Assembly (NCBI GenBank): GCA_009838845.1
Contig: VXRD01000126.1
Coordinates: 62,001-126,000, forward strand
Direction: 5' to 3'
DNA length: 64,000 nt
Origin: Gemmatimonadota bacterium
GTDB lineage: Bacteria; Latescibacterota; UBA2968
A program made the position numbers and the translations under genes. The notes below the pieces were generated by a model. That model was given only the letters and a program-made list of their open reading frames with translations. It did not search any database and was not told where the DNA came from. Positions 1 to 64,000 of the stretch are shown in pieces; the stretch's first letter is position 1; each line of letters begins with the position of its first letter.

Positions 1-355
1 GCCTATCGCCATCGCGTCCATTGTACCCATCGGGTTTTGCCAGATCCAGTTTGCCCACGCATCCCACGTAGTAATTGTGATCGCGTAGCCGTTGGTAATA
101 GGTTGTGGCTGTGCGCGGCAGAAAATTGTTGTTACCCAGCGCCCCCAGGCGAACGGGTTGCAGGCCGGATGCGACCGCAATGCGAGATGGCGCGCAAACC
201 GGACAATTTGTTATACATTGTGTAAACTGAATGCCGCGCTCTGCCAGCCGGTCCAGATTGGATGTTTTGACAAAATCAGCACCCATTGATCCCAGATAAT
301 CCCATCGGTGCTGGTCGTCCATGATATAGAGAATATTCGGTCGATTCTGAGACAT
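1..355 (-). CDS. Sulfatase family protein, 3' end cut by window edge
   Basis: I translated this by hand because the frame stays open to base 1. The first 118 residues begin MSQNRPNILYIMDDQH, the usual sulfatase start with an Asp-Asp metal-binding pair (residues 13-14). Residues 51-58 read CPVCAPSR, so Cys54 fits the C-x-P-S-R formylglycine motif. The usual G-K-x-H appears here as GKLD (about residue 102), with Asp in place of His, which is odd for this family. The start ATG follows a GGAG ribosome site. It lies 25 bp downstream of the PhyH-HEAT gene on the same strand, so the two are probably co-transcribed. The substrate is unknown; the family hydrolyses sulfate esters, and some members act on phosphonates. 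Confidence 0.85.
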   Translation of the reverse strand, partial: MSQNRPNILYIMDDQHRWDYLGSMGADFVKTSNLDRLAERGIQFTQCITNCPVCAPSRIAVASGLQPVRLGALGNNNFLPRTATTYYQRLRDHNYYVGCVGKLDLAKPDGYNGRDGDR

Positions 356-380
356 AGGTTCTCCATTTTTAGATGTGTTG

Positions 381-2294
381 TCAGGGTTTATTAAATTTTG
401 ATACAGTGTCCAGACTAAGGCCTCCTCGGATGAAGGTTTCCCAGCTGTGTACGGGGAGTTCTTTCAAGATATTCAGGAGGTTTTTCCGGTTGATTTGAGG
501 AACTTCATCCGGGCTCAATTTGACCAGGCGAATCAGCGCGTCCATGGCGAATCCGACGTCGATGACATTTTTGTCGGTTTGGATGATGTCTTTTAAGGTT
601 TCGATTGTCGGCTCAAGTGCATTGCCGAGGATTTTGGTGCCATGGGAACAGAGGATAACGATGGACCACAGGGCATTTTCCCGGACTGCAGAGCGAACAG
701 GCTCAAAGCGGTCGAGGCCAAAATCGACGCCACTGCCTTCGCAGACGTCGCAGTCGTCGGTTGGACGCACAAATTTGATGCTTCGTTTTTGTGCCTTGTC
801 CATGCTGGGGCGGTTTTCTTCGCGGCTGAGGCTTTGCAAGAGCGCATCGATGCAAGTGGGAATCAGATCAGTGCCTTTACCAGTAGCTACAGCACGGCGT
901 CCCAAACAGCCCAGGGTTCCCGCGGCTACAGAGCGGACATAGACAGAGGAGTCGTTGTGTAAGCAGGAGGTAACTGCGTCGAGTACATCCTTTGTGAGAT
1001 GGCTGGCGTCGCCCAGGCCATAGATGCCTGCTTTGCGAATCCATTTGATGGGCGATCGGGTTGCTTCGATGAGTGTGTCTGTCGCGTCTGGTCCCACGGC
1101 GATCAGGCCGTATGTGGCGGCGCGTCGCACATTTTCGCGGTCGGTGTGGAGCGCGCGTCCGAGGAATTTGGTGGCCAATGCCGGGTCGCCAATTGAGGCG
1201 AGTTTGTAAGCTGCTCCAATTCGGACGGGTTCAGCTTCGTCGTATTTGGCGTGGAGTTGTTCGAAAAGGGCTTTGGCTTCGCGCTCTTTTTCTTTTTGCG
1301 AAGCAGATTTTGATTCGGGACGGGGTGGCGGTGCCTGGCCGGTTTTGATCCAGTGATGATGATAGCGCCACACTTCGGTGGCATCGTCTGGTGCCCCGGA
1401 GAGGTTGACGCGGGTGATGGGGTCGATGCCGAGGTCGTTCATTGGTACAACGGTGGTTGACCCGTTGGGTGATGGATCGGTGGTGCGATAAAGCCAGAAG
1501 CGCCACATAAAGCGCGGGTTGTCTTCCCAGGTGCGCCAGTCATCGCGCCGGTGGTTGCCCCTGTGGAAGGTGTTGTGCGAGTAGATGATCACGCTGCCTG
1601 CGCGGAGTGGTCCTGCTTCAAAGGGGAGTACGAGAGGCCATTGTGTGTTGGTGACGGCATCGCGCATGCGAATGTCATGGGCGGTGCGCTGGTTGACGAT
1701 GTCTTCGATATCGTATTTGGATTGGGGCCCGCTGACGTGTTCGCTTTGCATGTCGAAGAAGTAGGCAAAATCGAGGTGGTCTGCGCCTGCAAAGTTATCG
1801 TGGTTTTCTTCGTGGTTAAAGGTCCAATATTGTGAGTAGGGGATGGTTGCTGTGGGGCCCATTTCTGCGGTGACATCTTGAGGATAATACAGCATTTCCA
1901 GTTGGACGGCCTGATGGTGGCGCTGTTTTCGGCTGTTGTATGGGCCGTTGTCGTCTTTGTGCCAGTGTTGATCTCTGGGTCCACTGGTAAATACTGCGTT
2001 GTGGGTAAAGGGGACGATGGCCCAATTTTTACCTGCGAGCTGGTCACAGGCTGAGACGAGGCCGGGTGCGTTGAGGACTTCGAGTACGTCGGGGATAATG
2101 CCCGTTGTGACGCGTTTTTTCTCTTTTTTAGCCTTTTTTTCGAAGTTGTAAACGCGTTTGTGGACTTCGGCGGGGATGCCCAGGTCTTCGGGGGAAAGGA
2201 TGACTATGCCCCGGCTTGTAAAATCTGTGACCAGACGGTCGGATGTGGTATATGTGAGGGGGGTAAAATCAGATTTTTGGGTGCGGGGACTCAT
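381..2294 (-). CDS. Phytanoyl-CoA-dioxygenase-like protein fused to HEAT repeats
   Basis: This is a 637-residue protein with two parts. Residues about 1-300 resemble an Fe(II)/2-oxoglutarate oxygenase of the PhyH group. The HKD triplet at 112-114 gives the H-x-D facial pair, and HNTFHRGNHRR at 240-250 supplies a distal His and Arg. From about residue 350 to 500 there are HEAT-type helical repeats (for example AAYKLASIGDP and AATYGLIAVGP). A CDVCEGSG motif follows, then more helical repeats to the end. The start ATG follows AAGGAG. PhyH proteins are usually 250-300 residues, so this is about double length. It probably hydroxylates a small molecule, with the HEAT part acting as a protein-binding scaffold; that role is inference. 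It precedes a sulfatase on the same strand. Confidence 0.75.
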   Translation of the reverse strand: MSPRTQKSDFTPLTYTTSDRLVTDFTSRGIVILSPEDLGIPAEVHKRVYNFEKKAKKEKKRVTTGIIPDVLEVLNAPGLVSACDQLAGKNWAIVPFTHNAVFTSGPRDQHWHKDDNGPYNSRKQRHHQAVQLEMLYYPQDVTAEMGPTATIPYSQYWTFNHEENHDNFAGADHLDFAYFFDMQSEHVSGPQSKYDIEDIVNQRTAHDIRMRDAVTNTQWPLVLPFEAGPLRAGSVIIYSHNTFHRGNHRRDDWRTWEDNPRFMWRFWLYRTTDPSPNGSTTVVPMNDLGIDPITRVNLSGAPDDATEVWRYHHHWIKTGQAPPPRPESKSASQKEKEREAKALFEQLHAKYDEAEPVRIGAAYKLASIGDPALATKFLGRALHTDRENVRRAATYGLIAVGPDATDTLIEATRSPIKWIRKAGIYGLGDASHLTKDVLDAVTSCLHNDSSVYVRSVAAGTLGCLGRRAVATGKGTDLIPTCIDALLQSLSREENRPSMDKAQKRSIKFVRPTDDCDVCEGSGVDFGLDRFEPVRSAVRENALWSIVILCSHGTKILGNALEPTIETLKDIIQTDKNVIDVGFAMDALIRLVKLSPDEVPQINRKNLLNILKELPVHSWETFIRGGLSLDTVSKFNKP

Positions 2295-2457
2295 GTTTCA
2301 GGTTCTCCTTTGGGGTTGCGAGAAATTTGATTTTTAGATTGTTTTCAGGTACTATGTCATTTATCATACAAAAATTTGATGTCTTGGTAAACAGTCAGTT
2401 GTAGTCCTATCTCCAGCCCTCGTTGTTTTCTTTTTGTATCTTACGTCTTATAGCAAT

Positions 2458-2580
2458 CGTCACGCCGGCAGGCTTTAAGCCGGCGTCCAGCCTCTGGACT
2501 ATGCATAGTTAAAAGCTTCCTGGATCGCGGCTAAAGCATGTCCCTGCATGATTTAAGCAGGGAGCATACCGCGATGACGA
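2458..2580. repeat. Inverted pair of REP-like palindromes
   Basis: The 313-bp gap between the PhyH-HEAT start and the DUF2064 gene holds two related palindromes facing each other. The first (2458-2491, minus orientation) has arms ACGCCGGC and GCCGGCGT around a 9-base loop. The second (2519-2580, plus) has outer arms ATCGCGG (2524-2530) and CCGCGAT (2569-2575), with an inner hairpin TCCCTGC/GCAGGGA. Read in the same sense, both copies start CTGGA and end TGACGA. This looks like a BIME-type pair of REP sequences. I saw no transposase nearby. The rest of the gap (2295-2457) is AT-rich and presumably holds the promoter of the minus-strand operon; I could not pick a convincing one. Confidence 0.6.
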
Positions 2581-2607
2581 ACAAAACCACTGGATCACTT
2601 CTCACTC

Positions 2608-3288
2608 ATGACATCCCTAATCGTTTTTGTCAAAAATCCACTTCCCGGAGCGGTCAAGACCCGCTTGCAGACGCGCTATACACCCGATCAGGTTGCAGCT
2701 CTGTACACTGCGTTTGTGCGCGATGTGCTGGCTCGGGCAGAGAGTATTGATGTCGATAGACGGGTGATCGCTTTTGACCCTCCCGATGCAGAGTCCGAGG
2801 TTCGCGTGCTTTTTGATGGGGGGGTGAAGGCTCTATGGGAGTACGTTCCCCAGGTGCAGGATGATCTCGGTGCGCGTATGCGAGAAGCACTGGTTCAACA
2901 ACTCGACGCTGGTGCATCAGCAGCCGTTCTCATTGGTACGGATATCCCTTCTCTGCCAGCCCATCATATTACACAGGCATTCGATCTGCTGCACACAAAG
3001 GATGTTGTTTTAGGTCCGAGTACAGATGGTGGATACTATCTCGTTGGTGTTTCAAAATCTACGCCGGAAATTTTTGAGGATGTGGCATGGAGTACACCCA
3101 GTGTTCTGGCGCAGACTATTGACCGCGTTCAGCGCGCGGGGAATACGCTCGGTCTCGTTCCCCCCTGGTTTGATGTCGATACCCCCGATGAACTCGATTT
3201 TCTTCTCGCCCATGCGCGCGCTACAATACTCGCTACGGGCATAGATCCCTTACCGTACACGCATGCCTGTTTGTCGAACTTGACTTGA
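2608..3288 (+). CDS. TIGR04282/DUF2064 family glycosyltransferase-like protein
   Basis: This 226-residue protein has the start MTSLIVFVKNPLPGAVKTRL, in which the KxPxPGxxKTRL pattern is diagnostic of the DUF2064 (TIGR04282) group. These proteins adopt a GT-A nucleotide-diphospho-sugar transferase fold. A GTDIPSLP segment near residue 110 matches the acidic metal/nucleotide site, and STDGGYYLVG near 140 is also typical. No signal peptide is seen, so it is probably cytoplasmic. The ATG has no clear ribosome site. The next gene is a sugar-binding protein 52 bp downstream on the same strand, so a link to sugar-nucleotide metabolism is possible. The true substrate is unknown for the family. Confidence 0.8.
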   Translation: MTSLIVFVKNPLPGAVKTRLQTRYTPDQVAALYTAFVRDVLARAESIDVDRRVIAFDPPDAESEVRVLFDGGVKALWEYVPQVQDDLGARMREALVQQLDAGASAAVLIGTDIPSLPAHHITQAFDLLHTKDVVLGPSTDGGYYLVGVSKSTPEIFEDVAWSTPSVLAQTIDRVQRAGNTLGLVPPWFDVDTPDELDFLLAHARATILATGIDPLPYTHACLSNLT

Positions 3289-3340
3289 TCTTTTTGGGCG
3301 CGTATCTTGCGAAGTCATCATTTCGAGATAGGAGTTCTCA

Positions 3341-4309
3341 ATGGTTATTCGCTATGTTCTCGCGCTTTTCTTTATCTTTTTTTGCCTGCATCCCGCAATC
3401 GCTCAGGAACGCTACAAATTTGCTTTTGTCACGCATGGCGGGCCGGGAAATCCATTCTGGAATGTGGTGATTAAGGGTATGGAAGATGCGGCCAAACGCT
3501 ATGATGTGGATGTGCAATGGTTGAGCAATCCCACATTTTCAATTGCGGATATGCCCAATTTTCTCGATGACGCTATTGCAAATAAGGTCAACGGCATTGG
3601 CATTACGTGTCCGGATCCCGAAGCTATCCGGGAGAGCGTTGTGCGCGCACACGCGGCGGGTATTCCCATTATTGTGCTCAATACGGCAGATTCCAACGCG
3701 GGGGGAGATCATGCATTGCCCACGCAATTTTATGTGGGTGCCAGCGAGTATCTCGGCGGTCAATCCAATGCAAGAGCTATTCTCGCCGAGGCGGAAAAGC
3801 GCGGGATAGCGGTTCAGCGCGCGGTATGTCCTATTCAGGAACTCGGGCATAGTGGTCTCGAAGCGCGGTTTGCTGGTTTTTCGAGCATTTTTGGGGAAAG
3901 GGGCATTGTCGTCGATGGTTTGACCATATCTAACGATGTCGAGCAGTCCGCGGGCTTGTTGCGCGACTATTTTCTCGGACATCCCGAGACCAATGCCATC
4001 GCTACCCTGGGACCACTGCCAGCAGATGCTTTTTATCTTTTTTTGGAGGAAGAGGGAAAAAAAGCTGGCGAAATTTTGCATGTTACCCACGATACGAGTA
4101 CGTCCATATTTGAGCATATTCGGAGGGGATATACGGTTCAGGCTGTCGATCAACAGCCCTATTTGCAGGGTTATTTGACTGTTTCTTTTTTGTATTTGAA
4201 TAATGCCTATGGTCTTACTCTCGCACAGGATGTGCTCACAGGCCCGTTCGCCATTAATGCATCAAATGTTGACCGCATTGCCAGATTAGTGACCGCAGGT
4301 TATAGATAG
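3341..4309 (+). CDS. Sugar ABC transporter periplasmic binding protein (RbsB-like)
   Basis: This 322-residue protein has a clear signal peptide, with a hydrophobic run ending AIAQ at about residue 22. The mature part begins RYKFAFVTHGGPGNPFWNVV, the pattern of type I (ribose/galactose-type) periplasmic binding proteins. The segment GIGITCPDPEAI followed by AAGIPIIVLNTAD is the standard hinge and ligand-cleft region. It is the first gene of a three-gene import operon with a permease 8 bp downstream and an ATPase after that. The sugar is not identifiable from sequence alone. Confidence 0.88.
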   Translation: MVIRYVLALFFIFFCLHPAIAQERYKFAFVTHGGPGNPFWNVVIKGMEDAAKRYDVDVQWLSNPTFSIADMPNFLDDAIANKVNGIGITCPDPEAIRESVVRAHAAGIPIIVLNTADSNAGGDHALPTQFYVGASEYLGGQSNARAILAEAEKRGIAVQRAVCPIQELGHSGLEARFAGFSSIFGERGIVVDGLTISNDVEQSAGLLRDYFLGHPETNAIATLGPLPADAFYLFLEEEGKKAGEILHVTHDTSTSIFEHIRRGYTVQAVDQQPYLQGYLTVSFLYLNNAYGLTLAQDVLTGPFAINASNVDRIARLVTAGYR

Positions 4310-4317
4310 GATTTCTG

Positions 4318-5496
4318 TTGAAGCCTTATGACGCCATTCGCACCCGCCTTGCGCGCTCTCCAGAAGCTGGCGCTGCAGCGGGTTTTTCCGTTATATTTTT
4401 GGTTTTTGCACTCGCCGCGCCAGATACATTTCTCTCCCATAGCGCGATTTCATCCATTCTCAACAGTCAGGCCGTTCCGGGCATCCTCGCTATTGGTATT
4501 ACGCTTTTGATGATTTCTGGAGAGTTTGACCTTTCAGTTGGTTCTATTCTGGGGGTGTCTTCTCTCGCATTTCTCTATGCAACCGTAAATGGTGTACCTG
4601 TTTTACTCGCGGCAGCCATTGGATTAATTGTCGGCTGTTTGCTCGGTCTGATCAATGGGTTGCTTCTCATATCCACGGGCATTCCATCGTTTATTATTAC
4701 GTTGGGGACGATGCTCGCGTATCGCGCCATTCCTCTTACGGCTATTTCTGGTGGGCGCATTATACGATATGCCGACTATTCGCGCGAGTCTCCAATTCTC
4801 GAAGTGCCCGGTCTGGTAGTTTTTATTTTGACGCTCACACTTTTTTTTATTGTTCTGTGGATAGCGCGGGATATCTGGCGGGCGAGAAATCAATCCGCAA
4901 AGTCCAGGATTCTGGTTGCTGTTGCGCTTCTTTTTGTCGCTTATCTCGCCATTGAGGCACTTATACCCCATCCTTTGATGCCGGTTAAAATTGATTTTTT
5001 TTACGCGCTCAACGGACGCATTGAACCGGGGAACTACCGCACTGGCATTCTGTGGTGGATAGGACTGACCGCGGCTTTTGCGATTATCTTGAGTCAATCT
5101 CGTTTTGGCAACGCTGTTTTTGCCACGGGGGGCAATGCCCAGGCGGCGCGTTTGCAGGGTATTCGTATCGATCGCGTGCGCGTGACCAATTTTGTCATTT
5201 CGGGATTTCTCGCCGCGCTTGCGGGTATTATTCAGGTTGCACGCCTCAAAAGCGTCGATCCATTGCGCGGTACGGGGCTGGAACTCGAGGTTATCGCCGC
5301 GGTTGTCATTGGTGGTACGCTGCTCACAGGGGGGTATGGCAGTCTGATCGGTTCGGCTATTGGCACTGCGCTGACGGGCATGTTGCGCACGGGGCTTGTT
5401 CTTATGCAGGTTCCCTCCAATGCCTTTCGGGGTGCTATTGGTGCTATTATGATTGCGGCTGTTGTGATTAATAATTTTGTGCGGAAAGAACGCTGA
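4318..5496 (+). CDS. Sugar ABC transporter permease (RbsC-like)
   Basis: This 392-residue inner-membrane protein has about ten hydrophobic segments and belongs to the BPD_transp_2 family. The early motif ITLLMISGEFDLSVGSILG is the hallmark of RbsC/XylH-type sugar permeases. A later GTGLELEVIAAVVIGGTLLTG segment matches the ATPase-contact region. Translation appears to start at TTG (4318), preceded by AGG in the tail of the binding-protein gene only 8 bp upstream. A hydrophilic linker with a long membrane segment near residues 165-215 makes it somewhat longer than typical RbsC (about 320). Confidence 0.87.
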   Translation: MKPYDAIRTRLARSPEAGAAAGFSVIFLVFALAAPDTFLSHSAISSILNSQAVPGILAIGITLLMISGEFDLSVGSILGVSSLAFLYATVNGVPVLLAAAIGLIVGCLLGLINGLLLISTGIPSFIITLGTMLAYRAIPLTAISGGRIIRYADYSRESPILEVPGLVVFILTLTLFFIVLWIARDIWRARNQSAKSRILVAVALLFVAYLAIEALIPHPLMPVKIDFFYALNGRIEPGNYRTGILWWIGLTAAFAIILSQSRFGNAVFATGGNAQAARLQGIRIDRVRVTNFVISGFLAALAGIIQVARLKSVDPLRGTGLELEVIAAVVIGGTLLTGGYGSLIGSAIGTALTGMLRTGLVLMQVPSNAFRGAIGAIMIAAVVINNFVRKER

Positions 5497-5504
5497 GGCT
5501 ACAT

Positions 5505-6254
5505 GTGGCTTTGCTCGAACTCAAAAATATCGGTCGTCGCTTTGGGCATATTGTCGCGCTGAAAGGCATTGATTTCACGCTTGAGGATGGCGAAGTTCTC
5601 GCGCTTTTAGGCGATAATGGAGCGGGTAAATCTACGCTGATTAAGGTGATTACGGGTGTTTATCCGCCGAGCGAAGGCGATATGTATTTTGGGGATGAAG
5701 TCATTCGATTCGACTCGCCGCAGGATGCCCGAGATCTGGGTATTGAGACCGTTTATCAGGACCTCGCGCTCGTGCCGAGTATGAGCATTGCGCGCAATTT
5801 TTATCTGGGGAGAGAACTCGTCAAGCGGGTCGGTCCGTTTGCGCTTTTCGACCAGGCAGCGATGGATGCAGGTGCGGCCGCAGCGCTGGGTGAGATAGGT
5901 ATTCACATTCGCAACGCGAGTGAATCCGTTGCCCGTCTTTCCGGTGGCGAGCGACAATCGATTGCCATAGCCCGCGCTCTTCACTTTGGGTCTCGCGTGC
6001 TCATTCTCGATGAGCCGACTTCTGCCCTTTCTGTTGGCGAAACGCGCAAGGTGCTCGGCTATATTGCGGCTGCTAAAGAAAAAGGTATAGGTGTTATTTT
6101 TATTACGCATAATATTACCCATGTGTTTGAGGTTGCTGACCGGGCAACTATTCTCAGCCACGGCGAAAAGGTCGGCGATTTTTCGATCTGTGATGTCACG
6201 CAGGACGATGTCGCGGCTATGGTGATGGGACAGGGTATTCCTGAACATCTTTAG
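5505..6254 (+). CDS. Sugar ABC transporter ATP-binding protein, single domain
   Basis: This 249-residue ATPase energises the importer. Walker A is GDNGAGKST (36-44), the signature is LSGGE (145-149), Walker B ends LILDE (to residue 170), and the H-loop is ITHN. RbsA-type ATPases are normally double-domain proteins of about 500 residues. The single-domain form here resembles FrcA-type transporters and must act as a homodimer. The start is GTG at 5505, 8 bp after the permease stop. Its TAG stop forms the first bases of the octamer repeat element. Confidence 0.9.
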   Translation: MALLELKNIGRRFGHIVALKGIDFTLEDGEVLALLGDNGAGKSTLIKVITGVYPPSEGDMYFGDEVIRFDSPQDARDLGIETVYQDLALVPSMSIARNFYLGRELVKRVGPFALFDQAAMDAGAAAALGEIGIHIRNASESVARLSGGERQSIAIARALHFGSRVLILDEPTSALSVGETRKVLGYIAAAKEKGIGVIFITHNITHVFEVADRATILSHGEKVGDFSICDVTQDDVAAMVMGQGIPEHL

Positions 6255-6358
6255 ACGAATAGACGAGAAAAGCGCGAATAGACGAATAGACGAATCCCAC
6301 CCAACCACCCCAAATCACTACGAGCTTCGATTCGTTGATTCGTTGATTCGTTGATTCG
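6252..6358 (+). repeat. Octamer-bounded intergenic element, copy 1
   Basis: The spacer between the sugar ATPase and the MATE gene holds four TAGACGAA-type octamers (6252-6267 and 6279-6294), a C-rich core containing CCCAACCACCC, then three TTCGTTGA octamers (6331-6354) plus TTCG. The two octamer types are near-complementary when folded back, so the element could form a long imperfect hairpin. A second copy in the opposite orientation lies at 39659-39730 and shares the same 11-base core. The first unit overlaps the stop codon of the upstream gene. Confidence 0.8.
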
Positions 6359-6368
6359 CATTTATTCC

Positions 6369-7751
6369 ATGTCCAAACCACTCGAAACGACAATAGAATC
6401 CACCGAGCGTAAAGTCGATTTTTCGCTTACCGGAAAGATTTTCGGAATGACCATCCCGGTTGCTCTGGGAGGCCAGATCGAGAGTGTTGTACTCATGGTT
6501 CAACTCATTTTTATCGGGACGCTCGGTCCTGCCGCCCTTTCGGCGGTGGGTATTGCTCAGGTGTTTACGCGCGTTCTTTTTACGGCGATGATGTCCATTT
6601 CGAGAGGCGCGCTCACGATGGTCGCACAGGCGATTGGCGCAGATTCTATGCGCGAAGCCAGCGCATCGGCGAAGCAGGCGTTTTCCCTGCTTTTTTTCTT
6701 TAGTATCGCTTTTGGTCTGGGCAGTTTGGCTCTTTCGCCTTTTTTGATTCCGATGATGACCTCTGATTCCGAGGTGGCGGCGCTGGGTACGCCGTATTTA
6801 CAGGTTTTCTTTTTGGGCGTTCCCTTTATGACGCTGAATCGCGCGATTGCGAGTTGCTTTCAAGGTGCTGGGGATACGCGCACGCCTTTTTATCTGAGTT
6901 TGATCAGTAGTAGCATTCAAATTGTCATGTGTTATCTCCTCATTTTTGGTCACTGGGGTTTGCCGGAGATGGGCGTTGTAGGGGCTGCTGTGGGCGGTCT
7001 TTTGGGGCGCAGTGCGGCAACTTTGATTGGGCTTGGGTGTCTTTATAGCGGGCGTTTTGCGCTCACGCTTTTGCCCGATACATCCTATCGGTTTAACTGG
7101 GGCGTTGCGCGCCGCATTCTCAAAATTGGCGTGCCTTCTGGTCTGCAAGGCATTTTGCGCAATGGCTCAGGTGTGGTTTATCTCAAACTCATTGCCATGT
7201 CCACATTATCCACAACCGCGGTTGCAGCGTATGCGATTGGGAGTCAATTGGAACATATTTTGCGGCGAACCGGGCTGTCTTTTGGCACGGTTTCGACGGC
7301 TATGGTGGGGCAGCATTTGGGGGCGAAAGATCCCGCAGGTGCAGAGCGCCACGGTTGGACTATTCTCTTTATTTCTGTTGTGACCAATATTGCCCTGTCG
7401 CTGCCCGCCGTGGTGTTTGCTGGCGTTTTTATGTCGGTATTTACGGATGCACAAGAGGTGATCAGTACCGGTGTCATCTATCTTTACGCGATGGTTATTG
7501 CCGAACCATTTTTGTGTGCCTCCAATACGAGTAGCGGCAGTCTCAGAGGTGCTGGCGATACGATGCCTCCGATGTATTATACTCTGATTGCCCAGTGGCT
7601 CGTTCGCCTGCCCGTCGCTTATGTTCTGGGGTTTACGCTTGGGTTTGATATTTATGGTATCTGGGCCGCGCTTATTGTTTACAGTATTGTACAGGGTGTA
7701 CTTACTGTTCGCAAGTTTGCCCAGGGCCATTGGAAAAAGCACCAAATTTAA
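6369..7751 (+). CDS. MATE family efflux transporter
   Basis: This is a protein of about 460 residues with twelve predicted membrane segments. The repeated motif pattern is typical of MATE exporters: FGMTIPVALGGQIES near the start, then RAIASCFQGAGDTRTPF in the N-half and NTSSGSLRGAGDTMPPM as the matching repeat in the C-half. MATE proteins export cationic drugs or metabolites using a Na+ or H+ gradient. I chose ATG 6369 because the upstream in-frame TTG at 6351 falls inside the octamer repeat. It follows the sugar importer on the same strand but is separated by the repeat element. The substrate is unknown. Confidence 0.9.
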   Translation: MSKPLETTIESTERKVDFSLTGKIFGMTIPVALGGQIESVVLMVQLIFIGTLGPAALSAVGIAQVFTRVLFTAMMSISRGALTMVAQAIGADSMREASASAKQAFSLLFFFSIAFGLGSLALSPFLIPMMTSDSEVAALGTPYLQVFFLGVPFMTLNRAIASCFQGAGDTRTPFYLSLISSSIQIVMCYLLIFGHWGLPEMGVVGAAVGGLLGRSAATLIGLGCLYSGRFALTLLPDTSYRFNWGVARRILKIGVPSGLQGILRNGSGVVYLKLIAMSTLSTTAVAAYAIGSQLEHILRRTGLSFGTVSTAMVGQHLGAKDPAGAERHGWTILFISVVTNIALSLPAVVFAGVFMSVFTDAQEVISTGVIYLYAMVIAEPFLCASNTSSGSLRGAGDTMPPMYYTLIAQWLVRLPVAYVLGFTLGFDIYGIWAALIVYSIVQGVLTVRKFAQGHWKKHQI

Positions 7752-7859
7752 TCGTTTATAGACAATTGGTTGGTTTGGCTCTATATTTTCGCGATAAAAT
7801 TTTCCAGATTACTTTTGATTCGCAGGGGATTTTCATTGTCACCATCAGGAGGATGATTG

Positions 7860-9119
7860 ATGCTCAAACTATGTTATCGACACGCCTTCGTATTGTGTGG
7901 CCTGATATTGGTGTCCTGGACGACACTGGTCGCTGAGACAACGGTTCTGGAAAATGCCCGGGCGAGTATCGCGTTAACGCGTTTTGTGCAAGCTGTTGTC
8001 GATTCTAATCCTCGTGTGCAGGCAGCACGCGCGGGTTTAGAAGCGAGTAGTGCGCTTAGGGATGCCGCGTCGCGCCCCCTCTACAATCCCGAATTGTCGT
8101 TGGATGCTGAGAATGCACAAGCCAGAATACGCACACTATCGATTAGTCAGACACTGGACTGGGGCGGCAAACGCAAGGCGCGTACCGCAGTGGCGGAGTT
8201 AGACCGCCTCGTTGCCGAGGCGGAGTACTTGGATGCCCGATGGGCGGTTGCGGTAGATTTGCTCAATGGTCTCGTGCAATACCAGATTGGCATTGAACGC
8301 AATCGCCTGGCCCAGACGCGCCAGCAGTTGATGGAGGAGTTTGCGGCGTTGGCGCAACGTCAGTTTGCGGCTGGTGAGTTAGACCAGGTGGCACTCGGTC
8401 AGGCCATCCTTTCCCTGACCGAGGTGCGTATTCAAAAAGCAATGGTGGCCGCCGATCTGGCCGAAGCGCGACAAGCGGTGTACAGCCTTGGGCCGCGAAT
8501 ACCCGAGGCGCAGTGGCCCTCTCTTCCCGAAAAACTACCAGAGATACCTGAGCAAAGTGCTGATTCGCAGGCCCTGGTGCAGGCATTACCCGGGGTTGCA
8601 GCCGCACGGCATCGGGTCAATATGGCTGATGCTGTGGTGGGATTGCAACGACGCGAACGTCGCCCAGACCCGACACTGAGTCTCACTGGTGGGTACGAAG
8701 ATGGTGAAAGGTTGATCGGTTTGGGTCTGTCTATTCCGCTTCCGATCCGGAACCGCTTTGCACATGAAGTTACCGCAGCCATGGCAGAGCGCGTCCAGGC
8801 GCAACAACTCGCCGATGACGCAGTGCAGATGGCACACGCTTCCCTGACCAGTGCGGCAGCGCGCTACGAGTTATCGCGCTCTGCCTGGGATGAGTGGGAA
8901 CATACAGGGCGGAAGAGCCTGGACCGACAAAGCGAGCAACTGCGCCGACTCTGGCAGGCTGGGGATCTCAGTACGGCCGATTATTTGAGTCAATTGGGAG
9001 AGACCCTGGATGTACAGGAAAGTGCCCTTGATCTGCGCGGGCAGGTCTGGCAGGCCTGGTTCCAGTGGCTTCTCGCAGCGGGTCAGGTGGATGTCTGGCT
9101 CGGTCTTACATGTGAATGA
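7860..9119 (+). CDS. TolC/CzcC family outer-membrane efflux protein
   Basis: This is a protein of about 419 residues with an N-terminal hydrophobic signal segment ending near LVAE. The remainder is mostly long amphipathic helices in two repeats, as in TolC-fold proteins. The segment PLYNPELSLDAEN and a later RPDPTLSLTGGYEDGE are the typical strand regions (about residues 75 and 265) at which the two repeats cross the outer membrane. An AGGAGG at 7847-7852 places the start at ATG 7860. It is the first gene of a three-gene cluster with a heavy-metal permease and a ZIP transporter, so a role as exit channel for metal efflux (CzcC-like) is likely. No periplasmic adaptor gene is present here. Confidence 0.85.
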   Translation: MLKLCYRHAFVLCGLILVSWTTLVAETTVLENARASIALTRFVQAVVDSNPRVQAARAGLEASSALRDAASRPLYNPELSLDAENAQARIRTLSISQTLDWGGKRKARTAVAELDRLVAEAEYLDARWAVAVDLLNGLVQYQIGIERNRLAQTRQQLMEEFAALAQRQFAAGELDQVALGQAILSLTEVRIQKAMVAADLAEARQAVYSLGPRIPEAQWPSLPEKLPEIPEQSADSQALVQALPGVAAARHRVNMADAVVGLQRRERRPDPTLSLTGGYEDGERLIGLGLSIPLPIRNRFAHEVTAAMAERVQAQQLADDAVQMAHASLTSAAARYELSRSAWDEWEHTGRKSLDRQSEQLRRLWQAGDLSTADYLSQLGETLDVQESALDLRGQVWQAWFQWLLAAGQVDVWLGLTCE

Positions 9120-9225
9120 GTTAGAAGTTAAAAAAACTGTAAATACAAATGGAAATGATAAAGGCCAACAACCGCCCGGGTTGATGGCCAGCACGTCATC
9201 TGTCTGGCAGAGAGGGTGAGGTCAA

Positions 9226-10476
9226 TTGGTTTTAAAAGTTCTCCAGGTATTGACCAGTTTTCTTGATTTTCTCTGGTTATCGTTTTTGTTGTTAGCGCCT
9301 ATGCTAATCCTCGGGCTATTTCTTTCTGGCCTGATTCACGTATTTATCTCGCGTGAGGCCATTTTGCGGTGGTTGCGTGAGGATAGCTTGAAATCCGTAA
9401 GCACAAGTGCTGCCGTCGGCGTGCCGGTGCCGCTTTGCAGTTGCTCGGTTGTGCCAGTAGTTGCCGAGATGCGCAATAAGGGTGCGTCCCGTTCGTCCTG
9501 TATGTCTTTTCTGATCACGGCGCCGGAAACAGGTGCGGATTCGATTCTGGTCACGAACGCATTTTTTGGATTTATTGTCGCTATTGTCAGGCCCATCATC
9601 AGTTTTATTACCGCTGTCGTCGCCGGTACTTTTTGTATTGGTCTCATACGAGGTGATCGCGACGAGACTGAGAGGAGCGATCGCAGTCGTGACCGTGGTC
9701 AAGACTGCGATCATGAATGTGACCACGACCATGGGCACGAACCTCTGGTGTCTGGAAGTGATGATTGCTACGTTAGTCCCTCACAATTGAAGACGTTATT
9801 TTTTGGCTGGGTGAGGATGAGCAATCACCACAAACGCGATATGGTTCGGTCCAACGACAAACAAATTTCTGCGGACGATTTGACTTTTAAAAAAGTCGTC
9901 AGGCATATTTTTCGCTATGGCTTTGTCGAAATAGCGGACGATATTCTGTTTGCGTTGATCGTGGGCATCGCGCTGGGAGGCGTGATCTATCTGGCGATTC
10001 CGAGCGATCTGATGTCAAATGCGTATGCGCGCTGGTTGTCCTACCCAGTTATGGTGCTGGTTGGGGTACCTCTCTATATCTGTGCGTCCGCGAGCACTCC
10101 GATAGCCGCCGCGCTGGTCGCCAAGGGGTTTAGCCCTGGCGCGGCGATGATTTTTCTCATGACTGGGCCAGCGACCAATACGGGCACTATCGCGATTATT
10201 GTCAGCCAGTTCGGCACGCGCTTTGCCTCTATCTATGTGTCATCGGTGATCGCAGTTACTGTCGTGCTGGGCATTGCAGTTGATATTCTGCTTCTCGCCA
10301 TCGGCGTGACGATTCCCGTGTACCTTGGTCCCTCGGAGTCAGAGACCATTCAACTCATCCAATGGGGCAGTGCTTTTGCCATGATCGCCCTGATTGTTTG
10401 GCGATTCCGCGCAGGTGCTTTTAAGAGTGGCTATGAGGATATGTTGTTCAATGTCCGCCCTCTGTTCAAACTGTGA
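9226..10476 (+). CDS. SO_0444-type Cu/Zn efflux permease with His/Cys-rich loop
   Basis: This 416-residue membrane protein belongs to the DUF318/ArsP-like permease group. The PLCSCSVVP motif with Cys71 and Cys73 in a membrane segment is the family signature and fits a metal path. Two permease halves are joined by a cytoplasmic loop containing CDHECDHDHGH (161-171), a likely metal-binding patch. The second half has the mirrored motif CASASTPIAAALVAKG. Translation starts at TTG 9226 behind a GAGGGTGAGG ribosome site. The genes on either side encode a TolC-like channel and a ZIP transporter. Copper or zinc export is the family expectation; which ion is moved here is inference. Confidence 0.82.
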   Translation: MVLKVLQVLTSFLDFLWLSFLLLAPMLILGLFLSGLIHVFISREAILRWLREDSLKSVSTSAAVGVPVPLCSCSVVPVVAEMRNKGASRSSCMSFLITAPETGADSILVTNAFFGFIVAIVRPIISFITAVVAGTFCIGLIRGDRDETERSDRSRDRGQDCDHECDHDHGHEPLVSGSDDCYVSPSQLKTLFFGWVRMSNHHKRDMVRSNDKQISADDLTFKKVVRHIFRYGFVEIADDILFALIVGIALGGVIYLAIPSDLMSNAYARWLSYPVMVLVGVPLYICASASTPIAAALVAKGFSPGAAMIFLMTGPATNTGTIAIIVSQFGTRFASIYVSSVIAVTVVLGIAVDILLLAIGVTIPVYLGPSESETIQLIQWGSAFAMIALIVWRFRAGAFKSGYEDMLFNVRPLFKL

Positions 10477-10534
10477 TATCTATAATCAATCCAGATCATT
10501 TGAGTTTTTGGTTTAAATCACTGCGGATTCGAAT

Positions 10535-11368
10535 TTGCTACCTCTTTTTATAGGATACTCTATCGCTATCATTGCCGCGTCTTTGCTCGGCGGATATTTG
10601 CCAGCAAAGGTTACCATGACGCATACGCGCATCCAGACGGTGATGAGTTTTGTTGCGGGTTTCATTCTGGGGATTGCCCTGTATCATCTCGTGCCACACG
10701 GTCTGGTATGGATTCCCGGGCCAGGTGCTGTCGAAAAAGCCATGGGATTGATGGTGTTTGGCATCGTACTGATGGTTCTGTTGCTGCGTATCTTTCACTT
10801 TCACCAGCACGATTTCAGCGATGAGGCAGGTGATTTTCTCCACGAGCATACCAGTCCCGAAAGCAGGGTGATCGGCATTGCTCTGGGGCTGGGTCTGCAT
10901 ACGGTGACCGAGGGCATCGCTTTGGGCACCAGCATCCGGGTTGGTGAACTGCATGAAGGCGAAGCCGGTTTAGCAGGACTCGGAGTGTTTCTTGCGATTC
11001 TTTTCCACAAGCCACTCGACGCGTTCTCTATTATCGGTTTGTTGCAGGCCGCGGGTCATAGCCTCCGTGCTCGTATAGCAGTTAATATCGGATTCGCCCT
11101 GCTCTGTCCGGTGGTGGCTTTACTGACTTTTTGGGGGATTGGTCTTTTGGGGCATTGGGAGGAACAGGTGATCGGGTATGTGCTGGTCTTTGCAGCCGGC
11201 GCGTTTCTGTGTATTTCCCTGAGCGATCTGCTACCGGAAATCCATTTTCACAGTCACGACCGAGTCAAGCTCACTGTGTGCTTTCTCGTAGGGATCGCTC
11301 TCGCGTATGGGCTGTATTTTATCGAGTCCGGAGCTATGCACGGGTTGGAGACGCACGAAATGCATTGA
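10535..11368 (+). CDS. ZIP family metal transporter
   Basis: This 277-residue protein has about eight hydrophobic segments. The ZIP metal-site motifs are visible: GLHTVTEG (His122, Glu126) and LFHKPLDAF (His158). A His-rich stretch HFHQHD (88-93) lies in the loop between membrane segments 3 and 4, as expected. The start codon is TTG 10535 with only a weak GGA upstream. It closes the metal cluster and is followed by a strong hairpin. ZIP proteins move zinc or iron into the cytoplasm; pairing with an exporter suggests metal balancing. Confidence 0.85.
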   Translation: MLPLFIGYSIAIIAASLLGGYLPAKVTMTHTRIQTVMSFVAGFILGIALYHLVPHGLVWIPGPGAVEKAMGLMVFGIVLMVLLLRIFHFHQHDFSDEAGDFLHEHTSPESRVIGIALGLGLHTVTEGIALGTSIRVGELHEGEAGLAGLGVFLAILFHKPLDAFSIIGLLQAAGHSLRARIAVNIGFALLCPVVALLTFWGIGLLGHWEEQVIGYVLVFAAGAFLCISLSDLLPEIHFHSHDRVKLTVCFLVGIALAYGLYFIESGAMHGLETHEMH

Positions 11369-11391
11369 CGCTGAGGAATGTTAAAAAAAGA

Positions 11392-11423
11392 AAAGGCGGT
11401 CCATTGCGGTGGATCGCCTTTTT
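11392..11423 (+). terminator. Hairpin plus T-run after ZIP gene, or leader attenuator
   Basis: Arms AAAGGCGGTCCA and TGGATCGCCTTT pair with one mismatch around a short loop and end in five T residues. It ends only about 10 bp before the ribosome site of the Gfo/Idh gene at 11446. It may therefore terminate the metal operon or act as an attenuator for the gene below. Confidence 0.75.
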
Positions 11424-11445
11424 GCTAATCCATAAAGGAGACGTT

Positions 11446-12453
11446 ATGGGATCAATAAAGGCAGCAGTAGTGGGGCTTGGGTTGGGCCAGCATTTTGTTC
11501 GTGGACTGGTTGGGCATCCGGATGTAGATAGGATTGTCCTGGTAGATCTGGACGCCGATCGAGCCGAAATGGTTCAAAGGGAGCACGACAAGGTGGATGC
11601 CGTCTATGAGATGATTGAGGTTATGCTCGAAAAGGAGCGTCCTGACGCGGTGTGTGTCGTGACCCCCGACCATCTCCATCGGCCACATTCAACGGCTTGC
11701 TTCGAGGCTGGAGCCCATGTGTTGCAGACAAAACCGCTTGCGACGAATCTCGAGGACGCGCGTGCAATTTTGGCCGCGGCGAAGGCGACAGGGAAGAAAG
11801 TGATGGTTGCGCACGAGCGCAGGTTCCGGCCACGCTTCAAGCGAATCAAAGCGATTCTCGATGCTGGCGAAGTAGGCGATCTGATCCACCTCCGTATCGA
11901 TGCGATCCAGGACAAGCGTGGGCAATTTGCGCGTTCGCCGTGGTATGCGTCGGTAGAGGCGGGTCGGAGTGCCTTGAACGGTTCGGGCATTCACGAAGTG
12001 GATCTTGCGCGACATTTCGCAGGACGACCTGTGGAGTCTGTCTGTGCTTTCGCCAATCGGCTTGGCAATCTGGAGTTTCCGAGAGACAAAACAACATCCG
12101 CCCTGTTCCAGTTTGCAGGTGGCGTTGTGGGTCAGGTTACGGTGACCTATGAGGCGCGCTGGCCGCGTTCGAATTTTCTCGACGATATGTTCCGAGTGGT
12201 TGCTTCTGAAGGCATGATTGTGGGACCGCATGTCTATCGCGAAGGGGCAGAGGACTGGGAAGATTTAAGCGGTTTGGACAACAGTACAGCGTCGGGGATC
12301 ACGGGGGCCGTTTGCGCGTTTGTCGATTCGGTCGTGAACAATGCACCGATCGCGGTGACCGGTGAAGATGCCTTCGATTCGCTCGCGGCGGCATGTGCAG
12401 CCGATACATCGGCCGAACGAGGCGAGATGGTGCGCCCAGAAACGCTGGATTGA
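11446..12453 (+). CDS. Gfo/Idh/MocA family NAD(P)-dependent oxidoreductase
   Basis: This is a 335-residue protein. The N-terminal Rossmann motif is VVGLGLGQ (8-15). The segment PDAVCVVTPDHLHRPHSTAC followed by AGAHVLQTKPLATN is the family E/T-K-P motif that holds the catalytic Lys. A C-terminal substrate domain follows (SGIHEVDLARHF is the usual G-x-H-x-x-D patch). The start is ATG 11446 behind AAAGGAG; longer in-frame extensions upstream run through the ZIP gene and the hairpin and are rejected. These enzymes oxidise sugars or inositols with a bound nicotinamide cofactor. The substrate cannot be named. The convergent neighbour is an amidohydrolase. Confidence 0.88.
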   Translation: MGSIKAAVVGLGLGQHFVRGLVGHPDVDRIVLVDLDADRAEMVQREHDKVDAVYEMIEVMLEKERPDAVCVVTPDHLHRPHSTACFEAGAHVLQTKPLATNLEDARAILAAAKATGKKVMVAHERRFRPRFKRIKAILDAGEVGDLIHLRIDAIQDKRGQFARSPWYASVEAGRSALNGSGIHEVDLARHFAGRPVESVCAFANRLGNLEFPRDKTTSALFQFAGGVVGQVTVTYEARWPRSNFLDDMFRVVASEGMIVGPHVYREGAEDWEDLSGLDNSTASGITGAVCAFVDSVVNNAPIAVTGEDAFDSLAAACAADTSAERGEMVRPETLD

Positions 12454-12466
12454 CGTTATCTATCAC

Positions 12467-13720
12467 TTATGCCCGCCACAATCTGGGGACCCTGACGGGT
12501 GTTTCAGTTACTGGCCAGTATTCGGGGGGTGCGTCTTCCCAATGGGGTACGGTGCGTGCGTCTCGATCAAAGATGATCTGTCCATTGCGAATTGTGAGCC
12601 GACAGATCAGGCGTTGATCTGTGTCTATTCGCGTATAGCCGCAGTCTTGAAATGAGAAGTTTCCGGTTTCGAGGGCCAATACTGCGATGTCCGCTTCTGC
12701 TCCTACCGATAGTGTGCCCAATTCCGGGCGTCCGATTGCACGGGCTGGTGTCGCGGTTGATCTGTAAATTACGTCTTCGAGGGCCATGCCCATTGCCAGA
12801 CATTTTGACATGGTGTCTTGCATGCTGAATACGGTACCGGAGATATTACCCATGTGCAGGTCTGTGCTGATGGAGTCGGGGGCAAATCCATTGGCAATGG
12901 CTCGCGCTCCGTTGCGATACCAGAAACTCGCGGCACCGTGCCCCAGGTCAAACCAGATTCCGCGTTCTCTGGCTTCAAACATATACGGCTGGACGTTTCC
13001 GCTGTCATCTACTACGGGGAATTGTCGCGCATAGACATGGGTGTGAATATCACCTGGACGGAGTTTTTCGAGGATTAATGCGGGGTAGGATCGTTCGGGC
13101 GGACGCGGCCAAAAATCGACCATGACGGGCATGCCACATCCATCGCCCGCTTCTACTGCTTTTTCCACCGATTCCCAGGGGGGGTGCATGTCGTCAAATG
13201 GCGCGCTTGTCCAGTAATGTGCTGTTTTGATGCCGACGACTACTTCGCTGTGTTCGAGGGCGGCTCGCGCAGCGCCATCTACGTCAAAAGTTCGGATATC
13301 CTGTTCGGGCGCGCCCATACCGGGTGCAGAAATATTTACGTAAGCCAGTACTCGCGTTTTTGCATGTTCCATGACGGTTTGGCGAAAATGCGCTATTTCC
13401 TCACATCCTGCAGTGCCCGTATCTACGCATGTTGTTACGCCAGAATGTGGGAAATGTGCGTCTGGATTCAGGCTTGAACCGAATAGGCCCTCTCCTGGCG
13501 CTCGAGTGAAGTAGGCGTGGATGTGAATATCGATCAATCCGGGTGTTACCAGCAGACCAGATACATCTACCACATGGTCTGCTTCTTCTGCGGCGATATC
13601 CGCTTCTACTTTTGCAATTTTGCTATCTGCAATTCCCACATCGCATAATCCATTTACCTTATTGGCGGGATCAATCACCCGCCCGCCTTTTAACAGCAGG
13701 TCGAATTTACCTTCGGCCAT
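12467..13720 (-). CDS. Amidohydrolase/deacetylase family metallohydrolase (dihydroorotase-like)
   Basis: This 417-residue enzyme has a binuclear-metal TIM-barrel architecture. The entry motif is DIHIH (His66, His68). Lys165 in VVGIKTAHYW fits the carboxylated bridging lysine. His226/His228 (DIHTHVY) and Asp287 (STDLHMG) complete the expected ligand set. A small beta-sandwich wraps the barrel at both ends (LLLKGGRVIDPANK at the start, LTIRNGQIIF near the end). The start ATG follows GGAGGT. The family includes dihydroorotases and N-acyl-amino-acid deacetylases; the substrate here is not identified. No signal peptide is present, so it is cytoplasmic. Confidence 0.87.
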   Translation of the reverse strand: MAEGKFDLLLKGGRVIDPANKVNGLCDVGIADSKIAKVEADIAAEEADHVVDVSGLLVTPGLIDIHIHAYFTRAPGEGLFGSSLNPDAHFPHSGVTTCVDTGTAGCEEIAHFRQTVMEHAKTRVLAYVNISAPGMGAPEQDIRTFDVDGAARAALEHSEVVVGIKTAHYWTSAPFDDMHPPWESVEKAVEAGDGCGMPVMVDFWPRPPERSYPALILEKLRPGDIHTHVYARQFPVVDDSGNVQPYMFEARERGIWFDLGHGAASFWYRNGARAIANGFAPDSISTDLHMGNISGTVFSMQDTMSKCLAMGMALEDVIYRSTATPARAIGRPELGTLSVGAEADIAVLALETGNFSFQDCGYTRIDTDQRLICRLTIRNGQIIFDRDARTVPHWEDAPPEYWPVTETPVRVPRLWRA

Positions 13721-13764
13721 GACTTACCTCCAATTGCGTTTTTCGGATATTCATCTTCTTGAGT

Positions 13765-13793
13765 ATTATGTGCTATAATCTTATATTTAACAA
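13765..13793 (-). promoter_or_regulatory. Sigma70-like promoter for the amidohydrolase
   Basis: On the minus strand TTGTTA and CATAAT are separated by 17 bases. The -10 lies about 45 bp before the amidohydrolase start codon, in the divergent spacer shared with the glutaminyl cyclase gene. Confidence 0.5.
13771..13779 (+). promoter_or_regulatory. Extended -10 promoter for the glutaminyl cyclase gene
   Basis: TGCTATAAT is a perfect extended -10 element, about 55 bp before the proposed start. It overlaps the minus-strand promoter, so the two divergent genes may compete for polymerase. No good -35 is seen. Confidence 0.45.
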
Positions 13794-13832
13794 GGACGAT
13801 GTGAGGTCTGTCGCATTAACTGTCTGAAATTT

Positions 13833-14669
13833 TTGGGAATTAAGCCATTGATTGCCTATGCCAAAAGATGGGTGCGCGTTTTCTGTATTTGTTGGTGCAT
13901 ATTCTTTTTTACGATGTGCAACCAGACGCCGCCTCTTCCAGGTGCAGATTCAGAAGTAGAGGAATCTGCACTTCCGTCTGTCTATACCTACACTATTGTC
14001 AATACCTATTTACACGATCCCAATGCTTTTACCCAGGGTTTGGTTTTTGAAGATGGTTTTTTTTATGAAGGTACCGGAAACTACGGTGCTTCAACCATTC
14101 GCAAGATTATGCCTGCCACAGGCGCGGTTTTGGCGCAGAAAAGCATTGCGTCCAATTTTTTTGGCGAGGGTGTCGCGATTTTTGGCGACCGCCTGTATCA
14201 ACTTACGTGGAAATCGGGTATATGCTTTGTGTACGACAAGAACACATTTGAGTTACAGGTCAAATTTACATATTCTACGGAGGGCTGGGGGCTTACTCAC
14301 GATGGCGAAAAGCTGATTATGAGCGATGGTACGAATATTATTTATTTTCGGGATCCCAATACATTTAGGGAAATTGGGCGTATCGAAGTGACCGATAGCA
14401 CGGGTCCTGTTCATTATCTCAACGAGCTTGAATATATCAAGGGACAGATTTTTGCCAATGTCTGGCAAACCGATCGCATTGCCCGCATCGATCCCCAAAG
14501 TGGGAGGATTACAGGATGGATCAATCTCACGGGTATTCTCTCTCAAACTGATCGTTTGCACCATCGCGTTGGCGTGCTAAATGGCATTGCCTATGATGCC
14601 GCGACTGACCGCATTTTTGTTACGGGTAAGTGGTGGCCCAAATTGTTTGAGATCAAGCTCGTTCAGTAA
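13833..14669 (+). CDS. Glutaminyl-peptide cyclotransferase, five-bladed propeller type
   Basis: This is a protein of about 278 residues of the Glu_cyclase_2 family (papaya-type QC). Recognisable landmarks are YLHDPNAFTQGL, FYEGTGNYGAS, STEGWGLTHDGEKL, LNELEYIKGQIFANVW and a C-terminal VTGKWWPKLFEIKL. The enzyme cyclises N-terminal glutamine to pyroglutamate on exported peptides. The N-terminus has a hydrophobic run followed by TMCNQ, which could be a weak lipobox, so it is probably periplasmic or a lipoprotein. The start codon is uncertain: TTG 13833 or TTG 13848 are both in frame, and the latter has a better upstream GGGA. It sits upstream of a secreted protease, consistent with a role outside the cytoplasm. 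Confidence 0.85.
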   Translation: MGIKPLIAYAKRWVRVFCICWCIFFFTMCNQTPPLPGADSEVEESALPSVYTYTIVNTYLHDPNAFTQGLVFEDGFFYEGTGNYGASTIRKIMPATGAVLAQKSIASNFFGEGVAIFGDRLYQLTWKSGICFVYDKNTFELQVKFTYSTEGWGLTHDGEKLIMSDGTNIIYFRDPNTFREIGRIEVTDSTGPVHYLNELEYIKGQIFANVWQTDRIARIDPQSGRITGWINLTGILSQTDRLHHRVGVLNGIAYDAATDRIFVTGKWWPKLFEIKLVQ

Positions 14670-14778
14670 TAGTGAAGGCTGGGGGAGAGAGGAGGAGGGT
14701 ATGATGTAATCTATTTGACGTGTGTGATTGGGATATAGTTTAAAATAACTTCTAAAATCCAATGAGAGGAAAAAACTA

Positions 14779-16764
14779 ATGCGGAAACTGCGATTTTACA
14801 CCTGTTCGGCGCAGGTTTTGATATTTGCAAGCCTGTCGATTTTTTTTCTAATTCAACCCCTTCAGAGCGCGTTACAATCAGGCTTCAATCCGGATTTTGA
14901 TGGAAGCGGTGTTGTCGATTTTCCCGACTTTTTGCAATTTGTAGATAAGTTCGGGTTCAGTCGTGGCGATGAGGCGTATGAATCCAGGTACGATCTGAAT
15001 GGCGATGGCGAGATTGCTTTTGACGATTTTCTGTTATTTGTCGAGCATTTTGGTAAAGCAGTATTTAGAGACACAGAAGATATTTTGCGTCCAACAGGGG
15101 AATTAAAGCCCTGGGATCTTTCATCTATTGTTTCGATTGACGAGGTTCGTAATATGCCTGTGGGCACGCCCGTATTCATGCGGACCGAATTTGCCAATGG
15201 ACAGCTTGCAGATCTCGAAATGACGTTCATCCAGGTGGTTGATGATTTACTCCCGCCAATGCCTGTTTATATGGTTGAAGCTTCCGATCCTGTTTTGATA
15301 CAACTCGGGGGAATTGCCCAGGGTATGAGTGGTTCTCCTATTTTCACTGAGCAAGGCACATGGGGTGCTATTGCGTATGGTTTTAATTCACAGGATAGCC
15401 CGCCGTATTATTTTTTTGCAACGCCGATAGAATGGGTAATTGGCAATAAGGGCGCGATTCCATTGGCTAAACGCCTAACTACCTGGGAGGGGAATGGTAT
15501 TAAGCCTCTGACTATTCCCCTGCTGGGCACGGGATTCAATCCGGCATACCAGCTATCTGATTCGCCCTTTCAAGGTGAGTTGACGCCAGCGGGGAGAGCC
15601 GCACAAAGTCAGGATAGTTTTGCGGCGGGTAGGCCCCTGGCGGTTGGTTTGATGCTAGGTGAGGTTACGTTCGGTGCTTTGGGGACCATATCATACGTCG
15701 ATGGCAATCGGATATATGGTTTTGGACATTCGATGGACGATTTGGGTGCGGTCGAACTGCCTATCATAGAAGCAGTGGTGCTCGGTCAAATATCCAATCT
15801 AAGAGCGCCGTTTAAGTTTGCAACGCTGAATCCAACGGTGCGGGGGACGCTGACCGAAGACCGTTTGCCCGCGGTTCGCGGTGTGCTTGGCGAGGAGCCA
15901 GAATTGATACCTGTCAAGAGCGTATATACGTTTTCTTCGGGGCATGTACTTGAGCTTACGCACAGGTTGGCGGCGGTTGGCCTCGAACCCTTTACGACAG
16001 CCGATCTCGTTGCGGAGGCTTTGTTCTGGCCTTTGGTTAGCCGGGTTGAAAATGAGCCGAATCGCAGTGTGCGCGTCAGGACGGATATTTCTTTTGTGGA
16101 GACAGATTCAATACTGGCTCGCTCTCGGCTTTATGTAGAGCCAGAAGGACGGCTTTGGTCTTTGGCTGACAATGCCTCTGCTGACCTGAGAAGGATACTC
16201 TCGCAACTCATGACAAGGAATGATTACGCCGTGCAGATGCGCGAGGCAGAGATTCATGTTGATATATTCTCCGAATCGCGTTTTGCAAAGATAGTAGGCG
16301 TTGCTGCGGATACGGTTGCCAGTGCCGGGAGTACGTTGTCTGTTGCGACTTCGCTGCGCGTGGGGCGGCGTGAGGATCGGGAAATCGAGATGGCATTTAG
16401 CCTGCCCGATACGCTTCCCGCGGGTGTTTATGAACTCGAAGTGGGTTCTGTAGCGACATTAGGGCCAGATTCTGCTGGAGACGGTGGCGGTCCTTTTGGA
16501 TTTTTTGATCCTTTTGGGCGTGATGAAACGCTCGAAGATTTTTTTGTCCGCGTGAATGGAATTGATGAAAATGTTATCTTAAAGACGCGTTTGACATTTG
16601 TTATGCCATTTGAGGAAAGCGCGTCGCCTGACAATTTGCCAGACCCCCCACCGCGTGGTCCTCGTGGTATTGAGAACACGACTGCACCCGTTTCTATGGA
16701 GAAAGATGTCGATTTATTTTTGGAAGGTTTTGAAACGCTTCAGATACACGTGATGGGGAATTAA
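14779..16764 (+). CDS. Secreted S55 (SpoIVB-like) peptidase with dockerin/EF-hand loops
   Basis: This 661-residue protein has a signal peptide (hydrophobic 11-30). Two calcium-loop repeats follow, with acidic ligands at about 39-50 (DFDGSGVVDFPD) and 72-83 (DLNGDGEIAFDD). They resemble a dockerin type I or EF-hand pair. Residues 178-188 read GIAQGMSGSPI, the S55 peptidase serine motif of SpoIVB. Later parts (YGFGHSMDDLGAVELP and VRGTLTEDRLPAVRG, about 320-375) match the conserved C-terminal half of that domain. The last 250 residues resemble no family I know. In Bacillus SpoIVB signals sporulation; this diderm context must differ, so the physiological role is unknown. It follows the glutaminyl cyclase gene by 109 bp. 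Confidence 0.72.
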   Translation: MRKLRFYTCSAQVLIFASLSIFFLIQPLQSALQSGFNPDFDGSGVVDFPDFLQFVDKFGFSRGDEAYESRYDLNGDGEIAFDDFLLFVEHFGKAVFRDTEDILRPTGELKPWDLSSIVSIDEVRNMPVGTPVFMRTEFANGQLADLEMTFIQVVDDLLPPMPVYMVEASDPVLIQLGGIAQGMSGSPIFTEQGTWGAIAYGFNSQDSPPYYFFATPIEWVIGNKGAIPLAKRLTTWEGNGIKPLTIPLLGTGFNPAYQLSDSPFQGELTPAGRAAQSQDSFAAGRPLAVGLMLGEVTFGALGTISYVDGNRIYGFGHSMDDLGAVELPIIEAVVLGQISNLRAPFKFATLNPTVRGTLTEDRLPAVRGVLGEEPELIPVKSVYTFSSGHVLELTHRLAAVGLEPFTTADLVAEALFWPLVSRVENEPNRSVRVRTDISFVETDSILARSRLYVEPEGRLWSLADNASADLRRILSQLMTRNDYAVQMREAEIHVDIFSESRFAKIVGVAADTVASAGSTLSVATSLRVGRREDREIEMAFSLPDTLPAGVYELEVGSVATLGPDSAGDGGGPFGFFDPFGRDETLEDFFVRVNGIDENVILKTRLTFVMPFEESASPDNLPDPPPRGPRGIENTTAPVSMEKDVDLFLEGFETLQIHVMGN

Positions 16765-16783
16765 CAATACTTGGGAGTTACCC

Positions 16784-17530
16784 ATGAAATGGACAGACGA
16801 ACAACTCGCACAATACGATGAACAGGGTTATCTTTTTATGCCCGGTCTGCTTTCATCAGATGAGGTCGATGCACTCAATGGCGATGTTCCGCTTTTGCTC
16901 AGTGGGGAGAACGACGGGTTGCATCGGGAACGCGAACGCGGTGGGGCTGTGCGTCAGGTTTATCTCGCCCATCGGAGTGTTGACGCTTTTCAGGAGCTTA
17001 TCAGTCATCCGAAAATCCTGCATCCCGTTCGGCAAGTTCTCAAAGACGATGTGTATGTCTGGCACTCGAAACTCAATGTCAAGGATGCTTTTGAAGGCAC
17101 GGTCTGGCTGTGGCATCAGGACTATGGGTACTGGATGTGGGATGGGGTTGATCCGCGTCTCGTATCCGCTATGGTTTTCCTGGATCGGGCCACGCTCAAC
17201 AATGGCTGTTTGATGGTGGTATCGGGGTCTCATAAATGGGGGCGCCAGGAGCACTATGCAGACACGGTTACGACGAGCTATAAGCAGTGGTGCATTGATA
17301 CAGATACTCTGAAAGAAAAAATCTGCGAGGAAGATATTGAGCATATTACGGGAAAGCCGGGCGATGTGCTGTTTTTTGATTGCAATATCGTGCATGGCTC
17401 TGGTCACAATATGTCGCCATTGCCACGCAAGACATTTATCATCTCGTACAATGCCATATCCAATAAGCCCCGTGCGGTGGATAATCCCCGACCCGATTGG
17501 GTGGTGGCTCGTACGTTTGATATCGTTTGA
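16784..17530 (+). CDS. Phytanoyl-CoA dioxygenase family protein
   Basis: This is a 248-residue Fe(II)/2-oxoglutarate oxygenase. The H-x-D pair is His111/Asp113 in WLWHQDYGYW, the distal His is His204 in NIVHGSGHNM, and the 2-oxoglutarate-binding Arg is likely Arg215. It starts MKWTDEQLAQYDEQGYLFMPG, typical of the ectoine-hydroxylase-like subgroup. ATG 16784 follows GGAG. Unlike the gene at 381-2294 it has normal family length and no HEAT tail. It lies 19 bp after the S55 protease gene, so they may be co-transcribed, but no functional link is obvious. The substrate is unknown. Confidence 0.85.
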   Translation: MKWTDEQLAQYDEQGYLFMPGLLSSDEVDALNGDVPLLLSGENDGLHRERERGGAVRQVYLAHRSVDAFQELISHPKILHPVRQVLKDDVYVWHSKLNVKDAFEGTVWLWHQDYGYWMWDGVDPRLVSAMVFLDRATLNNGCLMVVSGSHKWGRQEHYADTVTTSYKQWCIDTDTLKEKICEEDIEHITGKPGDVLFFDCNIVHGSGHNMSPLPRKTFIISYNAISNKPRAVDNPRPDWVVARTFDIV

Positions 17531-17531
17531 C

Positions 17532-17560
17532 TTGACATTGAAAAGGAAGTAATCTATTCT
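17532..17560 (+). promoter_or_regulatory. Sigma70-like promoter for the amidohydrolase-Rieske operon
   Basis: TTGACA (17532-17537) is a perfect -35 followed after 17 bases by TATTCT. It begins directly after the stop of the PhyH gene and lies 26 bp before the next start codon, which has an AGGAGG ribosome site. Confidence 0.6.
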
Positions 17561-17585
17561 CCTGACCATCACATAGGAGGTTGCG

Positions 17586-18698
17586 ATGTCTGCTACTACA
17601 ACTGCCCCGCGTACCAATGGCAGGGCTAATGCGCTTACAAAAATGACGATTGTAGATTGCGATGTACATCATTCTCCGGACAAGGGTGACGCGCTCTATC
17701 CGTATATGCCGCGCCACTTTGTCGAGTATATCAAAGATTTTGGTACGATGATGCCGAGACTCGGATATACCAATATGCCGGGAGGCGGTGCGCGAAAAGA
17801 TCTGTGGGAAGATCCAAAGGAAAATCCCGCCCATCAGCCACAGGTTTGTATTGAGAAGCATCTCGATGTGTATGATATAGATTACGCGGTTCTCACGGGT
17901 GGGCCTTATGCAGCAGCTGTTCACAACAACCCGGATTACGCATCGGCTTATTGCAGTGCGTTTAACGATTGGACAAAAGACCACTGGATCAGTGCCGATC
18001 CACGGTTTCGGGCTTCAATCCATATTTGTCCTGTAGATCCGCAACTCGCGGTCAAGGAAATTGACCGTCTGGGTCCCGATCCGGATTTTGTGCAGGTTAT
18101 GATGCCCGCGGGTGCTCGCATGCCTTTTGGCAACCGCCACTATCATCCCATTTACGAGGCCTGTGAGAGACACGGGTTGTCCGTTTCGGTTCATTTCGGT
18201 GCTGAAGGCGCAGGTCTTGCAGCACCGCCCACTGCTGCGGGATATCCCACCTATTATCTCGAGATGCGGATGGCGCGGCCTCAAATTGCACAGGCTCATG
18301 TCACCAGTCTCGTTGTGGAAGGCGTGTTTGAGAAATTCCAGAATTTCCACTTTATATTTGTCGAGATGGATACTTTCTGGCTGCCGGGTCTTATGTGGCA
18401 CCTCGATCTCGATTGGCGCGCGTTGCGCGATTATACGCCGTGGGTCAAACGCCTGCCCAGCGAGTATATTCGCGAGCACATCCGCCTGGGTACGCAACCC
18501 ATGCCCGATATACCCGGCGGAAAAGAAGATCTGGAGACGTATCTGCGCTGGATGCACGCCGAAGATACCCTTGTTTTTGCCAGTGATTATCCACATTGGG
18601 ACTGGGATGAACCCGGTCACGTGCTTCGCAATATTGATCGCGATCTAAAGAAGCGTATTATGGGCGAGAATGCTGGCGAAATATTTGGGCTTTTCTGA
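17586..18698 (+). CDS. Amidohydrolase-2 family metal-dependent hydrolase
   Basis: This 370-residue TIM-barrel hydrolase belongs to the ACMSD-like Amidohydro_2 group. The metal-binding opener is VDCDVHHSP (Asp26, His28), His203 sits in SVHFGAEG, and the catalytic Asp334 is in FASDYPHWDWDEP. Members include decarboxylases and lactone or amide hydrolases. The neighbouring Rieske gene overlaps its stop by one base (TGATG), implying translational coupling. A functional unit of hydrolase plus iron-sulfur protein is likely but the pathway is not identified. The promoter at 17532 starts the operon. Confidence 0.85.
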   Translation: MSATTTAPRTNGRANALTKMTIVDCDVHHSPDKGDALYPYMPRHFVEYIKDFGTMMPRLGYTNMPGGGARKDLWEDPKENPAHQPQVCIEKHLDVYDIDYAVLTGGPYAAAVHNNPDYASAYCSAFNDWTKDHWISADPRFRASIHICPVDPQLAVKEIDRLGPDPDFVQVMMPAGARMPFGNRHYHPIYEACERHGLSVSVHFGAEGAGLAAPPTAAGYPTYYLEMRMARPQIAQAHVTSLVVEGVFEKFQNFHFIFVEMDTFWLPGLMWHLDLDWRALRDYTPWVKRLPSEYIREHIRLGTQPMPDIPGGKEDLETYLRWMHAEDTLVFASDYPHWDWDEPGHVLRNIDRDLKKRIMGENAGEIFGLF

Positions 18699-19072
18699 TG
18701 TCGAAACACAGGGTAGCGAAAATAGCGGATTTGCCCCCTGGCGAGCGCAAAATTGTGACGATTAATAACCGGGAAATTGGCGTTCTCAATGTGGATGGCA
18801 ATCTCTATGCTTTGCGCAATATCTGTCCCCACCGCCTGGGTCCGATCTGCAAGGGCCGCGTACGCCCATTGGTCGTTTGGGAGGGCGAAGAGGTGGACGG
18901 TGGGCGCTTTACCGATATCGGGCATGAACGCGAAAACGAAATTATCAAGTGTCCCTGGCACAACTGGGAGTTTGAACTGAAGACCGGTAAGTCCATTACA
19001 GATGACAATTTGCGCGTGCGTACCTATCGCGTGGAGGCCGAGGGTGATGATGTTGTGCTTTATCTGAGGTGA
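18698..19072 (+). CDS. Rieske [2Fe-2S] protein with long inter-ligand insert
   Basis: This 124-residue soluble protein has the two Rieske ligand boxes CPHRLGPIC (Cys43, His45) and CPWHNWEF (Cys85, His88). The gap between His45 and Cys85 is 39 residues, whereas many Rieske ferredoxins have about 15-17, so there is an insert of about 20 residues (about 55-80). It probably passes electrons as a ferredoxin-like partner. No oxygenase subunit is visible in the operon. Its ATG overlaps the stop of the hydrolase upstream. Partner enzyme unknown. Confidence 0.88.
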   Translation: MSKHRVAKIADLPPGERKIVTINNREIGVLNVDGNLYALRNICPHRLGPICKGRVRPLVVWEGEEVDGGRFTDIGHERENEIIKCPWHNWEFELKTGKSITDDNLRVRTYRVEAEGDDVVLYLR

Positions 19073-19125
19073 GATGTGAGGGGATGGATGGGCTGTCTAA
19101 TGATAACTTTTTTAAGAGATACCTT

Positions 19126-19896
19126 ATGCAACTTACTTTTAGCACCACTGTTTGTCCCGATTTACTTTTGCCCGATGCGCTGAACGTTGCTACAGCAGCG
19201 GGTTTTAATCGCATTGAACTTTTTCGCACGTTTTCCGAGAGTTCGCCGGTTCACGTGGATACATCGGTGCGTATGGTGCGGGAGCGTCTGGACAATGCAG
19301 GCGTTACGCTCACGGGTCTCAATATTCGCAATATCACGGGACGCAATTCCAGCAAGGACGAACGCGATCTGAGATACAATATGCGCCAGGTCGAATGGGA
19401 TATCCATCTTTCTCGCGCTCTGCGGCTACAGTGTGCCAATCTCAAAGGCGGTGATCGCACAAACGAAGCACGCGAGGATTTTATTACGGGTATTAATCAC
19501 GTGCTCGATCGCATCTCTAACTTTACCCTCAACATAGGCAATCACAAGGGGAATTTGTTCGAGAATATCGAAGATTATCAGGGTATTTTGCCCGAGATTC
19601 CCGATTGCGCCAAAGTGCTGATGGATACAGGGCATCTGCTGTCGGCAGGTGTCGATGTGCGGGCTTTTGCGGAAGCTTTTGCCGATCGAATTGGCCATGT
19701 TCACCTTAGAGATCAGAAGGGTGAAACTCCCGTGCCTTTTGGCGAGGGCGATTTGCCTTTTGTAGATGTTATCGACATTCTCAAGGGCGCGGGTTATGAG
19801 GGCGAACTTGTCATTGAACTGGAAAAAGTCACCTGGGGTGAACCCGTCCAGGCCTGTGCTGCTGCACGTAAATATGTCGAAAAAATCCTATCCTGA
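19126..19896 (+). CDS. Sugar phosphate isomerase/epimerase family protein
   Basis: This is a protein of about 256 residues with an AP-endonuclease-2-like TIM barrel. Motifs that fit the metal site are the NHKGNLFENIEDY region, MDTGHLL, IGHVHLRDQKG and the terminal VIELEKV. It starts MQLTFSTTVCPDL. I chose ATG 19126 because the upstream in-frame region has no ribosome site and begins inside the Rieske gene end. It is the third gene of the operon. Members of this family act on varied sugars and inositols, so the substrate cannot be named. Confidence 0.82.
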   Translation: MQLTFSTTVCPDLLLPDALNVATAAGFNRIELFRTFSESSPVHVDTSVRMVRERLDNAGVTLTGLNIRNITGRNSSKDERDLRYNMRQVEWDIHLSRALRLQCANLKGGDRTNEAREDFITGINHVLDRISNFTLNIGNHKGNLFENIEDYQGILPEIPDCAKVLMDTGHLLSAGVDVRAFAEAFADRIGHVHLRDQKGETPVPFGEGDLPFVDVIDILKGAGYEGELVIELEKVTWGEPVQACAAARKYVEKILS

Positions 19897-19904
19897 ATGA
19901 GCCT

Positions 19905-20300
19905 ATGTCCCATGCACTGAGCAAACATCTGCTCGTCGATCTGTACGGTTGTCCCGCCGATCTGCTCAATGATGTCACTGGGCTTGAAACGGTTATGATT
20001 GAAGCCGCCCAACGCGCAGGTGCCACGGTGATCAATAGCATGTTTCATCACTTTTCGCCTTTTGGGGTATCGGGTGTTGTGGTCATTCAGGAGAGCCATC
20101 TGACCATCCACACCTGGCCAGAGCAGGGTTTTGCAGCTATTGACCTGTTCACATGTGGCACGCAGACCAAACCGCGGCGTGCTTTGACTCACTTAAAACG
20201 CGCACTTCAATCCACACGGATCGAAGTGCGACAATTCAGGCGTGGGCAAGGCGATGCATCGCCTGCAAAGACTGGCTCCAGCCGCAATTTTGGGGGCTGA
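19905..20300 (+). CDS. speD: S-adenosylmethionine decarboxylase proenzyme
   Basis: This 131-residue class 1B (SpeH-type) enzyme makes decarboxylated SAM for spermidine synthesis. The self-cleavage site is Glu63-Ser64 in VVIQESHLTIHTWPE; Ser64 becomes the pyruvoyl group. His69 and Cys84 (DLFTCG) match the processing and proton-donor residues of the Thermotoga enzyme. No spermidine synthase is adjacent. It lies 8 bp after the isomerase gene at the end of the operon and is followed by a terminator hairpin. Confidence 0.93.
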   Translation: MSHALSKHLLVDLYGCPADLLNDVTGLETVMIEAAQRAGATVINSMFHHFSPFGVSGVVVIQESHLTIHTWPEQGFAAIDLFTCGTQTKPRRALTHLKRALQSTRIEVRQFRRGQGDASPAKTGSSRNFGG

Positions 20301-20335
20301 TGGTGATCCGTAACTTGTGAGATTAAAATAGTAAG

Positions 20336-20391
20336 ACGCCCGTCGATTGGTGTACAACTGCGGTAGCCGTTGATCCCGACGGGCGTTTTTT
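20336..20391 (+). terminator. Terminator after speD
   Basis: Perfect 10-bp arms ACGCCCGTCG (20336-20345) and CGACGGGCGT (20377-20386) end in six T residues. The 31-base loop contains no other strong stem. It ends the operon that starts at 17586. Confidence 0.8.
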
Positions 20392-20443
20392 GCATAATTT
20401 GACACTTCTATTTTAAGTTCTATATTTATTTTTGGAGGCCCTC

Positions 20444-20695
20444 ATGACAGTAAGCCAGGCCGCTGAAATTCGATCCACGCTCATCGAGATGTTTGAGGCT
20501 ATTGAAAAAAAAGAAAATATCGCCGAGCATTTGCTCAAACTCGACGATATTCAGCGCAGCCTTGATCGCGATACGCCAGCACAACTCAGACATTTTCTCG
20601 AGCGCCGTAGTTATACCAAGGCGCTTGAGTATCTCGATACAGGCACTTTTACCGACGACCCCAACCGCCCCGACTGCGACGACCATCCCCATTAA
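20444..20695 (+). CDS. Small hypothetical protein
   Basis: This is an 83-residue acidic protein beginning MTVSQAAEIRSTLIEMF. It looks helical through about residue 65 and ends in a Asp/Pro-rich tail (DDPNRPDCDDHPH). I chose ATG 20444 because GGAGG lies 7 bp upstream. I recognise no family. It precedes a cupin gene by 17 bp on the same strand. Confidence 0.6.
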   Translation: MTVSQAAEIRSTLIEMFEAIEKKENIAEHLLKLDDIQRSLDRDTPAQLRHFLERRSYTKALEYLDTGTFTDDPNRPDCDDHPH

Positions 20696-20712
20696 TTTTC
20701 AGGAGTTCAGCT

Positions 20713-21018
20713 ATGTCTGTCGAAACCCGCACCGATATCAAGGGCATTTCTCGGTTTTTATTTACCCAAGGTACCGATGCTGACCGTCTGCACTTGCATG
20801 TTTCAGAAGTTGGTCCAGGTCAACGCGCCCACCCGCCACACCGACACGATGGTTGGGAGATTTTCTATGTGATCAAGGGCAATGGCGAAGTTCTGTACGG
20901 CGACCAAACACATCCGGTCAATACGGGTGAAGCCATGCACCTGGAATGCAGTATTTTGCACGGGATAAAAAATATCGGCGATGGCCCGCTTCAATACGCC
21001 GTGATTATTAGAAAATAA
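20713..21018 (+). CDS. Small cupin-domain protein
   Basis: This 101-residue single cupin fold has the metal-binding motif H-x-H-x3-E at His43, His45 and Glu49 (PPHRHDGWEIF) and a second His83 in SILHGIKN. It starts at ATG 20713 with AGGAG upstream. Small cupins can be dioxygenases, isomerases or sensors; function here is not determinable. It ends 8 bp before the convergent kinase gene. Confidence 0.82.
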   Translation: MSVETRTDIKGISRFLFTQGTDADRLHLHVSEVGPGQRAHPPHRHDGWEIFYVIKGNGEVLYGDQTHPVNTGEAMHLECSILHGIKNIGDGPLQYAVIIRK

Positions 21019-21026
21019 GTGAGGAA

Positions 21027-22166
21027 TCAGTAGCGTTTTCGCAACACATCCATAATGTGTGCCGAGAGCGATTGTACGGTTTCGTCAAAATTTGCATTCT
21101 CAACGGTTATGATGTGATGGGCTTCGCCCACCTCTAAGATATGTTGCTGAATCTGTAAAATGGCATCGAGGTTTTCTACATAGTGGTGCGATGTTCTTTG
21201 CGTTGCTTTTTCACTGCGAAATTCAAAGCGCTCGGCATATTGCTTTTTGTCATCTAAGTACAGGGTCATCCAGATAAATGTTGCCTGATCTTTATAGGTG
21301 CTCAAATCGATCAAATCGGGCAGGAGATGTACCCCGTCAATTATCAGGTTGACATGCTCTTCAATGGCGCGCTCAATCATTGCTCTCACGCCAACACCAA
21401 CGCGAACAGCTTGTTCGCGAAATGCCTGCACTACTGGTGGATGCTCACCGCCCAATTCTGCACCTGTGTGTTGCCAGGCAGAAAATGAGGAGGCGTGCAA
21501 CGCGGGCATCAGTTCGGGTGCGATCATCAACCGCATAATCTGTCGAATGGCATCGGTGGATGCGACGCGCGAAATTTTTAGCTGGTTGGCCAATGCCACT
21601 CCCACGGATGTTTTGCCCACCCCAGTTGCGCCGCTGATGAGAATAATGAGTGGCTTGTGTTGTCGATCCTTGCGAAATCGATACCAGGCCTCATAGCGCT
21701 CGGCATACTGAGACCCATAGCCGTCTTTTAAGCTTTTCAGTGTGATTTTAAAAATCTGTGATCGCTTAATTACCGTGCCTTGTGATCTCGAAAGTTGTTG
21801 CTCAACCTCTGAGGCAATCTGGTGTGTGAGGTCGTGATCCAGCCCAATGGCTTCGAGCGAATCGGCAAGCCGCTCCAGAGAAAATAGTGTTCTATCTTCG
21901 CCTTCTTCGATAAAAATTTGTCGCGATGTGGGTTCCCAAAAGATGGCATCGCCAATTATCCGATCACCAAATTCGCGTTGCACCTGTTTCCGCACCAGGT
22001 CGGCCATATCTTCGGCGTTGATGTCTTTCGCTTTTTGAAGTGACCGACGGATGCCATCTGCGAATTTGTATGCCTCTTGGAATGCGAATCCATGCTCAAT
22101 TAAGTAGTGCGCCAGCATGCCCCGCAAAAATGGAATCCTTTTTTTGCCATCAACAATTGTCGCCAT
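21027..22166 (-). CDS. 2-phosphoglycerate-kinase-like P-loop kinase with ATP-cone-like N-terminus
   Basis: This is a protein of about 379 residues. The N-terminal 90 residues resemble an ATP-cone domain (KKRIPFLRGMLAHYLIE). A P-loop kinase domain follows: ISGATGVGKTSVGVALA gives Walker A around 179-187. Downstream are SRVASTDAIRQIMR and NLIIDGVHLLPDLI, as in archaeal 2-phosphoglycerate kinase. That enzyme makes 2,3-bisphosphoglycerate, the precursor of cyclic DPG. I placed the start at ATG 22166, with GGGAG 7 bp upstream; a TTG at 22181 is also in frame. No cyclic DPG synthetase is visible in this window, so the product's fate is unknown. Confidence 0.72.
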   Translation of the reverse strand: MATIVDGKKRIPFLRGMLAHYLIEHGFAFQEAYKFADGIRRSLQKAKDINAEDMADLVRKQVQREFGDRIIGDAIFWEPTSRQIFIEEGEDRTLFSLERLADSLEAIGLDHDLTHQIASEVEQQLSRSQGTVIKRSQIFKITLKSLKDGYGSQYAERYEAWYRFRKDRQHKPLIILISGATGVGKTSVGVALANQLKISRVASTDAIRQIMRLMIAPELMPALHASSFSAWQHTGAELGGEHPPVVQAFREQAVRVGVGVRAMIERAIEEHVNLIIDGVHLLPDLIDLSTYKDQATFIWMTLYLDDKKQYAERFEFRSEKATQRTSHHYVENLDAILQIQQHILEVGEAHHIITVENANFDETVQSLSAHIMDVLRKRY

Positions 22167-22216
22167 GGCAATCTCCCGCAAAACGCAGCTTTTTCAAAAA
22201 TAACTGCTCATACTCG

Positions 22217-22245
22217 AACTTAGCGAACCTTTTGCACGGTGTCAA
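22217..22245 (-). promoter_or_regulatory. Sigma70-like promoter for the kinase gene
   Basis: On the minus strand TTGACA and TAAGTT are separated by 17 bases, about 50 bp before the kinase start. The -35 is perfect and the -10 weak. Confidence 0.4.
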
Positions 22246-22306
22246 GTCTCTGTATTACGGCTCGCCAAAGAGGCTGACAACCTACACCCAAAATGTGAGG
22301 AATTTT

Positions 22307-23782
22307 ATGTCTGTACAACCGAACGTCTTGCTGATTTCGACAGATCACTGGCCAGCGCATCTTTTGGGGTGTGCTGGCCATCCCGTTATTCAGACGCCGA
22401 CGCTGGATGAGTTGGCGCGAAGTGGGGTGCGTTTTTCCAATTGTTATGCCGAATGCCCGGTGTGCATTCCGGCACGGCGCACGTTGATGACGGGCACTAC
22501 GCCGCGAACACACGGGGATCGCGTGTTTGTGGAGACACTCGAAATGCCCGATATGCCAACTCTGGCGCAGACCTTTCGCAATGCGGGTTATCAGGCGTAT
22601 GCCGTGGGCAAGTTGCATGTGTTTCCGCAGCGGGACCGCATTGGGTTTGACGATGTGATCTTAGACGAGGAGGGGCGCACGCAGTATGGGGTTCTCGACG
22701 ATTACGAGCTTTTTTTGGGCGATCAGGGCTATGCGGGCGAGCACTTTAATCACGGCATGAGCAATAACGAGTATAGCGCGATGCCCTGGCATTTGCCCGA
22801 TGAAACCCATGCGACAAATTGGGCGACACAAAATATGGCGAGATTTATTAAAAGGCGAGATCCCACGCGCCCTTCGTTCTGGTTTATTTCCTATCGGCAT
22901 CCACATCCGCCGATTGTGCCGTTGCAGAAGTATCTGGATTTTTATCGGGATGTGGAGATGGATACGCCGTTTATGGGCGATTGGGTTCGGTCGGGAAATC
23001 TTCCCTATAGTCTCCAATCGATGACTGCGCGAGGAGACAAGCACAGCGCGGTTCAAATTGAGATGGCGCGGCGTGCGTTTTATGCCCTGTGTACTCATAT
23101 TGACCACAGCCTGCGCGTGTTGATCGGTACGCTGAGGGAGGAGGGCTTGCTCGATAATACGATTATTTGTTTTACGTCGGATCACGGCGATATGTTGGGC
23201 AATCACAATATGTTGGCGAAGCGTCTTTTCTACGAGGGGTCGGCCAATATTCCGATGATTTTGCTCGGTACTGCTGGCGATGAGCGGGTCGGGTTCAATC
23301 GCGTGGATGATCGCCTGGTGGGGTGGCAAGATGTGATGCCCACGTTGTTGGATCTGGCGGGGATAGATATTCCCGATACTGTGGAGGGAATGTCGATGGT
23401 TGGCGAGCAAGAGCGGGATTGGTTTTACGGCGAGGTTGGCGAAGATGCCCATTCGACGCGGATGATTTGCGATGGCCGCTACAAGTTGATCTACTATTCT
23501 GTGGGAAATTACCGGCAGCTTTTTGATCTGAAAAACGATCCCCAGGAACTCGTGGATTTGTCTTCCGATCCGCAACATGCCGAGATTCTGGCGCGGTTGA
23601 ACGCGCTCTTGATTGGCGAACTTTACGGCGAGGATGAAACATGGGTCGAGAATGGACAGTTGGTGGGCCTGCCAGACCAGCCATATCACTCCGGCCCCAA
23701 CCGGGGGCTGACCAGCCAGCGCGGACAGCACTGGCCTCCACCACCAAAATCCGATATGCCCCAGATTCAATGGCATGCGTGA
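22307..23782 (+). CDS. Sulfatase family protein
   Basis: This is a protein of about 491 residues of the sulfatase/phosphodiesterase superfamily. The formylglycine motif is C-x-P-A-R: CPVCIPARR at 50-58, with Cys53. Metal and active-site motifs are STDHWPAH (11-18), AVGKLH and TSDHGDMLGNH. I chose ATG 22307, which follows TGAGG; the longer frame upstream overlaps the divergent kinase gene. It is the first gene of a sulfatase/dehydrogenase set on the plus strand. Substrate unknown. Confidence 0.9.
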   Translation: MSVQPNVLLISTDHWPAHLLGCAGHPVIQTPTLDELARSGVRFSNCYAECPVCIPARRTLMTGTTPRTHGDRVFVETLEMPDMPTLAQTFRNAGYQAYAVGKLHVFPQRDRIGFDDVILDEEGRTQYGVLDDYELFLGDQGYAGEHFNHGMSNNEYSAMPWHLPDETHATNWATQNMARFIKRRDPTRPSFWFISYRHPHPPIVPLQKYLDFYRDVEMDTPFMGDWVRSGNLPYSLQSMTARGDKHSAVQIEMARRAFYALCTHIDHSLRVLIGTLREEGLLDNTIICFTSDHGDMLGNHNMLAKRLFYEGSANIPMILLGTAGDERVGFNRVDDRLVGWQDVMPTLLDLAGIDIPDTVEGMSMVGEQERDWFYGEVGEDAHSTRMICDGRYKLIYYSVGNYRQLFDLKNDPQELVDLSSDPQHAEILARLNALLIGELYGEDETWVENGQLVGLPDQPYHSGPNRGLTSQRGQHWPPPPKSDMPQIQWHA

Positions 23783-23794
23783 GAAGGAGGAATT

Positions 23795-24805
23795 ATGCCA
23801 TCGCGATTGTTCAATTCACATCCAGATCATGGGATTCGCGTGCCATGCGAGGTGATGGAGGCATTCGTTCGTGAGCTTTTTCTCGCTGTGGGTACGTCTG
23901 AAGAACACGCGCAGCACATGGCGGTTGCGTTGACTGCAAATGATTTGCGCTGTGTGTTCAGCCACGGTACGCGGCAGGTGCATAGTTATATATCCGAAAT
24001 GAAGAATGGGCATACCAATCCGCGGCCCAATGTGACGGTGGTGTCCGAGTCAGAGGCGACTGCTATACTGGATGGGGATGGCGGGTTGGGATATTTCCCA
24101 TCGCATCGGGGAACGGAGATGGCGATTGAAAAGGCGTTAAAGGTGGGGGTGAGTACGGTGACGACGCGCAATCACTTCCACTTTGGGGCAGCGGGCAATT
24201 ATTCCCGTATGGCTCTTGCCAGCGATTGTATCGGGATGGCTCTGTCTTCTCATCGCTATCGCCCGCGTCCAGATGCGACGGTTATGAGTGCGTCAGGCGG
24301 GTCGCCGATTAGTATTGCCGTGCCCGCTGGCGAACAACCCCCTCTAATTATGGATATGGCGGCGCACTTTATCCCATATAGTGAAGAATCATTTGAGAAG
24401 TTTCCCGCGGCAGTTTTCAAGGGTTTGGGGCTGGCGGCTGTGTTACAGGCGATGGGGGGGATTTTGGCGGGTATCTGGAATGAAGGGTATGAGTTTACAG
24501 GTGAAGGCGAGGGGGCTGCGCCGCATCAAGGTGCGTTTATTGCGGTGTTTGACGTGAGGCGATTTGCTGATGTGGAGATGTTTAAGCAGGAGATGGATCG
24601 CTATGTCGGCGAGGCGCGCGCCACAAAACCCCTGCCGGGGCACGATCGCGCTGAATTAGCTGGCGGTATGGAATGGCAATGGGAAAGAGAGCACCGCGAG
24701 ATCGGTATTCCCATGACCGATGAGCACCGCGATTTGCTGGAGAAAGTGGGCGATGGTGTCGGGGTTTCGTCGCCGTTTGGACAATTTGAAGGGTCGAGGT
24801 TTTAG
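23795..24805 (+). CDS. Ldh_2 family NAD(P)-dependent oxidoreductase (malate/lactate/ureidoglycolate dehydrogenase type)
   Basis: This 336-residue protein belongs to the YbiC/YlbC-type dehydrogenases, which are unrelated to classic lactate dehydrogenase. The catalytic His57 sits in FSHGTR. NHFHFGAAGNYSRMA (126-140) is the cofactor-binding signature. AGGAGG lies just before ATG 23795. It sits between two sulfatase genes 12 and 30 bp away. This suggests that a hydroxy-acid product is oxidised after sulfate removal, though that is inference. Confidence 0.85.
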   Translation: MPSRLFNSHPDHGIRVPCEVMEAFVRELFLAVGTSEEHAQHMAVALTANDLRCVFSHGTRQVHSYISEMKNGHTNPRPNVTVVSESEATAILDGDGGLGYFPSHRGTEMAIEKALKVGVSTVTTRNHFHFGAAGNYSRMALASDCIGMALSSHRYRPRPDATVMSASGGSPISIAVPAGEQPPLIMDMAAHFIPYSEESFEKFPAAVFKGLGLAAVLQAMGGILAGIWNEGYEFTGEGEGAAPHQGAFIAVFDVRRFADVEMFKQEMDRYVGEARATKPLPGHDRAELAGGMEWQWEREHREIGIPMTDEHRDLLEKVGDGVGVSSPFGQFEGSRF

Positions 24806-24835
24806 ACGGGTATCAACTAACAGAAGGAGCAATAG

Positions 24836-26128
24836 ATGAGCGATAGACCGAATATTCTTTTTCTTTTTGCCGATCAGATGCACGCTTTTGCGATGGGGTG
24901 TATGGGGACGGAGGATATTCATACGCCAAATCTGGACAAGCTGGCGCGAGAAGGGGTTTTGTTTCGCAATTGTTATTCCAATGCGCCGGTTTGTACGCCG
25001 TTTCGCGCGACGCTGATTTCGGGACAATACGGGTCGCAGACAGATACGTTGCGCAATGGGCGGTATATTCCCGAGGGGACGCGCACACTGGCAGGCACGC
25101 TGAATGACGCGGGGTATCGAACCGGTTGGGTGGGCAAGTGGCATTTGGGCGCAACGGGTAATGTGTGGATCCCACCCGAGTTGCGGGCGGATTTTACGGA
25201 GTTTATCGGGTATCAGTGTTATAACGATTTTTTGCACAGTGTGAAATTTTACGATGAAGTGGGTGATGAGCATTGGTATGATGATCACAGAACGGATGTG
25301 ACGAGTGATATTGCGATTGAGCGCATGGAGAAGATGGCGGAAAACGCACCCTTTGCGCTGTTTGTGTCCTATCAGAATCCGCATTATCCCGAGCAACCGG
25401 GATACGAATACGACGAGATGTATCGGGGCGTGACTCTTGCGCGACGTCCAAATTGCGTGGAGGTTGATCCCTATACGAGAACGCATAGTCCACCGAGTCC
25501 CAAGCCCCAGGAGAATGATCCGGTTTATCAGCGCTATGGCAATGATCTCGATGAATATCTGCGCGCGTATTACGCGATGGTGACGCAGTTGGATGCAAAT
25601 GTGGGGCGGATGATGGATGCGCTGGATCGCATGGGGTTGCGGGATAATACGGTGGTGATGTTTACGTCGGATCACGGGGATTTGCAGGGCAGCCACGGAG
25701 AGACGAATAAGGGCAAGGCCTGGGAGGAGTCGAGTCGCATTCCCCTGATTGTTCGCGCACCAGGGGGTGCGGCAGGTGCGGTGGTGGATGATCTGGTGTC
25801 TGGCATGGATTTTTTTGCGACGTGTGTAGATTATGCGGGGCAACCTCCCGTTCCTTCGGTTGAGGGCGACAGTTTCGCGCCTCTGATGAGCGATCCTTCG
25901 CAAACTTTAGACCGACCGGTGTTTTCAGAAATGCAGCCCTGGTGTATGGTGCGCGAAGGCGCGTTTAAGCTGGTGGTGGAAAAAGAAGGCTTTGAAGCAA
26001 CACATCTGTTCGATTTGGAAAATGATCCCTATGAGATGAATAATTTGCTGAACGATCGTACAAATGCTGAGAAACAGGCGCATTTGTACGATGTGTTGCA
26101 AAATTGGTACAGGCGCGTGAAGAGGTGA
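24836..26128 (+). CDS. Sulfatase family protein with C-T-P-F-R site
   Basis: This 430-residue sulfatase starts MSDRPNILFLFADQMH. The modifiable-cysteine motif is NAPVCTPFRATL: Cys53 with Phe at the place usually held by Ser or Ala. The GKWHLG active-site motif (about residue 102) and FTSDHGDLQGSHGETNKG are intact. So the catalytic core looks functional, provided the formylglycine-generating enzyme accepts C-x-P-F-R. It lacks a signal peptide, suggesting a cytoplasmic enzyme. It is the last of the three-gene sulfatase set. Substrate unknown. Confidence 0.88.
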   Translation: MSDRPNILFLFADQMHAFAMGCMGTEDIHTPNLDKLAREGVLFRNCYSNAPVCTPFRATLISGQYGSQTDTLRNGRYIPEGTRTLAGTLNDAGYRTGWVGKWHLGATGNVWIPPELRADFTEFIGYQCYNDFLHSVKFYDEVGDEHWYDDHRTDVTSDIAIERMEKMAENAPFALFVSYQNPHYPEQPGYEYDEMYRGVTLARRPNCVEVDPYTRTHSPPSPKPQENDPVYQRYGNDLDEYLRAYYAMVTQLDANVGRMMDALDRMGLRDNTVVMFTSDHGDLQGSHGETNKGKAWEESSRIPLIVRAPGGAAGAVVDDLVSGMDFFATCVDYAGQPPVPSVEGDSFAPLMSDPSQTLDRPVFSEMQPWCMVREGAFKLVVEKEGFEATHLFDLENDPYEMNNLLNDRTNAEKQAHLYDVLQNWYRRVKR

Positions 26129-26174
26129 TTGGGGAGCGTGGTGGGGATGGAGAGAGGAGTAATGGAGGACCGGT

Positions 26175-26873
26175 GTGGAGAGATCAAATAGTAAAGGACC
26201 AGATTTGAAATTCTGGGAGCACTTTTCGACCTACAAATACACTATTCTCGCCCTTTCAGTGGTTTTTCTTTTTTTTGCAATGCCATTGTTAGACCGCGCA
26301 GGACAGGATTTTGCACGGTTTCTCTTCTTAATGCTCCTGGCCACAGTGCTCTGGACTTTAGGCCTTCCCAGATGGTTATTGACGTTGTGTTTGGTGCCCG
26401 GAATTATGGGATTTGGCTTTCATTTACTTATCCACAATATTGATCTCTCTGGGGCAGTATTCAGAGTGTTTGAGATGGGAAAAATGGGTACTTATACCCT
26501 GTTTTACGGGATATGCCTTCTCATCTTTTTGCACCGGATTTTCTCAGAGACGACGGTTACTATAGATTCTATTCAAGGGGGAATAGCCATTTATTTTTTA
26601 AGCGGCGTGTTTTGGGCATTTCTTTATCAAACTCTGTTATTATTTGATCCAGATGCGATTTTGTTTTCGGATCATGTCGTGGGTGCGTTTTCAGATCTAA
26701 TTTATTTTTCTTTTATAACAATGACCACTCTGGGCTATGGGGATATAATGCCTATAAGCCGGATGGCGAAAAATATGGCTGTTTTGGAAGCTGTTTGGGG
26801 ACAAACCTATCTGGCGGTGCTGGTTGCTCGCCTGGTGGGGCTGCATTTAAGTGGCAGCGGTCGATTCGATTGA
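26175..26873 (+). CDS. Ion-channel (two-TM pore) membrane protein
   Basis: This 232-residue protein has about six membrane segments. The C-terminal pair flanks a potassium selectivity filter TTLGYGD (184-190), the Ion_trans_2 pattern. The N-terminal segments do not show clear voltage-sensor arginines. It starts at GTG 26175 behind GGAGG. Its last 27 bases overlap the convergent polyphosphate kinase gene. A role in potassium flux is likely. Confidence 0.82.
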   Translation: MERSNSKGPDLKFWEHFSTYKYTILALSVVFLFFAMPLLDRAGQDFARFLFLMLLATVLWTLGLPRWLLTLCLVPGIMGFGFHLLIHNIDLSGAVFRVFEMGKMGTYTLFYGICLLIFLHRIFSETTVTIDSIQGGIAIYFLSGVFWAFLYQTLLLFDPDAILFSDHVVGAFSDLIYFSFITMTTLGYGDIMPISRMAKNMAVLEAVWGQTYLAVLVARLVGLHLSGSGRFD

Positions 26874-28967
26874 GGATGGTGTTTGGGCAAAGAAGTCGGG
26901 GATATCGACGGGTTCACCCAGGGAAAGGTTCATGAGCATGTCGTGCACGCAGAATGCGGGTTCGTTTTGGGCGGGTTCAATGTGACGGTCTGTGCCATCG
27001 GAGAGTATTTCGCGCGATTTAACATTGTCGGCAAAACATGCACTGAGGAGTTCTGATTTTATTCGTATAATCAAGTCCGGATCTTCGATGGGGCAAAGTG
27101 TTTCGACGCGGCGGCGCAAATTTCGAGGCATCCAATCCGCACTGCCGATGTACACATCGGGGTCCCCGTCATTTTCAAAGTAATAGACGCGGCTGTGTTC
27201 CAGAAATCGCCCGATTATGCTGCGCACTCTGATGTTATCGCTTATACCGGAGACACCCGCACGCAGACAGCATATACCGCGCACGATCAGGTCAATTTGT
27301 ACGCCGTTTTGCGATGCGCGATACAGCGCGCGAATGACTTTGGGGTCTTGAAGTGAATTCATTTTTGCAACAATACGGGCTGTGCGTCCCTGGCGTGCAT
27401 GGTCGATTTCGCGATCGATTTTTTTGAGGATGGAATCGAGCATGGTAGAGGGTGCAATGAGCATTTTGCTGACCTGGGGATGTGCAGATTGCGTGGTGAG
27501 CAGGTTAAAAACTTCGGCTACATCATTTGTGATGTCTTCGCGTGCTGTGAACAATCCCAGGTCCGTATAAAGTCGGGCTGTTGAGGGATTGTAATTGCCC
27601 GTGCCGATGTGGGCGTAGCGGCGTAGCCCGTTATTGGTTTCACGTCTGACCAGCATCGAGAGTTTGCAGTGCGTTTTAAGGCCCACAACCCCATATACGA
27701 CGCATACACCCGCATCCTGAAGGCGGCGTGCCCATCGAATATTGGATTCCTCGTCAAATCGCGCTTTGAGTTCAACGACCACTGTTACTTCTTTACCCGC
27801 CTCTGCTGCGCGGATCAGTGCATCGATAACGGGTGAATCTTCGCTGGTGCGATAGAGCGTTTGTTTGATGGCGAGCACATCGGGGTCGGTTGCCGCTGAA
27901 TTGACGAATTGAACAACGGGTGTAAAAGCATCGTAGGGATGGTGAAGCAACATATCTTTTTGTCTGATCTGGTCAAAGAGGGTATCGACTTCCTCATACG
28001 TGTGGTCGGGCGGGTGATAAGGTAAATATTTCAAATCGGGTCTGGGGGTCGCGCTATAGAGTCCCATTAAACGGTTGAGATTCACCGGTCCGTTGACTTG
28101 ATACACCTGATTGTTTTTCAGACTATATGTCGATTGTAAGCGCTTGACAAGTGCCCGACTGGCATCGGCTTCGATTTCGAGGCGGACGGTGTCGCCTTTG
28201 CGCCGATTTTGCAATTCGTCTTCAATGGCGAGCAATAAGTCATCGGCTTCTTCTTCGTCCAGGTAGAGATCGCTGTTTCGGGTGATGCGGAAAGCAGCCG
28301 AGTCGAGAATTTGATATCCCCGGAAAAGTTCGGGAATGTGTGCCTGGACAATATCGGCGAGAAAGACAAAGTCGATGCGCTGGCTGTCTTCTTCTCGGGG
28401 CAAGCGAATCAGACGCGGCAATAGACGAGGAACCTGCACGACGCCGAGCAGTGTTTCGCCTTCGCGATTTTTGAGCAAAAGGGCGATGCAAAGGGCTTTG
28501 TTAATCAGGCGTGGCAATGGGTGTGCAGGGCTGATGGTGAGCGGAGTTAAAACCGGGTAGAGTTCTGCGTGGCAATAGTCGTCGAGGAAGGATTTTTCGC
28601 GGGCAGAAAGCGTACTGATGGTGCGAATGTGGACATCTGCATCGCGCAATGCGGGAAGGAGTTCGTCGTTCCAGCAGGCGTATTGCTCATCGACCATGCG
28701 ATGGGCTTCTTTTGCAATGGCTGAAATTTGTTCTTCGGGGAGGAGGCCATCGGGGCCGTAGTCGGAAATGCCCGCTTCTACTTGTTGGAGCAGTCCCGCT
28801 ACGCGCACTTCAAAAAATTCGTCGAGGTTGTTGGCCACGATGCCCAGGAATTTGACTCGTTCCAGCAGGGGATTTTCAGGGGTGCGGGCTTCTTGTAATA
28901 CGCGCTGATTAAAACGCAGCCATGAAAGTTCTCTATTGAGATAGAGACTGGTATCGCCGAGGTCCAT
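26847..28967 (-). CDS. ppk1: Polyphosphate kinase 1
   Basis: This 706-residue enzyme polymerises ATP gamma-phosphate into polyphosphate. The start YLNRELSWLRFNQRVL is the PPK1 N-terminal signature. The autophosphorylated His433 is in GLKTHCKLSMLV, close to the Escherichia coli position. RRYAHIGTGNYNPSTA follows as the conserved PLD-like segment. Length matches the family. It diverges from the phosphate porin/Pst cluster, so phosphate uptake and polyphosphate storage are neighbours here. A consensus promoter lies at 29014-29043. It overlaps the ion-channel gene tail to tail. Confidence 0.95.
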   Translation of the reverse strand: MDLGDTSLYLNRELSWLRFNQRVLQEARTPENPLLERVKFLGIVANNLDEFFEVRVAGLLQQVEAGISDYGPDGLLPEEQISAIAKEAHRMVDEQYACWNDELLPALRDADVHIRTISTLSAREKSFLDDYCHAELYPVLTPLTISPAHPLPRLINKALCIALLLKNREGETLLGVVQVPRLLPRLIRLPREEDSQRIDFVFLADIVQAHIPELFRGYQILDSAAFRITRNSDLYLDEEEADDLLLAIEDELQNRRKGDTVRLEIEADASRALVKRLQSTYSLKNNQVYQVNGPVNLNRLMGLYSATPRPDLKYLPYHPPDHTYEEVDTLFDQIRQKDMLLHHPYDAFTPVVQFVNSAATDPDVLAIKQTLYRTSEDSPVIDALIRAAEAGKEVTVVVELKARFDEESNIRWARRLQDAGVCVVYGVVGLKTHCKLSMLVRRETNNGLRRYAHIGTGNYNPSTARLYTDLGLFTAREDITNDVAEVFNLLTTQSAHPQVSKMLIAPSTMLDSILKKIDREIDHARQGRTARIVAKMNSLQDPKVIRALYRASQNGVQIDLIVRGICCLRAGVSGISDNIRVRSIIGRFLEHSRVYYFENDGDPDVYIGSADWMPRNLRRRVETLCPIEDPDLIIRIKSELLSACFADNVKSREILSDGTDRHIEPAQNEPAFCVHDMLMNLSLGEPVDIPDFFAQTPSSIESTAAT

Positions 28968-29013
28968 AACACACTCCGGGGAAGAGGCGACGGAATTGCG
29001 TTAAATGTCAGGT

Positions 29014-29043
29014 ATTATAATGCGATATAGAGCAGTTTGTCAA
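29014..29043 (-). promoter_or_regulatory. Consensus sigma70 promoter for ppk1
   Basis: On the minus strand TTGACA and TATAAT are both perfect matches with an 18-base spacer, 47 bp before the ppk1 start codon. No Pho-box-like array is seen over it, so ppk1 may be constitutive. Confidence 0.7.
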
Positions 29044-29064
29044 ATAAAAACGGCGATCTTGAGG

Positions 29065-29104
29065 AAAAGGTCGGATGGGCAAAAATCCATCCGACCTTTT
29101 CTTT
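29065..29104 (+). terminator. Strong hairpin in the ppk1/porin divergent spacer
   Basis: Perfect 14-bp arms AAAAGGTCGGATGG (29065-29078) and CCATCCGACCTTTT (29087-29100) are followed by CTTTT. The structure lies between two divergent promoters, so it has no upstream gene to terminate on the plus strand. It may insulate the two units or end a short transcript. Apart from this, the ppk1 promoter and the Pho-box array, the spacer 28968-29284 holds nothing I recognise. Confidence 0.65.
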
Positions 29105-29157
29105 TGAGAAGAGAGTTAGCGGGAAGAATCCCCGAAGAAAGGATGAAATGGCGTATT

Positions 29158-29234
29158 TGTAACAAAAATGTCACGTTTTTGTGACCAAAGCGTAACCGTT
29201 TTGGAGGCGATTTGTAACATTATAGCGATATCTT
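29158..29234 (+). promoter_or_regulatory. Pho-box-like array and -10 before the porin gene
   Basis: Seven-base half-sites recur every 11 bp: TGTAACA (29158), TGTCACG (29169), TGTGACC (29180), CGTAACC (29191) and TGTAACA (29213), with a poor unit at 29202. This 7+4 spacing is the PhoB box layout. A TATCTT hexamer (29229-29234) starts 9 bases after the last unit, as expected for PhoB-activated promoters lacking a -35. Transcription would begin near 29241. Confidence 0.75.
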
Positions 29235-29284
29235 ATCGCGGAGAACGTCGTTTATTCACCAATTCGAAGGGAGAGCAAAAGCGC

Positions 29285-30232
29285 ATTTGTAAAGCAATTT
29301 GGGGAATACTGTTGTGTTTGGGTTTTGTTTTGGCGGGGCGGGGTGAAGCTGTAGATACCAGGCTTCAGGGTGTTATGTTTGCCGATTATTATATCGTTAG
29401 AGGAAATGGAGAAGAAGAAAATGGCTTTAGGTTTCGACGCATTTATCTCACCCATGACCTGAAGTGGAGTGATGCTTTTTCTGGACGGGTTCGGCTGGAA
29501 GCCAAGGATGCGGGATTTAATAGCGAAAAGAAAATAGAACCCTTTGTAAAGCACGCGTATTTGCGCTATCGCAAAAATGGCCATGCGCTCTATATGGGGC
29601 TGTCGGGTACGCCAACATGGAACGTATCGGAGTCTGTTTGGGGTTATCGCTCTATCGAGAAGACCCTCATGGACCGAAAAAAAATTGCCTCTTCGGCTGA
29701 TATAGGCATTGCATATCGCACGCGATTGGATGAAGCTGGAAAATTAAATGCCCAGATTATGCTGGCCAATGGCAGCGGACAGCAGTCCGAGTCAGATCAC
29801 TACAAGAAAATTTACGGTCTGTTGCATTTTGAGCCTGGTACCCTGAATGTGACGACTTATGTAGATTGGGAAAAACGCGCAGGCAATCTAGATCGCACGA
29901 CTTTGGCTACGTTTATTGGGTGGAAAAAGAAAATTTTCCACGGTGGATTGGAAGCCTTTGTGCACTGGCGCAACCATACCGCACAGATGCGAGGACTTTC
30001 ACTGTTCGGCTCAGGACAGATTAGCGAGAAGATAAAGGTGTTTGCTCGTAGCGATTTCTTTGATCCAGACGATAAGTCTGACGACGATGGGGAATATTGC
30101 TTTCTCGGAGGGCTTGACATTGAGCCGGTAAAGGATATTCACATTATGCCCAATGTGATGGGCACAAATTTTCAGGCTCCAGATGTGGATATTGAGGTGA
30201 TTCCCCGGCTAACGCTATATGTTAAGTTTTGA
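29285..30232 (+). CDS. Outer-membrane beta-barrel porin-like protein, Pho-controlled
   Basis: This is a protein of about 315 residues with a signal peptide (hydrophobic core WGILLCLGFVLAG) and then alternating beta-strand sequence ending in the aromatic LTLYVKF, typical of outer-membrane barrels. An in-frame ATG at 29168 lies inside the Pho-box array and upstream of the predicted transcript start, so it cannot be the start. The best ribosome site, AAGGGAGAG (29267-29275), is followed by ATT at 29285 and directly by the signal peptide, suggesting a rare ATT start. Placement directly ahead of pstS suggests phosphate or phosphate-ester uptake, similar in role to OprP/OprO, although no close homology is evident by eye. 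Confidence 0.65.
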   Translation: MCKAIWGILLCLGFVLAGRGEAVDTRLQGVMFADYYIVRGNGEEENGFRFRRIYLTHDLKWSDAFSGRVRLEAKDAGFNSEKKIEPFVKHAYLRYRKNGHALYMGLSGTPTWNVSESVWGYRSIEKTLMDRKKIASSADIGIAYRTRLDEAGKLNAQIMLANGSGQQSESDHYKKIYGLLHFEPGTLNVTTYVDWEKRAGNLDRTTLATFIGWKKKIFHGGLEAFVHWRNHTAQMRGLSLFGSGQISEKIKVFARSDFFDPDDKSDDDGEYCFLGGLDIEPVKDIHIMPNVMGTNFQAPDVDIEVIPRLTLYVKF

Positions 30233-30240
30233 GTACAGGT

Positions 30241-30278
30241 TATCACATAAATGTCGTGTTTTCGTCATCTGTGTAACG
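30241..30278 (+). promoter_or_regulatory. Pho-box-like array before pstS
   Basis: Half-sites TATCACA (30241), TGTCGTG (30252) and CGTCATC (30263) repeat at 11 bp, followed by TGTAACG (30272). The array begins 9 bp after the porin stop. I do not see an unambiguous -10. It would give pstS its own phosphate-controlled promoter. Confidence 0.6.
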
Positions 30279-30328
30279 CGATACAGGTTTATTTTTTTCA
30301 TTCTGTAACACTACCCAAGGGAGATTGA

Positions 30329-31306
30329 ATGACCAGATTTATTTGTATGATCGCATGTGTGGCTGTTTTGACACAGGCTGCGGCTCAGGCGCAGCAAGAT
30401 TCGCCTGTTCCTGCGTATCAAAAAGTGAGTGGGATTTCCGGAAGTGCCAACAGTATTGGGTCAGATACGATGAATAATTTGATGACGCTCTGGTTGGAAG
30501 GGTTTCGCAAGTACTATCCCAGTGTAACTATTCAGGTTGAGGGTAAGGGATCGAGCACTGCGCCTCCCGCACTGATCGAAGGCACCGCGCAATTCGGGCC
30601 TATGTCGCGTCCGATGAAGGCTTCGGAGATAGACAAGTTTGAAAAGCATTTTGGATATCCACCAACAGTGTTGCGCACCTCGCTGGATGCACTGGCTATT
30701 TTTGTCAATAAGGACAACCCGATTAATGGGTTGACTTTGCAGCAGGTAGATGCGATTTTTTCCAAGACGCGACGCGGTGAGTATAAGGAAAATGTTACGA
30801 GGTGGGGGCAGTTGGGTTTGGGGGGCGATTGGAAAAATGCCGCATTCAGCCTTTACGGGCGCAATTCCGCGTCGGGCACTTATGGATTTTTCAAAGATCA
30901 CGCGCTGTTTAAGGGCGATTTTAAAGATGAAGTCAAAGAGCAACCGGGGTCTGCCTCGGTGGTGCAGGGCGTGGCCGAAGACAGGTACAGCATGGGTTAT
31001 AGTGGCATTGGTTACAAGACCTCTGGCGTGCGCGTCGTACCTCTGGCGCTGGAAACTGGTGAACCCTTTAGAGAGGGTACGATCGGAAATGTGATAGATG
31101 GATCTTATCCTCTGGGGCGTTTTTTGTATTTGTACATCAACAAGGCACCCAATAAACCTCTCGATCCGCTCGTGAGAGAATTTTGTAAATTCATTTTCTC
31201 CAAAGAGGGGCAAGAGATTGTCGTTAAAGATGGCTATATGCCCGTGCCCTATCAGGTGGTTAAAGAGGAACTTGAGAAGTTACAATTCCCCACCTTAAAT
31301 CCCTGA
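30329..31306 (+). CDS. pstS: Phosphate ABC transporter phosphate-binding protein
   Basis: This 325-residue periplasmic protein has a signal peptide ending near AQAQ (about residue 22). The mature part carries GSANSIGSDTMNNLM, GKGSSTAPPALIEG and GRNSASGTYGFFKD, the phosphate-site loops of PstS. ATG 30329 follows AAGGGAG. It is the first gene of pstSCAB-phoU and is preceded by a Pho-box-like array. The spacer to pstC contains an inverted-repeat element. Confidence 0.93.
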   Translation: MTRFICMIACVAVLTQAAAQAQQDSPVPAYQKVSGISGSANSIGSDTMNNLMTLWLEGFRKYYPSVTIQVEGKGSSTAPPALIEGTAQFGPMSRPMKASEIDKFEKHFGYPPTVLRTSLDALAIFVNKDNPINGLTLQQVDAIFSKTRRGEYKENVTRWGQLGLGGDWKNAAFSLYGRNSASGTYGFFKDHALFKGDFKDEVKEQPGSASVVQGVAEDRYSMGYSGIGYKTSGVRVVPLALETGEPFREGTIGNVIDGSYPLGRFLYLYINKAPNKPLDPLVREFCKFIFSKEGQEIVVKDGYMPVPYQVVKEELEKLQFPTLNP

Positions 31307-31315
31307 CTCCCAGCG

Positions 31316-31415
31316 GTGAGACGTTAGAGGGCCACCCAGCCCCTCTTCCTGAGACGTAATAGCTACGACCCGTCCCCAGTCTCTGTTCTCTCACTTCTAA
31401 CCTCTTACGTCTCAC
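31316..31415. repeat. Inverted repeat element between pstS and pstC
   Basis: Arms GTGAGACGTTAGAGG (31316-31330) and CCTCTTACGTCTCAC (31401-31415) pair with one mismatch. A partial inner copy TGAGACGTAA lies at 31350. A short hairpin AGAGGG/CCCTCT (31326-31345) sits in the left arm. The element fills most of the spacer and ends 7 bp before pstC. Confidence 0.7.
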
Positions 31416-31422
31416 CTTTATT

Positions 31423-33663
31423 ATGTCTCTTCCCACAGAACCAACATCAAAGCGACAATTGCCTGGCATCACGCCAAAGGCACGCCTGATGGACCGCGCT
31501 GGACGGTGGGTGATCACTGCTGGCGGCATCGGGGTGATCCTGTCGGTGCTGGGCATTTTTCTTTTTGTGTTGATGGAGTCCTATCCTCTGTTTTTGAAGC
31601 CGAGCGTGTCCAGGGCGCATACCTTTGATTTTTCGCACCGTCAGCCCGTCCTGTGTACGGGGGTTGATCCCTATCAGGCGGTGATGTTTGTCGTGCATGA
31701 AGCGGGGATTGATTTTGTGGATATGACTACAAAGTCGGTGACAAAGTCCGTATCTATTCCCGAACTACAGGGACGGCGCATTCGAGCGGCTTATCGCGCT
31801 CTGGATAACACGCATGTTGGCCTGGGTCTGGACGACGGTACAATGCTGGGCTGTCGCGTGAATTTTGCCGTGGATTACGATGCGGAGGGAAAGCAGATTG
31901 TGACGCCGTCTTTTTTTGTTGAGTCGGCGATAGATCTAACCGATGAGGCTCTTGCGCATCTCGTATTTCGGCACGATGGAAAATCTCGAGGCACAGTACT
32001 TGGCATTGCGGATTCCGGGCAACTCGTTTTGGGAATTTCCGAAAGACAGCGAGGACTTTTAGGTGATGGCAAAACGACTGTTCGCACATACGATTTGACC
32101 GATGAGATCAAAGGGCGCGCCAGGGTGGGTGCCGTGGCAAAATCGGGACGCTATGTTCTGGTGGGCACAGACCGCGGTGAAGTATTTCGATGGGAAATTG
32201 GACGGGCGAGTTCCAATCCCAGGTTGTTGGATTATTTTCGGGTTTCCGATCAGGAGGTGTCTGCGTTGGATTTTGTGCTGGGCGATGTGTCGCTCGTCGT
32301 GGGCGATGTGGGTGGTCGTGTGTCTGTCTGGATGCCCGTCAGAACGAGCGAGGGCGACAATAAAAGGGTGTTCAAAAGGATCCACACTTTGCAGTCTCAT
32401 CCGGCGGCGGTGACTGCACTGGCGTCGTCTGCTCGCGACAAACAGTTTTTATCGGGCGATGTATCGGGGATGGTTGCGTTGCATCACATGACATCGGAAC
32501 AAACGTTTTTTCAATTGCCCGGTGATAGCCCTATTCAATCCCTGTCTTTTGCGCCAAAAGCAAATGGCTTTTTGACTGTGAGTAAGTCGGGACAGGTGAC
32601 GGATTTCGGTCTTTACAATCCACATCCCGAAGTGACGTTACAAACACTTTTTGGCAAAGTGTGGTACGAGGGATATACGGAGCCTCAATACGTGTGGCAA
32701 TCTACGGGTGGATCGGATGATTTTGAGCCTAAGCTGAGTATTGTACCTTTGATATTTGGTACCTTTAAGGGTACGCTTTATGCGATGTTATTCGCGCTGC
32801 CTCTGGCTGTTCTGGCAGCGATTTACACATCGGAATTTGCCTCTCCCAACGTGCGTGGTGTGGTCAAACCCGTGGTGGAGTTGATGGCTTCGCTTCCCAG
32901 TGTGATTCTGGGCTTTTTGGCTGGTTTGTGGTTGGCTCCACTGCTGGAGACGAGGATCGTCGGTGCATTGCTGTTGTTGCCCTGTGTGCCCATTGTCGTG
33001 GTGATATGTGCCTGGAGCTGGGGACAGATGTCCGAAGATTTTGCACGCAGAATACCGGATCACTGGATTCTAACTTTGCTGGCTGGCATCGCGTTGTTTT
33101 CGCTCTATCTGTCGTTCGCACTCGGTCCTTTGGCCGAATCGCTTTTGTTCGGCGGCAATTTTCAAAGCTGGCTGCTCGGCACAACGGGTACACGCTACGA
33201 TCAGCGCAATTGTCTGGTGGTGGGCTTTGCGATGGGATTTGCCGTGGTACCCATTATTTACACGATCTGCGAAGATGCTCTGTCGAGCGTGCCACAGCAT
33301 CTGCGCGCTGGATCACTCGCGCTGGGCGCAACGCCATGGCAAACGGCTATCCGCGTGGTGTTGCCCACGGCGAGCCCGGGTATTTTTTCCGCGACTATGA
33401 TTGGATTTGGCCGCGCTGTGGGCGAAACGATGATTGTGTTGATGGCTACGGGCAATACGCCGATTTTGGATTGGACCATTTTTAATGGCATGCGCACGAT
33501 GTCGGCCAATATCGCCGTGGAGATTCCCGAAGCACCCCATGAAGGTACGCTTTATCGCGTGTTGTTTTTGACAGGGGTTTTGCTGGCGGCGATTACTTTT
33601 TTGGTGAATACGCTGGCAGAAGTGGTGCGGCAGCGTTTGCGCGAGAAGTATAGCAGGATTTGA
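31423..33663 (+). CDS. pstC: Phosphate ABC transporter permease PstC, long form with propeller-like domain
   Basis: This is a 746-residue protein, more than twice normal PstC length. A membrane segment at about 30-55 is followed by a large region (about 60-410) of WD/propeller-like repeats (for example VGTDRGEVFRWEIG and FLSGDVSGMVALHH). This region is expected in the periplasm. The typical permease core follows (about 445-745), with AGSLALGATPWQTAIRVVLP as the ATPase-contact EAA loop. Similar long PstC forms exist in pseudomonads and other diderms. No clear ribosome site precedes ATG 31423, so translation may depend on the element upstream. Confidence 0.88.
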   Translation: MSLPTEPTSKRQLPGITPKARLMDRAGRWVITAGGIGVILSVLGIFLFVLMESYPLFLKPSVSRAHTFDFSHRQPVLCTGVDPYQAVMFVVHEAGIDFVDMTTKSVTKSVSIPELQGRRIRAAYRALDNTHVGLGLDDGTMLGCRVNFAVDYDAEGKQIVTPSFFVESAIDLTDEALAHLVFRHDGKSRGTVLGIADSGQLVLGISERQRGLLGDGKTTVRTYDLTDEIKGRARVGAVAKSGRYVLVGTDRGEVFRWEIGRASSNPRLLDYFRVSDQEVSALDFVLGDVSLVVGDVGGRVSVWMPVRTSEGDNKRVFKRIHTLQSHPAAVTALASSARDKQFLSGDVSGMVALHHMTSEQTFFQLPGDSPIQSLSFAPKANGFLTVSKSGQVTDFGLYNPHPEVTLQTLFGKVWYEGYTEPQYVWQSTGGSDDFEPKLSIVPLIFGTFKGTLYAMLFALPLAVLAAIYTSEFASPNVRGVVKPVVELMASLPSVILGFLAGLWLAPLLETRIVGALLLLPCVPIVVVICAWSWGQMSEDFARRIPDHWILTLLAGIALFSLYLSFALGPLAESLLFGGNFQSWLLGTTGTRYDQRNCLVVGFAMGFAVVPIIYTICEDALSSVPQHLRAGSLALGATPWQTAIRVVLPTASPGIFSATMIGFGRAVGETMIVLMATGNTPILDWTIFNGMRTMSANIAVEIPEAPHEGTLYRVLFLTGVLLAAITFLVNTLAEVVRQRLREKYSRI

Positions 33664-33673
33664 TGTTCTGGAG

Positions 33674-35281
33674 ATGGATGTGAAGAATTTTTGGAAAACA
33701 GGTGTGCCATTTATCTGGTTGACCGGTAGCGCGCTGGCGCTTTGTTTGCTCATGATTATAGGGCTGATCGCGCTGGTTATGTACAATGGCACTGGATTTT
33801 TTTGGCCCTCGGATATCGAAGCGGTAATACTCAAAGATGGTCGGAAAGCAATGGGGCAGCGGTGGGATAAACAGGAGATTCCGGCGTCGAATCGAACGGG
33901 GTCCGGGCAATTTCGCATTCAGCTCAAAGTGGGCAATCGCGATGTGTATGGCAGCGATTTTCAATGGATAGATGAATCGGATATTCAATCGACGGATTAT
34001 CTCGTAGATGCGGTGGTTTTTGAGCGGCGCGAGTGGGGCAATTTTTATGGGTTTATCGAAGCTCTGTACGAAGGTGAAACCCAGGTGTTGAATACATGGG
34101 ATATGCTACAAGCGCAATTGGATAATACCCGGGAACGACACGAACAGATTCGGCAAATTGAAGAAGATGCGATCGGTGACTTAAATCGACAAATTGAAAG
34201 CCTGCGACTAAAAAAACGTGAGATAGAATTGGGTGATGGAGATACCGATGAGATTGACGCGATTGATCGAGAGAGCAGATCCTATTGGGAAGCTTATGAA
34301 CGATTGGCTGACGAACTGGCGCAATTGCGAGCAGCCAACGAGGTTTATCGCATAGATGTGCGGTTAATTGGCGGTGAGGTGCGGCAGATTGCCACGGCCG
34401 ATATCGTGCGTGCATATCGACCTAACCGACTGGGAATTTTGGGAAAAACGAGCGTTTATTTTTCGCGTGTCGCGGAATTTTTATTTGATGAACCCCGTGA
34501 GTCCAATACAGAAGGTGGGGTATTCCCCGCGATCTTTGGCACTGTTATGATGGTTTTTTTGATGAGTTTGGCGGCTGTGCCATTTGGTATCTTAGCCGCG
34601 CTCTATTTGCACGAATACGCCAGGCAAGGTATCTTAGTTAGAGTGATTCGCATTGCGGTTAATAATCTGGCGGGTGTACCTTCTATTGTTTTTGGGATGT
34701 TTGGCCTGGGATTTTTTGTTTACGGCATTGGCGGAAGTATCGATCAGTTCTTTTTTCCCGAGGCGTTGCCCACGCCCACATTTGGTACTGGCGGCATTTT
34801 GTGGGCTTCGTTGACCCTGGCGTTGCTGACAGTGCCGGTGATGATTGTTTCTGCCGAAGAAGCGCTTTCTGCTGTGCCGAGCGATGTGCGTGCCGGGTCG
34901 CTGGCACTCGGGGCGACCAAATTGCAGACCATTTTGCGCGTGGTTTTGCCCGGCGCGTTGCCGGGTATTCTCACGGGCATTATTCTCGTGATTGCACGCG
35001 GTGCTGGCGAAGTGGCTCCGCTGATGATTACTGGCGTTGTGAAATTGGCTCCTGCATTGCCCGTAGATGGTATCTGGCCCTTTTTTCACCTGGAACGCAA
35101 GTTTATGCATCTGGGATTTCACATTTACGATGTGGGTTTCCAGTCGCCCAATGTCGAGGCGGCTCGCCCCATGGTATATACGACGACTTTATTGCTGATG
35201 GGGATTGTACTGGCTCTGAATCTGGTGGCGATTCTGGTTCGCAATCGGCTTCGCAAGCGCGTTGGTGGTGCGACGTTTTAA
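33674..35281 (+). CDS. pstA: Phosphate ABC transporter permease PstA, with coiled-coil insert
   Basis: This 535-residue permease has a membrane segment at about 12-38. A long soluble region (about 40-265) follows, and it includes a charged coiled coil at about 150-225 (RERHEQIRQIEEDAIGDLNR). The permease core (about 285-535) holds the AGSLALGATKLQTILRVVLP loop. Normal PstA is about 290 residues, so this insert matches the enlarged PstC and may contact its propeller. An in-frame GTG at 33680 has a better ribosome-site spacing (GGAG 6 bp away) and may be the true start. Confidence 0.88.
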   Translation: MDVKNFWKTGVPFIWLTGSALALCLLMIIGLIALVMYNGTGFFWPSDIEAVILKDGRKAMGQRWDKQEIPASNRTGSGQFRIQLKVGNRDVYGSDFQWIDESDIQSTDYLVDAVVFERREWGNFYGFIEALYEGETQVLNTWDMLQAQLDNTRERHEQIRQIEEDAIGDLNRQIESLRLKKREIELGDGDTDEIDAIDRESRSYWEAYERLADELAQLRAANEVYRIDVRLIGGEVRQIATADIVRAYRPNRLGILGKTSVYFSRVAEFLFDEPRESNTEGGVFPAIFGTVMMVFLMSLAAVPFGILAALYLHEYARQGILVRVIRIAVNNLAGVPSIVFGMFGLGFFVYGIGGSIDQFFFPEALPTPTFGTGGILWASLTLALLTVPVMIVSAEEALSAVPSDVRAGSLALGATKLQTILRVVLPGALPGILTGIILVIARGAGEVAPLMITGVVKLAPALPVDGIWPFFHLERKFMHLGFHIYDVGFQSPNVEAARPMVYTTTLLLMGIVLALNLVAILVRNRLRKRVGGATF

Positions 35282-35304
35282 ATAGGTGAGAGAAAGGAAT
35301 CACA

Positions 35305-36117
35305 ATGGCTGAAGCAGAACTTGCAAATACACGGTCCGGCGAAGCAATTGTTCCAGATATTCAGAATCCCATTGTCACCATATCGAATCTGAGCCTGTAT
35401 TACGGCGAGACGCAGGCCCTTTTTGACATTGACATGCAGATTCCCGAGTATCGGGTAACGGCTTTGATCGGTCCTTCGGGATGCGGGAAGTCAACGCTGT
35501 TGCGGTGCATGAATAGGCTGAACGATTTGATCGATTCGGTGCATATCGAGGGTGTGGTTGAAATTGATAATGACGACATTTACGGTCCCGGATACGATGT
35601 GATTTCGTTGCGCCGCCAGGTCGGTATGGTGTTTCAAAAGTCCAATCCCTTTCCCAAGTCGATTTATGAGAATCTCGTTTACGGTTTGAGAATTGCAGGT
35701 GAAAATCGGCGGGCGGTGCTCGATGAGGTGGTGGTACGCAGTTTGCAGGCTGCCGCGCTTTGGGATGAGGTAAAAGACCGGCTCAATGACAGTGCTCTGG
35801 GGCTTTCAGGAGGACAACAGCAAAGGTTGTGCATTGCGCGTGCAATTGCTGTTGAGCCTGCGGTGATCTTGATGGATGAACCCTGTTCGGCACTGGATCC
35901 AATTGCGACGGGGCGTATTGAAGAGACAATTGAAGAGCTCAAAAAGCAATATACGATTGTGATTGTAACACACAATATGCAGCAGGCGTCGCGCATTTCG
36001 GACTATACGGCGTTTTTTTATTTGGGACGTTTGATTGAGATGGCCGAAACGAGCGAGATGTTTACCAATCCGCAGCTCAAACAAACCGAAGATTATGTGA
36101 CAGGGCGGTTTGGCTAA
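35305..36117 (+). CDS. pstB: Phosphate ABC transporter ATP-binding protein
   Basis: This 270-residue ATPase has Walker [10 protein letters not shown] (56-64), the PstB-type signature [14 protein letters not shown], Walker [14 protein letters not shown] and the typical [26 protein letters not shown] precedes ATG 35305. It lies 23 bp after pstA in the operon. Confidence 0.95.
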
Positions 36118-36134
36118 GCAGAGGAGTCATGATT

Positions 36135-36812
36135 ATGGAGCGTACTCTTGACCAGCATCTCGACCACCTCAAAGGTGAGTTGTTGAAGATGGGTAGTGCG
36201 GTAGAAGAGTCTATTGAACAGGCAGTACAATCGCTTGTAGAACGCGACAATCACCTCGTTGATGTGGTTGAAGAGGGTGGACATCACATTGACGATTGGG
36301 AAGTGGAGATAGAAGAAGAGTGTTTGAGGGTGTTGGCTGTGCAGCAACCCGTGGCTGGCGATTTGCGCCTGGTGGCGGGCATTATGAAGATCAATTACGA
36401 TCTCGAGCGCATCAATGATCAGGCGGTGAATATCGCTCAGCGCGCCCGTTTGCTCAATCGCATGCCGCAATTGAAACCGCTGATCGATATTCCGCGGATG
36501 GCCGAGTTGGCACGGGGTATGGTCAGGGATGCTCTGGATGCATTTGTCAATCGCGATGTGGAATTGGCCAATAAGGTGCGTCGAATTGACGATACTATGG
36601 ATGCCTTGCGCGATCAAATTTTCCGCGAGTTGTTGACGTACTTAAACACGGGTATTCCCTCGACTGTGGATCAGGCTATTTTACTCATTCTCGTGTCCAG
36701 ACATCTGGAGCGCATTGGCGATCATTCATCCAATATTGCCGAAAATGCCGTCTATCTCGTTCAAGGGCGCATCGTGAGACATCAACAGGAGGAATTGCGC
36801 GCAGGCGAGTAA
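36135..36812 (+). CDS. phoU: Phosphate transport regulator PhoU
   Basis: This is a protein of about 225 residues made of two three-helix bundles. E-x3-D metal-binding repeats are visible (INYDLERINDQAVNIAQR and LVSRHLERIGDHSSNIAENA). It represses the Pho response under phosphate sufficiency by acting on PstB and the sensor kinase. I chose ATG 36135 since GAGGAG lies 8 bp upstream; an ATG at 36129 is too close to it. No phoB or phoR is in the window. Confidence 0.93.
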   Translation: MERTLDQHLDHLKGELLKMGSAVEESIEQAVQSLVERDNHLVDVVEEGGHHIDDWEVEIEEECLRVLAVQQPVAGDLRLVAGIMKINYDLERINDQAVNIAQRARLLNRMPQLKPLIDIPRMAELARGMVRDALDAFVNRDVELANKVRRIDDTMDALRDQIFRELLTYLNTGIPSTVDQAILLILVSRHLERIGDHSSNIAENAVYLVQGRIVRHQQEELRAGE

Positions 36813-36839
36813 TCTCCACCGTATTTTTGTGGCGAACAC

Positions 36840-36883
36840 TGTCGCGTAAATGACACGCGATTGTAACACGGCGATGATATTAT
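36840..36883 (+). promoter_or_regulatory. Pho-box-like promoter downstream of phoU
   Basis: Half-sites TGTCGCG (36840), TGACACG (36851) and TGTAACA (36862) repeat every 11 bp. TATTAT (36878-36883) lies 9 bases after the last unit, the same geometry as at the porin promoter. A start near 36890 would run straight into two terminators. Confidence 0.65.
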
Positions 36884-36889
36884 ACCCAA

Positions 36890-36946
36890 AGCACGACGTA
36901 TTCTCCCTCTTGGGAACCGGCCCGCGACCCGGTTCCCATTTTTTTT
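36890..36946 (+). ncRNA. Candidate phosphate-regulated small RNA
   Basis: A transcript from the Pho-box promoter would begin near 36890 and end at the first terminator, giving about 57 bases, or about 84 if it reads through to the second. It contains no start codon with a ribosome site. Existence is inferred only from the promoter-terminator arrangement; the alternative is that the Pho box drives read-through to the Nudix gene. Confidence 0.3.
36912..36946 (+). terminator. Terminator 1 after phoU
   Basis: Arms GGGAACCGG (36912-36920) and CCGGTTCCC (36929-36937) with an 8-base loop, followed by ATTTTTTTT. It is a strong Rho-independent terminator. Confidence 0.85.
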
Positions 36947-36973
36947 GCCCCGAATTCAAATTCGGGGCTTTTT
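36947..36973 (+). terminator. Terminator 2 after phoU
   Basis: Arms GCCCCGAAT (36947-36955) and ATTCGGGGC (36960-36968) with a TCAA loop, followed by five T residues. It directly follows terminator 1. Confidence 0.85.
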
Positions 36974-36975
36974 CG

Positions 36976-37004
36976 TTGACCCAAAATTGGTACCTGTGTA
37001 TTTT
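36976..37004 (+). promoter_or_regulatory. Sigma70-like promoter for the Nudix/Cox-like operon
   Basis: TTGACC (36976-36981) and TATTTT (36999-37004) are separated by 17 bases, right after the second terminator and 42 bp before the Nudix start. Confidence 0.5.
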
Positions 37005-37045
37005 ACTGTCTGGAGAGACTACTATATTATATTAATATTACAACA

Positions 37046-37603
37046 ATGAGGTGGTTGATCTCTTTGCCCAGTTGCATAAAATCCGAAGCTCGGTTTTGCG
37101 AGCGATGTGGGACTTTGCTGGTTGTAAAAGCAGTTGAAGATCGGGAGAGACCGTGTTGTCCGTCGTGTGGATTTGTGGCTTATCTCGACCCCAAGGTAGC
37201 AGCCGGAGTTATTGTAACCCTCGATGGTGGCGTTGTACTGCTCAGGCGCAATATTGATCCCGGGTTTGGCAAGTGGGTGTTCCCCGGCGGATATGTGGAT
37301 GCAGGCGAGCCAACCGATGTTGCGGCTGTGCGCGAAACCCGCGAGGAAGTGGGGTTAGAGGTCGAGATCGGTGAGTTGCTCGGCGTGTTGTCTTATGAAG
37401 GGGAGCGGGTGGTGCTGATTGTTTATACTGGACGGGTTGTGGGCGGAAAGTTGGAAGGCAATTTTGAATCGCAGGCTGTGGCTACATTTGCCCCTCGGGA
37501 TATTCCATGGAATGATCTGGCTTTTGACACGACCAGAGAGGCATTGCAAATTTGGGTGGCGCAGTATGGCGAAATGTATGATAAAGAAAGGTTATTATGC
37601 TGA
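37046..37603 (+). CDS. Nudix hydrolase with zinc ribbon
   Basis: This 185-residue protein starts with a small zinc ribbon: Cys18 and Cys21 (FCERCG), then Cys38 and Cys41 (CCPSCGF). The Nudix fold follows, with its box at about 82-104 (GYVDAGEPTDVAAVRETREEVG, in parts), matching G-x5-E-x7-R-E-x2-E-E-x-G. The ribbon-plus-Nudix layout resembles the NudC/NADH pyrophosphatase group and ADP-ribose pyrophosphatase-like proteins. Its stop overlaps the start of the next gene by 7 bp, so it belongs to the MoxR/VWA operon. Substrate unknown. Confidence 0.87.
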   Translation: MRWLISLPSCIKSEARFCERCGTLLVVKAVEDRERPCCPSCGFVAYLDPKVAAGVIVTLDGGVVLLRRNIDPGFGKWVFPGGYVDAGEPTDVAAVRETREEVGLEVEIGELLGVLSYEGERVVLIVYTGRVVGGKLEGNFESQAVATFAPRDIPWNDLAFDTTREALQIWVAQYGEMYDKERLLC

Positions 37604-38508
37604 ATTCTATTGAAGATGTTGAAGAGCGGTTTGCCGAGCAGGGGTATATCACGGACCGCACATTGGCAACGACGATTTTTTTGGCGCAGTCGCTTGGCAA
37701 ACCAATTTTTCTGGAGGGGGAACCAGGCGTTGGAAAGACAGAAGTAGCCAAAGTTATGGCCGGTATTTTTGATACTGAGTTGATTCGATTGCAGTGCTAT
37801 GAAGGTATTGATGCCAATACGGCATTGTACGAATGGAATTATCCGCGTCAGATGCTGGAGCTAAGGCTCGAAGAAGCGCGGGGAATCGACAAGGCCGAAA
37901 TTGGTCAAAATATTTTTCGCGAAGATTTTTTGCTCAAGCGTCCCCTTTTGTCGGCTCTTGAGGGTAGCGCAGAAAAGCAACAGGTGTTGTTGATTGACGA
38001 AGTGGATCGATCGGATGAAGAGTTTGAAGCGTTTTTGCTCGAAGTGTTATCCGATTTCCAGATTACGATTCCCGAGATTGGTGCGATAAGAGCGATGCAG
38101 GTGCCGTTTGTCGTGCTTACGTCCAACCGAACGCGCGAGTTGCACGACGCGCTGAAGCGCCGGTGTTTGTATTTGTGGATTGACTATCCCACGTTTAGCA
38201 AAGAAATGGATATTGTGCGGTCGCGTGTGTCGGGTGTGCAGGACGAATTGGCACAACAGGTTTGCGGGTTTATGCAATTGTTGCGCAATCGCGATTTTTA
38301 CAAAAAGCCCGGTGTTGCCGAAACGATTGATTGGGCACTGGCTCTGATGGCTATGCGTGTTGAAGAACTGGATCCGCAGATAGTTGATGCGACATTGGGA
38401 TGTGTTTTGAAGTATAAAGAAGATATTGAAAAAATTCAGGAAGACGGCCTACCACAACTGATTGAGAAGGCCCGATTGCTGAAAGAACGCACACAAGTTG
38501 CCGTTTAG
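37597..38508 (+). CDS. MoxR-like AAA+ ATPase (CoxD type)
   Basis: This 303-residue AAA+ ATPase has Walker A GEPGVGKT (41-48), Walker B VLLIDEVDR (130-138) and a sensor segment LTSNRTRELHDALKRRC. Together with the VWA protein that follows and the XdhC-like gene after that, it matches CoxD-CoxE-CoxF. In carboxydotrophs these mature the molybdenum-copper active site of CO dehydrogenase. No coxS, coxM or coxL is in this window, so the target enzyme must lie elsewhere or differ. Confidence 0.87.
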   Translation: MLNSIEDVEERFAEQGYITDRTLATTIFLAQSLGKPIFLEGEPGVGKTEVAKVMAGIFDTELIRLQCYEGIDANTALYEWNYPRQMLELRLEEARGIDKAEIGQNIFREDFLLKRPLLSALEGSAEKQQVLLIDEVDRSDEEFEAFLLEVLSDFQITIPEIGAIRAMQVPFVVLTSNRTRELHDALKRRCLYLWIDYPTFSKEMDIVRSRVSGVQDELAQQVCGFMQLLRNRDFYKKPGVAETIDWALALMAMRVEELDPQIVDATLGCVLKYKEDIEKIQEDGLPQLIEKARLLKERTQVAV

Positions 38509-38516
38509 GAGATCAC

Positions 38517-39653
38517 ATGCCAAGAACTATGCTGGGACGAGTTGTCGGTTTTTCAAGGGCTTTGCACAGTGCTGGCGTTGAAGTCAATGCGGGCAATCTC
38601 ATTGATTTGTGCGATAGTTTTCAATATATCAGCCTGCACAATCGGAGCGATTTTTACGCTGCTGCGCGTGCGACACTGGTGTCGCGCTATGACGATCTGG
38701 AGACTTTTGACGAGGTTTTCAGGGCTTTCTGGGCGCGACCGATTTTGCCCGACGATATGACTCTGACCGATACGGATGCCGGCGGAGATCCGGATCTCGA
38801 TGTTCAGGCAGATGTCAATGAGGTGGTGGATACTGCAGATTTGCAGGAAGAGGCCGAGGGGGAAGGCGAATCCGAGGAGGTTGGGTATAGCCCCGATGAG
38901 GCTTTGATGGGAAAAGATTTGGCCGCAATGTCCGATCGCGAGATTGAGCAGGCCCGAAAGGTGATCCACGAAATTGTGAATATCATTGCCAACCGCCGCA
39001 GTCGCAGGCGCGTGCCCGAAAATCGGGGGGCTGAACTGGATTTCAGGCGCACATGGCGGCGCAATGCGCTGTATGGTTCTGACGGTGTCGAATTGATGAT
39101 GAAGCGGCGTCGCATCAAAAAGACCAAGCTGATGTTGTTGTGTGATGTGAGCGGGTCTATGGATTGTTATAGCCGGTTTCTGATTCGCTTTATCTACGCG
39201 CTCAAGCGCGAAATCCGAGATGTGGAGGTCGGGGTGTTTTCCACGCGGATGACCGCAATTTCGCGTTTGCTCAAAACAAAAGGCATTGAAGAATCACTTG
39301 TAGAAGTGGCTGATACAGTACACGACTGGGCGGGTGGCACAGATATTGGCGGGTGTTTGCGCGAGTTTAACGACCAGTTTGCACGCGATATGTTGCACTC
39401 GCGCACTGTGATGATTATTGTGAGCGACGGCTGGGACCGGGGCGATCCCGATTTGATGCGGCAAGAGATGGCGCGATTGCGAAAGCGCGTGCATAAGTTG
39501 ATGTGGCTCAATCCACTTTTGGGCACGCCGGGGTATCAGCCCCTGTGTTTGGGGATGAAGACAGCACTTCCATATCTGGATTATTTTTTGCCCGCACACA
39601 ATCTGGAGAGTTTGATTCAATTGGCCCGAACACTGCGGTCTGTTTGGAAGTAG
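38517..39653 (+). CDS. VWA-domain protein (CoxE type)
   Basis: This 378-residue protein has an acidic linker at about 85-122 and a C-terminal von Willebrand A domain. The metal site reads CDVSGSMDCYS (Asp210, Ser212, Ser214), with later GGTDIGG and SDGWDRGD. It lies 8 bp after the AAA+ gene and follows GGAG. CoxE-like proteins work with their MoxR partner as a chaperone pair. Its stop precedes the octamer repeat copy 2 by 5 bp. Confidence 0.87.
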   Translation: MPRTMLGRVVGFSRALHSAGVEVNAGNLIDLCDSFQYISLHNRSDFYAAARATLVSRYDDLETFDEVFRAFWARPILPDDMTLTDTDAGGDPDLDVQADVNEVVDTADLQEEAEGEGESEEVGYSPDEALMGKDLAAMSDREIEQARKVIHEIVNIIANRRSRRRVPENRGAELDFRRTWRRNALYGSDGVELMMKRRRIKKTKLMLLCDVSGSMDCYSRFLIRFIYALKREIRDVEVGVFSTRMTAISRLLKTKGIEESLVEVADTVHDWAGGTDIGGCLREFNDQFARDMLHSRTVMIIVSDGWDRGDPDLMRQEMARLRKRVHKLMWLNPLLGTPGYQPLCLGMKTALPYLDYFLPAHNLESLIQLARTLRSVWK

Positions 39654-39658
39654 GGTAG

Positions 39659-39730
39659 CGAATCAACGAATCAACGAATCAACGATAGCAGTTGGGTGGT
39701 TGGGCGGAGTTCGTCTATTCGTCTATTCGC
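39659..39730 (-). repeat. Octamer-bounded intergenic element, copy 2
   Basis: Three CGAATCAA octamers (39659-39682), a G-rich core whose reverse strand reads CCCAACCACCC, then two TTCGTCTA octamers (39710-39725) plus TTCG. This is the reverse complement arrangement of copy 1 at 6252-6358, with different octamer copy numbers. It fills the spacer before the XdhC-like gene. Confidence 0.8.
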
Positions 39731-39751
39731 GTTTTTTCGATAGGTGACGTT

Positions 39752-40843
39752 ATGGCTGGTCAAGATGTTTTTCGAGAGGCTTTGACCCTGGTTTCTCAGG
39801 GTGAAAAGGCCGCCTTATCGACGATTGTGTCGAGCAAGGGGTCTTTGCCGATGAGCAAAAAGGCCAAGATGCTCGTGCGTCCCGATGGCGTGATTATAGG
39901 TACGGTGGGTGGCGGTTGTTTGGAAGCCGATGTGTGGGCCGAAGCCCGTCATGTGATGGAAACCGAAGCACCGACTTTGCAGAAGTTTATTTTGACGGAA
40001 AAACACGCGGGCGAAAATGGCCTCAATTGCGGCGGCAATGTCGAGATTTTTACCGAACCTCTGTTGCCCGGTCGCGCAGATGACATGCTCGGCGATATTG
40101 CTCGGGTTCGCAAAGTGCGCGGTTCGGCTGTGTTGGCAACGCTGGTTTCGGGCGGCGATCAGGTGGGTGCGAAGTTATTGGTCCATCCCGATGGTAGAAC
40201 AGTGGGTAGTCTGGGCCATGACCTTGCCGAAGCCTGTGTGCGCGAAGAGGTGGCAGCTTTTGAGGCGATTCCGGAAAGTTTGCTCAAGGTCATAAAAATC
40301 GGGTCAGAACCCGTTGTGGTCTTTTTGGAATCTATTTGTCCCGAGCCTACGCTGTTTTTGTTTGGCGGGGGGCACGTTTCCTATGCTATCGCACAGATCG
40401 CGCATTCGGTCGGATTTCGGATTGTGGTTATTGACGACCGGCCCATGTTTGCCAATAAAGAGCGGTTTCCCATGGCGAGTGAAACGCTGACGCTGGAGAT
40501 GGAGACGGCTTTTGACCATCTGGTTATTGACGATTTGTCTTATGTGGTGGCTGTGACGCGGGGACACCAGCACGATAAACCGGTTATCGAGCAGGCGATT
40601 GATACCCAGGCGGCGTATATTGGTATGATTGGTAGCCGTCGGAAGATCGCGCTGATGTGGAAAGAGTTTGAAGCCAAAGGTATTCCGAGAGAAAAATTGG
40701 ATGTTGTTCACGCGCCGATTGGATTGGATATCGGCGCAGATACACCCGAAGAAATCGCCGTGAGTATTGTTTCTGAACTCGTTCAGGTGCGCCGGTCACA
40801 GGGAAAACCCATTCATCAGGGTATGTCGCTGTCATCGGTGTGA
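39752..40843 (+). CDS. XdhC/CoxI/CoxF family protein
   Basis: This is a protein of about 363 residues. The N-terminal XdhC domain has GTVGGGCLEADVWAEA (about 48-64) and the C-terminal Rossmann domain begins LFLFGGGHVSYAIAQIA, then VTRGHQHD and YIGMIGSRRK. These proteins bind molybdenum cofactor and insert or sulfurate it in xanthine-oxidase-type enzymes. I chose ATG 39752 with AGGTG upstream; a longer frame runs into the repeat. It completes the CoxD/E/F-like set. Confidence 0.87.
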   Translation: MAGQDVFREALTLVSQGEKAALSTIVSSKGSLPMSKKAKMLVRPDGVIIGTVGGGCLEADVWAEARHVMETEAPTLQKFILTEKHAGENGLNCGGNVEIFTEPLLPGRADDMLGDIARVRKVRGSAVLATLVSGGDQVGAKLLVHPDGRTVGSLGHDLAEACVREEVAAFEAIPESLLKVIKIGSEPVVVFLESICPEPTLFLFGGGHVSYAIAQIAHSVGFRIVVIDDRPMFANKERFPMASETLTLEMETAFDHLVIDDLSYVVAVTRGHQHDKPVIEQAIDTQAAYIGMIGSRRKIALMWKEFEAKGIPREKLDVVHAPIGLDIGADTPEEIAVSIVSELVQVRRSQGKPIHQGMSLSSV

Positions 40844-40987
40844 GGTAAATGACTTATCGTCGGGGGAGAACAAGGAGGTGATGTAGTAGCGACATAGCTG
40901 AGAACGATTTACGTGAGGGGAGACGACAGAGGTGCGCGAGCATCTTTTAAGTCTGGTTTTCGAAATTATTTCAGAAGGGAGTTAACC

Positions 40988-43876
40988 ATGACGAGATGGA
41001 TAATCGCATTTGTTGCGATGTCGTTTTTATCCGCATCGGCAATGGCCGGGGTGACGGGTAAAATTGCGGGTCAGATTGTCGATAAAGGCGACGGTGGTGG
41101 CTTGCCCGGTGCCAATGTGGTGGTTCTGGGCTTGCACAGTGTCTTTGGTGCGACATCAGATCCCGAAGGTAATTTTGTGATTTTGAATGTGCCGGCGGGC
41201 ACTTTTGACGTAAAATGCAGTTTTATCGGGTATCAAGACGTGGTGCTCAAGGGCATCAAGGTATTGCCCGATTTGACCACCGAAGTAGATTTTGTGCTCG
41301 CAGAACAAGTACTGGAAGGCGAAACTATCGAAGTGGTGGCGGTGCGTCCGCTGGTGCAGAAAGACAAGACCAGCTCGATGCGCCTCGTAACCAGCGAAGA
41401 ACTCGAGTATATGCCGGTTCGCGGGTATGCAGCGGCCACGTCCTTGCAGGCGGGCGTGACGAACCGGAACGGCACGCTTTACATACGCGGTGGGCGGTTT
41501 TCCGAAGTTGACTACATCGTCGATGGCGTGTCGCAGAAGGATTTGCAATTCGGCTCATCGACCACCACCCTGAGCAATGGCGCTATAGATCAGGTATCTG
41601 TGATTGTGGGTGGATTTGAAGCGGAGTACGGGCGCGTGATGTCGGGCGTTGTTAAGGTGGTGACGCGCGAAGGCGGGCAGAATTATTCGGGGTCTGTGGA
41701 ATATATTACAGATGAGATGAATGACCGCAGTTGGGCCGGTGCGCCTTCTTATGGGTATAACACTACCGATGCGACATTTGGTGGTCCGCTCGTTCCCGGA
41801 ACGAACGGACCTTCGTTTTTTGTTTCCGGAGAATACATCGATCGCCTCGACCGCAGCCCGCGCTGGGGGGTGGAAGCCCACGAGTGGGAAAAAGACCTGT
41901 TGTCACAGGAAGAGTACGATTTGCTCAGCGAGGGCATATTGCCGCATTATACGCTCGAAAGATGGGGCTGGCAGGCCAAGCTGGCGTATCGGTTGTCCGA
42001 CGAAATCGGTCTGAAGGCAGGGATTGTAGGCTCAAAAACGGATCGCTTGAGCTATAGTCACACCTATCGCTATAATTTGCGGCATGCGCCGCGTGTCAAA
42101 AGAAATAACAACTCGGCATTTGCCCGCGTGACCTATACGATGGGTGCAAAGACCTTCTTCACTTTGCAAACAAGTCTGTTCGACCAGAATTTTAAGGCGG
42201 GCGACGGGGTTCATTTCGACAATTTGCACGACTATGCCCGTCCCCAGGGCAATTCGCGTTTTGACGCGGAAAGTTTGTTTGCACGCGGCGATGTGGATTC
42301 CACCGAGATTACGCAGACAACGGAAACCATCAATGATCGCTCTATAACGTATTTTGAAGGCGATGAAGGGCGCGTGTATGATGACTTTGAGCAAACCAGC
42401 TCATTTTATCTCACGCCTATCGACTTCGATTTGACCAGCCAGATCAGCCGCAATCACCAGTTTAAGCTCGGTTTTGACGTGCAGATGCATCGGTTGCGTT
42501 ATTACCGGCACCTGACCCCCATTTTGCTCTTTCGCGGTCCATTTGTCAGCACAGACGACAGGGGTGGCTTTCAGGATGTAGATCGCTACGGGTATGATTA
42601 CAACTGGAATGGCCAGGTAGTCGAACCTCTGGATTCGACCCGAGACGCGCAAAAAGAACCCATTTTGGCTTCGTTTTACGTGCAGGACAAGATGGAATAC
42701 GACGGGTTGATCATCAATGCGGGCGTGCGTTACGATTATTTGAATGCGAGTACCGATGTGCTCGCCAATGAAGGCGTGCCATTGGGTGGCGATTCCACAC
42801 TCGATCCATCGGATCTCGCTGGCAATAGCGTGTATCACAAGATCAGCCCGCGCCTGGGTGTTGGGTTTCCCGTTACAGATAAGACCGTGTTCCACATGAA
42901 CTACGGCATTTTTTACCAGCAACCCAAGCTGGAAGACCTGTATGTTGGTCTGGATTATCTGGAATACAAAGTGCCACTGGGGGGATATTATTACGCCTTT
43001 GGCAATCCGAATCTCAGGCCGGAAAAAACCACGGCTTACGAAGTGGGTGTGGTGCAGCAGTTGGGCGGTCATGCCAGTGTCGATGTCACTGCTTATTACA
43101 AAGCCGTGGAAAACCTCGTTCAGGTGTCGACAATTCCGTCTGATCCCACGGCCTTTTCCTCGTTTCGCAACAACGACTACGGAACCATCAAGGGGCTGGA
43201 CTTTGGTTTGCTCATGCGTCGCATAGGGCGCACAACAGCGCGTCTGTCTTATTCTCTGGCTTATGCGACGGGCACGGGATCAACCCCACAAACTCAGCGG
43301 CGGATCGCCTGGGGCTTCCAACCCGGCGTGACCGAGCCGCCCAAATCGACCTCACCTCTCGACTTTGATCAACGCCACAAAATTTCGGCATCGATCGACT
43401 ATCGCTTTGTCGATAAAGATGGGCCGAGGTTCCTGGGCGGTCAGCCGCTGTCCAATGCCGGGATCAATGTGTTGTTCGAAGCCGGGAGTGGGTTCCCCTA
43501 TACGCCCACGTTTACGTTTAATGAAGTGACCACAGGGGCTTCGGCGTCACGTCCTTCGGGACCGGTGAATTCCAGCTATGGTCCCTGGACATTCAGGACC
43601 GATGTGAAGGCGAATAAGCGTTTCAAAATTATAGGGCTTCAGGGCGACATATACGTCTGGGTACTCAATTTGCTCAACCGCGCCAACGCGACTAGCCCCG
43701 TGTATTCGAGCACGGGCAGCCCAATGACTTCGGGCTGGTTGAATACAGACGAAGGCCGCAAATTTGTGGAGCGCTTTGGTCAACTGGGCGAAGACAAATA
43801 CAAGCTCAAAGAGAAAAGCCCATTCAACTTTGGCACGCCGCGGCAGGTTCGCTTCGGACTCGCGCTCAGCTTCTAA
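40988..43876 (+). CDS. TonB-dependent receptor-like outer-membrane protein
   Basis: This is a protein of about 962 residues with a signal peptide ending near SAMAG. A carboxypeptidase-regulatory-like beta-sandwich follows (GKIAGQIVDKGDGGGLPGAN to about residue 100). Then come a plug domain (about 120-240, with LYIRGGRFSEVDYIVDG) and a long barrel ending LRFGLALSF-like (VRFGLALSF). AGAAGGGAG precedes ATG 40988. It heads an apparent operon with a FlgD-tailed exported protein and a PorV-like protein. It probably imports a large or complexed nutrient. The leader 40844-40987 contains no other feature I can support. Confidence 0.88.
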   Translation: MTRWIIAFVAMSFLSASAMAGVTGKIAGQIVDKGDGGGLPGANVVVLGLHSVFGATSDPEGNFVILNVPAGTFDVKCSFIGYQDVVLKGIKVLPDLTTEVDFVLAEQVLEGETIEVVAVRPLVQKDKTSSMRLVTSEELEYMPVRGYAAATSLQAGVTNRNGTLYIRGGRFSEVDYIVDGVSQKDLQFGSSTTTLSNGAIDQVSVIVGGFEAEYGRVMSGVVKVVTREGGQNYSGSVEYITDEMNDRSWAGAPSYGYNTTDATFGGPLVPGTNGPSFFVSGEYIDRLDRSPRWGVEAHEWEKDLLSQEEYDLLSEGILPHYTLERWGWQAKLAYRLSDEIGLKAGIVGSKTDRLSYSHTYRYNLRHAPRVKRNNNSAFARVTYTMGAKTFFTLQTSLFDQNFKAGDGVHFDNLHDYARPQGNSRFDAESLFARGDVDSTEITQTTETINDRSITYFEGDEGRVYDDFEQTSSFYLTPIDFDLTSQISRNHQFKLGFDVQMHRLRYYRHLTPILLFRGPFVSTDDRGGFQDVDRYGYDYNWNGQVVEPLDSTRDAQKEPILASFYVQDKMEYDGLIINAGVRYDYLNASTDVLANEGVPLGGDSTLDPSDLAGNSVYHKISPRLGVGFPVTDKTVFHMNYGIFYQQPKLEDLYVGLDYLEYKVPLGGYYYAFGNPNLRPEKTTAYEVGVVQQLGGHASVDVTAYYKAVENLVQVSTIPSDPTAFSSFRNNDYGTIKGLDFGLLMRRIGRTTARLSYSLAYATGTGSTPQTQRRIAWGFQPGVTEPPKSTSPLDFDQRHKISASIDYRFVDKDGPRFLGGQPLSNAGINVLFEAGSGFPYTPTFTFNEVTTGASASRPSGPVNSSYGPWTFRTDVKANKRFKIIGLQGDIYVWVLNLLNRANATSPVYSSTGSPMTSGWLNTDEGRKFVERFGQLGEDKYKLKEKSPFNFGTPRQVRFGLALSF

Positions 43877-43891
43877 ATGGGAGATTAGAAC

Positions 43892-46800
43892 ATGAAAAGC
43901 TTTTTGAATATTTTGACGCTGGCTTTGATGAGTGTGAGCATGGCTGGCATTGCGCTGGCTGCATCGCCCTCGCAAAAGCCGCGGCTGGGTAAAATTAGCA
44001 ATGATCAAGTGATTGATGTGAACAATATCAAAATGTTTGTGACCAACCAGGGATCATTCGCCTGGGACCTGGCGACCGGATCTTCGGGCCTTGAATTTCC
44101 CAAGGGCACGGGCAAAACCGCGGTATTTGCTTCCGGTCCGTGGATTGCGGGCAAGGTCAATGGAGAGATTCGCGTGGCGATTGCCGAGTATTCATTTGAG
44201 TTTGCGCCCGGGCCTATTTTGCCCGATGGCACACCCGCCGATCCGCAACTCGACCGCTATCGCGTGTATAAGATTAGCAAAGGCGATGGCATGGAAAATC
44301 CGGATTACGCGCAGTGGCCGGTTGAAGACGGCGCGCCGGTCAATTCCGATGGTACGCCAATGGTGCTGGGTGACCAGACCTTGTGGGCGGTTTATAACGA
44401 TGCCGATCCGGGTTCCCACACCAATATGCAGACTGCGCCTTTAGGCGTTGAAATACAGCAGACGACATTTGCGTTTGACCGCACAGGTCCGCTTGGCAAT
44501 GTGATATTTGTCAAATTTTTGATTATCAACAAGGGTGGCAATACCATCGATAGCACTTATGTGTCGCTGTGGTCTGATCCCGATCTGGGGCAGTTCGATA
44601 ACGACCTGGTGGGCTGCGATGTGGAGACCAGCTTTGGGTTTTGTTATAACGGATCAAACATAGATGCGCAGTATGGTTCTTCACCCCCTGCCGTGGGGTA
44701 TGACTTTTTCAAGGGGCCGATTGGCGATGACGGTGTGGAATTGCCGATGACGTCGTTTAACAAATACATCAACGGTACGGATCCTCATACCGCAGAAGAG
44801 ACCTATAATTATATGAAGGGTCTCGACCCGGATGGCGGCGTGACCGATCACACCGATCCGATTACGGGTCAGGTGAAGGCTTTTATGGTCGATGGAGATC
44901 CGGTTGCGGGCACGGGCTGGCTTGACGAAAACCCGGCTGACCGGCGCTTTATGCTCACGGCGGGTCCGTTTACCTTTGCGCCCGGCGATACACAAGAAGT
45001 AGTGGGTGCTATTATTATCGGGCAAGGCCAAGATCGTCTCACGTCGATTACAGCCGTGCGTTTTAACGATACATTTGCACAATCGGCTTTTGATGCCAAT
45101 TTTGCATTGCCATCGCCTCCGCCCTCACCCAAAGTGTCGGTGGCTGTGACGGGTGATCACATGGGCAATGGCAAAGTTCAGTTGACCTGGGGAGATGATT
45201 CAGAAGTCGCTTCGGGTGATTATGCCTTTGAAGGTTATAACGTGTATCAGGGCGAGTCGATCGCTGGCCCCTGGAGGCGCCTTGCGACTTATGACGTGAT
45301 CAATGGCTCGGCCATCATTTTTGACAATCAGTTCGATGAAGGTGCGGGTGTGGTGGTCAACTCGCCCGCGCAATTTGGCGGTGACTCGGGTATTCGGCGC
45401 TATATCGAACTGACCGAGGATAAGGTTTTGGGCGGTAGGCTGGTGACGGGTAAAACCTATTATTTTGCGGTGACGGCCTATTCGTTGAATGAGGGCAGGT
45501 CGCCCAAAACGCTCGAGACATCCATCTCGGCTCTGGCTGATGGGCGCATGACGTTTAAGCCCCTTTCGGATGAGTTGATTCCGGCCAATGGTATTGTGCC
45601 GCGCGGACCCACTGCGGGTACGCGATTCAATACCGTGGGTGTGGATAGTACTGTTGAGCACACATCGGGTTCAAGCGATGGTATCGTGGCTGTAGAGGTG
45701 GTTGACGATACACAGATCACGGGCGCGTCTTACGAAGTGCGCTTCCGCGATACCGATGCGGGAACGGTGTGGGATTTGATCAATTTGTCGAGTGGTCAGG
45801 CCGTGCTCTCAGATATGCAGCAGCACGCCTCACTGGATGCGGCGATTTCCAATCCGATTGTCGAGGGTTTGCTCGTGCGTGTGACGGGTCCACCCCTCGG
45901 CATCAAAGATTGGGATATTCCCTCGGGCGCGCGGTGGTACACCTGGGCAAATACCAACTGGGGTGCCGAAGGTTTTAACGGCGCGATGACGGGCGATATT
46001 GCCCATATGTGGTTCGGTCCAACGAGTGTGTCGCCTGCGCGGTTGGTCAATGTGGAATTGCGATTTACCAGTGTGATTGAAGATGAAGGCGAGGATCAGT
46101 ACAAACCCATTGACCTGACCAATCCCAACGTGTCTTATGGATATCGGTATTTGCGCGGTGCAGGTGCTCCTCCTCCTGCTCCTGCAGATCAGACGACCAC
46201 ACAAGCACCTTATGACTGGAGCCATTATATCATCAATACATCGGGTCCCGGCGTATATGTGTATCAGGAACGCAATCCCATCGCGCTTTCGGCCTGGGAT
46301 ATGGAAAATAATCGCCGTCTCGAAGTTGGCTGGTTGGAAAATAACCAACCCGGCGGCCTGGTCAACGGCGCGTATGGTCCGGGATTTTACGGCGATGTCA
46401 GCAATCTGGCTGGTGGTGGACCGCGCGAGTGGCTGTTCATTTTTGATCGGGATTATACCGAGCCGGGCGATGATTCCAATGTGGCGGAGTTGTCTCAGGG
46501 TTTGATTAACGATGCGCCAGCACCACCCATTATGTATATCATTTGGGCCGCGCGCCGTACGCCAGATCGGTTTCCACAGGATGGCGATTCGTTTTTGATT
46601 CTGGCGAATCACGTCAATGGCCCCAACGATGTGTTTGCATTTAACACACAGGGGGCTGTCCGGGGCGATCAGGAGTTGGCGGTGGAGGATTTGACCAAAA
46701 TTCTGGCGGTGCCCAATCCGTATCTGGGGCGTTCGTCTTATGAATTCACTTCTCTCGCACGCCAGATGCGTTTTACCAATCTTCCCGCGCAATGCACGAT

Positions 46801-47005
46801 CCGAATTTTCAGCCTGTCGGGCGATCTGGTGCGAACGATTAATCACAATAACGGTTTGTCGTTTGATACCTGGGATCTGAAAACAGATCAGGGCGTGCTG
46901 GTTGCCAGCGGCATTTATATCGCGCATTTTGATGCGCCAAATATCGGTACGCATTTTATTAAGTGCGCGGTGTTTATGGAAGCTGAGACGCTGAACACAT
47001 TTTAA
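43892..47005 (+). CDS. Large exported protein with FlgD/T9SS-like C-terminal domain
   Basis: This 1037-residue protein has a signal peptide (MKSFLNILTLALMSVSMAG, about 1-26). The body is beta-rich, with a Fn3-like region near 415-545. The last 85 residues resemble a secretion/sorting domain: VPNPYLGRSSYEF, then IRIFSLSGDLVRTI and WDLKTDQGVLVASGIYIAHF. That is the FlgD-like/T9SS type A pattern. The PorV-like gene 26 bp downstream supports export through a T9SS-related route, though no core T9SS gene is visible here. Function of the body is unknown. Confidence 0.75.
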   Translation: MKSFLNILTLALMSVSMAGIALAASPSQKPRLGKISNDQVIDVNNIKMFVTNQGSFAWDLATGSSGLEFPKGTGKTAVFASGPWIAGKVNGEIRVAIAEYSFEFAPGPILPDGTPADPQLDRYRVYKISKGDGMENPDYAQWPVEDGAPVNSDGTPMVLGDQTLWAVYNDADPGSHTNMQTAPLGVEIQQTTFAFDRTGPLGNVIFVKFLIINKGGNTIDSTYVSLWSDPDLGQFDNDLVGCDVETSFGFCYNGSNIDAQYGSSPPAVGYDFFKGPIGDDGVELPMTSFNKYINGTDPHTAEETYNYMKGLDPDGGVTDHTDPITGQVKAFMVDGDPVAGTGWLDENPADRRFMLTAGPFTFAPGDTQEVVGAIIIGQGQDRLTSITAVRFNDTFAQSAFDANFALPSPPPSPKVSVAVTGDHMGNGKVQLTWGDDSEVASGDYAFEGYNVYQGESIAGPWRRLATYDVINGSAIIFDNQFDEGAGVVVNSPAQFGGDSGIRRYIELTEDKVLGGRLVTGKTYYFAVTAYSLNEGRSPKTLETSISALADGRMTFKPLSDELIPANGIVPRGPTAGTRFNTVGVDSTVEHTSGSSDGIVAVEVVDDTQITGASYEVRFRDTDAGTVWDLINLSSGQAVLSDMQQHASLDAAISNPIVEGLLVRVTGPPLGIKDWDIPSGARWYTWANTNWGAEGFNGAMTGDIAHMWFGPTSVSPARLVNVELRFTSVIEDEGEDQYKPIDLTNPNVSYGYRYLRGAGAPPPAPADQTTTQAPYDWSHYIINTSGPGVYVYQERNPIALSAWDMENNRRLEVGWLENNQPGGLVNGAYGPGFYGDVSNLAGGGPREWLFIFDRDYTEPGDDSNVAELSQGLINDAPAPPIMYIIWAARRTPDRFPQDGDSFLILANHVNGPNDVFAFNTQGAVRGDQELAVEDLTKILAVPNPYLGRSSYEFTSLARQMRFTNLPAQCTIRIFSLSGDLVRTINHNNGLSFDTWDLKTDQGVLVASGIYIAHFDAPNIGTHFIKCAVFMEAETLNTF

Positions 47006-47031
47006 CGAACCGCTTAATGGAGGAATAACTT

Positions 47032-48087
47032 ATGTTCAGGCAGATGATTTTTCTGTTTGCCGCGCTGGCATTGATCGCTCAGGATGCCCGTGCAGGCGAT
47101 GAGAGCCGCATTGGCACAGCCGCGGCACAAGAGTTGCGCATTCCTATTGGATCGCGCGGTACAGCACTTGGGGGTGCCATACTGGCCCATGTAAAGGGTG
47201 CCGAGGCATTGCAGTGGAATCCTTCGGGATTGGTATTTGGAACGCACAAGCGCGAAGCCATATTTTCATATCTGGATTATATCGCAGATATGAATGTGAA
47301 CTATTTTGCGATTACCACACGTCTGCGGGATGATATTTCGGTGGGGATCAGTGCCCGCGTGTTTGCGGTGGGCGATATTATTGTGACGACCGAGGAGTCG
47401 CCCGAAGGCACGGGCGAGGTGCTCTCGCCGAGATTTTCGTGTGTGACATTTACGTATTCGCAGTTGTTGACAGATCGCGTGTCGTTTGGCACCACGATCA
47501 AATATATCCACGAGGCGATTAAGCGCGAGGTCGCCAATGGCCTGGCGTTTGACTTTGGCTTCCAGTACAAAACCGCACTCAAAGGTCTGACGCTGGGTAT
47601 TGCCATGCAAAATTTTGGTCCCGATCTGCGGTTTGATGGTCCGGATCTGGATCGGGTGGTGAAATTGCAAGACGCTGTTCCAGAGGCCGATCCCCAGGCC
47701 GGGTCGCGCAGTTTCCGCACGTCACTGGCAGCGGCTGAGTTGCCCACGTCCATAGAAATCGGTTTTTCCTATGCTTTCTATGAAGATGCGCTGGGCAAAG
47801 CTATTTTTTCGGCGACCTTCCGCAATAACAATCTGGCGACTGACGAATATCAGGCTGGCGTTGAGTATTCGATGAAGCAAATTCTTCAGTTGCGCGGAGG
47901 ATATGTTGCTTCTCCAACAGGTGATGCCCTGCCCAGCGGGTTCAAGAAGGAATATATTCTCGGCCCGACGTTTGGCTTTGGTCTGAATGTGCCCATGGGC
48001 AATATGGCTTTTCAGGTGGATTATGCCTTTGGCAAGACAGAGTACTTTCAGGATAATCACTGGTTGACTGTGGGGCTTGGGTTCTGA
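47032..48087 (+). CDS. PorV/PorQ family outer-membrane protein
   Basis: This 351-residue protein has a signal peptide ending near ARAG. The opener IPIGSRGTALGGAILAHVKGAEALQWNPSGL is the PorV/PorQ (UPF0164) signature, and the rest is barrel-like, ending WLTVGLGF. PorV shuttles T9SS cargo in Bacteroidota. GGAGG precedes ATG 47032. It is the last gene of the receptor operon and is followed by a terminator. The role as cargo shuttle is inferred from family and neighbours. Confidence 0.82.
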   Translation: MFRQMIFLFAALALIAQDARAGDESRIGTAAAQELRIPIGSRGTALGGAILAHVKGAEALQWNPSGLVFGTHKREAIFSYLDYIADMNVNYFAITTRLRDDISVGISARVFAVGDIIVTTEESPEGTGEVLSPRFSCVTFTYSQLLTDRVSFGTTIKYIHEAIKREVANGLAFDFGFQYKTALKGLTLGIAMQNFGPDLRFDGPDLDRVVKLQDAVPEADPQAGSRSFRTSLAAAELPTSIEIGFSYAFYEDALGKAIFSATFRNNNLATDEYQAGVEYSMKQILQLRGGYVASPTGDALPSGFKKEYILGPTFGFGLNVPMGNMAFQVDYAFGKTEYFQDNHWLTVGLGF

Positions 48088-48111
48088 GAGAAGCTCTCTC
48101 ACTGGATACAC

Positions 48112-48147
48112 AAAAGGCTGCGGTCGAAAGATCGCAGCCTTTTTTTG
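48112..48147. terminator. Bidirectional terminator
   Basis: An 11-bp stem AGGCTGCGGTC/GATCGCAGCCT with a GAAA tetraloop is flanked by A4 and T7 runs. It lies between the convergent PorV-like and UxuA-like genes and can serve both. Confidence 0.85.
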
Positions 48148-48149
48148 AA

Positions 48150-49094
48150 TTAGCCTGTTCCATGGATGAGACCACGCATGTAACCGACTGCATAGAGCCG
48201 TCCGAGGAAGTTGTAGCCTCCTGTATCTTCCTGGTCAATCGCAAAGGTGGGCGTGTGGTCGGGGCGAACGACGCCCTTAAATCCGATTGCTTTGTACGCG
48301 CGAATGGCTTCTGCCATGTCGGTGTCGCCGTCGTCGTGAAAAGATTCGGAGAAGGTGGGTACCTGGCCGTGGAGGTCGCGGAAGTGGGCGAAGTGGATGT
48401 GGTCTTTGAAGTGGTGTATGGTGGCCGGGATGTCGGCACCCATGGCTTTGAAGTTGCCCTGGCAATAGGTGAGGCCATTGTATTCGCTGGGGATAAAAGA
48501 GATGACGCGATCATAGGCTTCGGGGCTGGTGATGATGCGGGCAACGCCTCGAATGGGCGAGAGCGGCGGGTCGTCGGGGTGCAGGCCCTGTTTGACGCCG
48601 GCTTCTTCGGCAACGGGTATGACTCTTTTGAGGAAGTATTCGAGGTTTTCCCAGAGGCGTTCTTCGGTGATGTCGCCATAGTCGGTGATGGGGGGCGCGT
48701 CTTCCATGTCGCTGTGGTCGTAGGTACTGGTCAGGGCATTGCCGCGCGTGCGGGTGGTCATCGAGGTGCGCATCCAGTTAAAGACAGCCATCCAGTTGTA
48801 ACACATTACGGGAATGCCCGCTGCGCCGAGGTTGCGGATGGTCTGGCAGTAGTTGTCGATTTCACTGTCGCGGTCTTCAAGGCCCAGTTTGATGTTGTCC
48901 GAAATGGGAACAGATTCGACCACAGACCAGCGCAAGCCCTGGTCTTCAATGCGTTTTTTGTGGCGCAAGATGGCGAGATAATCCCATACGGGGCCAGCAT
49001 TGGGTAAGACCGTTACGATGTCTTCTACGCCCATTTGAAGCGCGGTCTGGAGGTTTTCATCGGTGAATGGTCGGATAACGAGCGCGATTCTCAT
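48150..49094 (-). CDS. uxuA: Mannonate dehydratase (UxuA-like)
   Basis: This 314-residue TIM-barrel lyase has the UxuA motifs CYNWM (about 98), GLHPDDPP (about 171), FRDLHG and FHDDGDTDM, and RPDHTP near the end. UxuA dehydrates D-mannonate to 2-keto-3-deoxygluconate in hexuronate breakdown. The protein is shorter than the usual 350-390 residues. It is the last gene of a minus-strand set with an isomerase-like protein and a Gfo/Idh/MocA oxidoreductase. Related proteins in such genomes may act on other sugar acids. Confidence 0.85.
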   Translation of the reverse strand: MRIALVIRPFTDENLQTALQMGVEDIVTVLPNAGPVWDYLAILRHKKRIEDQGLRWSVVESVPISDNIKLGLEDRDSEIDNYCQTIRNLGAAGIPVMCYNWMAVFNWMRTSMTTRTRGNALTSTYDHSDMEDAPPITDYGDITEERLWENLEYFLKRVIPVAEEAGVKQGLHPDDPPLSPIRGVARIITSPEAYDRVISFIPSEYNGLTYCQGNFKAMGADIPATIHHFKDHIHFAHFRDLHGQVPTFSESFHDDGDTDMAEAIRAYKAIGFKGVVRPDHTPTFAIDQEDTGGYNFLGRLYAVGYMRGLIHGTG

Positions 49095-49111
49095 GGTACT
49101 ATGTCCTTTTT

Positions 49112-50122
49112 TTAGCCTACAGTGATTGTTTTTCCAGTTTGTGCCGCTTCGTAAGCGGCGTTGATAATTTTTACGGTGGCTACGGCGTCTTCAGGGGTGG
49201 CACTTTCACAGGTGTTGTTGAGGATGTCGTCTATGAAGATTTTGTGGTGCAGGTGGCCTTTGGGATGCTGTTCGAGGTCGGGTTGAATCCAGTCGCCTTT
49301 GTGGCCCTGGGTGTAAACGAGGGTTGCGGGCGCAATGGGATGTTTGATGATCATCGAGCCGCCATCGCCGTAGTGTTCGGCGTAATAGGCTCCTGCGCCA
49401 CCGCGTTGGGTCCAGTGCATTTCAAAGGTGACGAGGGTGCCGCCAGACATTTCGAAATTCATGATGGCTACGGTTTCATTGGGGCGGTTGATGGTGGGGT
49501 CTATCGGCAGGTTTGCATTGGTGAGATAGGGATCCATCATGGCTTGCACTTTGACAACGTCTTGTTCGGTGAGATACCGGATGACGTCTATGCCGTGTGT
49601 ACCGATGTCGAGGACACCGCCCCACAAGCGAACGGCGTTGTCGTAGCGGCTGCCGATGCAGTTGCGATGGCGCACCATTTCGAGGCGGCCGATTTTGCCC
49701 TCCTGCAGGATTCGACGCGCGCCCTGAGTATGCGAAAAGTAGCGATGCATGAAGCTGCAGACGAGGCGATTGCCCGTGCGCCTGGCTGCCTGGGCGAGAA
49801 ATTCAGCGTCTTCATTTGTCAGTGCAAAGGGCTTTTGGGTGAAGACGTGTTTGCCCGCTTCGAGGGCTGCGGGAATGATTTCGGTGCGTGTATTCACGCG
49901 GGTGAGGAGCATGATGGCGTGAATGTCGTCGCGGTCTAAAATGCAGCGGTAATCGGTGTACGCATCGCGAAAGCCGAATTGCTTCTGTGCTCTTAATCTG
50001 AGCGATTCGTCGAGGTCTGCAACGGCGACGAGTTCGGCATTTGGGAGTGCGTGTACAGGGGGTAAATGGTAATTGCGGGCGATATTGCCCACGCCGATAA
50101 CGCCAATACGAACACGGTCCAT
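49112..50122 (-). CDS. Gfo/Idh/MocA family oxidoreductase
   Basis: This is a protein of about 336 residues. The N-terminal Rossmann motif is RIGVIGVGNIARNYHLPPVH, and the AGKHVFTQKPFA segment holds the catalytic Lys. GVLDIGTHGIDVIRYL is the usual substrate-domain motif. I placed the start at ATG 50122, directly after the isomerase stop (GGTGG upstream); a 10-residue extension overlapping the upstream gene is less likely. The reaction could be oxidation of a sugar feeding the dehydratase, by context. Confidence 0.87.
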   Translation of the reverse strand: MDRVRIGVIGVGNIARNYHLPPVHALPNAELVAVADLDESLRLRAQKQFGFRDAYTDYRCILDRDDIHAIMLLTRVNTRTEIIPAALEAGKHVFTQKPFALTNEDAEFLAQAARRTGNRLVCSFMHRYFSHTQGARRILQEGKIGRLEMVRHRNCIGSRYDNAVRLWGGVLDIGTHGIDVIRYLTEQDVVKVQAMMDPYLTNANLPIDPTINRPNETVAIMNFEMSGGTLVTFEMHWTQRGGAGAYYAEHYGDGGSMIIKHPIAPATLVYTQGHKGDWIQPDLEQHPKGHLHHKIFIDDILNNTCESATPEDAVATVKIINAAYEAAQTGKTITVG

Positions 50123-50123
50123 G

Positions 50124-51782
50124 TCAATCCACCAATCCGTTATTTGTGCCACACAGATGAACTTTGACGCCCAATGCTTGCATCATGGCGATTTTTACGG
50201 CCAGCGCGTTGTTGGCGGCCTGTGCTGATTGGGCATAGGCGACCTGGATGTGGTTGGCTTTGTGGCGCGCCATCATCTGGTCGCGGGAGATGCCGTAGGT
50301 GACGGCGTGCATAATGGGCCACTGCGGGGTGGTGGCACGCCAGCGGCGGTCGGTTTCTATTTGTGGGAGTTCGACGACGCCACCGCGGCCAATGTCCATG
50401 TGCAGTTCGCCATTTTGAACAAAGATGCGGCTCCAGACGATTTCGCCGGGTTTACTCACGCCTTTGCAGGTGCCGCCGCCGAGAGGGAAATACATGTTGG
50501 GCTGGCGTTCGGAAGAGGTGCCTTTGTACCCGCCGATATAGTGTGCGGGCGGCGCGCCGCCAGAGATGAGAAAGACCCATACGTAGTCGTCAATGCCATT
50601 TCCCCGATAGTGTTCGCCCCAGCGCAGGTCGTGTAAGGTGTTTTCGGGTGGCTGCTCCAGTGCTCTCCAGATGCGATTGGTGATCAGGCCGTCGAGGCCA
50701 GCGCATTCATCGACTTCGTTGAAATGCGGGAGTGCCTCGCCTTCGTAGAGGATCTGGCCATTGGCGCGCGCTTTGACCGGGGGGCGATCTGCGTTGTTGA
50801 GAATGCCTTCGACCAGATCAGATGCCGGGCACAGGTCTTTGAGGCCCTGTTGATATTGAATGCCAATGGTGGCGCAACCAAAGTCATCGGCAATGCGTAC
50901 GGCGGCAATGTACATTTTGCATTGCATTGCGATCTGGTCGTCGGTGAGTTCATCGGTGGTGTTTGTGCCAGTGACAAAGGTGAGGCCCTTGCCCTCGAGC
51001 CAGGTGCGAACAGCATTTGCTTCTGCATCTGTGATGGTTTGCATTTCTGCCCAGAGTGCAGATTGTGAGAGGCGTTCTTTGAAGACGCCTGTGGGATTGA
51101 GCAAGTGGTCGGGGATGATGGCGTTGAACATGCCCATGCAGCCTTCGTCAAAGACGCCCATAATGGCTTTTTCGCGCTGGAGTTGTTCTGCCAGCGCCTG
51201 TCCGAGTTGCGTTTCGGCTTCGGGCAGGCGGAAGGTGTTGGCGTCGCGTACATGGGAGGTGTCATGGGTGACGCTGCCGCTGGTGAGCCATTCGCGCAGG
51301 CCGCGTTTGAAGAAGTCGTCGGTAAAGTCCAGGCTCCACAGGGTGCTGTATTCAACCCCGGCTTTGGTGAGGGAGCCGTTGAGGTTGAGCATGCCGACGA
51401 GGCCGGGCCATTGTCCAGACCAGTTGGCAAGGGTGAGGATGGGGCCGCGGTGTGAGATCAGTCCGTGAAGTACGTGGTGGCTGTATTGCCAGACGGCTTC
51501 GGCTACGATGAGGGGGGCGTCGGGATGGATGTTTTTGAAGACGGCCATGCCCTCTTTTTGCGATCCGATAAAGCCGTGTTCTTCGTCTTGTTTGTAGGGG
51601 TGTCCGCGGCGGACTTTCCATCCTTCGCGTTGGATTGCGGCTATGATGGTTTTTTCCATTGCTTCTTGTGCGGGCCAGCACATCTGGTTGGCAGATAAGC
51701 GCAGGTCGCCGTTGGCAATGAGTACGACTTCGTTCTTTTCAGGTGCTTCGGGTTCGGCGAGTTCGGGAAGTTGGTAGGCCAT
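50124..51782 (-). CDS. L-fucose/L-arabinose isomerase-like protein
   Basis: This is a 552-residue protein. It has [18 protein letters not shown] in the N-part, [11 protein letters not shown] (about residue 220, a metal-ligand Glu region) and an [23 protein letters not shown]-part. This fits the FucI/AraA C-terminal fold. It starts [17 protein letters not shown]. It heads the isomerase-dehydrogenase-dehydratase set, so it likely interconverts an aldose and ketose, though the sugar is unknown. Confidence 0.75.
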
Positions 51783-51868
51783 TCTGTAACTCCTTATGTG
51801 TATTGTCTGGTGTTGAAAGCAGGGGTAAAATAGCCGATAGAATCTGGAAAGTCAAACGGGCATGACTA

Positions 51869-52654
51869 TTATGCCGATGCGCCGGAGTAGTTTTTTAGGC
51901 CGCGTTTCCAGAACCAGCGCGAGAATGCGATGAGAAAGATACACAGCAGGCCAGATGTGATCATGCTTTCGGGTGTCAGGCGACCTGAGAGTGCTTCCGC
52001 GGGTACTGTGATGGCAAATGCCACGGGTACGAGGAATGTGAGGATATAGCGCAGCCAGTGGGGGTAGATGCCAATGGGCCAGCGGCCGGCTTCGTACATG
52101 CTCTGGAAGATGTGGAGGATGTTTTCGATACGCAAGAACCAGAAGGTGAGGGTGGCGAGCATGAGCCAGAAGCTGTAGATGATGCTGCCTCCCGTACAGA
52201 GGACAAAGGCGAAGGCGAGGGCTTCCCGCGGACCAATATCGAGTCCCCGATAGATCAGCGCGGCGATGAGCACGCCCGCGCCGAGTAGAATATCGGTGAG
52301 CCGCCATACGCGGATTTGCGAGATGCTGGCGAGGAATTGCGCGTCGCACGGTTTGGTGAGGGTGTAGTCGAATAGGCCTCGTAGCACATCGTCCATGAGC
52401 TGGCTCATGCTCGGAGATATGACCATGCCTATCACGCCACCTACAAACATAAATACGCCGAGTAGTGCGAGGATATCAACGGCCTGCCATCCGCCGAGGG
52501 TATCGGTGTGTGAAAATACGATTGCCAGACCCGCGATGGCTGTGCCCAGGCTGAGGAGGGATTGCAGGAGTTGGACGTAGAAGTTCACGCGATAGGCCAT
52601 TTCGTTGAGCAGGCCAATGCGGAAGAAGGTCCATATCAGTTTTAAGTAGTACAT
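51869..52654 (-). CDS. ABC-2 type transporter permease, second subunit
   Basis: This is a protein of about 261 residues with six membrane segments. It starts MYYLKLIWTFFRIGLLNEMAYR, resembling the DUF990/ABC-2 family. I chose ATG 52654, 11 bp after the stop of the other permease; a 39-residue extension would overlap that gene. Together with its neighbours it forms an ATP-driven exporter of unknown substrate. Confidence 0.82.
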   Translation of the reverse strand: MYYLKLIWTFFRIGLLNEMAYRVNFYVQLLQSLLSLGTAIAGLAIVFSHTDTLGGWQAVDILALLGVFMFVGGVIGMVISPSMSQLMDDVLRGLFDYTLTKPCDAQFLASISQIRVWRLTDILLGAGVLIAALIYRGLDIGPREALAFAFVLCTGGSIIYSFWLMLATLTFWFLRIENILHIFQSMYEAGRWPIGIYPHWLRYILTFLVPVAFAITVPAEALSGRLTPESMITSGLLCIFLIAFSRWFWKRGLKNYSGASA

Positions 52655-52665
52655 GGATGAAGTGC

Positions 52666-53469
52666 CTATGATCCAACTGCCGAGTATTTTTTGACGCCTG
52701 ACCGCCAGGTGAGCTGAATTAAGAGAAAACCCGCGAGCAGCCAAACGGCTTGCATGGTGAATCCGTTCCAAATTTGTTCTTGCGAAAGACGACCGAGCAT
52801 GAGTTCGACGGGAAATGCAATAGCCCAGCGAAAGGGGAGCGCGTCGGCGAGGGTCTGGATCGCACCCGGTAGCAGGTCGATGGGTGCGATGCGTCCAGAG
52901 AGAAATAGGCCGAGTGTGAAGTACATCTGATTAATAGCTTCGTTGCGCGTGGTCCAAAAGGCGACGAGGGCGAGGGTCCACTCGATGAAGAATCGCATGA
53001 AGAACGCTATGCCCAATGCGAGTAAAAAGACGGCGAATGTCTGGATGTGAAAGGCGAGATTGGGATCAAAGAGAAGGAAGAGCAATATTGCCGTGGGAAA
53101 AATGATGACTGCGGTCATGACTTTGTACGCGATGTTCTCGGCAATGTCCGCGTGTATGGGGTGTATGGGTTTGAGCAAGAAGTTGGAGAGTTCGCCCTGG
53201 CGAATGCGAAAGTCGTATATGTGCATGATCCAGGAAAATGTGAATTGGTTGACGAGCATGAGGACGATGTAATAAGCGGCAAAGTCGGCAGGTGAATAGG
53301 ATCCCACGCTGCCCCCGCGTGCGTGGGCGACTGTCGTCCATACGGTGAGGTAGATGATGGGTTCGAGAATGCGGCCGATCATCCATATCGCCATGGCGGC
53401 GCGGTATTGGAACTGTTCGAGTAATGAGGTCTTAAAAAAGGCCCAGTAGATGGCGGTATAATGTTTCAA
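52666..53469 (-). CDS. ABC-2 type transporter permease, first subunit
   Basis: This is a 267-residue protein with six membrane segments. It starts MKHYTAIYWAFFKTSLLEQFQYR and includes LLKPIHPIHADIAENI, typical of DUF990-like ABC-2 permeases. Translation starts at TTG 53469, overlapping the TGA stop of the ATPase gene (TTGA), which implies coupling. Confidence 0.84.
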   Translation of the reverse strand: MKHYTAIYWAFFKTSLLEQFQYRAAMAIWMIGRILEPIIYLTVWTTVAHARGGSVGSYSPADFAAYYIVLMLVNQFTFSWIMHIYDFRIRQGELSNFLLKPIHPIHADIAENIAYKVMTAVIIFPTAILLFLLFDPNLAFHIQTFAVFLLALGIAFFMRFFIEWTLALVAFWTTRNEAINQMYFTLGLFLSGRIAPIDLLPGAIQTLADALPFRWAIAFPVELMLGRLSQEQIWNGFTMQAVWLLAGFLLIQLTWRSGVKKYSAVGS

Positions 53470-54440
53470 TTTGAAAACACCTGTTCGATGACTTCCTCTA
53501 TGGGTGGATCTTCAACGGTGAGGTCGATGACGGGCAGATTGGCGAGCAATTTTCCGGTGACATCGGCGGTTTTTGCTTTTGGTACGCGCAGGGTTACGCT
53601 GTTGCCCTCGGCGGTGACGACTTCGCCGTAGGAAGAGAGGTCGGCGCGTTCGGTTTCGAGATCAACTACTATGGTTTTGTGAGGTGAAAAGCGTTCGATG
53701 AGCGCGCTCAAATCGCCGTCGAAGAGCAGTTCGCCGTGGTGAATGACAATGACGCGCTTGCACAGGGCTTCGACATCGGCCATGTAATGCGAGGTGAGCA
53801 ATACGGTGGCACTGTGGCGGCGGTTGTATTCGCCCAGGAAGGCGCGGATGCGGCGCTGCATGGTGACGTCGAGGCCAATGGTGGGTTCGTCGAGGAAGAG
53901 AATCTTTGGGCGGTGGAGCAGGGCTGCGGCGATTTCGCATTTCATTCGTTCGCCCAATGAGAGATTGCGCACGGGTTTGGAAAGCAGATCGCTCAGGTCG
54001 AGTAAGGCGCTGAGTTCGTCGAGGGTTTTGTTGTATTCGCCGTGAGAAATGCGATAGATTGCGCGGTTGCGTTCAAAAGAATCGGCTACGGGGATGTCCC
54101 ACATGAGCTGGTTGCGCTGGCCCATGACGAGGGTGATGCGGTTGAGGAAATTTTTGTGGCGCGCATAAGGCGTGTGTCCAATGACTGAGATTTCGCCGGC
54201 TGTGGGGTGGAGCAAGCCGGAGAGCATTTTGAGGGTGGTGGTTTTGCCGGCGCCATTGGGTCCCAAGAATCCGACGATTTCGCCTGGGGCAACGTCAAAG
54301 GAGATATTTTTTACAGCTTCGACGTCGCGTGTGGTGCGCGAGACAAGGCTTTTGATCGCTGCGCCCAATCCGGGTTCTCGCTGGGGCACTTCATAAGTTT
54401 TTCGGAGATTTTGAACGGCGATGTCGGGGGTGTTGGACAT
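53466..54440 (-). CDS. ABC-2 transporter ATP-binding protein
   Basis: This 324-residue ATPase has Walker A GPNGAGKTTT, a signature variant LSLGERMKCEIAAALL and Walker B KILFLDEPTIGLD. A DrrA/NatA-like C-terminal extension (about 230-324) follows. The signature reads LSLGE instead of LSGGQ, as in many NatA-type proteins. It heads the three-gene exporter operon. The start ATG has no strong ribosome site. Confidence 0.9.
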   Translation of the reverse strand: MSNTPDIAVQNLRKTYEVPQREPGLGAAIKSLVSRTTRDVEAVKNISFDVAPGEIVGFLGPNGAGKTTTLKMLSGLLHPTAGEISVIGHTPYARHKNFLNRITLVMGQRNQLMWDIPVADSFERNRAIYRISHGEYNKTLDELSALLDLSDLLSKPVRNLSLGERMKCEIAAALLHRPKILFLDEPTIGLDVTMQRRIRAFLGEYNRRHSATVLLTSHYMADVEALCKRVIVIHHGELLFDGDLSALIERFSPHKTIVVDLETERADLSSYGEVVTAEGNSVTLRVPKAKTADVTGKLLANLPVIDLTVEDPPIEEVIEQVFSN

Positions 54441-54472
54441 GGGCGAAAGATATGGGATTGGATAAATGTCTC

Positions 54473-54492
54473 ACACAAAGACACAAAGACAC
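54473..54492 (+). repeat. Short octamer repeat (ACACAAAG x2.5)
   Basis: Two ACACAAAG units plus ACAC lie in the spacer upstream of the ABC-2 ATPase gene. The unit length matches the octamers of the larger elements at 6252 and 39659, but the sequence is different. Confidence 0.5.
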
Positions 54493-54554
54493 GGGGATAC
54501 GAGTGGCGAGGGTGTTATTTGTGAGGCGAAAGGTAATATGTGTTTGAGAAGATG

Positions 54555-55856
54555 TCAACTTTGGGGACTGGGAGATTGATGGAGATAAAATTGGGTGCCC
54601 CACTTGTCGAGGTGGTCTGTCCAGAGGAGGCAGCCTCCGCTGATGAGACAGCCGCCGTTTTCGATGTGATCGAGTACCGCGGCTCTCATGCTGCTGTCGC
54701 GCGGGGCTGTGGAGAGGTCGTGGACATAGGGACCGAAGATGCGATCGAGGCTGCTGTATTTGCTGCGCGAGTTGAGTGGGAAGAGATAACATTCGCGCTG
54801 GAAGCGAGCGATGTTGGAATTTTTGGAGAGTAAGTTCTGGTACGTGGGGTCGAGGAACCAGGATGTGCAACAGATCGCTTTGAAGGGACGGTCGGGGAAG
54901 TGTTTGGGGAAGAATTTGGCGACCTGACGGAGGGAGTCGCCGCAATTTTCAAATGCCATTGGTCCGTCTTCGGGGATGTGAATTTCGAGGATGGGATCGC
55001 CTTCAGTGAGGACGCAATTCCAGTGAGCGCGAGGGAGGCCGACCGGCTGGCGTTGTGCGTGGCCGTTGGGGTGTATGGGATTGCCGATGATATGGGTCGA
55101 GGTTTCGGTGCGTTCAGATGTCCAGGCTTGTGGGTCTTCCCGTTCGCCCGCGCCGTTGAAGTTGCCGTCGGTGCGAAATTCCAATCCGGATTCGCACAGG
55201 AGACACAGATGTGTAGAGGTGCGATGGCGGTACGCGCGCATTTTCTGGCGAAAGGGTCCGATTTTGTATTGCAGGCGTCCTACGCGATAGAGGTCGCCGT
55301 TGAGATGGCCGAGCAGCCAGGGCAAGATGCGCGTGCATAGCCCCCAGGTGCCGGGTTCGCCCGGGTGGAAGAAACGATCGTTTTTGAAAATGCCGATGTC
55401 GTGGTATTGTTGCGCCCAGACGTACGTGTCGCGGCAGGTGAGGCGGGTGATGTGTTCGGGTATGTCGCGCGATTGGTGGTAGGTGCGGAGTTGTGGTATG
55501 CCCGAGAGCGCGATGAGGAGATAAAAGGCACCGCCGTAATTGCCGAGTACGGGGGCGAGGAGGGGCCAGTCGCGGGTTGCCGAGTTCTGGGTGCTTTTGT
55601 CGATGAAGAGCAGGCGATGGGCATGCCAGGCCATGTGCGCGAGGTCGGGATCGGCGGCGATTTGTTTGGCGGCGCGGATTGCGAAGTTTATGGCGTTGGG
55701 CGGAAGATTTGCCCAGTCGCCGTTTTCGCGGATGGCTTCGGGCTGAAGAAAGGGGAGGTTGCCGGGGAATGTTGCGGCGGATTTTTCCCAATGGATGTCG
55801 AGGCCAGTATTTCTTAGAAGGGAGATGAGTTTGGGAGGCATTCGGGGTAGAATCAT
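54555..55856 (-). CDS. Acyltransferase-like protein (DUF5596/NAT_N-GNAT_C type)
   Basis: This is a protein of about 433 residues. Recognisable parts are TYHQSRDIPEHITRLTCRDTYVW (about 125-148, in pieces), HLNGDLYRVGRLQYKIG (about 210) and a C-part with ILEIHIPEDGPMAFENCGDSLRQV and FKAICCTSWFLDPTYQNLL. This layout fits the NAT_N plus GNAT_C acyltransferase-domain proteins found in environmental bacteria. The acyl donor and acceptor are unknown. I chose ATG 55856 over TTG 55859. It lies 9 bp after the DUF4926 gene. Confidence 0.7.
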   Translation of the reverse strand: MILPRMPPKLISLLRNTGLDIHWEKSAATFPGNLPFLQPEAIRENGDWANLPPNAINFAIRAAKQIAADPDLAHMAWHAHRLLFIDKSTQNSATRDWPLLAPVLGNYGGAFYLLIALSGIPQLRTYHQSRDIPEHITRLTCRDTYVWAQQYHDIGIFKNDRFFHPGEPGTWGLCTRILPWLLGHLNGDLYRVGRLQYKIGPFRQKMRAYRHRTSTHLCLLCESGLEFRTDGNFNGAGEREDPQAWTSERTETSTHIIGNPIHPNGHAQRQPVGLPRAHWNCVLTEGDPILEIHIPEDGPMAFENCGDSLRQVAKFFPKHFPDRPFKAICCTSWFLDPTYQNLLSKNSNIARFQRECYLFPLNSRSKYSSLDRIFGPYVHDLSTAPRDSSMRAAVLDHIENGGCLISGGCLLWTDHLDKWGTQFYLHQSPSPQS

Positions 55857-55865
55857 CAAGAGAGT

Positions 55866-56099
55866 TTAAGTATTCAGCAACCGTGCGTGAGCGACTTCTC
55901 GGCTACCAGTTGGACGTATCTCATCAGCCATCAATGTTGTGACGCCAATGGTTTTTCCATCCAATGTGAGAAATTCTACCTCATAACCTCGACCTGCTTG
56001 ATGTACAAGTACAACAGTTCCTATATCGCCCAGGCAAAGGCCAAATTCTTTCAAATTACGCATTAAAATAATCTGATCGTTTTCTTGTATGGTTTTCAT
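55866..56099 (-). CDS. DUF4926 family small protein
   Basis: This is a 77-residue protein starting MKTIQENDQIILMRNL and containing LCLGDIGTVVLVH and YEVEFLTLDGKTIGVTTL, the DUF4926 pattern (SH3-like small beta barrel). I chose ATG 56099 with GAGGAT upstream; an upstream extension is unlikely because it crosses the -10 of the promoter. DUF4926 members often occur beside toxin-type genes, but none is obvious here. Confidence 0.72.
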   Translation of the reverse strand: MKTIQENDQIILMRNLKEFGLCLGDIGTVVLVHQAGRGYEVEFLTLDGKTIGVTTLMADEIRPTGSREVAHARLLNT

Positions 56100-56127
56100 A
56101 GCTATCCTCAAATTACATTTACTGTAA

Positions 56128-56156
56128 AATATATCCTTCAAATCACTCAAAGACAA
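56128..56156 (-). promoter_or_regulatory. Sigma70-like promoter for the DUF4926/acyltransferase pair
   Basis: On the minus strand TTGTCT and TATATT are separated by 17 bases, about 30 bp before the DUF4926 start codon. Confidence 0.5.
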
Positions 56157-56273
56157 GCTTCAATGTTTGGATGACGGTGTTAGTGATTAAATTTCATTTG
56201 GAAATTAACATGCGACATCTTAATTTTCAAGAACTTTGGTCCATTCGGGCACCGATTTTTTTCTTTTTTTACT

Positions 56274-58028
56274 TTGGGAATCCTCTTGGAACGCGTCCCT
56301 CTCAGGCATTATGCCACCCTCCTGATACACTATCTTCGCCCCCATTGGAAGCGCGTTGTTTTTCTCGGCGTTTTCATGTTCACTGGCATTGGTCTCAATC
56401 TGCTCAATCCCCAAATCGTCCGATATTTTATTGATACAGCGCAGGCAGATGGTGCTGTCCAAAATCTGATATGGGCGGGTATTGCGTTTCTCGCTATTGG
56501 CATTATTCGCCAGGGTGTGCAAATTGTGAGTTCTTATTTGGGGCAGGACGTGGGCTGGCGCGCGACGAATCAGATGCGGAATACGCTCGCGCACCACTGC
56601 CTCAATCTCGATATGGGCTTTCACCACGCGCATACGCCGGGCGAGATGATCGAGCGCGTTGACGGCGATACGACGGCGCTTTCCAATTTTTTTTCGCAAT
56701 TTGTCATTCATGTTATTGGAAGCTCATTTTTTCTTTTGGGCGTCCTCATTCTCGTCTTTCGCGAAGATTGGCGCGTGGGCGCAGCGCTGACGGCTTTTTC
56801 GATTCTCGCTTTTATTGTTTTTAATCTCACGCGCAATATTGCTGTGCCCATTTATACGGCTGAACGCGAAAGTTATGCGCGTCTTTACGGTTTTATCGAA
56901 GAGCGATTGCTCGGCCTTGAAGACATCCGCACAAATGGTGCAGGCGACTACACTGTGAATCGGTTTTACGGGGTCAATAACGGCGTTTTTGCCCGCGTGA
57001 AGAAATCCGAAATTATGAGCGAAGGATTGCGTGCGATTACCGGCATTATGTTCGCGCTCGGTTACGCGCTTGCAATGGGCATGGGTATCTGGCTTTATCG
57101 GGAGGGTACGTTTACAATTGGCGCGGTCTTTCTCATTTTTCACTACACGTCGATGTTGCGCGAACCGCTTTTTCAAATTAGCCAGCAAATCAACGATTTG
57201 CAACGTGCCACTGCCGGGCTTAAACGCATTGAAGAACTCCACCGCATCCAGACCAGCATTCGGGATGGGAATGAAAAATTATCTGCTGGTTATTCTTTGG
57301 GTATCGCGTTTGAGAATGTCCATTTTGCGTATAACCCCGGCGATCCGGTTTTGCAGAATATTTCCTTTTCTCTCGATCCGGGCAAAACCCTCGGCTTGTT
57401 GGGGCGCACGGGCAGTGGCAAGACCACGATTACCCGCTTGCTTTTTCGCTTTTACGATATTCAACGCGGACAAATTCGCATTGGAGACCAAAATATCCGG
57501 GATATTTTGCTCGACGATTTGCGGCAGCACGTTGGTCTCGTTACGCAGGATGTACAACTTTTCAATGCCAGTGTGCGCGATAATCTCACCCTTTTTAAGC
57601 CCGATGTTTCGGATAAGAAAATCGTCGCTATACTCGATGAACTCGGCCTTGGTGCATGGTATGCGTCCTTGTCCGGGGGGTTGGATACCGAACTCGTCTC
57701 GGGCAGTCTCTCGGCTGGCGAAGCCCAGTTGCTCGCCTTTGCCCGCGTTTTCCTCAAGGATCCCGGTCTGGTCATTCTGGACGAGCCTTCATCGCGGCTC
57801 GATCCCGCGACCGAGCAGAATATCAATTTTGCGGTGGAACGCCTGTTGCAAAATCGCACGGGTATTATTATCGCGCATCGCCTTGAGACTGTAGAGCGCG
57901 TGGATAATATCCTCATTCTCGACGACGGGCAGGTGCGAGAATTTGGCCTTCGCAAAGATCTCGTCGCAGATTCAAATTCGCAGTTTTCACGCTTGCTCAA
58001 TACAGGTCTGGAGGAACTTATCGCATGA
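56274..58028 (+). CDS. ABC exporter half-transporter A (consensus Walker B, degenerate signature)
   Basis: This 584-residue protein has six membrane helices (about 25-300) and an ATPase domain. Walker A is GRTGSGKTT (377-385), Walker B ends in catalytic Glu504 (VILDEP), and the H-loop His is His535. The signature reads LSAGE (479-483) instead of LSGGQ. Start is TTG 56274, or TTG 56286 which has GGGA upstream. Its stop overlaps the start of partner B (ATGA). It likely exports lipids, peptides or drugs as a heterodimer. Confidence 0.87.
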
Positions 58029-59773
58029 CGATGGGGCAAACGACATGGCGGCTGCTCAAGTTCCGTCCCGGACTTTTTTTGACTACGATATTTTTTCGCG
58101 GTATTGACGACATCGCGCCCTTTCTCGCGGGCGTTATTATGAAGGGCTTTTTTGACGCGCTCACCGGTCAGGCCGAGGCGGGGTTCACTGCCTGGTCGCT
58201 TGTCGCGCTTTTTGTCGCTGTTGAGATTGGCGACCGCATCGCCCTTCTCGGTTCGGCTTTTGCATGGCCGCGCTGGTGGTATGCAATTGAAACGCTTTTG
58301 CGGAAAAATCTTATGACTGCTATTCTCGAAGTTCGAGATCCGGGAAAGATTTCCACCGCCTCTGGCGAGGTGACCAACCGATTTCGGGATGATGTGTTGG
58401 GCATTATTCAATACCTCAATCGGTATATCCACATGTGGGGCAATCTCGTATTTGCTGTGCTCGCCATTTTTTATATGTCGAGAATCGATCCCTATATCAC
58501 TTTTATCACGATTATGCCGGCGATAGGTGTGGTTATTGTTGTGGATTTTGCCCGCAACTATATTCACAAATACCGCACCGCGCAGCGCGTTGCAACCGAG
58601 CGATCTACCAATTTTATCAACGAGATGTTTCAATCTATCCTCGCTGTCAAAGTTGCTACCACACAAGCCCATGTGATTGACCATTTTCGACGGCTCAATG
58701 ATGCGCGCCGCATATCTACTCTTATCGACAATCTTTTCACTCAAATTCTGAGTTCGATCAATTTCAACCTGGGGCATATTGCCACGGGTGTTATCCTGAT
58801 TCTCGTGGCTGAAAAAATGAAGTCGGGCGTGTTCACGGTTGGCGATATGGCTCTTTTTGCCACTTATGTCGGTCAGGTTGCCCGAAGTGGTTCTTTGCTC
58901 GGGACCATTCTCACCAATCACAAGCGCGCCGAAGTTTCTTATTTTCGGATGGCTTATACTATTGAAGATATTCCCCGCGAACGCATCTCTCAACACACGG
59001 ATGTTTATCTCAATGTAGAACCCGATGAACTGGCGTTGCCGTCCCGTGCGGAATCGGACAGGCTCAACTCACTCACCATTCGCAATATGACTTATATTTA
59101 TCCCAAATCCACAAATGGTGTTTACGATATTGACCTGGTCATTCCCGCTGGATCGTTTACGGTTATTACGGGGCAAATCGGATCGGGCAAGACCACGCTT
59201 ATCCGCGCGCTTATGGGTGTTCTTCCGCTTGTGAATGGGGATATTTACTGGAATGGTGAGAAGGTTGCGGATCCCAAAATTTTTTTTACGCCTCCGCGCT
59301 GTGCTTATACGCCGCAGATTCCACACCTTTTTAGCGAGTCTCTGCGCGATAATATTCTTTTGGGGGTGCCCGATGATCGAGCACTCGAACACGCGCTTTA
59401 CAATGGTGTTATGGAGACCGATATTTCCACCCTTGAAAACGGTCTGGATACGATTGTTGGGCCGCGCGGTGTCAAACTTTCAGGCGGTCAAATTCAGCGC
59501 ACTGCTGCCGCGCGCATGTTTATTCGCGATCCCGAACTTCTGGTTTTTGACGATTTGTCTTCTGCGCTGGATGTGGAAACCGAGCGCGTTCTCTGGCGGC
59601 GCGTTTTTGAACACCGCAGGGCTACCTGTCTCGTGGTTTCTCATCGCCGCCCCGCGCTTCGCCGCGCAGATCAAATTGTCGTTCTGAAAAATGGTCGTGT
59701 CGAGGGCATGGGGACGCTGGACGAGTTGCTCGAGTCGAGTGAGGAGATGCGGCAGTTGTGGGATCAGCGGTGA
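58025..59773 (+). CDS. ABC exporter half-transporter B (consensus signature, Asp at catalytic Glu position)
   Basis: This 582-residue partner has six membrane helices. Walker A is GQIGSGKTT (383-391), the signature LSGGQ is intact (485-489), but Walker B ends LVFDD (to residue 510) with Asp510 at the catalytic Glu position. The H-loop His540 is present. Combined with partner A, one composite ATP site is canonical and the other degenerate, as in BmrCD or TM287/288. ATG 58025 overlaps the stop of the upstream gene by 4 bp. Confidence 0.87.
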
Positions 59774-59814
59774 TGAGGTCAGGCAGGTTACACTTCAACA
59801 GGAGGAATACCATT

Positions 59815-60234
59815 ATGGCTACTACACTTGTTCATATTGGCGTGCGCGCCACAGATATCGATGAGACTATCCGCTTCTGGCGAGATGGTCTGGGTTTGCG
59901 TCTCGTTCAGAATCGAGGTCAATCCTACGATCTTACCGATGGGTATCACAATTTCCGCCTCTTTCAGCATAATGGGCCTTCCCGCCCAGAGCATGTCAGC
60001 GGGATGCTGGATTATCTGCATATTGGCATTCGGGTTCCCGACCTGGAGGCTGCGGCTCGGCGTTTGACGGATATGGGTTACGAGATTTTTTCCGATGGTC
60101 TGGGCGGTAAAGAGCCCTTGGCTCCGGATAAGCTCGAGGAGGGTGCGTTCAAAGTAGAGGATCCCGATGGTATTACTGTGGATATTACTTCAAGCGACGA
60201 TCAGTGGCCGGGTACGGGTCTACCTGCAGGGTGA
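59815..60234 (+). CDS. VOC/glyoxalase-fold protein
   Basis: This 139-residue protein starts MATTLVHIGVRATDIDETI, the glyoxalase/VOC opener, with a His ligand candidate at His7. The second half (LDYLHIGIRVPDLEAA, DPDGITVDIT) gives a second His and a terminal acidic residue. AGGAGG precedes ATG 59815. It heads a five-gene set on the plus strand. These metalloproteins can be lyases, isomerases or dioxygenases; the reaction is not determinable. Confidence 0.83.
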   Translation: MATTLVHIGVRATDIDETIRFWRDGLGLRLVQNRGQSYDLTDGYHNFRLFQHNGPSRPEHVSGMLDYLHIGIRVPDLEAAARRLTDMGYEIFSDGLGGKEPLAPDKLEEGAFKVEDPDGITVDITSSDDQWPGTGLPAG

Positions 60235-60253
60235 GTTGAATAAGGAGTTCTCT

Positions 60254-61021
60254 ATGAATATCAATTTGGATGGAAAGGTCGCACTTATTTCCGGCGCGTC
60301 GCGCGGTATTGGGCGCGGTATTGCCCTCCGGATGGGGCGTTCGGGCGCAAAGGTCGCGGTCAATTATCGCACGCATCCCGACGAGGCAGAGGAAGTTGCC
60401 GCTGAGATTCGCGATGTGGGGTCTGACGCGCTTGTCTATGGCGCAGATGTCTCTGACCGCGATGCGGTGGATGCGATGGTCGCCGCAACGGTTGAGCAAT
60501 TTGGGCGTCTCGATATTGTGGTTTCCAATGCGTATTACAGCAAGCGCGAACCTTTTCTCGATCTGGAATTAGATGGCGCGCGTCGCACGCTTGATGTCAC
60601 GTTTTGGGGGGCTTTCCACATGGCTCAGGCCGGCGCCCGCCAGATGGTCAAACAGGGCGAAGGGGGGGCGATTCTCTTTATCAGTTCTGTTTTGTCCAAT
60701 ATTCCCTTTTCGACCTCGTTGCCCTATAATGCTGCAAAGGCGGGGATCAATCAGATGTCGGCGACTATTGCCAATGAGTTGACCGATCACCGCATTCGCG
60801 CCAATGTGATTACGCCTGGTTACATTGATACGCCCGGCGAGCGTCAATATGCGACGGAAGAACAAATCCGAGAGGCTGCTACTGCGCTGCCCTGGAAGCG
60901 CCTGGGGACGCCGGAAGATATTGCCAATGCCGCCGCATTTCTCTGTTCTGATGCTGCCGACTATATTACAGGGACGGTGTTGAGTGTGGATGGGGGATAT
61001 TGGTTGAAAGTTGCGAGATGA
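60254..61021 (+). CDS. Short-chain dehydrogenase/reductase
   Basis: This 255-residue SDR has the cofactor motif GASRGIG (14-20), catalytic Ser144/145, Tyr158 and Lys162 (YNAAK) and a C-terminal LSVDGGYW typical of FabG-like enzymes. The usual NNAG motif appears as SNAYY (91-95). TAAGGAG precedes ATG 60254. It lies 19 bp after the VOC gene. Confidence 0.9.
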   Translation: MNINLDGKVALISGASRGIGRGIALRMGRSGAKVAVNYRTHPDEAEEVAAEIRDVGSDALVYGADVSDRDAVDAMVAATVEQFGRLDIVVSNAYYSKREPFLDLELDGARRTLDVTFWGAFHMAQAGARQMVKQGEGGAILFISSVLSNIPFSTSLPYNAAKAGINQMSATIANELTDHRIRANVITPGYIDTPGERQYATEEQIREAATALPWKRLGTPEDIANAAAFLCSDAADYITGTVLSVDGGYWLKVAR

Positions 61022-61026
61022 TGAGA

Positions 61027-61047
61027 ATTAAAAATTAAAAATTAAAA
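61027..61047 (+). repeat. Heptamer tandem repeat (ATTAAAA x3)
   Basis: Three perfect ATTAAAA units lie in the spacer after the SDR gene and 17 bp before the ribosome site of the amidohydrolase. Confidence 0.6.
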
Positions 61048-61079
61048 GCAGAGGCTCTTGATTGAGGAGGAATAATACC

Positions 61080-62375
61080 ATGGCGACCAATTTATCTGAA
61101 CATATCGAACAAACCGCGCTGTGCGATACGCACGAGCATCTTCGTCGGGAGCCTGATTGGATTGACGATGGTCCCGATGTATTACAGGACCTTTTTGGCA
61201 ATTATGTGCCTGCGGATCTCATTACGGCTGGTGCATCGCAGGAAGCCCTGAGGCGTCTCACAGATGCGTCAGATCCAGACCTTGTCGGGCGTTTTGAAGG
61301 TGTTCGCGCAGCGTGGGAGGCCACGCAGTACACGGGTTATGGCGAGGCCGTACGGCGCATTGTCACCGATGTGTATGGTTTCGACGAACTCACACCCGAT
61401 GTGCTCGCACCTGCACAGGAAAAACTGACTGAATTGCGTACTCCCGGTGGTCGCTACAATTTGCTGCGCGAAGTCGCCAATCTCGACCATATTCAAACCG
61501 ATGATTCTTCCTGGCCCTGTGATCCCGACGAATCAGGACCAGACTTTTTTCTTTACGACCTCTCCTGGGCGGGGTTTTGCAGTGGGCAGATAGACCAGGA
61601 AGCTATTGCTAAAGATACTGGTATTGCTGTTGTTGATCTCGATTCTCTTCAGAAGGCGATGGAGGCGATATTTGAAAAGCACGCGCCTTGTGCCATTGCG
61701 GTTAAAGCCCAACATGCGTACAATCGCACCCTCAATTGGCAAGCGCGTGCCCGCGGCGATGTCGAACGCGCGCTTTACGCGACGCTTAGCTCGAATAATA
61801 ATGTTTCCGAGTCTATGCGATTGTGCCTTGGCGACTGGTGCTGGGCACGCGGTGTGGAATTGACTATTGAACACAATTTGCCCTTCAAAATCCATACGGG
61901 CTATTACGCTGGCAACAATCGCATGCCCGTTGACCGCATCAAAGCTGGCAATCTCTGCGCGCTTTTGGCCAGGTATCTCGACGCTCGCTTTGTGCTTATG
62001 CACATTGCCTATCCCTATAGTGATGAACTCATCGCGCTGACCAAGCACTACAAAAATGTCTGGGCAGACCTGTGCTGGGCATGGTCTATTAATCCCTACG
62101 CTTCAAGCGATTTTGTCCGCCGATTTATCCACGGCGCTCCCATCAATAAGCTCTTTGTTTTTGGCGGTGATACGCGCTGGCCCACCAGTGCCGCTGCCTA
62201 CGCATTTCAAACCCGTTTCTGGCTTGACAAAACCCTCGAAGCCGAAGTGGAAGAAGGTTATCTGACCGAATCGCAGGCGATGCATATTGCTTCGCGTGTG
62301 ATGTACGACAATCAGTACGAGTGTTTTGATCTCGAGGGCACGCGAAATGCGATTTACCGGGCGATGGGAGAATAG
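61080..62375 (+). CDS. Amidohydrolase-2 family protein, uronate-isomerase-like
   Basis: This is a protein of about 431 residues with a TIM-barrel metal motif CDTHEH (Asp16, His18, His20). It has a later IKVHTGYY-like site (FKIHTGYYAGN), LMHIAYPYSDEL and GGDTRWPTSAA near the end, where the last Asp is the expected catalytic residue. The GGD-rich end resembles uronate-isomerase-related members. ATG 61080 follows GAGGAGG with 9-base spacing. The substrate is unknown. It lies between the SDR and an asparaginase-like gene. Confidence 0.8.
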   Translation: MATNLSEHIEQTALCDTHEHLRREPDWIDDGPDVLQDLFGNYVPADLITAGASQEALRRLTDASDPDLVGRFEGVRAAWEATQYTGYGEAVRRIVTDVYGFDELTPDVLAPAQEKLTELRTPGGRYNLLREVANLDHIQTDDSSWPCDPDESGPDFFLYDLSWAGFCSGQIDQEAIAKDTGIAVVDLDSLQKAMEAIFEKHAPCAIAVKAQHAYNRTLNWQARARGDVERALYATLSSNNNVSESMRLCLGDWCWARGVELTIEHNLPFKIHTGYYAGNNRMPVDRIKAGNLCALLARYLDARFVLMHIAYPYSDELIALTKHYKNVWADLCWAWSINPYASSDFVRRFIHGAPINKLFVFGGDTRWPTSAAAYAFQTRFWLDKTLEAEVEEGYLTESQAMHIASRVMYDNQYECFDLEGTRNAIYRAMGE

Positions 62376-62408
62376 GAAAGGTTTAAAATTTCAGATGGAA
62401 AGAAGGCG

Positions 62409-63287
62409 ATGTCCCACATTGTTGTATCCACATGGCGGTTTGGTCTCGCTTCTAATCAGCCCGCCTGGAAAATTTTGAAAAGTGGTGGCTCTGCGCTCGA
62501 TGCTGTTGTGCGGGGTGCTGAGGTGGCGGAACGCGATCCTGCGGTCAAGAGCGTTGGTTTCGGCGGATATCCCAATGCCGAGGGCGAGGTCGAAGTCGAT
62601 GCCGCGGTTATGGACGGACTTACTCTTGGTTATGGTGCGGTGGCAGGGCTTAGAAATATTGCCACGCCCACCGCTGTGGCGCGGTGCGTGATGGAGAAAA
62701 CAGATCACGTTTTTCTCGTGGGCAATGGCGCGCTGAAGTTTGCGCGCGCACAGGGCTTTGAAGCGTGCAATATGCTCACAGAGCACGGGCGAGAAGCCTG
62801 GGAGAAGTGGAAAAGGGAGCAAACAGGACCTCCCGCAGATGTCCACGATACGATTGGCTTAATCGCTCTTGACCAACACGGGAATCTCGCGGCGGCCTGT
62901 ACCACAAGTGGCGCGGCTTTTAAGTTGCCCGGTCGCGTTGGCGATTCGCCGCTTATTGGCTCGGGTCTTTATGCAGATAATGATACAGGAGCTGCTGCGG
63001 CCACCGGTCGCGGTGAGGAAATTGCTCGGACCTGCGGGTCGTTTGCTGTTGTTGAACACATGCGGCAGGGCAAAACGCCTCAGGAAGCCTGCGAAGCTGT
63101 TGTACAACATCTCATTGCGCGCGTTCCCTCTGCGCGTCCCTATCAGATGGCCTATATCGCCATTGACAAATATGGCAATTGGGGTGCAGCCGCAGCCCGT
63201 TCTGGATTTCTATCGGCTGTCACCAGCAATGCGGAAAATCAACTTTACAAGAGTCGATATATTATTGGTAACGGCGGGGTTGGATGA
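62409..63287 (+). CDS. Isoaspartyl peptidase/L-asparaginase family Ntn hydrolase
   Basis: This is a 292-residue protein. The self-cleavage site is HDTIG, with Thr148 as the new N-terminal nucleophile. GRVGDSPLIGSGLYADN (175-191) and ATGRGEEI are the conserved substrate-site loops. The layout resembles glycosylasparaginase-type members as much as plant-type asparaginase. No signal peptide is seen, so cytoplasmic. It likely removes a beta-aspartyl or amide group. Its TGA overlaps the ATG of the next gene (ATGA). Confidence 0.85.
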   Translation: MSHIVVSTWRFGLASNQPAWKILKSGGSALDAVVRGAEVAERDPAVKSVGFGGYPNAEGEVEVDAAVMDGLTLGYGAVAGLRNIATPTAVARCVMEKTDHVFLVGNGALKFARAQGFEACNMLTEHGREAWEKWKREQTGPPADVHDTIGLIALDQHGNLAAACTTSGAAFKLPGRVGDSPLIGSGLYADNDTGAAAATGRGEEIARTCGSFAVVEHMRQGKTPQEACEAVVQHLIARVPSARPYQMAYIAIDKYGNWGAAAARSGFLSAVTSNAENQLYKSRYIIGNGGVG

Positions 63288-64000
63288 TGGGATTGCGTTC
63301 CCATACTGACTTTATCAGCATGTATTTGATAAACATGGCTCTCAGGCTGTGCCTGCTCGTGGTATTTGTTATTGATCTTAGATACAGCATATGCTTTGCT
63401 GTCGGTCCTGATTCTACGGGTGTCCAACCGGTTGTCTCTGGATTTGTTGATTCTACGGCTGTTGATCCTGCAATGGCCGATCCGCTCAGGCCAGGTCACG
63501 ATCCCTCGACAATACTTGAGATAACAGATCCTTCGCAGCCTCCTGCTCACTGGGTCACGCCTGCGGGTGATTCCACCAGTGTTCTCGATACCTTTGATTA
63601 TCCTCAATTTTTGAATTCTTATCCCGACAAGATATGGCAGGGAATATCGGGCTGGCGATATAGCAAAACAAAAAAAGAAGATGTTTACTATCGGATTTTA
63701 AGAGAAGTTGATAATCATTATCTGAGCGCGAAAACAAAAGGCGGTGCCGTAAATTTTGGGAGAGAAGCAAAGGTCACATATCGAGGCAGAGAAATCAAAG
63801 CAAGTTTGCGTTTGTTCCAAAAATTGCGTTGGCGCTGGCGAGTACACGATTTGCCCGAGGGATCCGATGAAACCGACGACGACAAAAATGACAGTGCTGC
63901 TGCAGTGCGTCTGGTCTTTGGCCGTACCAAAACGCTCAAATACATCTGGAGCGAGACACTGCCCAAGGGGACGGTCATTAAGAAGGGGAGGCTTGGAGTC
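63284..64000 (+). CDS. DUF3047-like exported protein, 3' end cut by window edge
   Basis: The frame is open to base 64000 (239 codons) and begins with ATG overlapping the upstream TGA as ATGA, implying coupled translation. An N-terminal hydrophobic segment (about 18-33) looks like a signal or anchor. A Thr/Asp/Pro-rich linker follows. Near the end WRWRVHDLPEGSDETDDDK and LVFGRTKTLKYIWSETLPKG match the DUF3047 core. The usual D-D-x-A segment appears as DDDKNDSAAAVRLV. The function of DUF3047 is unknown. Confidence 0.65.
   Translation, partial: MMGLRSHTDFISMYLINMALRLCLLVVFVIDLRYSICFAVGPDSTGVQPVVSGFVDSTAVDPAMADPLRPGHDPSTILEITDPSQPPAHWVTPAGDSTSVLDTFDYPQFLNSYPDKIWQGISGWRYSKTKKEDVYYRILREVDNHYLSAKTKGGAVNFGREAKVTYRGREIKASLRLFQKLRWRWRVHDLPEGSDETDDDKNDSAAAVRLVFGRTKTLKYIWSETLPKGTVIKKGRLGV

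Follow-up and report, generated by a model that had tools for sequence, protein, structure and literature searches.

The locus raises the question of what a Pho box is doing behind the last gene of a phosphate-transport operon, directly ahead of two tandem terminators. The window, that is, the whole 64,000-nucleotide stretch analysed, lies on contig C126 of genome G000, and every window feature described below is on its plus strand. The Latescibacterota genus concerned is represented here by metagenome-assembled genomes alone. The gene order at the locus is porin, pstS, pstC, pstA, pstB, phoU, a 233-bp spacer, and then genes for a Nudix protein, a MoxR-type AAA ATPase, a CoxE-type VWA protein and an XdhC-like protein. 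phoU (36129..36812; PF01895, E = 8.5e-48) is the last gene of the pst operon. A PhoB-PhoR pair is encoded elsewhere in G000 (C53), scoring ~260 bits against TIGR02154, below that model's cut-off of 296. The first-pass annotation saw in the spacer a candidate phosphate-regulated small RNA (sRNA) with a Pho-box promoter. Promoter anatomy, terminators and constraint on the 5′ block all support this proposal, and the best reading of the region is, with good confidence, a Pho-box-driven, terminator-bounded transcript of ~57 nt.

The Pho box (36839..36867) comprises three 7-bp half-sites with a period of 11: CTGTCGC (36839-36845), ATGACAC (36850-36856) and TTGTAAC (36861-36867). These are the half-sites first noted, and they are present as described. 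The box takes the place of a −35 element and is followed, 10 bp past the last half-site, by the −10 element TATTAT (36878..36883); the 9 bases originally counted are the same distance in another register. An identical spacing occurs at pstS (Pho box and −10 region, 30240..30283, by sequence and matrix), where the −10 element is TTTATT. The resemblance to the array ahead of the porin (29157..29218; up to six half-sites of period 11, by pattern and matrix) likewise holds, with TATCTT lying 10 bp from the box if the last half-site is taken at 29212. From the −10 position, transcription is predicted to start at ~36889-36891.

The strongest single check of the Pho box is a leave-one-out matrix, for which the boxes of porin, TonB and pstS served as the training set and the candidate was held back. 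The candidate scores 20.1, and all scores of at least 17 on both strands of 720 kb from two congeners fall at the pst/porin/TonB/sRNA locus. A plain consensus pattern is weaker evidence than the matrix. Searched genome-wide with two mismatches, three copies of TGTNAC gave 5 matches versus 15 in the control, a borderline result when taken alone. Within the window, up to three mismatches gave 6 matches versus 0.8 expected, each located either in this array or at the porin. With a looser pattern across the genus, most further matches fell within the control rate or inside genes. Pho-like arrays precede a glycosyltransferase-like gene at L169 3663 (G009, G004) and a sigma-factor-like gene at L167 1487 (G005, G006); both are possible further members of the Pho regulon. 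A TGTAACTTATCCGAAACTTTGTTGTCAC-like array (L165 ~1426, minus strand) recurs in several genomes of the genus, and its variant in G007 lies next to a hairpin terminator, where no gene start adjoins it.

The predicted sRNA (36889..36946), delimited by promoter geometry and terminators, would be ~57 nt long, or ~84 nt (to 36973) if it extended through the second terminator. Both tandem terminators originally recognized after phoU are confirmed. Terminator 1 (36911..36946) consists of a 10-bp stem (36911-36938) and T8, and also closes pstSCAB-phoU. Terminator 2 (36947..36973) consists of a 9-bp stem (36947-36968) and T5. The RNA from 36886 to 36975 folds at −34.6 kcal/mol (z = −4.9); the fold leaves the 5′ end unpaired ahead of a hairpin. 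The stem of terminator 1 is paired in all nine distinct sequences, with changes between GC and GU only. In terminator 2, 100% of cells are paired and four pairs have changed on both sides, which indicates that the RNA hairpin itself is what is kept. As originally reported, the predicted transcript contains no initiation codon that has a ribosome site. One coding alternative, a 61-aa ORF, was rejected: its frame begins at 36850, which falls within the Pho box and ahead of the transcript, and the ATG there is not conserved, being ACG in all eight remaining clade genomes.

Conservation across the genus was used to gauge constraint on these elements. The Pho box, the −10 element and the 21-nt block that follows are kept in nine of the ten congeners with a sequenced spacer, while the flanking spacer diverges; in the eleventh genome, G005, the contig ends inside phoU. 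The comparison among relatives that the first-pass annotation had recommended thus gives a conserved promoter and terminators within variable surroundings (nine genomes), the Pho array itself being conserved throughout the clade (9/9). Among these nine genomes, half-site 3 is invariant in 7/7 columns, the −10 segment (36878-36884) in 5/7, and the segment 36890-36910, predicted to be unpaired, in 19/21. The comparison columns are invariant in 0/23 cases for the upstream spacer and 9/42 for the Nudix leader, and fourfold sites in two genes are invariant at 53%. The block AAAGCACGACGTATTCTCCCT (36888..36908), invariant in nine genomes and predicted to be unpaired, is the candidate pairing region. 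At the fourfold-site rate, a 21-nt invariant run would arise with a probability of 0.53^21, or ~2e-6. Judged by these alignments, the promoter and the 5′ block of the putative RNA are under purifying selection beyond the needs of a terminator. The block is common to six named records, five labelled Latescibacterota/Latescibacteria and one Gemmatimonadota. A covariance model finds the element in 10 of 11 genus genomes (in G008 at a reduced score, through the terminators) and no copy in 53 genomes of the phylum outside the genus.

A target was not named in the earlier description. The addition made here is a complementarity between the candidate sRNA and the ribosome-binding sites of uptake genes, which suggests where such an RNA might act. 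Its motif UCUCCC resembles an anti-Shine-Dalgarno sequence, and for that reason the starts of other genes were used as background instead of random DNA, namely 475 translation starts from the same 720 kb of two congeners. One helix involves the gene for a TonB-dependent receptor. This gene has a Pho box of its own and lies divergent to the porin, between ppk and porin, in five genomes of the genus (L170, L161, L150, L149 and L137). At its start, AGGAUACGUCG is complementary to CGACGUAUUCU of the sRNA over 11-12 bp (p = 0.01; 12 bp and p = 0.004 in G006). All five genomes share one and the same TonB site, AAAGGATACGTCG, despite a differing leader. The gene is missing from this locus in G000, G001, G003 and G004.

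A second segment, UUCUCCCUCU, is complementary to the ribosome-binding sites of both porin and pstS. The candidate site at the porin, AAGGGAGAG (29267..29275), pairs over 8 bp here; the helix reaches 10 bp in G007, where UUCUCCCUCU faces GGAGGGAGAG (p = 0.004). In G000 and G006 the 8-bp pairing has p = 0.05, and in G004 the match is lost. The ORF-called porin start, ATG 29168, falls inside the porin Pho array; in relatives the gene starts at an ATG just after GGGAGAGCAC, a codon that reads AAG here (29279-29281). At pstS, the candidate site AAGGGAGA (30317..30324) pairs over 7 bp here and in most genomes (p = 0.08), and single-gene p-values range from 0.004 to 0.09. In G002 and G004, an sRNA variant, CUCCCUUAUG, meets the pstS site CAUAAGGGAG as a 10-nt exact complement (p = 0.006 in G002); of 232 genes examined in G002, pstS has the best contiguous match. 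The sRNA and pstS changes lie on one branch and hence represent at most one joint event.

Taken as a set in G007, the TonB receptor, porin, pstS and phoB outscore random four-gene sets with p = 3e-4, the set having been chosen post hoc. phoB itself was rejected as a target: its 8-bp match occurs in G000 only, is not conserved, and it contributes no match of its own to the set. Since the targets were found after looking, the p-values are optimistic. Only ungapped helices set the Pho genes apart; scored by gapped duplex energy, pstS is unremarkable. A whole-genome search for extended complements returned 89 matches versus 68 for the reversed control, with no clear excess. On this evidence, it is an even call whether the putative sRNA acts as a brake on uptake genes.

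The complementarity might instead reflect nothing but a generic anti-Shine-Dalgarno character, with a real PhoB-driven sRNA acting on other mRNAs. UCUCCC does pair moderately with many ribosome-binding sites, and CGACGUAU is invariant even in genomes whose locus has no TonB gene. However, the Pho-box genes as a set outscore random gene sets, and the TonB site, itself conserved, pairs with the half of the sRNA that is not C-rich. Action on other mRNAs is a minority reading and somewhat doubtful.

A further explanation, and an improbable one, dispenses with a functional RNA and reduces the region to a pst-phoU mRNA 3′ end accompanied by a productless PhoB site, either a decoy or a pervasive promoter giving a functionless short RNA. 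The terminators serve the pst operon anyway and persist in G008, the genome without the box, and E. coli commonly has PhoB sites that do not affect transcription, though these are intragenic (PMC10294691). Neither a terminator nor a decoy accounts, however, for a −10 geometry and a 21-nt block conserved well above fourfold sites.

G008 is also the only genome to show a loss of the half-sites, an outcome in close relatives that the first-pass annotation had counted against the sRNA; the half-sites are kept in the other nine. Both terminators and the Nudix promoter are present in G008, which branches outside these nine in the tree, but the Pho box and the GCACGACGUAU block are not. A PhoB homologue was not found in G008 either, though outgroup genomes have one. 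The Pho box of pstS nevertheless persists there with a good score, so the loss of PhoB is no clean control. The G008 pattern is suggestive, being supportive rather than decisive. In the same genome, a 3.2-kb insert separates pstB from phoU (L063 ~5300-8565, reverse complement) and holds two similar long ORFs bearing low-complexity repeats.

Directly behind the terminators stands a sigma70-like promoter for the Nudix-MoxR-CoxE operon, TTGACC-17-TATTTT (36976..37004), whose hexamers are invariant in 10/10 genomes while their spacer varies. The operon having this separate conserved promoter, read-through from the Pho box, originally offered as the alternative to an sRNA, is not needed and loses much of its force. 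The Nudix genes do lie downstream on the same strand, in a phoU-Nudix order found across the order, but with two strong conserved terminators in between and a separate promoter behind them in every one of the ten genomes, even the one lacking a Pho box, it is very improbable that the Pho box drives this operon through a leaky attenuator, and the box does not qualify, from its sequence setting, as the operon's promoter.

The preferred reading, a PhoB-driven sRNA that pairs with and brakes uptake genes, is favoured as a whole by a narrow measure. When phosphate is short, phosphorylated PhoB would occupy the three half-sites in lieu of a −35 element, and transcription would start at ~36890. Terminator 1 would stop the sRNA at ~57 nt, with terminator 2 as a backup. 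The unpaired, C-rich 5′ part would then pair with ribosome-binding sites, those of the porin and pstS and, in genomes that have it, of the TonB receptor, and this pairing would lower the translation of PhoB-induced uptake genes. The outcome would be an incoherent feed-forward loop capping phosphate-uptake proteins while PhoB is active. Transcription, its start site, binding and control by PhoB, and repression as the direction of the effect are all predictions from sequence. Hfq (PF17209) has zero matches across the 11 genomes. A more tentative extension is that the RNA is a multi-target, Hfq-free brake on the TonB receptor, porin and PstS in a phylum that is uncultured, possibly born when a Pho promoter was placed before the pre-existing phoU terminator.

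If correct, this model would give the PhoB regulon a brake that acts after transcription, and it would place an sRNA-based circuit in a genus of Latescibacterota where no Hfq has been found. It would also make the birth of an sRNA traceable, the terminators being common to the sister lineage and the promoter and pairing region being confined to the nine-genome clade, or else lost in G008. Short and specific, the predicted helices lend themselves to reporter testing in a laboratory host.

No description of an sRNA that follows phoU and has a Pho box of its own was found in the literature searched, which lay mostly outside subscription journals. Among Rfam families, the candidate shows a weak likeness of layout to anti-hemB (RF02837) and suhB/mmgR (RF00519), at 20 bits each and far under the gathering scores (20.4 versus 49.5 and 20.2 versus 41, respectively), and belongs to neither. 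Enterobacteria are reported to have PhoB-linked sRNAs. One of these, EsrL of E. coli, is likewise an sRNA placed in the Pho response, compared here in sequence through Rfam only. By published accounts, EsrL is repressed by PhoB at low phosphate and acts on virulence and fimbriae genes; its case is disputed, a ChIP-seq study in K-12 having not detected PhoB at esrL. Dv_sRNA2 of Desulfovibrio offers a parallel as a response-regulator-controlled sRNA from a little-studied lineage whose binding site is conserved in relatives. It differs in that its regulator is DVU0679, not PhoB, that its function is unknown and that it adjoins the regulator gene (PMC3333781).

The closest parallels in arrangement are OppZ and CarZ, two autoregulatory sRNAs that Vibrio cholerae makes from the 3′ ends of operons (PMC7398697, PMC9438474). 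Like OppZ (52 nt) and CarZ, the candidate would be a short RNA at the end of an operon and would use the operon's terminator; it shares this type of 3′-end location by position alone, following phoU at the end of pstSCAB-phoU. As with OppZ and CarZ, its proposed partner is the mRNA of its own operon, here likewise a transport operon, with pstS as the candidate target. OppZ and CarZ are cut out by RNase E, whereas the Latescibacterota candidate has its own Pho-box promoter, although processing may also occur. OppZ needs Hfq, in contrast to a candidate whose genus yielded none in 11 genomes. Unlike OppZ and CarZ, the candidate could also reach separate genes, those of the porin and the TonB receptor.
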